Positions 1 to 42,190 of a stretch of DNA of 42,190 nt are shown here, one piece after another. This DNA comes from Gemmatimonadales bacterium (lineage in GTDB: Bacteria > Gemmatimonadota > Gemmatimonadetes > Gemmatimonadales > GWC2-71-9): the NCBI GenBank assembly GCA_030699545.1, contig JAUYMC010000029.1, positions 1 through 42,190 of the forward strand, read 5' to 3'. Numbering within the stretch: the stretch's first letter is position 1; each line of letters starts with the position of its first letter. The position numbers and the translations under genes are program-made. The notes below the pieces were generated by a model. It was not told where the DNA came from. It worked only from the letters and a program-made list of their open reading frames with translations, and ran no database searches.

Positions 1-268
1 CGGCGGCCGCGGCCCGGCGCACCGCGGTGCGCGGCGCGTCGCCCGGCTTGCCGATGCCGACGAGCAGAATGCGCTGCGCCTTGCCCGCGCTATACACGAG
101 CAGCAAGTCGTCGCGCTTGCCTTGATAGTCGCCCGCGCTGAACGCGCGGCCGAGCATCGGGTCGAGGTCGGCCAGCGACCCTGGCAGTGCCGATCCCTGC
201 GGGACCGCCACGGCGAGCAGCGGCGTTTCGATTTGTGCGAACGCTTGTGACACGATGCGAGTTTTCAC
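1..268 (-). CDS. Leucyl aminopeptidase (M17), N-terminal part, truncated by window edge
   Basis: Minus-strand translation from GTG at 268: [79 protein letters not shown]..., typical M17 N-domain; start overlaps the icd stop (GTGA). Confidence 0.65.
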
Positions 269-1467
269 GCGAGATGCTCGATGATGGTGTCGGCGAACGC
301 GGAGGTAGACACCTCCGTGGCGCCCGGGAGCTGGCGCGCGAGATCATACGTCACCCGTTTCGTGAGCACGGCTGCTTCCAATCCCCGCACGATGGCGCGG
401 GCGACGTCGTCCCACCCCAGCTCCTCGAACATCATCACGCCGGACAGGATCACGCTGCTGGGGTTCACTTTGTCCTGCCCCGCGTACTTCGGCGCGGTGC
501 CGTGCGTCGCCTCATACACCGCGTAGCCGTCGCCGACATTGCCGCCGGGCGCGAGGCCCAGCCCGCCGACCTGCGCCGCCGCGGCGTCGGAGAGATAGTC
601 ACCGTTGAGGTTCGGCGCCGCGATCACGGAGTACTCCCGCGGACGCAGCACGAGCTGTTGGAACATCGCATCCGCGATGCGGTCCTTGATGAGGACTTTG
701 CCCTGCGGTACCCGCGCGCCGCCTGTGTCCGACTCGGGAATGGTCTGCGCCCCAAACCGCTCGGCCGCCACCGCGTACCCCCAGTCGCGAAACCCGCCCT
801 CGGTGAACTTCATGATGTTGCCCTTGTGCACGAGCGTCACCGAGGGGCGGCCACTCTTGATCGCGTACTGAATCGCTTTCACCACCAACCGCTGCGAGCC
901 GAACTTGGACATCGGCTTGATGCCGATGGCGCTTTCCGGGCGGATCTTGGCGCCGAAGCGGTCGCGCAGGAACTCGATCAGGGCGCGGGCCTCGGCGCTC
1001 TCGGCCTGGTACTCGATGCCGGCATAGACGTCTTCGATGTTCTCGCGGAAGATCACGACGTCGAGCCGGCCCGGATTGGTGACGGGCGCGGGCACGCCCT
1101 TGAAGTAGCGCACGGGGCGGATGCAGGCGTAGAGATCGAGCAGCTGGCGCAGCGCGACGTTGAGCGAGCGCATGCCGCCGCCCACCGGCGTCGTCAGGGG
1201 TCCTTTGATCGCCACGCGATAGCGCCGGATGACGTCCAGCGTCTCGTCGGGCAGCCAGCTCCCGGTGGCCTTGAAGGCCTTCTCCCCGGCGAGCACTTCG
1301 AGCCACTCCACTTTGCGGGCGCCGCCGGAGGTCTTGGCGATGGCGGCGTCGAACACACGCACCGCGCCCCGCCAGATGTCCGGGCCGGTGCCATCGCCTT
1401 CGATGAACGGAATGGTGGGCTGATCGGGGACGATCCAACGGCCGTCCTGGTACGCGATGCTGGGCAT
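265..1467 (-). CDS. icd: Isocitrate dehydrogenase (NADP-type)
   Basis: 400 aa; [90 protein letters not shown]. Confidence 0.93.
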
Positions 1468-1576
1468 GTCGGCGTGCAGTTTACCTTACCGCCGGAAAAA
1501 TGGAAGCGCGAGAAAACGCACGCCGCGACGTTCTCCTTCACGCCGCCGGAGGGCCGCAAGGCCTGAACGACGCGGT

Positions 1577-2212
1577 CTACCAGCCGAGGGCCAGACCCGC
1601 GCTGAGGACGAGGTCGTTCTGGAACCGGCGGCTGCCGTCAAAGTCGCCGCCGTAGAAATAGTCTTCGATCTCGAGCCGCAGACCGACCGAGTTCGAGAAC
1701 GGGATCCGGAAGCCGAGGCCCACGACGCCGCCCCAATCGGTCACGCTCTCGTCGTCATCCACGACGTCACGACCGCGCCGGATGATCGCCGGCCCGCCGC
1801 TCAAGAACACGCCGAACCGCGATTCTGCGGGGCTCAGGCCCACCATCAGCTTGAGCCCGCCGAGGAACACTTCCGTGCTGCGCGCTTCGTTGATGGTCGT
1901 GCCATCGCTGATGCGCACCCGGGCCGGAGTAAAGCCGCCCGTGAGCTCGAAGCCGATCGGGCTCCGGCCCCAACTGGTCAGGCGCGCGCCGAAAATGAAG
2001 CTGTTGTGGCGCTCGATGTCCCGCCCCACGGCGCTGAACTCATTGCGCGTGGGAACGTAGGCGCCGCCCCAGGGGGTGACGGAGAAGCCGCCCTGCGCGG
2101 CGGATGGCGATGCGCCGACCGTGCCTACCACGCCCACCAGCGCGATCGCGCCCACCCATGCTCTCGTGCCTCCGAACATAACCGGACCTCCAGATAGGGT
2201 TTGCCGCCGCAC
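1577..2212 (-). CDS. Secreted / outer-membrane beta-barrel-like protein
   Basis: Signal peptide ending ASPSAAQG, then alternating Gly/aromatic strands (FSVTPWGGAYVPTRNEF...FQNDLVLSAGLALGW). Confidence 0.7.
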   Translation of the reverse strand: MRRQTLSGGPVMFGGTRAWVGAIALVGVVGTVGASPSAAQGGFSVTPWGGAYVPTRNEFSAVGRDIERHNSFIFGARLTSWGRSPIGFELTGGFTPARVRISDGTTINEARSTEVFLGGLKLMVGLSPAESRFGVFLSGGPAIIRRGRDVVDDDESVTDWGGVVGLGFRIPFSNSVGLRLEIEDYFYGGDFDGSRRFQNDLVLSAGLALGW

Positions 2213-2435
2213 CCGATTGCTCCGGCGGACACAGCGGACGATGGTCGAGGCCCCACCCCTGTCTCAATCGCTCCGGCGGGCCGTTTTCGGGCTACCACTC
2301 CCGAGCTAAACGTCGACAGGGCTTGACGCCTAATCCCCGGCACAACGTCACCATCACCATCGGCGGGAGCCCCGCCGGAGCGTTCCGCGCAACCCTGACT
2401 CACGAGCCGGGTTAAGCCCAAAGTAGGATTGTGGG

Positions 2436-3299
2436 ATGCGCGCCCAGGCCCGATCCTTGGGTTTCCTCTTTCGCCCTGTGGTGGCCATGCCGACGCCCTC
2501 GACTCCTCCCCTGAGCACGCTGTTGTTGGATGCGCCGGTCGGCCGGCATTTCGCGCAGCTCCACAGCGACGCCCAGAACCTCACCGACTCGGTCGTGCTG
2601 TTCGTGGAGACGGGTCTGCACCGTGGCAATGGCGTCGTGGTCGTCGCGTCGCGCGACACCATGGACCGCTACCTCGATCGACTCACCGCGGGGGGGGCGG
2701 ACGTCGAGGCGGCGCGCCGCTCAGGTCAGCTGGTGCTGCGCAATGCGGAAGACAGCCTGGCGCGCATCATGGTCGGCGACATGCCGGATTGGTCCAACTT
2801 CCGGCGCCTCGTGGGGAGCATGCTCGAAGAGGTCCAGGCATTCGGGCGCACGACGACGCGCGCGTACGGCGAGATGGTCAACGTGTTGTGGCGGGGAGGC
2901 CAGCCGCTGGCCGCCATTCGACTCGAGGAATACTGGAACGAGCTCGCGCGGCTCTATCCGTTCTCCCTCTTCTGTGGCTACATGGTCGACAGCCACGAGC
3001 ATGAAACGTATCGTGCCCCCCTGGGCGAGATCGGGCGCACGCATACCGACGTGCTGGCGTCGCAGGACGACGAGCGCTTTCGCGAAGCCCTCGATCATGC
3101 GAGCCGGGACATTTACGGCCTCCCGTTGACCCAACTCGTCACGCAGTCGGGCGCCGAAACGGACGCCGGCGAGCGGCGCCTACCGGAAGCGCAACGGACG
3201 ATGTTGTGGATCATGCGACATCTGCCGGAAACGAGAGGTGAAGTGCTGCGGCGGGTGCGGCGCTACTACCAGAACGGAAGGGGCGCGTCGGCGCCCTGA
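2436..3299 (+). CDS. MEDS-domain (DcmR-like sensory) protein
   Basis: GRHFAQLHSDAQNLTDSVVLFVETGLHRGNGVVVVASRDTMDRYLDRL...GQLVLRNAEDSLARIMVGDMPDW; true start may be internal (M at ~2487). Confidence 0.65.
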   Translation: MRAQARSLGFLFRPVVAMPTPSTPPLSTLLLDAPVGRHFAQLHSDAQNLTDSVVLFVETGLHRGNGVVVVASRDTMDRYLDRLTAGGADVEAARRSGQLVLRNAEDSLARIMVGDMPDWSNFRRLVGSMLEEVQAFGRTTTRAYGEMVNVLWRGGQPLAAIRLEEYWNELARLYPFSLFCGYMVDSHEHETYRAPLGEIGRTHTDVLASQDDERFREALDHASRDIYGLPLTQLVTQSGAETDAGERRLPEAQRTMLWIMRHLPETRGEVLRRVRRYYQNGRGASAP

Positions 3300-3481
3300 C
3301 CTGTGCGGGGCACGGCCGCTGCCCGCCCGTGCACATCCGGCCGTCGAACGTCATCAGCGCCTTCCAAGTCTTCGTCGAACATCAGATCGCGTCCCGTGCC
3401 CTGCTCCGCCGGCGACGGGGCGAAGGAGAGGCCACGGCCTCGAGCCGGCCGGCGATCCAGGTCGTGGAGCGGAGGTCAGAG

Positions 3482-3568
3482 GTGCCCGAGGAGAGAATCG
3501 AACTCTCACGCCGTTGCCGGCACAGGATTTTGAGTCCTGCGCGTCTGCCAGTTCCGCCACTCGGGCAC
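3482..3568 (-). tRNA. tRNA-Leu (anticodon CAA)
   Basis: 87-nt minus-strand cloverleaf GTGCCCGAGTGGCGGAACTGGCAGACGCGCAGGACTCAAAATCCTG...GGTTCGA-like T arm...CTCGGGCAC; loop CTCAAAA; long variable arm. Confidence 0.93.
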
Positions 3569-3591
3569 GTGGGGCGAGGAATATAACCGAC

Positions 3592-3620
3592 TTGCGAGAA
3601 TGCTTCGCGAGCGGTATGCT
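3592..3620 (+). promoter_or_regulatory. Candidate sigma70-type promoter for the cbb operon
   Basis: TTGCGA (3592-3597), 17-nt spacer, TATGCT (3615-3620), upstream of cbbL. Confidence 0.45.
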
Positions 3621-3631
3621 GGACCTAGACT

Positions 3632-5111
<1,480 letters not shown>

Positions 5112-5127
5112 GCGGAGACGCGAGACC

Positions 5128-5550
5128 ATGCGAATCACCCAGGGGACGTTCTCGTATCTGCCGGAGCTCTCCGACGAGCAGATCACGGCGCAGCTCCAGT
5201 ACTGCCTGGACAACGAGTGGGCGGTGTCGGTCGAGTACACCGACGACCCGCACCCCAGGAATGCGTACTGGGAGATGTTCGGCATGCCGCTGTTCGACTT
5301 GAAGGATCCCGCGGGCATCATGCAGGAGATCACCGCCTGCCGGAAGGCGTTTCCGCGCCACTATATCCGGGTCAACGGCTACGACCGGCGCTACCGGCGC
5401 CAGACGATGGCGCTGAGCTTCCTCGTCAACCGGCCGCCCGAGGAGCCCGGCTTCCGGCTCGAGCGGCAGGAAAGCACCGACCGCGTGGTTCGCTACACGC
5501 TGCATGCGTATGCGACCGACCGTCCGGCCGGAGAGCGGTACGGAGCCTAA
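5128..5550 (+). CDS. cbbS: RuBisCO small subunit (red-type)
   Basis: 140 aa; [58 protein letters not shown]; directly downstream of cbbL. Confidence 0.96.
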
Positions 5551-6445
5551 GGCAGTCGCCGAGCGCGTGGATCTCGACGCCGAGTTCCGGGCGTCGAACA
5601 TCCAACCGCTGCTCGACGAGCTCGACCGGGAGCTGATCGGTCTCACGCCGATCAAGACCCGGATCCGGGAAATCGCCGCCCTGCTGCTCGTGGCCCGGCT
5701 GCGCGAGCAGCGCGGCCTGACGAGCGACCGCCCCACCCTGCACATGAGCTTCACCGGCAAGCCCGGAACGGGCAAGACGACCGTGGCGCTGCGCATGGCG
5801 TCGATCCTCCACCAGCTCGGCTACGTTCGGAAAGGCCACCTCGTCGTGGCCACGCGCGACGATCTCGTCGGCCAGTACGTGGGTCACACCGCGCCGAAGA
5901 CCAAGGAAGTCCTGAAGCGGGCGATGGGCGGCGTGCTGTTCATCGACGAGGCCTACTACTTGCACCGGCCGGAGAACGAGCGCGACTACGGGCAGGAGGC
6001 GATCGAGATGCTGCTCCAGGTCATGGAGAACCAGCGGGAGGATCTCGTCGTCATCCTGGCCGGCTATCGGGACCGGATGGAGACGTTCTTTCAGTCCAAC
6101 CCGGGTTTTCATTCGCGGGTGGCGCATCATCTCGATTTTCCGGACTACGCGCTCGACGAGCTGATGGCGATCGCCGAGCTGATGCTTGGCCGCCAGCAGT
6201 ACGGGCTGGACGATGCGTCACGCGCGGCGTTCCGGGAGTATTTGGCGCGGCGCATGGAGCAGCCCCACTTCGCGAACGCCCGCAGCGTCCGCAACGCACT
6301 CGACCGCGCGAAGCTGCGCCAGGCGAACCGCCTGCTGCGGCTTGGCGGGCAGGTGACGGACGAGGAGCTCACCCGGCTCGACGCCGCCGACATCCGGCAG
6401 AGTCGAGTCTTCGGCGACGAGACGACCGACCAGGAGCGACCATGA
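5504..6445 (+). CDS. cbbX: CbbX, AAA+ red-type RuBisCO activase
   Basis: [37 protein letters not shown]...[46 protein letters not shown]; start uncertain (5504 or 5510), overlapping the cbbS end. Confidence 0.93.
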
Positions 6446-7383
6446 GGGAAGGATTCGGCGCGGGCCGTCCGATCATGCTGTGCCTCGTCGGCGATTCTGG
6501 CGCCGGGAAGTCCACGCTGTCGAACGGCGTCGTCGCTATCCTCGGCCCCGACCGCGTCACCGACATCTGCCTGGACGACTACCACTCGCTCGATCGCGTG
6601 GGACGCCAGGCGAAGCAGATCACCGCGCTGCATCCCGACTGCAATCACCTCGACCTCATCGCGCAGCACATGCGGCTGCTGCGCCACGGCGAGACGATCT
6701 TCAAGCCGGTGTACGACCATTCGGACGGCACCTTTGGCCCGCCGGAATTCGTCACCCCGACCTCCATCATGCTGGTGCACGGGTTGCACGGCTTGTACAC
6801 GCCGGAGCTGCGGCGCCAGTGGGACGTCTCGATCTTCCTCGATCCCGATCCCACGCTGCGCGTGGACTGGAAGATCAAACGCGATACGTCCAGGCGCGGC
6901 TACACGCGGGACGAGGTGCTCCAGCAGCTGGAGCATCGGCGGCACGACTCCGAGGCCCATGTGATGCCGCAGCGGGAAACGGCGGACATCGTCATCTCCT
7001 TCGCGCCGGGCGAGGACTACGCCTCCAAGCCCGACAATGCGCGGCTGAACGTCCGCATCCAGCTGCGCCACCCGATTCCGCTCCCGGACCTCGAGGGGGT
7101 GCGACTCGAGCGCGGCGCCGACGGGACCGACCGGCTGGAGATCAGCGGCGCGATCAGCGATACGGCGACCCGGGCGATCGAGAATCGCCTGTGGAGTCTG
7201 ATGCCGACCGCGCAGAACCTGCGCGCCGATCGACTGGGAATTTTCGTGGATGGGACCGAGGACCGCCGGTCGAACCCGCTGGCGGTCACGCAGCTGGTGT
7301 TGACGTACTACCTGGTGAAGGTGACGGCGCTGGTCCTCAAGGAGGAGCAGCGCCGCCACGACGCGGCCGCCGTCTCTAGATAG
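6442..7383 (+). CDS. Phosphoribulokinase
   Basis: [66 protein letters not shown] overlap with cbbX. Confidence 0.92.
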
Positions 7384-7915
7384 GCCGCCGTCCCGGACCG
7401 CGCGGCCGGCGGCGTTCACCGGGCGCGCCCGGCCCCATGCGACCGCGGCGCTGCTCCCGCATCTCGTTCACCCGGCGATGCAGGCGTTCGCGCATCAGCC
7501 CCAGCCGCGCGCGCTGGACCGGCGTGAGATACCCGGCCAGCTCGCGGTCTTCGTCCTGATCGATCTTGAGCAGTTCGGCGCGGCCCCCGTGGATCGCGTC
7601 CATCAGCTTGCGCACGCTGTCGGCGTTGGCCGCCACGCCGGGCTGCATCTGCCCCTCGAGCGCCCGCCGGCGCTCCATCTGCTGGCGGCCCAGCTCGCGC
7701 CGCCGAATGCCGAACCGCTCCTGGCTGGCCTGGAGCTTCGTTGCCTGGTCGGGCGTGAGCTGGAGTTGCTCCTGCACCCGCTGGCGGAACCGCTGCTCGA
7801 TCTGACCGCGCAGCCGCCCCGCCTCGGTGGTATCGCGTTGCCGCGGTTCCTGCGCCGCCAAAACGGACAGCGGCGCGATGACGGCGAAGACGACGGACAT
7901 GGACAGTCGCTTCAT
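7376..7915 (-). CDS. Spy/CpxP-like (LTXXQ-type) periplasmic protein
   Basis: Signal peptide; LQLTPDQATKLQ and YLTPVQRARL repeats; Arg-rich C-terminus. Confidence 0.6.
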   Translation of the reverse strand: MKRLSMSVVFAVIAPLSVLAAQEPRQRDTTEAGRLRGQIEQRFRQRVQEQLQLTPDQATKLQASQERFGIRRRELGRQQMERRRALEGQMQPGVAANADSVRKLMDAIHGGRAELLKIDQDEDRELAGYLTPVQRARLGLMRERLHRRVNEMREQRRGRMGPGAPGERRRPRGPGRRPI

Positions 7916-8344
7916 TTATCCCTCCAGGGTGCGCAGGACAGCACGGAGCTGCAGCGCGTCGAGTTCGGTGAGATCACTTCCGCCTTCGGGCGGCCCCAAC
8001 CCGCCGACACCGCCGGGGCCTGATGTATCGTCCAGCGCGGCGAGGAGCTCCCGCAGCTCCTCGGCCGACAAATCACTCAAATCATCCGCGACGAAGTACG
8101 CGCTTTCGACGCCGGCGCGCCCATTCTGCCGCACGACTTCCCGGACGGCCAAGCCGCCCCCGAGCAGTGCGACGACCGCGGCGGCAATACGGAGCCAGCC
8201 GAAGCGCGTGGGCGGAGCCTCGCGCAGTCTCCGCGTGACCGCTTCCGCGACCCGATCGACGTTGACCCGATCGGCCGCAGCCGCGCCCAGCCGGCGCGCC
8301 GCGTCCCACAGCTCCCGATCGTCCAATGGTTCGTCGTGCTTCAT
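7916..8344 (-). CDS. Putative anti-sigma factor (membrane-anchored)
   Basis: MKHDEPLDDRELWDAARRLG...FGWLRIAAAVVALLGGGLAVREVVRQ; ATGA overlap with the ECF sigma gene. The longer ORF 7916-8836 is a frame artefact. Confidence 0.6.
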   Translation of the reverse strand: MKHDEPLDDRELWDAARRLGAAAADRVNVDRVAEAVTRRLREAPPTRFGWLRIAAAVVALLGGGLAVREVVRQNGRAGVESAYFVADDLSDLSAEELRELLAALDDTSGPGGVGGLGPPEGGSDLTELDALQLRAVLRTLEG

Positions 8345-8904
8345 TCGACCAGCTCCTTGAGACGTTTCACCGCGTGGTGGTAATGGACCCGTGCGGCACC
8401 GGGACTCGTATTGAGCGCAGCGGCGATCTCCGCATACTCGAGCCCCTGCTGTGCGCGCAGCAGAAAGACTTCGCGCTGCAATCGCGACAGCTTGCGGAGC
8501 CCGCTCGCGAGCCGGGTCACCGCCTCCCCCGCCTCGGCCAGCTCGTGGGGCGTCCCGCCCCGGTCCAGGATCCGATCGTCCAGGGGGACCACGTGCTGGC
8601 GCGCGGCCCGACGGCCCTGGTCCCGCGCGACGTTGGCGCCGATCGCCAGCAGCCAGGTCCGAAACCGGCACTGGCCGCGAAACCCGCCGAGCGCGCGGAA
8701 CGCGCGAATGAACGTCTCCTGCACAACGTCCTCGAGCTCGGCCTCGGGCACACCCGCGCCCGCCACGAACTGCGCGAGCGCCCGGGCGTGCCGCCGCACC
8801 AACTCGGCGGCCGCCTGCTCGTCGCCTCCCTGCCACGCGGCTATCAGGGCCGCATCGGGAGATGGCTCTGCGCCCGCCGGTTGCGGTAGCGTCATGGACT
8901 CCAT
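8341..8904 (-). CDS. ECF RNA polymerase sigma factor
   Basis: DVVQETFIRAFRALGGFRGQCRFRTWLLAIGANVARDQGRR (region 2) and LSRLQREVFLLRAQQGLEYAEIAAALNTSPGAARVHYHHAVKRL (region 4). Confidence 0.9.
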   Translation of the reverse strand: MESMTLPQPAGAEPSPDAALIAAWQGGDEQAAAELVRRHARALAQFVAGAGVPEAELEDVVQETFIRAFRALGGFRGQCRFRTWLLAIGANVARDQGRRAARQHVVPLDDRILDRGGTPHELAEAGEAVTRLASGLRKLSRLQREVFLLRAQQGLEYAEIAAALNTSPGAARVHYHHAVKRLKELVE

Positions 8905-8975
8905 GCGTTGGACGTCTGCCCCCCTCGGTTATTAAGTAGCACCTTGTCTCCCGCGGGACCCAGGGGTAGGTTGCG

Positions 8976-8995
8976 GTTCGAACGCTCGTTCGAAC
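8976..8995. promoter_or_regulatory. Inverted repeat GTTCGAACG-CT-CGTTCGAAC, candidate TetR operator
   Basis: 9-bp perfect arms, 2-nt spacer, ending 1 nt before the TetR ATG (8997). Confidence 0.65.
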
Positions 8996-8996
8996 T

Positions 8997-9572
8997 ATGC
9001 GCCCCTACGACGAACGCCTCGATCATCTCCTCGCCCAAGCTGCCCGGGTCTTCGCCGAGCAGGGATATCATTCGACCACGATGCGGGGGTTGGCCGCGGC
9101 AAGCGGGATGTCGCTCGCCGGGATGTACTACTACGTCCGGGGGAAGGAAGATCTCCTCACGCTCATTCAGGAGCGCTGCTTCACGCAGGTGCTCGCGGGC
9201 GCCGAGCGGGCGGTCGCCACGGCCACCGACCCCGTCGAGCGCCTCCACGCCTTCATCCGGCATCACGTGACGTTTTTCGCCCAGCACATGGCCGAGATGA
9301 AGGTGCTCTCGCACGAGCCGGCCCGCGGGGTCAGCGCCCTGAAGCGGCGCTATGTGAATCGGCTCGAGCAGCTGCTGCGCGATGTCGCGCCCGACGAGGC
9401 GACGGTGGACCGCCACGCGGCGGGGTACATCCTGTTTGGCATGATGAACTGGATTTACACCTGGTACGACCCGGCGGGCGCGATCGAACCGCGCCGCCTG
9501 GCCGATCTCATGGCGCGCATTTTCCTCGGGGGGTTCCTCGAGGCGCGCCCTACGGCTCACGCAAGGGGATGA
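8997..9572 (+). CDS. TetR/AcrR family transcriptional regulator
   Basis: DHLLAQAARVFAEQGYHSTTMRGLAAASGMSLAGMYYYVRGKEDLL helix-turn-helix. Confidence 0.9.
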   Translation: MRPYDERLDHLLAQAARVFAEQGYHSTTMRGLAAASGMSLAGMYYYVRGKEDLLTLIQERCFTQVLAGAERAVATATDPVERLHAFIRHHVTFFAQHMAEMKVLSHEPARGVSALKRRYVNRLEQLLRDVAPDEATVDRHAAGYILFGMMNWIYTWYDPAGAIEPRRLADLMARIFLGGFLEARPTAHARG

Positions 9573-9578
9573 CGCACC

Positions 9579-10388
9579 ATGGCGACGATGACTGAACCGC
9601 ACGTGAAAACGCTCATCCAATACCGCGTGGAGGACGGGCTCGCGATCATCGAGCTCGACGATCCCCCGGCGAATACGTATACGTACGAGATGATGCGCCA
9701 GATCGACGAGGCGGTCCTCAAGGCCCGCTTCGACGACGGCGTGTACGTCATCGTGATCCGCGGCAAGGGCGAGAAGTTCTTCTCAGCGGGCGCGAACATT
9801 GCGTACCTCAACAGCATCACGCCCCGGTACAAGTACTTCTTCTGTCTGCACGCCAACGAAACGCTGAACCGGCTCGAGCAGACGCCCAAACTGACGATCG
9901 CCGCGCTCAACGGGCACACCGTCGGCGGCGGGCTCGAGATCGCGATGGCGTGCGATCTCCGCCTCGCCAAGCAGAACGCCGGCAAGATCGGCCTGCCCGA
10001 GGTGAACCTCGGCGTGCTTCCCGGCACCGGCGGTACCCAGCGCCTCGCGCGGATCGTCGGGAAATCGCTCGCCATCGAGCTGATGGTGAAGGGCGAGACG
10101 TTCTCGTTCGAGCGCGCCACGGAGCTCGGCCTGGTCAACGACGTCTTCCCTGCCGATTCCTACTGGGAGCAGGTGATTCTGTACGCCCGGCAATTCTGCC
10201 CGCCGCACAAGGCGTCGAAGGCGGTCGGCTTGATCAAGCGGGCGGTGCAGTCGGGGGCCGAAGTGCCGTTCGAGTCGGGCCTCGCGATCGAGCGCGAGCT
10301 GCAGCAGCAGCTGTTCCAGAGCGAGGACGCGAAGGAAGGCATCGCCGCCTACACCGAGAAGCGCGTGGCGGAGTTCAAGGGGAAGTGA
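9579..10388 (+). CDS. Enoyl-CoA hydratase/isomerase (crotonase) family protein
   Basis: FFSAGANIAYL, AALNGHTVGGGLEIAMACDLRLA, GLPEVNLGVLPGTGGTQRLARIVG. Confidence 0.9.
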   Translation: MATMTEPHVKTLIQYRVEDGLAIIELDDPPANTYTYEMMRQIDEAVLKARFDDGVYVIVIRGKGEKFFSAGANIAYLNSITPRYKYFFCLHANETLNRLEQTPKLTIAALNGHTVGGGLEIAMACDLRLAKQNAGKIGLPEVNLGVLPGTGGTQRLARIVGKSLAIELMVKGETFSFERATELGLVNDVFPADSYWEQVILYARQFCPPHKASKAVGLIKRAVQSGAEVPFESGLAIERELQQQLFQSEDAKEGIAAYTEKRVAEFKGK

Positions 10389-11818
10389 AGACCGACCTCT
10401 TCATTAATAACGAGTGGCGCCCCGCCACGTCCGGGAAACGGTTTCCCGTCGTCAATCCCGCGACGGAAGAAGTGCTGGCCGAAGTCGCGGCCGGAGACGC
10501 CGCCGACGTCGATACCGCGGTGCGGGCGGCGAAGGCCTGCTTTGAATCGCAAGCGTGGCGGGAGATGTCGGGGAGGAAGAGAGGGACACTCCTCTTTAAA
10601 GCGGCAGATCTGCTCGAAGCCCGGCTCGACGAAGTCGCCCGGCTGGAGACAGCACAGAACGGCAAGACGCTGTTCGAGTCGAAGATCGAAATCGGCATGG
10701 TGGTCAACACGCTGCGGTATTACGCAGGGTGGGCCGACAAGATCACGGGCGACACGCTGCCCGTCGAAGGGCCGTTCTTCACGTACACCCTGCGCGAGCC
10801 GATCGGCGTCGTCGGGGCGATCGTCCCCTGGAACTTTCCGCTGAACATCGCCAGCTGGAAATTCGCCCCCGCCCTCGCCGCCGGCTGCACGATGGTCCTC
10901 AAACCCGCCTCGGAGACGCCCCTCACCGCCCTGCTCTTCGCCGAGATCGCGCTCGAAGCGGGGCTGCCGGCGGGGGCCTTCAACGTCATCGCTGGCGGCG
11001 GGTCGACCGCGGGCGCCGCGCTCGTGCGCCATCCCGACGTGGACAAGATCTCGTTCACCGGCTCGACGGAAATCGGCCGCCAGATCATGAAGACGGCCGC
11101 CGACACGAACAAGCGCGTGACGCTCGAGCTGGGCGGCAAGAGCCCCAACATCATCTTTGCCGACGCCGATCTGAAAGCCGCCGTCCGCGGCGCCCAGACC
11201 GGCATTTTTTACGGCAAGGGGGAAGTCTGCGCGGCGGGGTCACGGCTCCTGGTCGAGAAGTCCGTGCATGCGCAGGTGATCGAGCAGCTCGCCGAGGGCG
11301 CCAAGAAGCTGACGCCCGGAGATCCCCTCGATAAGAACACCCGCATGGGGGCCCTCGTCTCCAAGAAGCAGCAGGAGACGGTCCTCTCCTACATCCAGAA
11401 GGGTGTGGACGAAGGAGCCCGGCTGGTGGCCGGCGGCAAAGCGGCGAAGCCCAACGGTAGGGGCTACTACGTGGAAGCGACGGTCTTCGACGCCGTGCAG
11501 CCCGAGATGACGATCGCGCGCGAAGAGATCTTCGGCCCGGTGCTGGCCGTGCTGACGTTCGACGACTTCGAGCAGGGCGTGCAGCTCGCGAACCAGACGA
11601 TCTACGGCCTCGCGGCGGGCATCTGGACGAAGGACATCCAGAAGGCCCATCGAACGGCCAAAGCGATCCGCGCCGGCACGGTGTGGATCAATTCGTACAA
11701 CTCCTACGATTCGGGGGCGCCGTTCGGCGGCTTCAAGGCGTCTGGATTCGGGCGTGACCTGGGCCGCGAAGCGATCGAGGGATATCTCGAGACCAAGACT
11801 GTGTGGGTCGCATTGTGA
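10385..11818 (+). CDS. NAD(P)-dependent aldehyde dehydrogenase
   Basis: GTG start with GTGA overlap; VPWNFPLNIASWKFAPALAAGCTMVLKPASETPL, FTGSTEIGRQIM, LELGGKSPNIIFADAD, EEIFGPVLAVL. Confidence 0.92.
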   Translation: MKTDLFINNEWRPATSGKRFPVVNPATEEVLAEVAAGDAADVDTAVRAAKACFESQAWREMSGRKRGTLLFKAADLLEARLDEVARLETAQNGKTLFESKIEIGMVVNTLRYYAGWADKITGDTLPVEGPFFTYTLREPIGVVGAIVPWNFPLNIASWKFAPALAAGCTMVLKPASETPLTALLFAEIALEAGLPAGAFNVIAGGGSTAGAALVRHPDVDKISFTGSTEIGRQIMKTAADTNKRVTLELGGKSPNIIFADADLKAAVRGAQTGIFYGKGEVCAAGSRLLVEKSVHAQVIEQLAEGAKKLTPGDPLDKNTRMGALVSKKQQETVLSYIQKGVDEGARLVAGGKAAKPNGRGYYVEATVFDAVQPEMTIAREEIFGPVLAVLTFDDFEQGVQLANQTIYGLAAGIWTKDIQKAHRTAKAIRAGTVWINSYNSYDSGAPFGGFKASGFGRDLGREAIEGYLETKTVWVAL

Positions 11819-12990
11819 CGGAAGCCTTCATCACGGCCGCGCTGCGCACGCCCGTCGGAAGGCACGGTGGGTCGCTTGCCGGCGTGCGCCCGGATGACCT
11901 CGCGGCAGTTGCGATAAAGGCGGTCGTCGAGCGAGCGAACGTCGATCCGTTGACCATTGACGATGTCATTCTCGGGTGTGCTAATCAGGCGGGCGAAGAC
12001 AACCGCAACGTCGCCCGGATGGCGCTGTTGCTCGCGGGCCTTCCGGTGGAAGTGCCGGGTCAGACAGTGAACCGGCTGTGCGGCTCCGGGCTGCAGGCGG
12101 TCGCCAGCGCCGCGCAGGCGATCAAGGCGGGCGAGGGCACGACGTTCATCGCCGGCGGCGTGGAGAGCATGACGCGGGCGCCGTACGTGATGCTCAAACC
12201 GGGCGAGCCGTGGAGCCGCCGGACCCCCGAAGTGGCGGACACGACCGTCGGCTGGCGCTTCACCAATCCCCGCTTGAAGACAGCATGGACCATCCCGCTC
12301 GGCGAGACGGCGGAGGTCGTGGCGGCGCGATACAAGATCAGTCGTGCCGAGCAGGATGCGTTTGCCGTGGAGAGCCAGCGGCGGGCCGAGCAGGCCCTGC
12401 GGGACTGCGTTTTCACCGACGAGATCGTGCCGGTGCCCCTGCCCGACGGGTCGATGTTCGCGAAAGACGAATACCCGCGGGCAGGGACCACGCTCGAGTC
12501 GGTCGCGAGGCTCAAACCGGCCTTCAAGAAGGATGGCACGGTCACGGCGGCGAGCGCGAGCGGCATCAACGATGGCGCGGCGGCGCTCCTGGTAACGGCC
12601 GTCCGGCCGTCCGGCCGTCCGGCCGTTGCCCGAATCGTCACGACCGCCGTGGCGGGCGTGGATCCGAGCTGCATGGGTCTGGGACCGATCCCCGCCACGA
12701 ACAAGGCGCTCGCGCGTGCGGGCCTGACGATCGATCAAATCGACCTCGTCGAGCTGAACGAGGCCTTCGCGGCCCAGGCGATCGCGTGCATCCGCGAGCT
12801 CCGGCTCGATCCCGCCAAGGTCAACATCTACGGCGGCGGCATCGCGCTCGGCCATCCGCTCGGTTGCACGGGCGCGAAGTTGTTAACGACTCTCGTTCAC
12901 GCCTTACATCGTACGAAGTCTTCCTACGGTTTATGCACCATGTGCATCGGCGTCGGCCAGGGCATCGCCATGATCGTGGCGCGCGTCTGA
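11815..12990 (+). CDS. Acetyl-CoA acyltransferase (thiolase; PcaF/PaaJ-like)
   Basis: GTG start with GTGA overlap; NRLCGSGLQAVASAAQAI, GGVESMTRAPYV, NEAFAAQAIACI, GGGIALGHPLGCTGAKLL, CIGVGQG. Confidence 0.92.
   Translation: MTEAFITAALRTPVGRHGGSLAGVRPDDLAAVAIKAVVERANVDPLTIDDVILGCANQAGEDNRNVARMALLLAGLPVEVPGQTVNRLCGSGLQAVASAAQAIKAGEGTTFIAGGVESMTRAPYVMLKPGEPWSRRTPEVADTTVGWRFTNPRLKTAWTIPLGETAEVVAARYKISRAEQDAFAVESQRRAEQALRDCVFTDEIVPVPLPDGSMFAKDEYPRAGTTLESVARLKPAFKKDGTVTAASASGINDGAAALLVTAVRPSGRPAVARIVTTAVAGVDPSCMGLGPIPATNKALARAGLTIDQIDLVELNEAFAAQAIACIRELRLDPAKVNIYGGGIALGHPLGCTGAKLLTTLVHALHRTKSSYGLCTMCIGVGQGIAMIVARV
12596..12627 (+). repeat. 8-bp tandem repeat (GGCCGTCC x3 plus GGCCGTTG) inside the thiolase gene
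   Basis: Sequence ...aacGGCCGTCCGGCCGTCCGGCCGTCCGGCCGTTGccc, encoding AVRPSGRPAVA. Confidence 0.8.
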
Positions 12991-13727
12991 TGGCGGCCTT
13001 TGAGCGCGTGCTGGTGGAAATCGCCGATGGGATCGGGACGATCACGCTCAACCGGCCCGACAAGCTCAACGCGGTGGATCCGGAGACCTGCGAAGACCTG
13101 ATCGCGGCCCTGCGCATGCTGGCCGGGGCCGAGGCCGTGCGGGTCATGATCATCACGGGGGCGGGCCGGGCTTTCTGCGCCGGAGCCGATCTGCGCATCC
13201 TCGAGGCGCAGGGACCGGCCTTGGTGGCGGCGGGTAAAGAAATTGCGCTCACGATCCGGGCCGCTCCCAAGCCGGTGCTGGCGGCGGTGAATGGGACGGC
13301 CGCGGGAGGAGGCGCCAATCTGGCGCTGGCGTGCGACTACCGCCTCGCGTCGGATGGCGCGTCGATCGGCCAGGTGTTTCACAAGCTCGGCTTGGGCCTC
13401 GATTGGGGTGGCGCGTACTTCCTGCCGCGGCTCGCCGGCGTGTCGAAGTCGCTCGAGCTCGTGTGGAGCGCGCGCATGGTCCCGGCTGCCGAAGCGCTCG
13501 CGCTGGGGCTGTTCGATCGCGTGGTCCCCGCCGCCGATCTCGCGGCGGAGGCGAGGGCCCTGGCCGGACGCTGGGCGGCGATGCCGCCGCTCGCCGTCCG
13601 CAAGACGAAGGACGCGCTGTACCGGTCCGAGCGCAGCACGCTCGCCGCCATGCTGGATATCGAAATCGCCGATCAAACCGAGCTCTTTGCCACCGCCGAA
13701 GCGCGCCAACTGATGAGGAGCCGCTGA
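12990..13727 (+). CDS. Enoyl-CoA hydratase/isomerase (crotonase) family protein
   Basis: TLNRPDKLNAVD, FCAGADLRILE, AAVNGTAAGGGANLALACDYRLAS; TGATG overlap with thiolase. Confidence 0.9.
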   Translation: MAAFERVLVEIADGIGTITLNRPDKLNAVDPETCEDLIAALRMLAGAEAVRVMIITGAGRAFCAGADLRILEAQGPALVAAGKEIALTIRAAPKPVLAAVNGTAAGGGANLALACDYRLASDGASIGQVFHKLGLGLDWGGAYFLPRLAGVSKSLELVWSARMVPAAEALALGLFDRVVPAADLAAEARALAGRWAAMPPLAVRKTKDALYRSERSTLAAMLDIEIADQTELFATAEARQLMRSR

Positions 13728-14848
13728 TGGTCCGCAAACTCCACAACTTCGACGACTGGATCGACTACTTCCGCTACTGGCAGGATTCCATCGGGCTGCC
13801 GCAGGGCGATCTTCGCAAATACTCCTTCGACGCCAAGTTCGGCGATCCCGAGGTACCGCACATCGAGTTCGGCCATTACAAGGGTAACCGCAAGTGGCCG
13901 ACGGTGATGCACATCCCCGATCAGCGCATCCGGGATGCGCTGCTCAATCTCATCGTCTATCAGGGCGACACCGAGTTCGCTTCGGTCGAGCAGCAGCGCA
14001 ACCTGCTCCATCACGCGCCCTCCGACTACGACCTGCTGTCGCTGCAGCGCGTGATGACCGAGGAGATGCGCCACGGCTGGCAGATGTCGTATCTGCTGTG
14101 CCAGCATTTCGGCGACGAGGGCAAGCGCGAAGCCGCCAAGTTGCTGGAGCGCCGCGCCGACGAAGGCGAGCGGCTGCTCGGCTCGTTCAACGAGATCGTC
14201 GACAACTGGCTCGACTTCTTCACCTACACGCAGTACATCGACCGCGACGGCAAGTTCCAGCTCAAGATGCTGTCGGTGTCGAGCTTCGATCCGCTCGCGC
14301 GCTCGATGGGGCCGATGCTGAAAGAGGAGTCCTACCACCTCGGTACGGGCAACAACGGCCTGCTGCGCATCGTGAAGGCGGGCAAGATGCCGCCGGACGT
14401 CATCCAGCGGTTCTTCTACAAGTGGATTCCGACCGCGTTCGACCTGTTCGGGACCGACAACTCGTCGTCCGCGCACTGGGCCTACGTCTGGGGCCTCAAG
14501 GGCCGCTACGACGAGCGGGAGAACGTGCAGGAACCGGACAAGGCGAAGCTCAACGAGTACGCCCGGGGTCTCTATCGCCAGGAGATCGTCAAGCTCATCG
14601 AGCGGCTCAACATGTTCATCCCCGAGCGCGAACGGCAGCTGAAGGTGCCCGATCTCAAGTTCAACCGCCGGATCGGCCTGCACGCGCACCAGTATTTCAC
14701 GGTGGACGGAGAGCCGATCGACGCCGCGAAGTATCCGGCGTATCTGGCGGAGGTCCTCCCCCGTCCCGAGGACATCGCGATCGTGCACGACATCGAACGA
14801 GAGCCGGACTGGATCGAGCCCAAGAAAGCGGACAGCCGAGAGCAGTGA
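13727..14848 (+). CDS. BoxB/PaaA-like diiron oxygenase (aryl-CoA epoxidase-type) subunit
   Basis: YQGDTEFASVEQQRNLLHHAPSDYDLLSLQRVMTEEMRHGWQMSYLL, DRDGKFQLKMLSVSSFDPLARSMGPMLKEESYHLGTG (carboxylate and EExxH-type diiron ligands). Confidence 0.75.
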   Translation: MVRKLHNFDDWIDYFRYWQDSIGLPQGDLRKYSFDAKFGDPEVPHIEFGHYKGNRKWPTVMHIPDQRIRDALLNLIVYQGDTEFASVEQQRNLLHHAPSDYDLLSLQRVMTEEMRHGWQMSYLLCQHFGDEGKREAAKLLERRADEGERLLGSFNEIVDNWLDFFTYTQYIDRDGKFQLKMLSVSSFDPLARSMGPMLKEESYHLGTGNNGLLRIVKAGKMPPDVIQRFFYKWIPTAFDLFGTDNSSSAHWAYVWGLKGRYDERENVQEPDKAKLNEYARGLYRQEIVKLIERLNMFIPERERQLKVPDLKFNRRIGLHAHQYFTVDGEPIDAAKYPAYLAEVLPRPEDIAIVHDIEREPDWIEPKKADSREQ

Positions 14849-15534
14849 AGCCGCTCGTCATCGCGCACCGGGGCGCCTCCGGCATCGAGCTGGAGAACTC
14901 CCTTGCCGCCCTGCGCGCCGCCGGTCCGCAGGGCGCCGATGGCGTGGAGCTCGACGTCCACGCGACCGCGGACGGGGAGCTGATCGTCCACCACGACGGC
15001 ATCATCGGCGACGTGCAGATCCCCCTCGTGCGCGCGCGCGAGGTCATGGCGTTGCGGCTCTCGAACGGCGAGCCGCTGCCGACGCTGGCGCAGGCCCTGG
15101 ACACCATCGGGCCGCGGCTCGAGGTCTTCGTCGAGGTGAAGACACTCGATCCCAAGTGGGACGATCAGCTGCTCGCCACGCTCGACCGCGGTCCGAACCC
15201 GCATGGCTACGCCGTGCACAGCTTTGCCTTCCACGTCGTCCGCCGGCTGGGCGAGAAGCGGCCGGACCTTCCGCGGGGCCTGTTGTCGGAGGTTTACACG
15301 AAGATGCCGCGGAAATCGCTCCAGGACGCCGCGGCGAATACGCTGTGGCAGGAACGTGCGACCGTCGATGAGCCGCTGATCCGCACCGTCCAGGCGATCG
15401 GCGCCCGGGTGTTCGTCTGGACAGTGGACGATCCGGCGGAGATGTCGCAGCTCATCGGGTGGGGCGCGGACGGGATCTGCACCAACTACCCCGATCGGGC
15501 CCGCCAGGCCGTGGACAAGATTCAGGCAGCATGA
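14845..15534 (+). CDS. Glycerophosphodiester phosphodiesterase
   Basis: VIAHRGASGIELENSLAALRAA, DGVELDVHATADGELIVHHD, VFVWTVDDPAEMSQLIGWGADGICTNYPD; GTGA overlap. Confidence 0.9.
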   Translation: MKPLVIAHRGASGIELENSLAALRAAGPQGADGVELDVHATADGELIVHHDGIIGDVQIPLVRAREVMALRLSNGEPLPTLAQALDTIGPRLEVFVEVKTLDPKWDDQLLATLDRGPNPHGYAVHSFAFHVVRRLGEKRPDLPRGLLSEVYTKMPRKSLQDAAANTLWQERATVDEPLIRTVQAIGARVFVWTVDDPAEMSQLIGWGADGICTNYPDRARQAVDKIQAA

Positions 15535-16406
15535 CGCCCACACCCGCCGTCCGCCACGTGGCCGTCGTGGGGGCGGGCACGATGGGCCATGGCATCGCCT
15601 ACGTCGTCGCCGCCGCCGGATGCAGCGTGTGCCTGACCGATGCCCGCGCCGACGCCCTGCCCCAGGCGCGCGAGCGCATCGAAGCGCTGCTCGCCGGCGG
15701 GCTGAAACGCGGCAGGCTGACGGCCGATGACCAGGCCGGGATCCGCGCGCGTGTGCAGCTCGAGCCCGATCTCGACAGCGCCGTGACCGGCGCGGATGCC
15801 GTGATCGAAGCGGTTGTGGAGGATCTCCCGCTCAAGCAGCAGCTGTTTGCGCGCGTCGAGCAGGCGGCGAGCGCCGATGCGCTGCTCGTCACGAACACGT
15901 CATCGCTGTCGATTGCCCGCATCGCCACCGGCATGCGGGCGCCCGCGCGCCTGGTCGGGATGCACTTCTTCAATCCCGTGCATCAGATGAAGCTGGTCGA
16001 GATCGTCACGCACGGTGCCGAGGGAAGCTCAGCGGTGGCCGCCGAGCGCGCCGCCGCGTTCGCGCGCCAGCTCGGCAAGGAGCCGATCGTCGTGCGCGAC
16101 TCGCCAGGTTTCGCGTCGAGCCGCCTCGGCGTCGTGCTGGGACTCGAGGCGATGCGGATGCTCGAGCAGGGCGTGGCCAGCGCCGAGGACATCGACAAAG
16201 CGATGGAGCTGGGCTACAACCATCCGCTGGGGCCGCTCAAGCTCACCGATCTCGTGGGCCTCGATGTCCGGCTCGCGATCGCCGAGTACCTGCACGCGAT
16301 GCTCGGGGGACCGCAGTACGAGCCGCCGAAGATCCTGCGCGAGAAGGTGAAGAAGGGCGAGCTGGGGAAGAAGACGAGAAAGGGGTTCTACACCTGGAGC
16401 GACTGA
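15531..16406 (+). CDS. 3-hydroxyacyl-CoA dehydrogenase (3-hydroxybutyryl-CoA dehydrogenase/PaaH-like)
   Basis: AVVGAGTMGHGIAYVVAAAG, TNTSSLSIARIATGM, GMHFFNPVHQMKLVEIV, NHPLGPLKLTDLVGLD; ATGA overlap. Confidence 0.93.
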   Translation: MTPTPAVRHVAVVGAGTMGHGIAYVVAAAGCSVCLTDARADALPQARERIEALLAGGLKRGRLTADDQAGIRARVQLEPDLDSAVTGADAVIEAVVEDLPLKQQLFARVEQAASADALLVTNTSSLSIARIATGMRAPARLVGMHFFNPVHQMKLVEIVTHGAEGSSAVAAERAAAFARQLGKEPIVVRDSPGFASSRLGVVLGLEAMRMLEQGVASAEDIDKAMELGYNHPLGPLKLTDLVGLDVRLAIAEYLHAMLGGPQYEPPKILREKVKKGELGKKTRKGFYTWSD

Positions 16407-17272
16407 CCCGTATCACCGATGTCCACGTCCACATCCAGCCCTGGCGCCAGCTCAAGCCGCAGGTCCAGGACGCGATGCGCAAAGGGAAGGAAGCCCATTG
16501 GGAGCGGCTGATCTCCCTGATGGACGACCCGCGCGCCCTGCTCGAAGTGATGGACCAGTCGGGCGTCTGGCGCGTGGGTCTCGTCAACTATCCGAGCCCC
16601 GACGTCATGGGATTCGACGACTCCACCAACACCTTCGCCGCAAAGTACGCCCGGGCGAACCCCGAGCGGCTGTTGCCCTACGGCGGCGTGCATGCGCGCG
16701 ACACGACGGACCCGGCGGGGGATGTCGACCGGCTCGTCGACCTCGGCATTCGGCTGCTCAAAATCCACCCGCCCCATCAGGGCTTTCCGGCGAATGCCTA
16801 CACGGACGGCCTGGACGCCCTGGGCGCCATCTACCGGCGCTGCGAGGAGCGGCGACTTCCGGTGATGGTGCATACCGGCACGTCCATCTTCCCGGGCGCG
16901 CGATCGAAGTACGGCAATCCGATGGAGCTGGACGACGTGGCGATCGATTTCCCCGACCTGCGCCTCGTCATGGCGCACGGCGGCCGGCCCCTCTACATGG
17001 AAGAAGCGTTTTTCATTCTGCGACGGCACGCGAGCATCCGGCTCGATGTGTCGGGCATTCCCCCGCTCAGATTGTTGGACTACTTTCCCCGCCTCGTCGA
17101 GATCGGCGACCGGGTGCTGTGGGGCACCGACTGGCCCAGCCCGGGCGTCAAGGACCTGCGCCAGAACATCGAGCAGTTCCTCACGCTGCCGCTGAGTGAC
17201 GCGCACCGGCGGGCGATCCTCGAGACCAACGCCGCAGCCTTGTTTCCCATGGAGCCTCTTGATCATGCGTAG
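16403..17272 (+). CDS. Amidohydrolase family 2 (ACMSD-like) metal-dependent hydrolase, probable CTG start
   Basis: LTRITDVHVHIQPW (HxH), LKIHPPHQGFP, VMVHTGTSIFP, LVMAHGGRP, LWGTDWPSPG. First ATG (16475) would lose the HxH motif. Confidence 0.75.
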   Translation: MTRITDVHVHIQPWRQLKPQVQDAMRKGKEAHWERLISLMDDPRALLEVMDQSGVWRVGLVNYPSPDVMGFDDSTNTFAAKYARANPERLLPYGGVHARDTTDPAGDVDRLVDLGIRLLKIHPPHQGFPANAYTDGLDALGAIYRRCEERRLPVMVHTGTSIFPGARSKYGNPMELDDVAIDFPDLRLVMAHGGRPLYMEEAFFILRRHASIRLDVSGIPPLRLLDYFPRLVEIGDRVLWGTDWPSPGVKDLRQNIEQFLTLPLSDAHRRAILETNAAALFPMEPLDHA

Positions 17273-17612
17273 CCTCTTGCTCCCGGTCTTCCTCCTGCTC
17301 CCCCTCGGACTGTCCGCCCAGGATTCGGCGCGCGCGGGCTGGATCCAGTTCGAGCAGTTCACGCTGCCCAACGGGTTGCAGGTCATTTACTCCGAGGACC
17401 ATTCGACGCCCATAGGCGTCGGCAAGGTGATGACCGTGACCGTGGCGGGCGTCGAGACGGTGACAGTGCCGGCGGGAACGTTCACCGCGTACCGGCTCGA
17501 GCTCGAAGGCATGCAGCTGCCGGTGGTGATCCACGTGAGCACCACCACGCCGCGCCGCGTGCTGCGGATCTCGCCCACGGGCGCGCCCATCGTCTTTCAA
17601 CTCGTGAAGTAG
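17265..17612 (+). CDS. Small secreted protein, apparent fusion of an M16-peptidase N-terminus to an unrelated beta-rich domain
   Basis: MRSLLLPVFLLLPLGLSAQ signal peptide; FEQFTLPNGLQVIYSEDHSTPI matches the M16 N-terminal signature, then VTVPAGTFTAYRLELEG... Confidence 0.6.
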   Translation: MRSLLLPVFLLLPLGLSAQDSARAGWIQFEQFTLPNGLQVIYSEDHSTPIGVGKVMTVTVAGVETVTVPAGTFTAYRLELEGMQLPVVIHVSTTTPRRVLRISPTGAPIVFQLVK

Positions 17613-17622
17613 AGGACCTCTC

Positions 17623-18996
17623 ATGCGACTGTATTTGGCAAGCGCGCTGCTCCTCCTCGCGGCCGCGTGCGCTTCGGGCGGGCGGTCGGCGCCCCCCCCG
17701 GCCGCGGCCCCCCAGGATACGACCGATCGGCCCCCGTACGCCTCGACGTATCAGCGACGGCCCAACCAGCCGGTCCTGATCCGGAACGCCACCATCATGA
17801 CGGCCGCCGGCCAGGAGATCGCCGCCGGTTCGATCCTGCTGCGCGACGGCCGGATCGTGGCGGTCGGCGCGACGGTGGACGCGCCGGGCGACGCGACGGT
17901 GGTCGACGGCACCGGCAAGTGGGTCACGCCCGGCCTCATCGACACCCACTCGCACCTGGGCGTCTACGCGGCGCCCAGCACGCCGGCGGAGTCGGACGGC
18001 AACGAGGCCACGAGCCCGGTCACCGCGGAGGTGTGGGCGGAGCATTCGGTCTGGCCCCAGGATCCCCAGATCCCCCTCGCGATCGCCGGCGGGATCACGA
18101 CGATCCAGGCCCTGCCGGGCTCGGCGAATCTGGTGGGCGGGCGCAGCGCGGTCCTGAGGCTCGTGCCGGCGCGCTCGGTGCAGGAGATGAAATTCCCCGG
18201 CGCCCGTTATGGCGTGAAGATGGCGTGCGGCGAGAATCCCAAGCGCGTCTACGGCAGCCGCGGCGGCCCCTCGACCCGCATGGGCAACATGGCGGGGTAT
18301 CGCAATGCCTTCATCGCGGCGCAGAACTACCGCCGCCGCTGGGACAAGTGGATCAAGGATCATCAGGGCGATCCTCCCGACCGGAACCTCCGCAACGAAA
18401 CGCTGGCGGAGGTGTTGCGCGGCAACATCTACGTCCAGAACCACTGCTATCGCGCCGATGAGATGATGCAGATGCTCGATCTCGCGCGGGAGTTCGGCTT
18501 CAAGATCCGCTCGTTCCACCATGCGGTGGAGGCGTACAAGATCGCCGACGCGCTGGCGCGCGAGGGCACCGCGGCCTCCGTCTGGGCCGACTGGTGGGGC
18601 TTCAAGGAAGAGGCGATGGACGGCATTCACGAGAACGCCGCGCTGCTCCAACAGGCGGGCGCGCGGCCCGTGATTCACTCCGATTCCGAGTCGGGGATTC
18701 AGCGCCTCAATCAGGAAGCCGCCAAGGCGATGTACGCGGGCCAGCGGGCCGGCATTGCGGTGACCCGCGACCAGGCGCTGCGGTGGATTACGGCGAATGC
18801 GGCGTGGGTCCTGGGGATCGACTCGGTGACCGGAACGCTGGAAGCGGGCAAGATGGCGGACGTGGTGGTGTGGTCGCACGATCCGTTCTCGGTGTACGCC
18901 CGCGCGCTGCAGGTCTACAACGACGGCTGGCTCGTGTACGATCGCAACGATCCGAGCCACCAACCGCGAACCGATTTCATGCTGGGGCGCCCATGA
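17623..18996 (+). CDS. Amidohydrolase (imidazolonepropionase-like) lipoprotein
   Basis: Lipobox LLLLAAACASGG; LIRNATIMTAAGQEI, WVTPGLIDTHSHLGVY, IHSDSESGIQRLNQEA, GTLEAGKMADVVVWSHDPF. Confidence 0.85.
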   Translation: MRLYLASALLLLAAACASGGRSAPPPAAAPQDTTDRPPYASTYQRRPNQPVLIRNATIMTAAGQEIAAGSILLRDGRIVAVGATVDAPGDATVVDGTGKWVTPGLIDTHSHLGVYAAPSTPAESDGNEATSPVTAEVWAEHSVWPQDPQIPLAIAGGITTIQALPGSANLVGGRSAVLRLVPARSVQEMKFPGARYGVKMACGENPKRVYGSRGGPSTRMGNMAGYRNAFIAAQNYRRRWDKWIKDHQGDPPDRNLRNETLAEVLRGNIYVQNHCYRADEMMQMLDLAREFGFKIRSFHHAVEAYKIADALAREGTAASVWADWWGFKEEAMDGIHENAALLQQAGARPVIHSDSESGIQRLNQEAAKAMYAGQRAGIAVTRDQALRWITANAAWVLGIDSVTGTLEAGKMADVVVWSHDPFSVYARALQVYNDGWLVYDRNDPSHQPRTDFMLGRP

Positions 18997-20201
18997 TCGC
19001 CATTCTGCTCGCACAGACCATCGCCATCACGGGCGGCACGGTCTATCCCGTGTCGGGTCCCAAGATCGACCACGCGACCGTGCTGATCCGCGATGGCCGG
19101 ATCGTCGCGGTCGGCACGAATGTCGCCGTTCCCGCGGGCGCGACGCGGATCGATGCCGCCGGCACGTGGGTCACGCCCGGGTTGATCGACGGCGGCGGCC
19201 AGCTGGGATTGACGGAAATCGGGGCGGTGCAAGGCACGAATGACGGCGGGCTGCGTGACAGCGCGGTGGCGGCGTCGTTCAACGTGAGTGAGGGGCTGAA
19301 CCCCGCTTCGGTGCTGATTCCTGTGACGCGAATCGAGGGCGTCACCACCGCCCTCGCCGCGCCGTCGGGGAATTTCCTGCGCGGGCAGGCGGTGCTGATC
19401 GACCTCGACGGCCGCACGATCGAAGCGATGGTGATCAAGTCACCCGTCGGGATGGTCGTGAATCTCAATGAGAACAGTAAGGGCGCCGGCGGCGGCTCGC
19501 GGGCCGGCGCGGCGGCGCGACTGCGGCGGGTGCTCACCGACGCGCGCATCTACGCCCAACGACGCAACGACTTTCAGCGGGCGCAGATCCAGCCGCTGTC
19601 CGCGTCCGCGGCGGACCTCGAAGCCTTGCAGCCGGTGCTGCGCGGCGAGGTCCCGCTCATCGCGGTCGCCAACCGTCAGAGCGACATCGCGACGGCGCTG
19701 CGGATCGCCCGCGAATTCCGTCTGCGCCTGATTCTGGCGGGCGCGGCGGAGGGGTGGCAGATCGCCGACCAGATCGCCGCCGCCGGCGTCCCCGTCATGG
19801 TGCAGGCGATGGACAACGTCCCCACCTACGACGGTCTGGGCATCCGCTACGAGAACGCGGCGCTGCTCGCCAAGGCGGGCGTGAAAGTCGTGTTGATGGA
19901 AACCGACACACACAACTCGCGTAACCTGCGCCAGCAGGCGGGGAACGCCGTGTCGTACGGGATGGCGTGGGAGCAGGCGCTGCGCTCGGTGACGCTCACG
20001 ACGGCCGAGGTATTCGGCGTCGCGGACCGCTACGGCTCGCTCGAGCCGGGCAAGGTCGCCAACGTCGTGGTCTGGAGCGGCGACCCCTTCGAGTTCGCGA
20101 CGGGGGTCGAGCACGTCTACATCCGGGGCCGGGAGATTCCGTTGCGGAGCCGGCAGACGGAGCTGCTGGAGCGCTACAAGACGCTGCCGCCGAGGTACTA
20201 G
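18993..20201 (+). CDS. Amidohydrolase-like protein with degenerate metal site
   Basis: ITGGTVYPVSGPKIDHATVLIRDGRIVAVG, WVTPGLIDGGGQLGL (HxH lost), YGSLEPGKVANVVVWSGDPFEF; ATGA overlap. Confidence 0.8.
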   Translation: MIAILLAQTIAITGGTVYPVSGPKIDHATVLIRDGRIVAVGTNVAVPAGATRIDAAGTWVTPGLIDGGGQLGLTEIGAVQGTNDGGLRDSAVAASFNVSEGLNPASVLIPVTRIEGVTTALAAPSGNFLRGQAVLIDLDGRTIEAMVIKSPVGMVVNLNENSKGAGGGSRAGAAARLRRVLTDARIYAQRRNDFQRAQIQPLSASAADLEALQPVLRGEVPLIAVANRQSDIATALRIAREFRLRLILAGAAEGWQIADQIAAAGVPVMVQAMDNVPTYDGLGIRYENAALLAKAGVKVVLMETDTHNSRNLRQQAGNAVSYGMAWEQALRSVTLTTAEVFGVADRYGSLEPGKVANVVVWSGDPFEFATGVEHVYIRGREIPLRSRQTELLERYKTLPPRY

Positions 20202-20212
20202 GGGAACTACCG

Positions 20213-20491
20213 TCAGTTCTTCGCCGCTTCTCCCACCGCAGCCGGATAGACCGACACCTGCTGCCGCTTCTTGTTCTTGTGCTCGAACTTCACGTGCCCG
20301 TCGACGACCGAGAACAACGAGTCGTTGGAGGCGCGGCGGACGTTCTTGCCGGGATGGAACTTCGTCCCGCGCTGCATCACGATGATGCTGCCGGCGGTGA
20401 CGAACTCGCCCCCGAAGCGCTTGACGCCGAGGTATTTCGGATTGGAGTCGCGCCCGTTGCGCGACGAACCGACGCCCTTCTTGTGAGCCAC
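20213..20491 (-). CDS. rpmA: 50S ribosomal protein L27
   Basis: [48 protein letters not shown]. Confidence 0.97.
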
Positions 20492-20502
20492 ACCCGCCTC
20501 GC

Positions 20503-20814
20503 TTAGCCGACCTTGACGATCTTGATTTCGGTGAAGTCCTGGCGATGCCCCGCCTTGCGGCGGTATCCGGAGCGGCGCGCGAACCGGAAGATGCGAATCT
20601 TCTTGCCCTTGCCGTGCCGCACGACTTCCGCCGTGACCTTGGCACCCTTCACCATCGGCGTCCCCGTGTGCACCTGCTTGCCGTCGCTCGACAGCAGCAC
20701 CTGGTCGAACGTGACTTCGCTGCCGGGCTGGGCGGCGAGCAGCGGCACTTTGACGGTCACGCCGGGCTCGGCCCGGAACTGCTGGCCGCCGGAGCTGAAA
20801 ATGGCGTAGGACAT
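20503..20814 (-). CDS. rplU: 50S ribosomal protein L21
   Basis: [24 protein letters not shown]...[40 protein letters not shown]. Confidence 0.97.
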
Positions 20815-20919
20815 AGGGCCGGAAGGCTAATCGTGATATGGAGTTCGGTCAAGAGGTGCGCGGTGAGCAGTGCGCGGTGAGCGGGACTGCCGGCCCGCGC
20901 ACCGCGTACCGCGCACCGC

Positions 20920-22500
20920 TTACGCGACGGCGTACTGTTCAGTGACGTCTCTCCCCGCCGGTCTCGCCATCATCCGGAACTCGTCCAGGCGCATCATCGG
21001 ATCGTCCCGCACCTCGAGCTCGAGACCCGTCTGCTTCTCCAGCTGCCGCAGGAAGTTGGGCTCCTGCTCGACCAGGTACAGGGCGACTTCGGGGTGCAGG
21101 CGGACGGACAGCTGGCGCTCCTTATGGTCCGCCCCCGCCCGCTTGAGCGACCGCTCCATCCGCCGCACGACGACTTCGGGCCGGAATACCCGCCCGGTGC
21201 CCGTGCACGTGGGGCACTCCGCCGTCATCGATTGCCAGAGCGACGGGCGCACCCGCTGGCGGGTCATCTCGATGAGCCCCAGCTCCGACACGGCAAACGC
21301 GCGCGTGCGCGCCCGGTCGTGGCCCAAATGGGTCCGCAGCTCCTGGAGCACTTTGTCGCGGTTCGAGCGCGTCTCCATGTCGATGAAGTCCACCACGATG
21401 ATGCCGCCGACGTCGCGCAGCCGCAACTGCCGCGCCACTTCCCGCGCGGCCTCCATGTTGGTCCGGAGGATCGTGCTTTCGGGGTCTCTCTTGCCGGTAT
21501 AGCGGCCCGTATTCACGTCGATCGAGATCAACGCCTCGGTCGGCTGAATGATGAGATAGCCCCCCGTGGGGAGCTCGACGCGCTGCTTGAAGAGATTCCG
21601 GATCTCCGCTTCGATGTCGTACTCATCGAACAGGGCCGTCTCGGCCTGATAGAGCTTGACCTTGGGCAGCAGCTCGGGGTCGATCTGCTTCAAGTACTGC
21701 TCGATCTCGTTGTACAGGAGCTTGGAGTCGACCAGCAGCAGATCGACCTTGTCGCTGAGCAGGTCGCGGACGATACCGCGCGTGAGGCTCGTCTCCCGCT
21801 GCACCAGTGCCGGCGCCCGGCCCGACTGCGCTTTCCGCTTGATCTTCTTCCACAGGCCCAGCAGGTGGTCGATCTCGCGCTTGCAGCTCGCTTCGGTGAG
21901 GTCGTCGGCGACCGTCCGGATGATCCACCCGCCGGAGTCGGCCGGCACGAGCTTCGACACCATCTCGCGCAGCTTCGCCCGCTGATCGCGCGCTTCGATC
22001 TTGCGCGACACGCCCACCTTGGAGGCGAACGGCATGTAGACGAGAAACCGGCCGGCGAGGGACACCTGGGCCGTGACGCGGGGCCCTTTGGTGCCGATGG
22101 CCTCTTTGATGACCTGAACGAGTTTGGTCTGCCCGCGCTTCAGCTCGTCGGCGATATTGGGCGTCGGCCGCCGGCGGCCCCCCCCGCCTCCTCCCTCTCC
22201 TGCGGGGCGGCTCTGGGGTTGGCCTTCGTCGTCATCGTCATCGGCGCCGTCTTCCGGCGCGTCCTCCTCATCCGACTCGATCAGGTCCGAGGCGTGGAGG
22301 AAGGCGCTCTTTTCGGCGCCGATCTCGATGAAGGCGGCCTGGATGCCCGGCAACACCGCTTCGACTTTGCCGAGGTAGATGTCGCCCACCGAACGGCGGG
22401 CTTCGGGACGGTCGACCAGGAGCTCAACAAGACGGTCGTCCTCGAGGATGGCCGCGCGGGTTTCGCGCGGACTTCCGCTGATGAGAATCTCGCGCTTCAA
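20920..22500 (-). CDS. rng: Ribonuclease E/G family protein, probable TTG start
   Basis: LKREILISGSPRETRAAILEDDRLVELLVDRPEARRSVGDIYLGKVEAVLPGIQAAFIEIG; SIDVNTGRYTGKRDPE; VVDFIDME; CPTCTGTG. Confidence 0.92.
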   Translation of the reverse strand: MKREILISGSPRETRAAILEDDRLVELLVDRPEARRSVGDIYLGKVEAVLPGIQAAFIEIGAEKSAFLHASDLIESDEEDAPEDGADDDDDEGQPQSRPAGEGGGGGGRRRPTPNIADELKRGQTKLVQVIKEAIGTKGPRVTAQVSLAGRFLVYMPFASKVGVSRKIEARDQRAKLREMVSKLVPADSGGWIIRTVADDLTEASCKREIDHLLGLWKKIKRKAQSGRAPALVQRETSLTRGIVRDLLSDKVDLLLVDSKLLYNEIEQYLKQIDPELLPKVKLYQAETALFDEYDIEAEIRNLFKQRVELPTGGYLIIQPTEALISIDVNTGRYTGKRDPESTILRTNMEAAREVARQLRLRDVGGIIVVDFIDMETRSNRDKVLQELRTHLGHDRARTRAFAVSELGLIEMTRQRVRPSLWQSMTAECPTCTGTGRVFRPEVVVRRMERSLKRAGADHKERQLSVRLHPEVALYLVEQEPNFLRQLEKQTGLELEVRDDPMMRLDEFRMMARPAGRDVTEQYAVA

Positions 22501-22655
22501 AGCTCGTATCCTTCGGGAGCCTGTGGTGATCCCAGCAATAGTCGAACTCGCCCACACTGCGTAGAGGGGGCGGAGAAATGAATCGATTGGAAAGGCGGCG
22601 GAGAGGCGCCAACGCCCAATGCATGCGGCTAAGGTAAGAGGCGCCCCGAAGGGCG

Positions 22656-23876
22656 TCAATCAATCAGGCCCCCGAGCAGCTGCCGGGCGATGACCATCCG
22701 CTGGATTTCGCTGGTCCCTTCACCGATTTCGCAGATCTTCGCATCCCGCATCATCCGCTCGACGGGATACTCGGTCGTGTAGCCGTAGCCGCCGTGCAGC
22801 TGCACCGCTTTGGTCGTGGCCCGCATGCACAGCTCCGACGCGTACAGCTTGGCCATCGCCGCTTCCTTCTTGAACGGGTGCCCATGCTGTTTGAGCCACG
22901 CCGCGTGATAGACGAGCTGGCTGGCGGCCTCGATCTCGGTGGCCATGTCGGCGAGCGCGAAGTGAACGCCCTGGAAGCTCGCGACCGGCCGCCCGAACTG
23001 TTTCCGGGCGCTCGTATACGCGAGGGACTCCTCCAGCGCCCCCTCGGCGAGACCGAGGGACAAGGCGGCAATGCCGATGCGGCCGCCGTCGAGCGTGTGC
23101 AGGAATTGCCGGAATCCGTTGTTCAGTGGTCCCAGGACATTCTCTTTGGGAACGACGGCGTCCTGAAAGATCAGCTCGCGCGTGTCGGAGGCGCGCCAGC
23201 CGAGCTTGTCCTCCTTCTTCCCGGCGAGCACGCCGCGCATCTTGGGCAGGCCCTCGTCATGGCCGATCCCCACCCGCCGGGTGTCCTCGAGATCGCAGGT
23301 GTCCTTCGTGACGATGAACGCGCTGATGCCGTGCGTGCGCTTCGCCGCCGGGTCGGTCCGCGCGGTCACACAGAAAATCTCCCCCACGCCCGCGTGCGTG
23401 ATGAAGATCTTGGAGCCGTTGAGCACATAGTGATCGCCGCGATCGACGGCCGTCGTCTTGGTGCCGCCGGCGTCCGAGCCCGCGCCGGGCTCCGTGAGGC
23501 CGAAGCCGCCGAGGACGTTGCCGGTCGCGAGCAGCGGCACGTAGCGCCGTTTCTGGTCGTCCGTCCCGAAATCCACGATCGGCGACGTGCCGAGCGTGGT
23601 ATGGGCGCTGATCGTGATGGCGTGGCTCGCGTCCACTTTCGCCATCTCGTGGATGACGATGATGTAGGAGAGGTAGTCCATCCCGGAGCCGCCGAGCGCT
23701 TCCGGCCAGGGAATGCCGAACAAGCCGAGGTCGGCCATCTGCCTGACGTTGTCCCAGGGGAAGCGGCTCTCGAGATCGTATTGGCGGGCGGTGGGTTTCA
23801 CGACGGTGCGGGCGAAATCCCGGACCATCTCGCGGACCTGGAGGTGATGGTCGGAGAAGTAGAGGCTATCGTGCAT
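22656..23876 (-). CDS. Acyl-CoA dehydrogenase
   Basis: [77 protein letters not shown]. Confidence 0.95.
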
Positions 23877-24165
23877 CAGAAGAATATCCACAGACGTCGC
23901 ACCCCGAACAACCGGTGCTGTTTTCCCCGAAGTACTGGAGCATCATGCGCCGCCGGCAGCGCCGCGACTCCACGTAGCGGCGCATCGCGAGGCTCGCATC
24001 CCCCCCGCCCCAGGCGAAATCGTCCGGTTGCCACAACACGAGACACTCCGCGGCCTGCCCGTCACGACCCGCGCGGCCCGCTTCCTGGTAATACGCTTCG
24101 AGGGTCTGAGGCGGACCCCAATGGAGCACGCGCCGGACGTCCGGCTTGTCGATGCCCATTGCACG
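23866..24165 (-). pseudogene. recQ: 5'-truncated recQ helicase remnant
   Basis: RVLSARRAMGIDKPDVRRVLHWGPPQTLEAYYQEAGRAGRDGQAAECLVLWQPDD...[23 protein letters not shown]; motifs I-IV absent. Confidence 0.75.
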
Positions 24166-24180
24166 GCGCGCGCTCAAAAC

Positions 24181-24267
24181 GCGCATCCTGCACGCCCTAG
24201 CCAACTTCCGCGCGCAGGATGCGCGACCCCTCCCGGCCCTCATTCGTGCTCAAAATGCAGGATGCGC
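24181..24267. repeat. Three copies of an 11-bp motif GCGCATCCTGC / GCAGGATGCGC in mixed orientation
   Basis: 24181-24191 direct; 24214-24224 and 24257-24267 inverted; copies 1 and 3 are preceded by GCTCAAAA-type sequence. Confidence 0.65.
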
Positions 24268-24301
24268 GGGAGAAGTTGACACAGTTGTTTACACACCCCG
24301 C

Positions 24302-24697
24302 ATGCCCAGACAGTGGGCCCCGCGCGTGCTGCTCACGCTGCTGATGGTCGGGGCGCTCGCGTGTGACCTGCGCAGCGCTTCGTCGGCGTGGCCTGGCGAG
24401 TTGTTCGCGCCGCCGGCCGCGTCGCGCGAGTGGTGCGACGTAACTGTGGCCTGCGCCGGCGTCCCGGTCTCCAGGTTCGATCGCGTCGCGTGGACGTCGT
24501 CCCTGACGGAGCCCTGGGCCCGCAGGTGCTCGGCCGTTGGGAGCCGCCGCACGACATCTACGTCGCGGCGTGGGTGGTCGAGGTCGAGGTCGAGCTCGAG
24601 GCGACGATCCGCCACGAGATGTTGCACGATCTTCTCCAGGTCGGCGGTGACGAGCGCCGCCATCCGCGGCGTTCGCCGCCTGCGGGCTGTGACGCAG
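24302..24697 (+). pseudogene. Possible frameshifted zinc-metalloprotease-like lipoprotein
   Basis: Frame A: MPRQWAPRVLLTLLMVGALACD lipoprotein signal; frame B: VLGRWEPPHDIYVAAWVVEVEVELEATIRHEMLHDLLQVGGDERRHP (HExxH); frame C: SAAFAACGL-stop. Confidence 0.4.
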
Positions 24698-25192
24698 CCG
24701 CGCTCCGTGAGCCCGGTGCGCGCCAATCGAGCCGCAGCTCCGCCGAGCTTCACGGCGTACGCGGACACGGCCGATCCGGAGACCGTCGGCCGCAACCTGG
24801 TGCGCTCACTCGCCGCGATCCTCTGCCGGTGCGGTTCGGGCGGTCGCACGGCCCGGCTCTGGGACGGCTTCTCTGCGTCTGGGTGCAGCGCGCCCCGTAC
24901 GGTGACCGCCGGCCGACGCAGGCGGAGTACGACGAGGTCGGACGGCTCCTCAAGCAGCTCGACCAAGTCGCGGCCGGGCGGCTCCCGCGTTCGTTTCACG
25001 CCGGGAGGTGACGGACTGCGAGTAGCGAGACCACGCGAGCGGAGATCCTGACCGTCGAGCCCCTGGGGCCCGGTCGGTTCCGTGCCACGGGCGGCCACGA
25101 GTCCCACGTCGTCGATCTCACGGCCGTGACCGCCTTCTGCGACTGGCCGGACCTCGCCGTCGATCGCCAACTGGCCGAGCAGGAGTAGACAA

Positions 25193-26065
25193 TCACGTAC
25201 TCGGATCGGGCTTTGACGGCTCTCCCGTGAGCTCGCGTAGGCTACGCCGCTTCACCTTTGTGGGCCCCGTTGAAGGGTCAAGCGTAGCGGTCTCAGGTTG
25301 TTGGCCCGCCTCGCGCAGAAGATCCAGCAGCCCGCCGCGCGCGCCAGGTGACGGCACGGCGGAGGTACTCGGCACCGGCACAAGGCCGATCTTCTTCAGG
25401 GCCTCATCAAGGGCCGTGTAGTTTGGAGCCACGCCGAGCACGGAAGCCATCGTGTTGAGATCCCGAACGCCGACTCGCTGGAGATCCCGAACGATGGTGA
25501 GAACCTCGTCGATCTTGTCGTCGCGACTCCGCTGCGGTTTAGGAGGTGCGGCAACAGGGATCTTCAACGCGTCAGCCAGTTTGCTCTCGAGCTCGGGCCA
25601 TACGCGCCCGAATGAGCGCTGCAGCCGCGTCTCGCTCAGGCGGCGATCGGCATCGAGCAGCCCGTTGATTGTCTGCAGGACGCGCCAAGTATCATCCTTT
25701 TCGGCTTTGGCGGCCTGCAACTGTGCTAGTGGAGCTTTTAGGTCCGCAGGGGTGAGATCGAGCAGGTAGGGGCATGCAAGACGTTCGCTGGTACTCATGG
25801 CGAGCGCTCCAGCCTCAAATAAAACCCATGGTTCGCCAGCGTTCTCCGGCGTCACGCATAGAAGCCCGTAATTCGCGGACTTCAGGTTTGCCCCGATCGT
25901 CGCAAACCACTGCGCACCTCGCTCCATCTCCTCGGAGATCCAAGGTTCGACGGCGTGCAAGGCATCAGGAAGCCACTCGGCGAACGCTGTCGCCACTGCC
26001 CGGCTGCGCTGGCCGGACCAACCGATAAACACCTTCACTGATGCCGGCACGGTTGCCGCCGTCAT
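25193..26065 (-). CDS. TIR-domain protein
   Basis: VKVFIGWSGQRSRAVATAFAEWLPDALHAVEPWISEEMERGAQWFATIGANLKSANYGLLCVTPENAGEPWVLFEAGALAMS; start chosen at MTAATVPASVK with ATGA overlap. Confidence 0.8.
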   Translation of the reverse strand: MTAATVPASVKVFIGWSGQRSRAVATAFAEWLPDALHAVEPWISEEMERGAQWFATIGANLKSANYGLLCVTPENAGEPWVLFEAGALAMSTSERLACPYLLDLTPADLKAPLAQLQAAKAEKDDTWRVLQTINGLLDADRRLSETRLQRSFGRVWPELESKLADALKIPVAAPPKPQRSRDDKIDEVLTIVRDLQRVGVRDLNTMASVLGVAPNYTALDEALKKIGLVPVPSTSAVPSPGARGGLLDLLREAGQQPETATLDPSTGPTKVKRRSLRELTGEPSKPDPST

Positions 26066-26283
26066 GCGCGCCGCGGCGCCGACAGCGCTAGCGCCGAGCG
26101 GTGACATTCCACGCAGTGCGCGGCGAACCGGTCGAGCGAGCCCAGCGTGACGATGAGCTGCGACCCGTCGCGGGGGCAGCGCAGATCCTCGAGCCCGCGC
26201 GCGAGGGCCTGCTCGACGATCACCCGGCATTCGTCGTTGTCGAACGGGGGGACGTTGGCCGTGTTGAAGGTCTGTCGATCCAT
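26062..26283 (-). CDS. Small (73 aa) zinc-ribbon-like protein coupled to the TIR gene
   Basis: MDRQTFNTANVPPFDNDECRVIVEQALARGLEDLRCPRDGSQLIVTLGSLDRFAAHCVECHRSALALSAPRRA; CGGAGAA upstream of ATG; ATGA overlap. Confidence 0.6.
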   Translation of the reverse strand: MDRQTFNTANVPPFDNDECRVIVEQALARGLEDLRCPRDGSQLIVTLGSLDRFAAHCVECHRSALALSAPRRA

Positions 26284-26540
26284 GGCGGTTCTCCGAAAGG
26301 AGCGGCGACCGGGGTCCGAGATGGGCATCAGCGGCAATGCTATGCCAGGCTCCGGAAGGGGGCAAGCAGCGACAGACCCCCTACCTCATGCATTACCTGG
26401 TCGCTGCCTTGTCGCTCTGCCTGATGGTTGTTGGTGGTGGCGCGCTGCGGCCGAGCGCCGCGCGCGGGGGCACGAGAACGCTGCACCACCCCTCTGGCTC
26501 CATCGTTCTCTCTGAGATCCCGGAGACCGCTCCGGCTCGC

Positions 26541-26560
26541 CGGTCGGCGCCAGCCGACCG
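26541..26560. other. Strong stem-loop CGGTCGGC-GCCA-GCCGACCG in an intergenic region
   Basis: 8-bp perfect arms, 4-nt loop. Confidence 0.6.
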
Positions 26561-26856
26561 TGAGGTACGGCTTCCGCTGGCGGGTTGGGTGCGGGCCAGC
26601 CACACCCATCTTTCGGAAGGCAGTGCCGTGAACAGTGCCAACGCCCCCGGTGCTGGCTGGCGCTGGTAGGCGTGAGTTGTTTTGACGTGAGGAACAAGCA
26701 ACGCAGAAGGGGACGGGTCTCGGGGCGCAGCCGGGGGACACTCGACGGAGAACGCTCAGTCCTGCTGCTGTTTCTAAGGGCTAGGGAATTAGGAATCCTC
26801 TGCTCGCGCTGATGCTGCTTCCGTTCGCCCCCCGACTACCGCCGACGTCAACAGTA

Positions 26857-29800
26857 CTAAGCCGCGCCTTGATAACGGCCGTCTGGATTCTGCTGCGCTT
26901 CGCCCATGACCTGCAGAATGTCTAAGTGCCGTCGGACTATATCGATCTTCGCTCCGCTGAACCGAGAGGCGACCTCCTCAGCGGTGAGCGCCTCTGCCGA
27001 CAGCAACTGTTTGATGGCGCCGATCTGACTGATAACATCGGTGGGCCAGACAGGCCGCTTCGTCCTCTTGGGAGTTGCTGGCGCGCCTTCAGTGAGACCG
27101 AGGCTGGGAGGGGCCACAGCGAGAGCCTTTCCGAAGAGGGGGATCTGGAAGTCGGGGCGCAACCAGCGCACCCTGCCGCTTTGTTCCTCCTTCAGACGCT
27201 CGTCGTGCAGCGCGACGAGCCGCTCAAGCATAACTTCGCCTTCGATCGGCCACGTCCAACCATAGGCGTTCGCGACCAGCGCGTCGAGGTCTTCGTGCAG
27301 ATCCTTCAGGATCCCGCAAGCCGCGATCTCGTGGATCTTGCGCTCCATGGGCGTCAGCGGTTCGCCGCTCTTCAGTTTTTCGACGACGTTGTACATGCGC
27401 GTCATCGTGACAGCGCGGTCGCGCTCGATGGCTGCCCTGCGATGGGCATCTAGTTTTTCGGCCACCTTGCCGATCTTTTCGCGCAGATCGGACGGAGGGT
27501 CCGGCAAAGGAAAGGGGTCGAAGCATACCGACTTGTTGTATCGGGGGCGGTCCTCAAGCGTACCACCCGCAGCAAGCGCCCAAGACACGTGAATGGAGGA
27601 GCTGAGGACGCCTAGATGCCAAGCATCCGCTGACGCGATTGCGATCAGCATGTTGTCAGGAGCGACTCTCTCATCAAGAAATACAAAGAACCGATGTTTC
27701 GCCGTCTCGGGTGTAGCGATGTACCTCGGGAGCCCGTGAAGCGCTGTTCTGAGCTCCTTTCTCGGCCAGCCGAATCGCCACCAGAACTCACGGATTGTAT
27801 CACGCCGATTCGCGTCTCGATCCGGCTTCACTCGCGCGCGGACAATGTCGAAAAGAACCGGATACTGTCGGGCCTCGTCCTCGGTCATGTACCCGAAATC
27901 GATTACATAGGCGTTTCGGGGACGTGCTGCCAAGTCCTTTCCGTTTCTGTACGGGCGTAGCACCCACGAGGTCCGCGGCTGTTCGGCGAGCAATGCCTGG
28001 GCGGCCTGCTCTTCGACGATGAAGCCTGGACCGTACAGCGCGAATCCCATTGAAGAGATGCCCTCGTTAGCCAGGAGCGGCGTGCCGGCAGTCGAGGCCA
28101 CATTGGCGTGCGCGCTGAAGTCAGGGTTCAAAGCCTTCACGGCAGCAGTCCTGACGATCTCTCCGCTGTCAGACACTTCCACGAGCAGCGCGCTCGGAGG
28201 GTTGAGTGCCATGACCGTCATGGCTACCCGCACGGCAGCTCCATCCACTTCGTCCACCCACGGATGGTCAGGCACGGCCCAAGATGGCCTCGCACCCTTC
28301 GCAAATGCGGCCTCTACTACGGGCCGCTGGTGGACTTGTGTGATCGAGTTCGTAGTGATGAGGCCAGCCCGCAGCGCGGATCCGGTTGCGACAAGGTCCG
28401 CAGCTCGGTCCCACCAGTACAGCACGTAGTCCGTACGCTCGGCTAGGTGATCGAAAGTTGCCCTTAAAGCGTCAACATACCCATCACCAAGAGCATCTCG
28501 CATCCGCTTCGACCCGAGGTAAGGCGGATTCCCGAAGATGAAGTCGGCCGTGGGCCACGTCGCCGGGCGCGGGTTCACGTACTCCATGTACTTCACGATT
28601 GCGGCGGGATCAGGCACCAGCTCGCCTGTCACAGGGTGCTTGATCCGAGGGGTGGGATCGAGGCGATCACGGCTTGGATCGTGTCGGATCTCATCCCACA
28701 CCAGAATCGCGTCTCGACATTCGATCGTCCCGGTGTCCTCGAGGATGGGCTCCTGTGGGCGATGTGCGTGATGGGCGCGCCAGAACTGGTGATACCCGAT
28801 CCATAGCACCAGCTCTGCGATCTCCCTTGCCCACAGCTTGATCTCGATCCCGAAGAACTGCTTCGGGTGCACCTCGTCGAATAGGATTTCGTGCTTGCCG
28901 GTCACCTCCTCCAGCTCGCGCAGCACCTCCAGCTCAACTCGTTTAACGATGTGCAGAGTGACGTAAAGAAAGTTGCCGGACCCGCAGGCCGGATCCAGGA
29001 ACCGCAGCCCCTTTAACCAGTGGTGGAAGGCACGCAGCCGCTTCTCAGCGTCCTTTTTCTTTCCCGCTTCTCGCAACTGAAGCACCGCTGCCTGCTCTGC
29101 CTTCCATCGCTCACGAACCGGCTCTTCCACGGTGGGGCGTACCACGCGCTCGACGAACTCGCGCGGCGTGAACTCGGCGCCCAACCGATGGCGTTCCTCG
29201 GGGTCGAGCGCCCGCGTGAGCAGCGTACCGAAGATTGCCGGTTCGACATCCTGCCAGTCGGCCTCTCCCGCCAGGCGCAGAATGAGGATCGCTTGCTTCG
29301 TGAGGGGAAGGGCCTCGGAGTCCCGAAAGAAGTGGCCGTTGAAGCGCGGCAGCTTCTTGAACACGAACTTGTCCCCGATGTCCATTGCCTTCCAAAGCGC
29401 GGCAGCCTGCTCGGGGAACGCGGTCGGGTCGTCCGTGCAACGCTCGAGAACTTGGCGGAAGGGCTCGTCCGGCAACAGGCCGATGTCCTCTGCGAAGATG
29501 GTGAACACACACCGCATGATGAAGCGCGCGACACGCTTTTGCTCATGGCCCTGGTCCTCGAGCGTCCGCGCGAGGTTAGCCAGGTGCCCTGCGACATCCT
29601 TGGTGACCGCTTCCGCACGAGCGCGCGGGTCGAGCGAGGATGGATCAGTCCAGATGGCGCGTAGGAACGCGGCGTCGTCCGGCCGTTGGTGCAGGAGCGT
29701 CAAATCGATGCGGCGGCCGGCCTGCCAATCGCCGTAGTTGCCATCCCAGCGATCCCAGACGATGAGTGTCCGGGCCACATGCATGACCATTACAAAAGGA

Positions 29801-30132
29801 GGCATCCCTCCGGGTGCGTAGGTGACATAGTTCCGCACCTGCCCGAAGGCTCGTCGCAACAATAGATCGCTCGACCGTCCGCTTTCCTCGTCCTTCGCCT
29901 CGATCGCGAAGTAGTCGCGGCGGTAGCAGTCGATATAGTTAGGGACCTCGTCGCCAGCCTTCGTAACAACCCTGATTGCGAGTTCGAACTGGTACCCCCC
30001 GCCGGCCGGTCCCGGACGCGCAACGTCGAGCGCATCGCAGAGTTCAATGAGGTAGGACTGGAAGTTGGCACGTTCGGCGGCCCGAGCATCGGCCCACCGC
30101 TCAGCCAGCGCGCGAAGTGGCTCGGCAGACAT
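26857..30132 (-). CDS. Class I DNA N6-adenine methyltransferase with N-terminal nuclease-like region (MmeI-like / Type IIG-like)
   Basis: 1091 aa; YIDCYRRDYFAIEAKDEE (possible PD-(D/E)XK), LRFLDPACGSGNFLYVTLHIVKRVELEVL, FFGIEIKLWAREIAELVLWIGYHQ, DFIFGNPPYLGSKRM, ITTNSITQ. Confidence 0.8.
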   Translation of the reverse strand: MSAEPLRALAERWADARAAERANFQSYLIELCDALDVARPGPAGGGYQFELAIRVVTKAGDEVPNYIDCYRRDYFAIEAKDEESGRSSDLLLRRAFGQVRNYVTYAPGGMPPFVMVMHVARTLIVWDRWDGNYGDWQAGRRIDLTLLHQRPDDAAFLRAIWTDPSSLDPRARAEAVTKDVAGHLANLARTLEDQGHEQKRVARFIMRCVFTIFAEDIGLLPDEPFRQVLERCTDDPTAFPEQAAALWKAMDIGDKFVFKKLPRFNGHFFRDSEALPLTKQAILILRLAGEADWQDVEPAIFGTLLTRALDPEERHRLGAEFTPREFVERVVRPTVEEPVRERWKAEQAAVLQLREAGKKKDAEKRLRAFHHWLKGLRFLDPACGSGNFLYVTLHIVKRVELEVLRELEEVTGKHEILFDEVHPKQFFGIEIKLWAREIAELVLWIGYHQFWRAHHAHRPQEPILEDTGTIECRDAILVWDEIRHDPSRDRLDPTPRIKHPVTGELVPDPAAIVKYMEYVNPRPATWPTADFIFGNPPYLGSKRMRDALGDGYVDALRATFDHLAERTDYVLYWWDRAADLVATGSALRAGLITTNSITQVHQRPVVEAAFAKGARPSWAVPDHPWVDEVDGAAVRVAMTVMALNPPSALLVEVSDSGEIVRTAAVKALNPDFSAHANVASTAGTPLLANEGISSMGFALYGPGFIVEEQAAQALLAEQPRTSWVLRPYRNGKDLAARPRNAYVIDFGYMTEDEARQYPVLFDIVRARVKPDRDANRRDTIREFWWRFGWPRKELRTALHGLPRYIATPETAKHRFFVFLDERVAPDNMLIAIASADAWHLGVLSSSIHVSWALAAGGTLEDRPRYNKSVCFDPFPLPDPPSDLREKIGKVAEKLDAHRRAAIERDRAVTMTRMYNVVEKLKSGEPLTPMERKIHEIAACGILKDLHEDLDALVANAYGWTWPIEGEVMLERLVALHDERLKEEQSGRVRWLRPDFQIPLFGKALAVAPPSLGLTEGAPATPKRTKRPVWPTDVISQIGAIKQLLSAEALTAEEVASRFSGAKIDIVRRHLDILQVMGEAQQNPDGRYQGAA

Positions 30133-30537
30133 GGCTGACGAATATGGAGTGGGAAGAACGGACGGGCTACGAGCGCTTCACGGTGGTCAGAGCCCTCCGA
30201 TTGGAGATGAGTAACTGCAGGGAGTTACGGCTTGATCCCGCAGGCTGAATGGAGATTGACGCGCGGTTGACCCTATCGCCTCAACGTCGGTGAGTGCTCC
30301 TATCGCTGATTCCGCTCGATCACGCGCTTCCAGCCGTCCAAGCGTACCTCGCGAGCCGCGACGTGCCGCCACCTCACTAGCGGTCTTGGTTTTGCACGAG
30401 TTTTTCCTGCGGATCGAATGAACTGAATCGCTTCTGCCTGTGGTCGCTGACTCGCCCTTGCGATATCTGGATCAGTTGATCCGGCGAGCACCACCACCAG
30501 ATAGGATCCTAGAGCGCGAAAAGATTCCCTTTGGCAT

Positions 30538-31998
30538 TCAGTGCTCCGACCGTTCTCCAAACGCGGCCTCGAGAAGCACAGCGAGCACTCCCTCGGCCGT
30601 CCGTAAAACGATGCGCTGCGCTTCTGGGTTTAACGATCGGCCCAAGCCATGCGTGTCTCCGTGTAGAATCTGTATGAGCTCGACGGTCCGCCCGACGTCA
30701 GCGTCCACGAATTCCTCGTAGGCGGTCCCTTTAAGATGGCGGAAGATATATCGAACTCGGAGTGCACGACTCGGACGACCATTGGGGAAGTCCTCGGGCC
30801 GCGATTCCTTCCACTCCCTGAGTGCTCGATCGGGGGCGAGCTCGTGGAGAACGTGAGTGAGGAGCTCGCGCAACGAAGTGGCCATGTGGCGCGTCGAATC
30901 GGGACCGCCCGATACGATCGCATGCGCGGCGCCCCGATAAGTCGTGACAAGTTCCGGATTCACCCGTTCAAGAAGGGGCTCAACGCGCAGCGCGGCGAGC
31001 TCGAGTCTTTCGATCGCCGCTGTGGGTTCGTTCTCTACCGGCGAGCCGGCGACCGCTGCGGCCGCGCGCGACGCGGAAAAAACCTCAATGCCAGGTGCCT
31101 CTTGGAGCCACGGGACCACCGGCGGGGTAGCCTGCCTTTCCCAATCAACCCAGACGGCGTGCGAGGCACGAGCAAGCGACGCTAAGCCCTGTGAAAGTGC
31201 CTCCGCTGCCGCTCCAGTCTGTCCCCGAATACCGGCCAGCACATTGAGCTGGGCTTCGTGAACCGCGGCTGCGCGAAAACCATCAGTGATGGCTGCTAAG
31301 GCCGATGGAAGGCTCGTCAGCCGCGCGTTCGCCGCTGCCGCAGAAGCCATGTCGGCCAGGAGGTTGGTGTGCCGCTCGGTGGCCAGCAGGAGGGTTTGGT
31401 GCGGTAAGACCGACTCCTGCAGTCGGGCGGCCGCATCCATCATCCGGATCGGCCCGGTTATCGACTTACGCATCTCCTCGCTCGCCTCGAGCAGGCGGAC
31501 GGGTCCGAGCATCGACGTCCGCCATTTTGCCTGACTTTGGATGAACGAGTCCATGACCCGCATGAACAAGGGCGGCTGGAGTGCCGCCATCATTCGGCGA
31601 GCACCGCGTTCCGCGATCTCAAAACCGGACGACAGCGACTTTCGGACGGACTCCCGCGCGTCCTCGAGATGTCGGTCCACCGCCTCGACAAAAGCTTCCG
31701 GGAGTTGCTTCCCCTCAATCGGACACTTCAATCCGAGGCGATGCCCCGCCCACGCGACCGCGAGCGCATCGCGGTCCTCAGCCGGCCATGACCGGAATTC
31801 CTCAAGACTCGGTGTCGGCAACAGCAGGTGATCGTGAAGTGCGCGCAGGACGAGCTCGACCGTCGCGCCGTGTTCTTTGCGAAGATCCTCCAGTGCAAAC
31901 GTGGACTTGTAGCTCACCCAACGGAGCGACACGACGCCATGAATTGGCGTCTGCACCTCGATAGGATCCGGCGTTCGCGCGACAAAGGCCACAGGCAA
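30538..31998 (-). CDS. Hypothetical protein; C-terminus resembles predicted pPIWI-associated nuclease-type domains (tentative)
   Basis: C-terminal YRGAAHAIVSGGPDSTRHMATSLRELLTHVLHELAPDRALREWKESRPEDFPNGRPSRALRVRYIFRHLKGTAYEEFVDADVGRTVELIQILHGDTHG. Confidence 0.5.
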   Translation of the reverse strand: MPVAFVARTPDPIEVQTPIHGVVSLRWVSYKSTFALEDLRKEHGATVELVLRALHDHLLLPTPSLEEFRSWPAEDRDALAVAWAGHRLGLKCPIEGKQLPEAFVEAVDRHLEDARESVRKSLSSGFEIAERGARRMMAALQPPLFMRVMDSFIQSQAKWRTSMLGPVRLLEASEEMRKSITGPIRMMDAAARLQESVLPHQTLLLATERHTNLLADMASAAAANARLTSLPSALAAITDGFRAAAVHEAQLNVLAGIRGQTGAAAEALSQGLASLARASHAVWVDWERQATPPVVPWLQEAPGIEVFSASRAAAAVAGSPVENEPTAAIERLELAALRVEPLLERVNPELVTTYRGAAHAIVSGGPDSTRHMATSLRELLTHVLHELAPDRALREWKESRPEDFPNGRPSRALRVRYIFRHLKGTAYEEFVDADVGRTVELIQILHGDTHGLGRSLNPEAQRIVLRTAEGVLAVLLEAAFGERSEH

Positions 31999-32049
31999 CT
32001 CGCGGAGATGGACAACGACCCGACGAAACTACGTAACGTTGGATACTGT

Positions 32050-32192
32050 TCAGAGCCAACCTCTCCCTCGCGTCGACGCGATTCGAGCTGCATGCGGGCG
32101 AGGCAACGAAAGCGCAGGATCTGTTCCGGGCGCTGACGCCGGCGAACAGGGCGCCGCTGGTTTCCTTCCTTGAAACTCTGTTAGGCGTCTAA
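32050..32192 (+). pseudogene. 3' remnant of a di-heme cytochrome c / thiol-oxidoreductase-like gene (tentative)
   Basis: Reads ...ANLSLASTRFELHAGEATKAQDLFRALTPANRAPLVSFLETLLGV-stop, like the HxGEA...F..L....LxxFLxSL tail of such proteins; no start or haem motifs. Confidence 0.4.
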
Positions 32193-32231
32193 CAAAGACG
32201 TCTAACAAAGGCGTCGAACGAAGGCGTTAAC
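32184..32231. repeat. 13-bp tandem repeat, ~3.7 units
   Basis: GGCGTCTAACAAA / GACGTCTAACAAA / GGCGTCGAACGAA / GGCGTTAAC. Confidence 0.8.
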
Positions 32232-32429
32232 TGCTTGGCGGCGGGTGCGCGTAGAGCCGCTGGATAAGCTTCAACACAAAGACGCATCGGCCCTTCAGTA
32301 TGCTGATGAACCGCCCCTGTTCCACGAGACGGAGTTGCCCAAGAGGTTTCGTGCGCAGAGCCGCGGGCGCCGCCGATCCGCGCCGTTCGCGCCCCGCGTC
32401 GCACGCGCGAGGGGACAATAGGGGGACAG

Positions 32430-33008
32430 CTACTTGTCGCGCAGCGCCGGGTCGATCGCCTCCGTCAGCCGCGCCACACAGGCCCGCAGATCCGCGAGCT
32501 CGGCGGCCGCGTTCGCCTGATCGGCGGGCGTCCGCTTGGCGACGTCGGTCTCGACGTGTGACGCCGTCATGACCCGGTAGTACAGGCCGTACGCCTCCCG
32601 GATCGACCGCGCCACGCGCGGCGAGGCGTGCGGCGCGGACGTGACCGCACGCTGCAGTCTCTCCTCGACCTCGTCAGTCGCCTCGCCCAGGTACAGCCCC
32701 TGCAACGACGGCAGGCCCCCGCCGCGAGCCACCCCCTCAAGCGAGGACACCCACACGCGCACAACCCGACGGACGGCATAGGCGTCGACGCTGACCGCCG
32801 TGTCGACGCTCGCGCGCTCGCGGAACCGTTCGAGGATAGGCAAGAACAGCGCGACGACCGCCGCCACGCCCACGATGATCGTGGCCCACTCGGCCACGGT
32901 GCCCACGAGCCCGCGCCCCGACTGGACGACCCACACCGTGTCCACGACGCGGATCGTGTCCACGACGCGGACGGTGTCAGGGACGGTCGCGACCGCTTGC
33001 GTCAGCAT
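32430..33008 (-). CDS. Hypothetical membrane-anchored protein with N-terminal VVDT repeats
   Basis: VPDTVRVVDTIRVVDTVWVVQSGRGLVGTVAEWATIIVGVAAVVALFLPIL. Confidence 0.55.
   Translation of the reverse strand: MLTQAVATVPDTVRVVDTIRVVDTVWVVQSGRGLVGTVAEWATIIVGVAAVVALFLPILERFRERASVDTAVSVDAYAVRRVVRVWVSSLEGVARGGGLPSLQGLYLGEATDEVEERLQRAVTSAPHASPRVARSIREAYGLYYRVMTASHVETDVAKRTPADQANAAAELADLRACVARLTEAIDPALRDK
32938..32988. repeat. 18-bp tandem repeat within CDS 32430-33008
   Basis: GTGTCCACGACGCGGATC / GTGTCCACGACGCGGACG / GTGTCAGGGACGGTC (encodes the VVDTIR repeats). Confidence 0.65.
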
Positions 33009-33433
33009 GGCGCCGGGAAGCTACGCCGACTCGCGTCAGGCCGCACGGCCGGCGAGCCCCGCCCCCCGGCGCGTGGGGCTGCTGCCGAGCCGGCCGGCGG
33101 AACCCGGGAGGTTTCTACAGTCTCCCGGCATCGGAGAGTGCAGACTCCAGCGGCCTTCTCTGAGCCCTGTCCCCCCGCTGTCCCCCTGCCCTACCCCTCG
33201 ACGCGCGCCCTCGAGCTCGAAGCCGCGTCGGCGCGAGGTACACACGCGGTAATCGCCCCCGCCGGTGTCGCCCACGGCACGCGCGCGAGAGGTCCCGGCG
33301 AGACGTGGGGCCGGCATCGCCGGCGCGTGAAATCGCGAAAGGGGAAAAGCAACCGTGGGGCCCCCAGGCACCGAGCGCGTCGGGTTTCGTCGTGTATGTT
33401 CAGTTGGACCAATGCCTGTCCTGAGGTGGACCT

Positions 33434-33847
33434 GTGCAACTCAAGTACGCGCATCTCACCGATTTTGCGACCGTCGGCAACAACGGGAAGCTGATTCTAG
33501 TCGGGATATTCTCCAACATCTTCGACGCGCTCAAGGTGAAGCCCATTCCGTTCCCACAGTTCCACCTTGTCGCCGTGTTCGAGGCTCATGTAACAGAGGG
33601 CACCGAGCACAAGCTGACGGTGCGCTTCGTCGATGGCGACGGCCGGCCGGTGATACCGGAGTTCCACGGGCCAATCAAGTTCAAGCCCACGCGGAAGGGC
33701 CGACCGATGGAGGGGAACGTGTTGATTGGGTTCGGGCCGGGAACCGTGAAGGTCCCCGAGCACGGAGACTACGAGTTCCGCTTCCAGATCGACGACCATG
33801 ATGCGGGGGGTGTGATCGTGGCCGTGACGCCCCCCGTTTCTGGATGA
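33434..33847 (+). CDS. DUF6941-like protein
   Basis: MQLKYAHLTDFATVGNNGKLILVGIFSNIFDALKVKPIPFPQFHLVAVFEAHVTEGTEHKLTVRFVDGDG. Confidence 0.65.
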   Translation: MQLKYAHLTDFATVGNNGKLILVGIFSNIFDALKVKPIPFPQFHLVAVFEAHVTEGTEHKLTVRFVDGDGRPVIPEFHGPIKFKPTRKGRPMEGNVLIGFGPGTVKVPEHGDYEFRFQIDDHDAGGVIVAVTPPVSG

Positions 33848-34146
33848 GTCGGTGGCGAAAGTTCTGGATGAGCAAATGGCGTAAGTTATTGGTGCGTATG
33901 CTTCAAGACCGCGACCCGCGGAACTATAGCTATGCGGATGCGGTACGAGTATTACGAGGTCTCGATTTCGCTCTTGCGCCTCACGGCGCCGGAAGCCACC
34001 GTTGCTGGCGCGCGGTCGCACCGTCGGGAACCGTGGTGGTCATTGGCCTCGTTGATGGAGGTCACGGATCACTGAAGCCGTACTTGATTCGCGACATGAT
34101 TGGCCAGCTACGGACGAACGCGATGATACCCGCCGACCTGGAGTAG
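33844..34146 (+). CDS. HicA-like toxin (start may be the internal M at 33868)
   Basis: YSYADAVRVLRGLDFALAPHGAGSHRCWRAVAPSGTVVVIGLVDGGHGSLKPYLIRDMIGQLR; paired with the downstream gene. Confidence 0.65.
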   Translation: MSRWRKFWMSKWRKLLVRMLQDRDPRNYSYADAVRVLRGLDFALAPHGAGSHRCWRAVAPSGTVVVIGLVDGGHGSLKPYLIRDMIGQLRTNAMIPADLE

Positions 34147-34148
34147 AT

Positions 34149-34535
34149 ATGCCGTGGACTGACGCGCAGAAACTCAACTACCTCATAAAATTACCCTGGA
34201 CGATCGTCCCCGACAGGACACCCGAGGGGGAGCGCCTCTTACGGGTGGCCGAACTCCCCGCCGTCGTGGCGTGCGGCGATACCAACGAGGCCCTCGAAGC
34301 TGATTTTTGGGCCGCGCTCGAGGCGGCGCTTCGCAGCTACCTCCACTTTGGAGATCCCCTCCCGCTCCCCGCGCAGCGGCCGGCTCTGCCCTGGGAAACC
34401 GCTGAAGACGTGCCGACGAAGTTTGCCGTGCGCATGGTGCACGGCCGGCAACAGAACGTGACGGACGCGGATACCCGCTCGGATGGCGAGTGGAAGGAAA
34501 TGCTGCGGCCGGAGCCGGATCTCGTCGAAGCGTAG
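34149..34535 (+). CDS. HicB-like antitoxin
   Basis: YLIKLPWTIVPDRTPEGERLLRVAELPAVVACGDTNEALEADFWAALEAALRSYLHFGDPLPLP; directly after HicA. Confidence 0.6.
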   Translation: MPWTDAQKLNYLIKLPWTIVPDRTPEGERLLRVAELPAVVACGDTNEALEADFWAALEAALRSYLHFGDPLPLPAQRPALPWETAEDVPTKFAVRMVHGRQQNVTDADTRSDGEWKEMLRPEPDLVEA

Positions 34536-34612
34536 CGCCAACCCCCGTCCCAAAAAGGGTGCCTGCACTGGTGAGGTGGGTCCGCCGGGCGGTCAAACCC
34601 CGCGCGGGCGTG

Positions 34613-35326
34613 TCAGCCGCCTACCGAACCACGGGTCACTGAGGGTTTGATCGTCAGCTTCAGAGGCCGCTGGTGCTCCGGGTCGGCCGAAATAACAACC
34701 CGGTCCAGCGGAAAGCTCACGAGGCGCCCGCTCCCCAAATAGCGGACCTCAACGGAGTGGGCCGAGCAGCTCTCGATTCGGCAGTCCTCCGAGCCTCCAA
34801 TGGTAATCCCCATGTTGGTCGCCACCCGCCGATAGATCACTGTCACCGTCTTGCCTTTGTGTCGGAGGATCGCGCCTGCCTTCGTGTTCCGGCTGGCGAT
34901 GAGATCCACGTAGATGGCAGGTGAAGCCTTTACCGTCTTGGGGCCGTCGCGCACATACGCCGGCCCGGCGAAGTGCGGGCGCTCCGTACTCGCGGTTACA
35001 ATCACGGCGACGATGTCGCGACCGTCTGAGGTGAGCGTGACGCACTCGAACGTGATGGGCGGATAGCACTCGTTCGCCCACGTCGCAACCTTCTCCCCAA
35101 CTGCCGTCGCGTTGTTAAGGCCGACGGCTGTGCCGTCCTGCCTGGCTCCGAGGAATAAGACACCCGGGCGTTCAGGGGTCGCGGAGTTAGCCAACGCGAC
35201 CAGCGCGCGCCTGACGTCTGATTCGTGGGGGGTGGTCTTGATCTCTGTGAGCGTGTCCTCCCCGGCACGGAGCCGAGCAAAGAGATGCTCCGGTGTCACG
35301 GTCCCGAAGCGGAGAAGGCGGTGCAA
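34613..35326 (-). CDS. AlbA_2/Schlafen-type putative DNA-binding protein
   Basis: EDTLTEIKTTPHESDVRRALVALANSATPERPGVLFLGARQDGTAVGLNN...YPPITFECVTL...VRDGPKTVKASPA; the true start may be GTG ~27 nt inside. Confidence 0.7.
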   Translation of the reverse strand: MHRLLRFGTVTPEHLFARLRAGEDTLTEIKTTPHESDVRRALVALANSATPERPGVLFLGARQDGTAVGLNNATAVGEKVATWANECYPPITFECVTLTSDGRDIVAVIVTASTERPHFAGPAYVRDGPKTVKASPAIYVDLIASRNTKAGAILRHKGKTVTVIYRRVATNMGITIGGSEDCRIESCSAHSVEVRYLGSGRLVSFPLDRVVISADPEHQRPLKLTIKPSVTRGSVGG

Positions 35327-35340
35327 TCGACGAAGGTCAT

Positions 35341-35389
35341 CATGCGCGTGAAAGTGCCCTGCGCCGTTTCGCTGTCAACCCGGACAACC
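35341..35389 (-). repeat. 49-bp dispersed element, copy A
   Basis: Gapless match to 37692-37740, 38/49 identical, terminal 17 nt TGTCAACCCGGACAACC identical. Confidence 0.65.
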
Positions 35390-35477
35390 TGCGACCGCGA
35401 GAAGCTGCGTCTAACGACCGCCAGAAAACAACGAGCTGCCCGACGAGCACCACGAGCGTGAGAACGCCGATCAATCA

Positions 35478-36842
35478 TCACGGTTTCCGTTCCCGCTGTT
35501 CGGTCTCGGCCCGGGCGCGGTGCTGCTCGACAAGGCGCCGCGCGACGTGCAGCAGATCGCGGCCGCGTTCGGCGAACTCTGCCACCTCCTCCTCGCTGGC
35601 CATCCTCGAGTCTGGAAGCGTCATTGTCATGGCCTCGGGATCCAGATCGAACCTTAGGTTGTGCCACCGTGGGGAGGGGTGCCCGGCGTCGGATAGCGCC
35701 GACCAGAGCCCGCGGAGAACGGCGACCAGTTCAGCGGGGGCTCCATGCGCTTCGAGGTGGTTGATCATCGCGGTCCGGCTCATATTCGACCAGTGCCAAA
35801 AGCGAGGTTTCGTGGCCTTCGCGTCGGCGTACACGCGGCGCACGAGACCGGCATCGCCGCCCATCCGCGCGACCGCCCGCGCCGTCGCCTCAATGACCTC
35901 GTCTGCCGTTTCGGCCCCGCGCAATTCAGCCTCGCCGTTCGGATCGGCGCCGGCGACGACCGCGGCCTGCTGCAACCCTCGCTCGCGATCGAGCAGGTTC
36001 CACGCCACAGTGCGCGCAGCGGCCTCCGCCGCATCAGGCGCGTACAGCAGATACATGAGATCGAGCGCCGTCTCGAACAGGAAGCGCGCAAGCGGCTCGG
36101 CACCGGCCGGGTGGCGTGCACGCGCTAGGATTTCCATAACTTCCGCCGTTGCGACAGCCCCGTGCAGGTAGCGGATCACCACCGAGTCTTGCAGGAAGCG
36201 CGGCCCGTAGACCCGCAGCGCAGCGCCATCGAACATGGCCCGGCACGCCTCAATTTCCGCAGCGAGGCCCGCGAGCGCGTTCGCCGACTGATCGAGTGAC
36301 ACCACGCCGGGGGCGCTGGCGGTCCGGTGTCGTCTGAGGATTCCAGCGCGGAGACGCTGGCCGACCGTCGGCCGCTCGGCTAACGACAGAGTCCAGCCGG
36401 TCGGAGTCTGGCGTGGCTCGCCGGCGGCTAGAAACTCGCTTGCATATGAACGGCCGCGCTGATCGCGGAACAGCACCCGCACCTCCCGAAACGGACCATA
36501 CGACGACGCGGCCCACACCATCGCCGCCTCGAAGTCGGCCGTGTAACTCTGTCCCGGCTTGACCTCGACGGGCAGCGGCGGCGCAGTCGCGAATCGCGTG
36601 GTGCTCATGGCGATTCTGCGCGTGTCGAGCGTCGCCTCGGCGAGGAAGATCGGCTCGCGGCCGCGGTTCGAAATCGTCGCGGCCAGGACGAAGGGTTGCG
36701 CGGCCGCCCCTGCCCGAGCGGTGTAGCCGAGGCCGACGCGGGCGCGGCCCGGCGCGCGTGTTAACGCGCGCACCGCAAGGATCGTCGCAAGGATGGCGCC
36801 CCATCCGGCGATCGCGGTCGTGACCCACCACGCGGCGTCCAC
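35478..36842 (-). CDS. Hypothetical protein, N-terminal TM, C-terminal DUF5677-like region
   Basis: WWVTTAIAGWGAILATILAVRAL; RFLFETALDLMYLLYAPDAAEAAARTVAWNLLDRERG...RFWHWSNMSRTAMINHLEAHG. Confidence 0.55.
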   Translation of the reverse strand: MDAAWWVTTAIAGWGAILATILAVRALTRAPGRARVGLGYTARAGAAAQPFVLAATISNRGREPIFLAEATLDTRRIAMSTTRFATAPPLPVEVKPGQSYTADFEAAMVWAASSYGPFREVRVLFRDQRGRSYASEFLAAGEPRQTPTGWTLSLAERPTVGQRLRAGILRRHRTASAPGVVSLDQSANALAGLAAEIEACRAMFDGAALRVYGPRFLQDSVVIRYLHGAVATAEVMEILARARHPAGAEPLARFLFETALDLMYLLYAPDAAEAAARTVAWNLLDRERGLQQAAVVAGADPNGEAELRGAETADEVIEATARAVARMGGDAGLVRRVYADAKATKPRFWHWSNMSRTAMINHLEAHGAPAELVAVLRGLWSALSDAGHPSPRWHNLRFDLDPEAMTMTLPDSRMASEEEVAEFAERGRDLLHVARRLVEQHRARAETEQRERKP

Positions 36843-36906
36843 GTTCAGTCTCTCTATGCGCGTGGTGTCCCGGGCGACCGAAGGTTTATGGCGCCCATCT
36901 TTCGAC

Positions 36907-37257
36907 TTAGCGGGCTCGCACCCGTGGCGCGGGGGCCGCGCCGCCCCTCAACTTCCTCTCCGCCGCTGGCGCCGCAGCGCGACGTCGGTCCACCGATGAT
37001 GGAGCCGCTCGCGGTTCGCCCTCGCGTCGGCGTCGCTTCGTGTCTCGGAAGTCGGCGATGATCTCGAGGACCTCGTTCTCCAGGAAGCCGAGCTGCTGCA
37101 CGAGGTGGTAGATGGTTGCCTCGGCTGCCGTTTTCTCCGCCTCCTGCGCCACGCGCAGCGCGTCCGCAACCGGCACTTGGCGCTGACCGTGCAGGCGGCG
37201 CTGCAGCTCTCGCACCAACTCGTCAAGATAGATGTCACCGGGCTCCTTCATGGACAC
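36907..37257 (-). CDS. Hypothetical small helical protein with basic tail
   Basis: MSMKEPGDIYLDELVRELQRRLHGQRQVPVADALRVAQEAEKTAAEATIYHLVQQLGFLENEVLEIIADFRDTKRRRREG. Confidence 0.5.
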   Translation of the reverse strand: MSMKEPGDIYLDELVRELQRRLHGQRQVPVADALRVAQEAEKTAAEATIYHLVQQLGFLENEVLEIIADFRDTKRRRREGEPRAAPSSVDRRRAAAPAAERKLRGGAAPAPRVRAR

Positions 37258-37282
37258 CTCAGGAGCGAGGGTTAGGAGCGGC

Positions 37283-37543
37283 TCACTGCGGCGCGTCGAG
37301 CGGCCGCTTGAAGATGCTCTGACCGAAATAGCCGCCGAAGTCGGTCTGACCAGGTGGGACGTACGTCACGAGCTCCCAACCCGCACGACCGAGCGAGTCG
37401 ATGAGCGGCTTCGTCGTCTCGGCCCATTTCCCCCGCTGATCGGGCAGGAAGTGGTACTCCCACGCCGTCGGCGCCGCTGGCCGCGTCGCCGCTGCGGTCG
37501 CCAGGACGATCAAGGCCAGCAGCAGCGGAATGACGAGCTTCAT
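37283..37543 (-). CDS. Secreted DUF4177-like small protein
   Basis: MKLVIPLLLALIVLATAAATRPAAPTAWEYHFLPDQRGKWAETTKPLIDSLGRAGWELVTYVPPG. Confidence 0.55.
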   Translation of the reverse strand: MKLVIPLLLALIVLATAAATRPAAPTAWEYHFLPDQRGKWAETTKPLIDSLGRAGWELVTYVPPGQTDFGGYFGQSIFKRPLDAPQ

Positions 37544-37691
37544 CTCGGGCTCCTCCTGCATGGGGTCGTGTGGTGAAAGGAGCGAAACTGCGGGCCGCGC
37601 GTTCAGATCGTGGCGGCCTTGGTATCTGCGGCTCTATCTCGCCCGGGCGAGGCTGGGCGCTCATCGTCGCTGGCGCGTGTCGTCGCGTGGG

Positions 37692-37740
37692 CATGGACGT
37701 GAAGGTGCCGCGCGGCGCCGTGGTGTCAACCCGGACAACC
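37692..37740 (-). repeat. 49-bp dispersed element, copy B
   Basis: Partner of 35341-35389; minus strand reads GGTTGTCCGGGTTGACA-N17-AC(C/T)TTCACG. Confidence 0.65.
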
Positions 37741-37903
37741 ACGTTAGGCGGACGGTGCCCTGCCAGACTTGACCGCACACCGCGCTGCCCGCGCTGCAAC
37801 GGGCCGCTGACGTTCGGGACCGACAGGGGGGGTGCCCTCCAGCCTGGCGCGGGCGACGATCGCGCGCGGCAGCTTCGCGCCCGTCCCAACCAGATCTGTG
37901 TAA

Positions 37904-38389
37904 AGAGCCTGCTGGCGCCGCGTCTCGAGGCTCCCCGCCTGCCACGCAGCGTACCTCAACGCCCGTGCGCTGGCGGAGGACGCGGCGCTGCTGCTCCGGG
38001 GCAAACGGTACGCACGCGCCACCGCCCTCGCGGTCACCGGGCTCGAAGAGGCCGGCAAGGCACTCCTGCTGTGGTTCGTGGGCCTGGGTCAGACCCGGGA
38101 GACGCACCGCGAGGAGGTGCTGGAGGCCGTACGTTGGAACCACAGGCTGAAACAGGCGACCTCGCTCCCGCTCCGCGTGATCGGCCAGGTCATCCCGCTC
38201 GTGCGGCGCATCAGGTTCACGATGCCCAGGCGCGCCGAGCGGCCTCGGAACTGGGCCGACGCCGAGCGGTTGCTTCGTGAGATGTTGGGCGGGCTGGCGA
38301 CGGCCGTCGAACCGATGATCGACGAGGCGCTGAAGGCCGAGCCGATGGTCACTGAGGACGCCGTGCAGCGCGTCGAGGTAGGGACGTAG
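37904..38389 (+). CDS. AbiV-family-like abortive-infection protein; 5' end unresolved (no ATG/GTG/TTG in frame, possible frameshift)
   Basis: HAAYLNARALAEDAALLLRGKRYARATALAVTGLEEAGKALLLWFVGLGQTRETHREEVLEAVRWNHRLKQ; frame opens after TAA at 37901-37903. Confidence 0.55.
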   Translation, partial: RACWRRVSRLPACHAAYLNARALAEDAALLLRGKRYARATALAVTGLEEAGKALLLWFVGLGQTRETHREEVLEAVRWNHRLKQATSLPLRVIGQVIPLVRRIRFTMPRRAERPRNWADAERLLREMLGGLATAVEPMIDEALKAEPMVTEDAVQRVEVGT

Positions 38390-38508
38390 TGCCGGATCCC
38401 AGGGAATACGACGACGACCTCGAGTTCGAGCGCGCCGAGCAGGCCGATGCCGAGGAGGGGCGGCGGGAGCTCGCGCCAGGCAGCGACGAGGACGAGGAGA
38501 CGTCGTGA
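38389..38508 (+). CDS. Small acidic protein (39 aa)
   Basis: VPDPREYDDDLEFERAEQADAEEGRRELAPGSDEDEETS; TAGTG overlap with AbiV-like stop. Confidence 0.5.
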   Translation: MPDPREYDDDLEFERAEQADAEEGRRELAPGSDEDEETS

Positions 38509-38687
38509 CCGGAAGGCGGCCGTTCGACGATCCGGAGCTCGCGAGGGAGGCGGCCCGAAAGGGGGGCCAGGCGAAGGCGGCGAAGCTCCGCGCCGCGCGA
38601 CTAGGTGCACCCGACGCGACGGCGCGCCGAGTAGCCGCTGCCCATCGTCACGGCCGTGCGCGGCGGCGAGGGCACCCCCCGTGGTGA
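38505..38687 (+). CDS. Small basic protein (60 aa)
   Basis: VTGRRPFDDPELAREAARKGGQAKAAKLRAARLGAPDATARRVAAAHRHGRARRRGHPPW; GTGA overlap. Confidence 0.5.
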   Translation: MTGRRPFDDPELAREAARKGGQAKAAKLRAARLGAPDATARRVAAAHRHGRARRRGHPPW

Positions 38688-38736
38688 TAGGTTTGGGGGT
38701 GCCCACGAGCATCCCATTCGCTCTTCGGAGGTCCGA

Positions 38737-40824
38737 GTGAAGCCGAAGAAGGGCCGCCGCCCGGCGGCCCCCCGCCCCGCTGTGCGCGCCGCTCCGGAAC
38801 CTGCACCCGAGCTGGCACCGCACCCGGGGCACAAGTACCAAATGCGGATCTCGCGCCTGACGATCGACAAGTTGGGTGTGAAGCTCTACGACAAGGTCGC
38901 CGCGGTGCTCGCCGAGCTCGTGGCGAATTGCTACGACGCCGACGCAACCACGGTCCGAATCACCCTGCCGTTCGACACCTACCTCGCGATCCAGCGCGAG
39001 GGCGTCTGGATAGACCAGGGGCACGAGATCGTGATTGAGGACAACGGGCACGGGATGATGGCCGACGAGGTCAACCGGCACTACCTGCACGTCGGGATCA
39101 ACCGCCGGACGACTCGCGGCCAGCAGACGCCGCACGGCCGGCAGGTCATGGGGCGAAAGGGTATCGGCAAGCTCGCCCCGTTCGGCATCTGCCACGAGAT
39201 CGAGGTCGTGACGGCCGGCGGCGCCCGGGGGCCCCAGGGATTCAGGGTCTCGAACTTGATCCTGCGTTACGAGGACATGCTCACCGAGGACGAGGAGCCG
39301 TACAACCCCATCGTGGGCCCGCTCGACGACACGTTCCTCCCGGAGACAGGGACGCGGATCACCCTGCGGCGCTTCGACCGTCGACGGGTCCCAGACGGCC
39401 CGGCGCTCAACCGGCAGCTCGCGGCGCGGTTCGGGCTCGTCCGCCCAGACTGGCGCGTCCAAGTCGTCGACTCGGTCGCTGCGGGCGACACGTTCGTCAT
39501 CGGCGACCTCCCGATCCAGAAGCTCGAGGGAACGGAGATCCGGCTCGAAGATCGCCCCGTACCCATGCCCAACGGGGGGCCCGTGCTGCCGGTCCGAGGT
39601 TGGGTCGCGTACGCCAGCGTCCCGTACAAGGACGAGGCCATGGCAGGCATCCGCATTTTCGCCCGCGGCAAGCTCGTCGCGCAGACCCGCGACTTCGACA
39701 TTCAGTCGGGCTTCACGGGCGAGTATAAAATGCGCAGCTATCTCGTCGGCGAAGTGCACGCGGACTGGCTCGACGAGGGCGACGAGGACCTCGTCCGGTC
39801 GGATCGTCAGGACATCCTCTGGAACTCGGAGAAGGGAGAGGCGCTGCGCGACTGGGGGCAGGCCCTCATCCGTGCCCTTGCCGGGCAGGCCGAAACGTCG
39901 CTCCGCGGCAGGGTCTGGGACGACTTTCTCGAGACGTCACAACTCGAGCGGCGCGTCCAAGAGGCCGCCCCCGACGACCCCGCCTTTCGCGACAGCGTCG
40001 TGCGGGCGGCGAAGCTGCTTGTCGGCCGGAACGACCGCGAGGCGGTCAAGGACGCCGACTACGCGCAGCGCGTGGTCGACTTCGCCTTTGCGGTCGGCCC
40101 GCAGCGCACGCTTCTCTCCGCCCTTCACCAAGCGGCCGACGAGGCCGGGACAACCCTCGACATCGTCCTCGACCTCTTTCACCAAGCTGGCGTCGCGGAG
40201 ACGTACTCGTTGGGCGTTGTCGCCCAGGAGCGCGTCGACGCCGTTGGGCACTTGGAGACGATGATCAGGACCAACGAGACGCAGGAGGCCAAGCTGCAGG
40301 TACTGGTCGAGGGCGCCCCTTGGATCCTACACCCGGAGTGGACGCCGCTCAGCCGTAACGAGTCGCTCAACACCTTCCGCCGGGCGTTCGAGGCGTGGTA
40401 CCGCCAGAGGTACGGCCGGGACATTGTAACATCGGCGATCGAGCATCCAGCGCGCCGGCCCGACTTCGTCTTTGTGCAGGACGAAGGCTTCCTCGAAATC
40501 GTGGAGATCAAGCATCCCGGTCACGCGCTGACGGACGACGAGATGGACCGAGCGTACGGGTACCTCCAGGCTCTCCAACAGTTCTTGGCTGAGAGCCCGG
40601 ACGTGGCCCGCGGTGTAGGCCGCCCGCGCCTCGTGATCATCTGCGATGCGACCACTTTCACGCGCCCGTCGTCGACGGGAGCCTCGCGTGACGCGGACGT
40701 TTCGCTCAGGGCGTGGGCAGGTGTGTTGCACGCGACGATGCACGCGCACGAGGACTTCCTCGCGGCAGTCCGCGGGCGTCGAATCACGCCTCCGCCGCTC
40801 GGCGGGCTAGGCGAAGATGCGTGA
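38737..40824 (+). CDS. GHKL ATPase (MutL/MORC-like) with C-terminal PD-(D/E)XK-type (DUF4263-like) nuclease region
   Basis: LAELVANCYDADATTVRI (N box), VIEDNGHGM (G1), GRKGIGKLAPFGI (G2), TGTRITLRRF; C-term LVEGAPWILHPEWTPL...RRPDFVFVQDEGFLEIVEIKHPGHAL (D...ExK); GTG start with GGAGG upstream. Confidence 0.8.
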   Translation: MKPKKGRRPAAPRPAVRAAPEPAPELAPHPGHKYQMRISRLTIDKLGVKLYDKVAAVLAELVANCYDADATTVRITLPFDTYLAIQREGVWIDQGHEIVIEDNGHGMMADEVNRHYLHVGINRRTTRGQQTPHGRQVMGRKGIGKLAPFGICHEIEVVTAGGARGPQGFRVSNLILRYEDMLTEDEEPYNPIVGPLDDTFLPETGTRITLRRFDRRRVPDGPALNRQLAARFGLVRPDWRVQVVDSVAAGDTFVIGDLPIQKLEGTEIRLEDRPVPMPNGGPVLPVRGWVAYASVPYKDEAMAGIRIFARGKLVAQTRDFDIQSGFTGEYKMRSYLVGEVHADWLDEGDEDLVRSDRQDILWNSEKGEALRDWGQALIRALAGQAETSLRGRVWDDFLETSQLERRVQEAAPDDPAFRDSVVRAAKLLVGRNDREAVKDADYAQRVVDFAFAVGPQRTLLSALHQAADEAGTTLDIVLDLFHQAGVAETYSLGVVAQERVDAVGHLETMIRTNETQEAKLQVLVEGAPWILHPEWTPLSRNESLNTFRRAFEAWYRQRYGRDIVTSAIEHPARRPDFVFVQDEGFLEIVEIKHPGHALTDDEMDRAYGYLQALQQFLAESPDVARGVGRPRLVIICDATTFTRPSSTGASRDADVSLRAWAGVLHATMHAHEDFLAAVRGRRITPPPLGGLGEDA

Positions 40825-41296
40825 TCAGCTCACGCGCGAGCAGCGGTACCGCGCAATGGTGGCGAACCGTGGCCGCACGGGGCCGGAGCTGGCACTCGCG
40901 CACGCCCTGTGGCGTCGCGGGCTGCGCTACCTGACGGCAGACGGCTACCGGCGCCTTGGCGGCCCCCGACTGTCCGGACACCCCGACATGGTGTTCGCGG
41001 GCCGGCACGTCGTCGTGTTCGTCGACGGCTGCTTTTGGCACGGCTGCCCGCGGTGCAAGGGGATCCCGACCCAGAGCGGGGCGTTCTGGCGTCGCAAGAT
41101 CGAGACGAACGTCGCGCGTGACCGACGAGTCACGGCAGAGCTACGACGGGCGGGTTGGGCCGTGATTCGCGTCCCCGAGCACGCTCTGCGCGACGAAGCC
41201 CGGCTAGCCCGGACGGCCGCGCGCGTCGCCCGTCGCGTCCGCGCGCGCCGGTCGCGTGCGCCGCGCACTTCCTCGAGGCTGATCCCTTGGCGATGA
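40817..41296 (+). CDS. vsr: Very short patch repair (Vsr)-like endonuclease
   Basis: MVANRGRTGPELALAHALWRRGLRYL...LSGHPDMVFAGRHVVVFVDGCFWHGCPRCKGIPTQSGAFWRRKIETNVARDRRVTAELRRAGWAVIRVPEHAL. Confidence 0.92.
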   Translation: MRDQLTREQRYRAMVANRGRTGPELALAHALWRRGLRYLTADGYRRLGGPRLSGHPDMVFAGRHVVVFVDGCFWHGCPRCKGIPTQSGAFWRRKIETNVARDRRVTAELRRAGWAVIRVPEHALRDEARLARTAARVARRVRARRSRAPRTSSRLIPWR

Positions 41297-42190
41297 GCCG
41301 ACTGACTCCGAAGGGGTTTCTGCGGCTGCCGAGGACGCCTCGGCCGCGACGCCGGACGGCGGTCTCGCTATTCTCCGGGGCGGGCCTGAGCGACCTCGGC
41401 TACGAACTCGCCGGCTTCAAGTTCCACGTGCAGGTCGAATGGGACGCGCGGCGCGCGGCGATCGGGCAGAGGAACTTCCCGGACTCGACGTGGCTCGTCG
41501 CCGATGTCGGCGCGGCCGCTCGCCGGATCGCGGCGGCGTACCGTCGCAGCACCAAGCGACCGCTCGACCTTCTGACGGCGACGCCCCCGTGCCAGGGCCT
41601 GAGCAGCTCGAATCCGAGCCGCGGGAAGCGCCGCACGAGGGACGGCGCCGAGGCCCACGCCGAGAAGAACCGGCTGATCCTCGCCGTGCCGCCGATCGCC
41701 AGGGCGCTGAAGCCGAGGCTGATCGTCGTCGAGAACGTCAGGCAGATCCTCACGCTGCCGACATCGCACCACGCCGAGGAGCTCGTCGTCGACCTTTTCC
41801 GCCGCGAGCTCCCAGGTTACGAAGTGTTCGAGGGCGTCGTCAACGTGGCGGACTACGGCGTCCCGCAGGATCGCCGCCGCGCGGTCGTCGTCGCGATCCG
41901 AAAGGACCAGCCCATTCTCCGTCGCTTGCAGGCGCTCGGGCTCGCGCCGTGGCCGTCTCCGACGCACGGGGAAGGCCGCGCGCCCTGGGTTTCCGTACGG
42001 ACTTGGCTCGAGGGCGTCGGCTACCAGCGGCTCGAGGCGAGCTCCGAGCGGGCGGCTCGCGGCCGGCACGCGCTGCACCGGGTACCCGCGTACGACGCCG
42101 ACCGCTTCGCGCTCGTCGCCGACATTCCGCCGTACACCGGCCTCAGCGCGTACCACAACGATCGCTGCCGACGTTGCGGCCACGAGCCCG
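41293..42190 (+). CDS. DNA (cytosine-5) methyltransferase, truncated by window edge
   Basis: ATGA overlap with vsr; AVSLFSGAGLSDLGYELAGFKF (I), LLTATPPCQGLSSSNPSRGKR (IV, PCQ), IVVENV (VI), VADYGVPQDRRRAVVVAIR (VIII); ends ...CRRCGHEP still open. Confidence 0.92.
   Translation, partial: MSRLTPKGFLRLPRTPRPRRRTAVSLFSGAGLSDLGYELAGFKFHVQVEWDARRAAIGQRNFPDSTWLVADVGAAARRIAAAYRRSTKRPLDLLTATPPCQGLSSSNPSRGKRRTRDGAEAHAEKNRLILAVPPIARALKPRLIVVENVRQILTLPTSHHAEELVVDLFRRELPGYEVFEGVVNVADYGVPQDRRRAVVVAIRKDQPILRRLQALGLAPWPSPTHGEGRAPWVSVRTWLEGVGYQRLEASSERAARGRHALHRVPAYDADRFALVADIPPYTGLSAYHNDRCRRCGHEP

Follow-up and report, generated by a model that had tools for sequence, protein, structure and literature searches.

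A predicted paraMORC3-type restriction-modification locus encoding a MORC-like ATPase-nuclease, a Vsr endonuclease and a C5 methylase in a Gemmatimonadales contig

The paraMORC3 proteins, consisting of a GHKL ATPase and a C-terminal E-D-ExK domain, were described in restriction-modification (RM) operons together with a methylase and Vsr (Iyer, Abhiman and Aravind, 2008; PMC2292703). M.HgiDII is an m5C methylase acting on GTCGAC, and M.BbrUII is also an m5C methylase (PMC5867850). In 2025, anti-phage defence by VcSduA of the Vibrio cholerae WASA lineage, a GHKL plus DUF4263 protein, was reported to require both the ATPase and the nuclease (PMC12137116).

In this work, we analyzed a 42,190-nucleotide stretch of DNA from a Gemmatimonadales bacterium (hereafter, the window), which constitutes an entire contig with its 3' limit at 42190. 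Our results indicate that the locus at this end is very probably a Type II-like, and probably ATP-dependent, RM system of the paraMORC3 or HgiDII-BbrUII kind, composed of a restriction enzyme (REase), Vsr and a C5 methylase. The basis for this reading, obtained by direct analysis, is the gene order, the domains, the conserved ATPase and nuclease motifs, and a recurrent linkage of the genes. Six ORFs lie on one strand between 37904 and 42190, at the coordinates given in the original prediction, and the gene order and every junction claimed there were found in the sequence: TAGTG between the AbiV-like and acidic ORFs (38387-38391), GTGA between the acidic and KGG ORFs (38505-38508), a 49-nt gap separating the KGG ORF from the REase gene (38688-38736), an 8-bp overlap of the REase and Vsr genes (40817-40824), and an ATGA overlap of the Vsr and methylase genes (41293-41296). 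The features are as follows:

37904..38389, + strand: AbiV-like HEPN ORF without a start codon (HEPN_AbiV)
38389..38508, + strand: acidic ORF, 39 aa (codon-position GC pattern)
38505..38687, + strand: basic ORF, 60 aa, with a KGG motif (PF10685)
38667..38707, + strand: 13-bp inverted repeat, 12/13 pairs, between the KGG and REase ORFs (repeat detection)
38737..40824, + strand: predicted paraMORC3-type REase, 695 aa, GTG start (HATPase_c_3, NF050001, PADLOC REase_II, AlphaFold2); predicted layout of a GHKL ATPase at the N-terminus, followed by a middle and helical region and a C-terminal PD-(D/E)XK domain (Shedu-like)
38914..39188, + strand: GHKL ATP-binding motifs, namely N-box ELVANCYDAD, DNGHGM and MGRKGIGKLAPFG (invariant alignment columns)
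40285..40512, + strand: nuclease active-site region E517 - D576 - E590-x-K592, i.e., E-D-ExK (alignment conservation)
40817..41296, + strand: Vsr very-short-patch repair endonuclease, 159 aa (TIGR00632, Pfam Vsr, PDB 1cw0)
41293..42190, + strand: C5-cytosine DNA methyltransferase, first 299 codons (PF00145), truncated by the contig end

The protein encoded at 38737-40824 matched the Pfam domain HATPase_c_3 (1.5e-17), and its best PADLOC models were those of Type II restriction enzymes (REase_II, 1e-32). The NCBIfam model of the BbrUII/HgiDII enzymes, NF050001, covered residues 34-626 at 2.4e-71. Since this match scored 241 bits and thus stayed below the curated cut-off, which is set at 550 bits, the window REase belongs by sequence to a sister clade of NF050001 and is no strict member; low-scoring matches to this model in 288/298 genomes were read as other GHKL proteins and left out of the counts. 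In an alignment of the window protein and 61 homologues (62 sequences), the invariant positions of the ATPase were E60, N64, D67-A70, D102, G104, G106, G139, K141, G142, G144 and K145. The AlphaFold2 model of the full-length protein had a mean pLDDT of 85, with MORC3, MORC2 and SMCHD1 as best PDB folds; the middle alpha/beta region, at the position of S5 in paraMORC3, was overlapped by MORC/Hsp90 fold matches without a separate identification of S5. Sequence searches of the PDB with the REase returned GHKL relatives only, and a search of the genome contigs with a single sequence gave no matches; an alignment query did give matches.

At the C-terminal end, E590 and K592 were invariant (62/62 sequences), and E517 and D576 were present in 61/62. 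The isolated domain was modelled with a pLDDT of 88.5, and its weak top fold matches were mostly PD-(D/E)XK nucleases (MspJI, EndoMS, FokI, AspBHI); a sequence search of solved structures with this domain yielded nothing useful. Both the proposed D...ExK region and a nuclease fold were thus recovered, and the sequence and model data taken together identify this protein as a predicted REase of the paraMORC3 type, with a MORC-like GHKL ATPase followed by a C-terminal PD-(D/E)XK domain. This domain is, as judged from profile matches, related to the Shedu nuclease domain: SduA_C was found in 52/59 homologous C-terminal domains at E < 0.1, with a best value of 5.8e-7.

Such a relationship raises an alternative in which the REase would sense phages in the manner of Shedu (type I-D, VcSduA-like), its nuclease being triggered by some feature of the phage and not by unmethylated sites, with the methylase and Vsr only guarding the host. 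VcSduA, which also consists of GHKL plus DUF4263, defends as a single gene, and the REase relatives of Nocardia stand alone, both in agreement with this possibility. Nevertheless, the SduA_C match of the window protein itself lies below the gathering score (16.6 vs 27 bits), and a methylase is linked in 69/94 loci, including all six clade relatives (L076-L081), as an RM system predicts. We therefore consider a Shedu-like mode of action unlikely, and an RM system is the reading followed here.

The linkage was assessed in 94 homologous REase loci, drawn from public genomes and from viral contigs; since near-duplicates occur among the viral contigs (L160, L161, L162, L169), the counts refer to loci and not to independent events. 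The C5 methylase of the 69 linked loci lay within 1.5 kb of the REase homologue, and 28 of these loci also had Vsr within 3 kb. Annotated records likewise show a cytosine methylase adjoining the REase homologue in Pantoea, Halobaculum, Deinococcus (with Vsr) and Pseudomonas plasmids, as well as in a P2-like E. coli phage whose homologue bears the annotation paraMORC3. The original prediction of a MutL/MORC-type GHKL ATPase next to Vsr and a C5 methyltransferase is thereby supported by domain match, fold and recurrent linkage. In the REase tree, the window, L081 and L076-L080 formed one clade (SH-aLRT 94), and the NF050001 HgiDII/BbrUII enzymes were found in a separate one. The order REase-Vsr-methylase is common to the window, L076, L079 and L080; L077 encodes a fused Vsr-methylase downstream of the REase, and in L078 a methylase is present and Vsr was not detected. 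The closest REase is that of L081 (59% identity), which is followed by a methylase of another type and then another Vsr, whereas the Vsr and methylase of the window are closest to those of L076-L080. This pattern suggests that the methylase-Vsr part has been exchanged, and the target would not be fixed by the REase clade, because the closest relative carries a different methylase type.

The remaining 25/94 loci had no linked methylase, and 21 of them belong to Nocardia (L086-L110, L146), with REase homologues approximately 50% identical to that of the window and no C5 methylase detected within roughly 6 kb. In one of these, L088, the flanking genes are metabolic (acetolactate-synthase-like, serA-like), and neighbour families around the Nocardia REase recur in about 16 loci. 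A C5 methylase was found elsewhere in the genome in 17/17 Nocardia genomes tested, and the four genomes inspected displayed a conserved C5 methylase followed by a Vsr-like ORF. The Nocardia homologues may correspond either to a split RM system or to a solitary nuclease, and some family members may not act as RM systems, given these relatives without a linked methylase. REase homologues without a detected methylase also occur in L113 and L120 (Cenarchaeum, archaeal MAG), as a tandem pair in L120.

The C5 methyltransferase (Dcm) proposed at the end of the module was confirmed by a PF00145 match (9.1e-27) and by PCQ, ENV and QDRRR motifs in the translation. Only 299 codons are contained in the window, vs about 440 in homologues, and the gene is incomplete because the contig ends at 42190 and not for a biological reason. 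The best relatives of this methylase are the REase-linked methylases of L076-L080 (52-60% identity). Given the distance to HgiDII, the GTCGAC site of M.HgiDII cannot be carried over to the window system. We also considered an avoidance of GTCGAC in the window, where 21 sites were observed vs 30.6 expected; these counts are too small for a call.

The ORF between both genes was equally well identified as the Vsr-like endonuclease that had been proposed next to the ATPase gene, as it scored 109 bits against TIGR00632 (cut-off 97.85), matched Pfam Vsr at 4.7e-18, and aligned with E. coli Vsr (PDB 1cw0, 1.6e-14) at the GxPD and GCFWH motifs. The original prediction assigned it a role as nickase; in a broader form of this proposal, Vsr would serve restriction as a subunit, either structural or nicking, and would not be a repair enzyme. 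PADLOC does label the Vsr family 'Type II nicking endonuclease', and the gene sits amid the REase and methylase genes, overlapping both. The window protein, however, exceeds the cut-off of the Vsr family proper, no nearby Vsr is present in 41/69 methylase-linked loci, and fusions in three homologous loci join Vsr to the methylase, at the N-terminal side in L077 (9005-10783) and at the C-terminal side in L121 (6012-7622) and L135 (9054-10664), with no fusion to the REase in any locus. A role as restriction subunit is hence quite improbable in our estimation; because the fusions seen join Vsr to one or the other end of the methylase and never to the REase, mismatch repair is the favoured function of the putative endonuclease over that of a restriction nickase.

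The three upstream ORFs differ from these genes. The first one matched HEPN_AbiV with 51.5 bits (cut-off 27.1; 1.6e-13), so that its AbiV-like nature was upheld, but not a complete reading frame. The frame opens after an in-frame GTG-TAA (37898-37903), no ATG, GTG or TTG exists from the TAA (37901-37903) to 38078, and a start at 38078 would lie inside the HEPN_AbiV domain and delete its first helices. This ORF is probably a 5'-decayed neighbour gene outside the RM system, as its sequence suggests; alternatively, the missing start codon may reflect a misassembly or the use of an atypical start. The 39-aa acidic ORF has a coding-like codon-position GC (0.85/0.41/0.90) and zero family matches; it is possibly coding, with nothing in the sequence tying it to the RM genes. 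The 60-aa basic ORF contains a KGG motif (PF10685, 1.3e-6) and a weak codon pattern, on which its status as a genuine gene is doubtful, and it would likewise fall outside the RM system.

According to the original prediction, all six genes constituted a single module of methylation-gated, ATP-dependent restriction, with Vsr as nickase and an abortive-infection arm made up of AbiV with two charged peptides. The unbroken same-strand, stop/start-coupled order in the contig is in line with this, and HEPN domains in RM operons have been proposed as suicidal back-ups; nonetheless, the same HEPN survey reports AbiV without RM association (PMC3710099). When conservation was assessed for the six genes, the linkage of REase, methylase and Vsr recurred, but neither the AbiV-like, the acidic nor the KGG ORF was found near about 120 REase homologues by single-sequence searches (about 28 and 94 loci; with these short queries diverged copies could be missed) and neighbour-ORF clustering. 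The AbiV family model matched 4/38 REase-carrying genomes and was adjacent in none, the nearest case lying roughly 10 kb from the REase on a shared contig (G095). In addition, an AbiV protein search of plasmids gave no match, and a DNA-level search of 60 relatives with the AbiV-to-KGG stretch gave short chance pieces only; a further AbiV protein search of 298 genomes of the phylum also contributed to the rejection of these ORFs as system parts. Moreover, the REase gene is preceded by the 49-nt gap with the inverted repeat at 38667-38707, which may mark a boundary between units. A terminator at this repeat was considered and found unconvincing, with no T run and a folding no better than that of shuffles (z -0.94). 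An abortive-infection arm is unsupported, because the AbiV frame lacks a start codon and the searches near these homologues found none of the three ORFs, and neither the tiny charged proteins as module parts nor an under-described variant with such an arm is sustained. We regard the six-gene module as extremely unlikely; the locus is better read as a three-gene RM system beside unrelated genes.

Further upstream, a defence island spans positions 25193-36842 of the window, with the following profile matches:

25193-26365, - strand: TIR-domain protein
26857-30132, - strand: MmeI-like Type IIG enzyme
30538-31998, - strand: pPIWI-associated nuclease domain
33844-34535, + strand: possible HicA-like/UPF0150 pair (weak)
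34613-35326, - strand: Schlafen AlbA_2
35478-36842, - strand: DUF5677

For the three-gene RM system, we propose that the C5 methylase would deposit m5C on the site of the system, thus marking host DNA, and that the GHKL-nuclease, presumably as a dimer, would use ATP for clamping or rearrangement on DNA. Unmodified foreign DNA would be cut by the C-terminal PD-(D/E)XK domain of the REase, and Vsr would nick T:G mismatches arising from deaminated m5C, leading to repair of the site; the AbiV-like ORF and both mini-ORFs would be unrelated neighbours within a defence island. We infer the ATP dependence, dimerisation, site protection and repair by Vsr from the respective protein families, and a need for ATP of the window REase is suggested by the loss of anti-phage activity in both the ATPase and the nuclease mutants of VcSduA (PMC12137116). 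A more speculative idea, to which we give a minor chance, is that the GHKL clamp of the window's paraMORC3 clade couples recognition to cutting in an ATP-gated and methylase-tuned manner, on an REase scaffold that has been re-paired with methylases of differing types (window vs L081) or is solitary (Nocardia), forming a modular continuum from RM to Shedu-like systems.

When compared with known systems, the window REase shares with paraMORC3 the GHKL ATPase and the RE-fold E-D-ExK, as well as operons with a cytosine methylase and Vsr; nothing essential differs, the window being a Gemmatimonadota locus with a compact REase-Vsr-methylase order and no helicase gene. It resembles HgiDII/BbrUII in the extent of the NF050001 match and in the m5C methylase partner, but scores far below the cut-off and falls in a separate tree clade. 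The two-domain plan is shared with VcSduA, a GHKL-containing Shedu of type I-D; in contrast to that single-gene defence, the window has a linked methylase and Vsr, and its SduA_C match is below the cut-off. As for the AbiV abortive-infection proteins, the upstream ORF has their HEPN_AbiV domain, but it lacks a start codon and is unlinked to REase homologues in other genomes. The gene combination has been known since 2008 and the architecture was defence-tested in 2025; the window adds a further member, from a clade that is sister to the curated family. Taken together, this locus joins three seldom-connected literatures, those on the HgiDII/BbrUII enzymes, the bacterial paraMORC ATPases and GHKL-type Shedu defence, and homologues whose methylase is linked, exchanged or missing constitute natural test cases for the control of a nuclease by a MORC-like ATPase.
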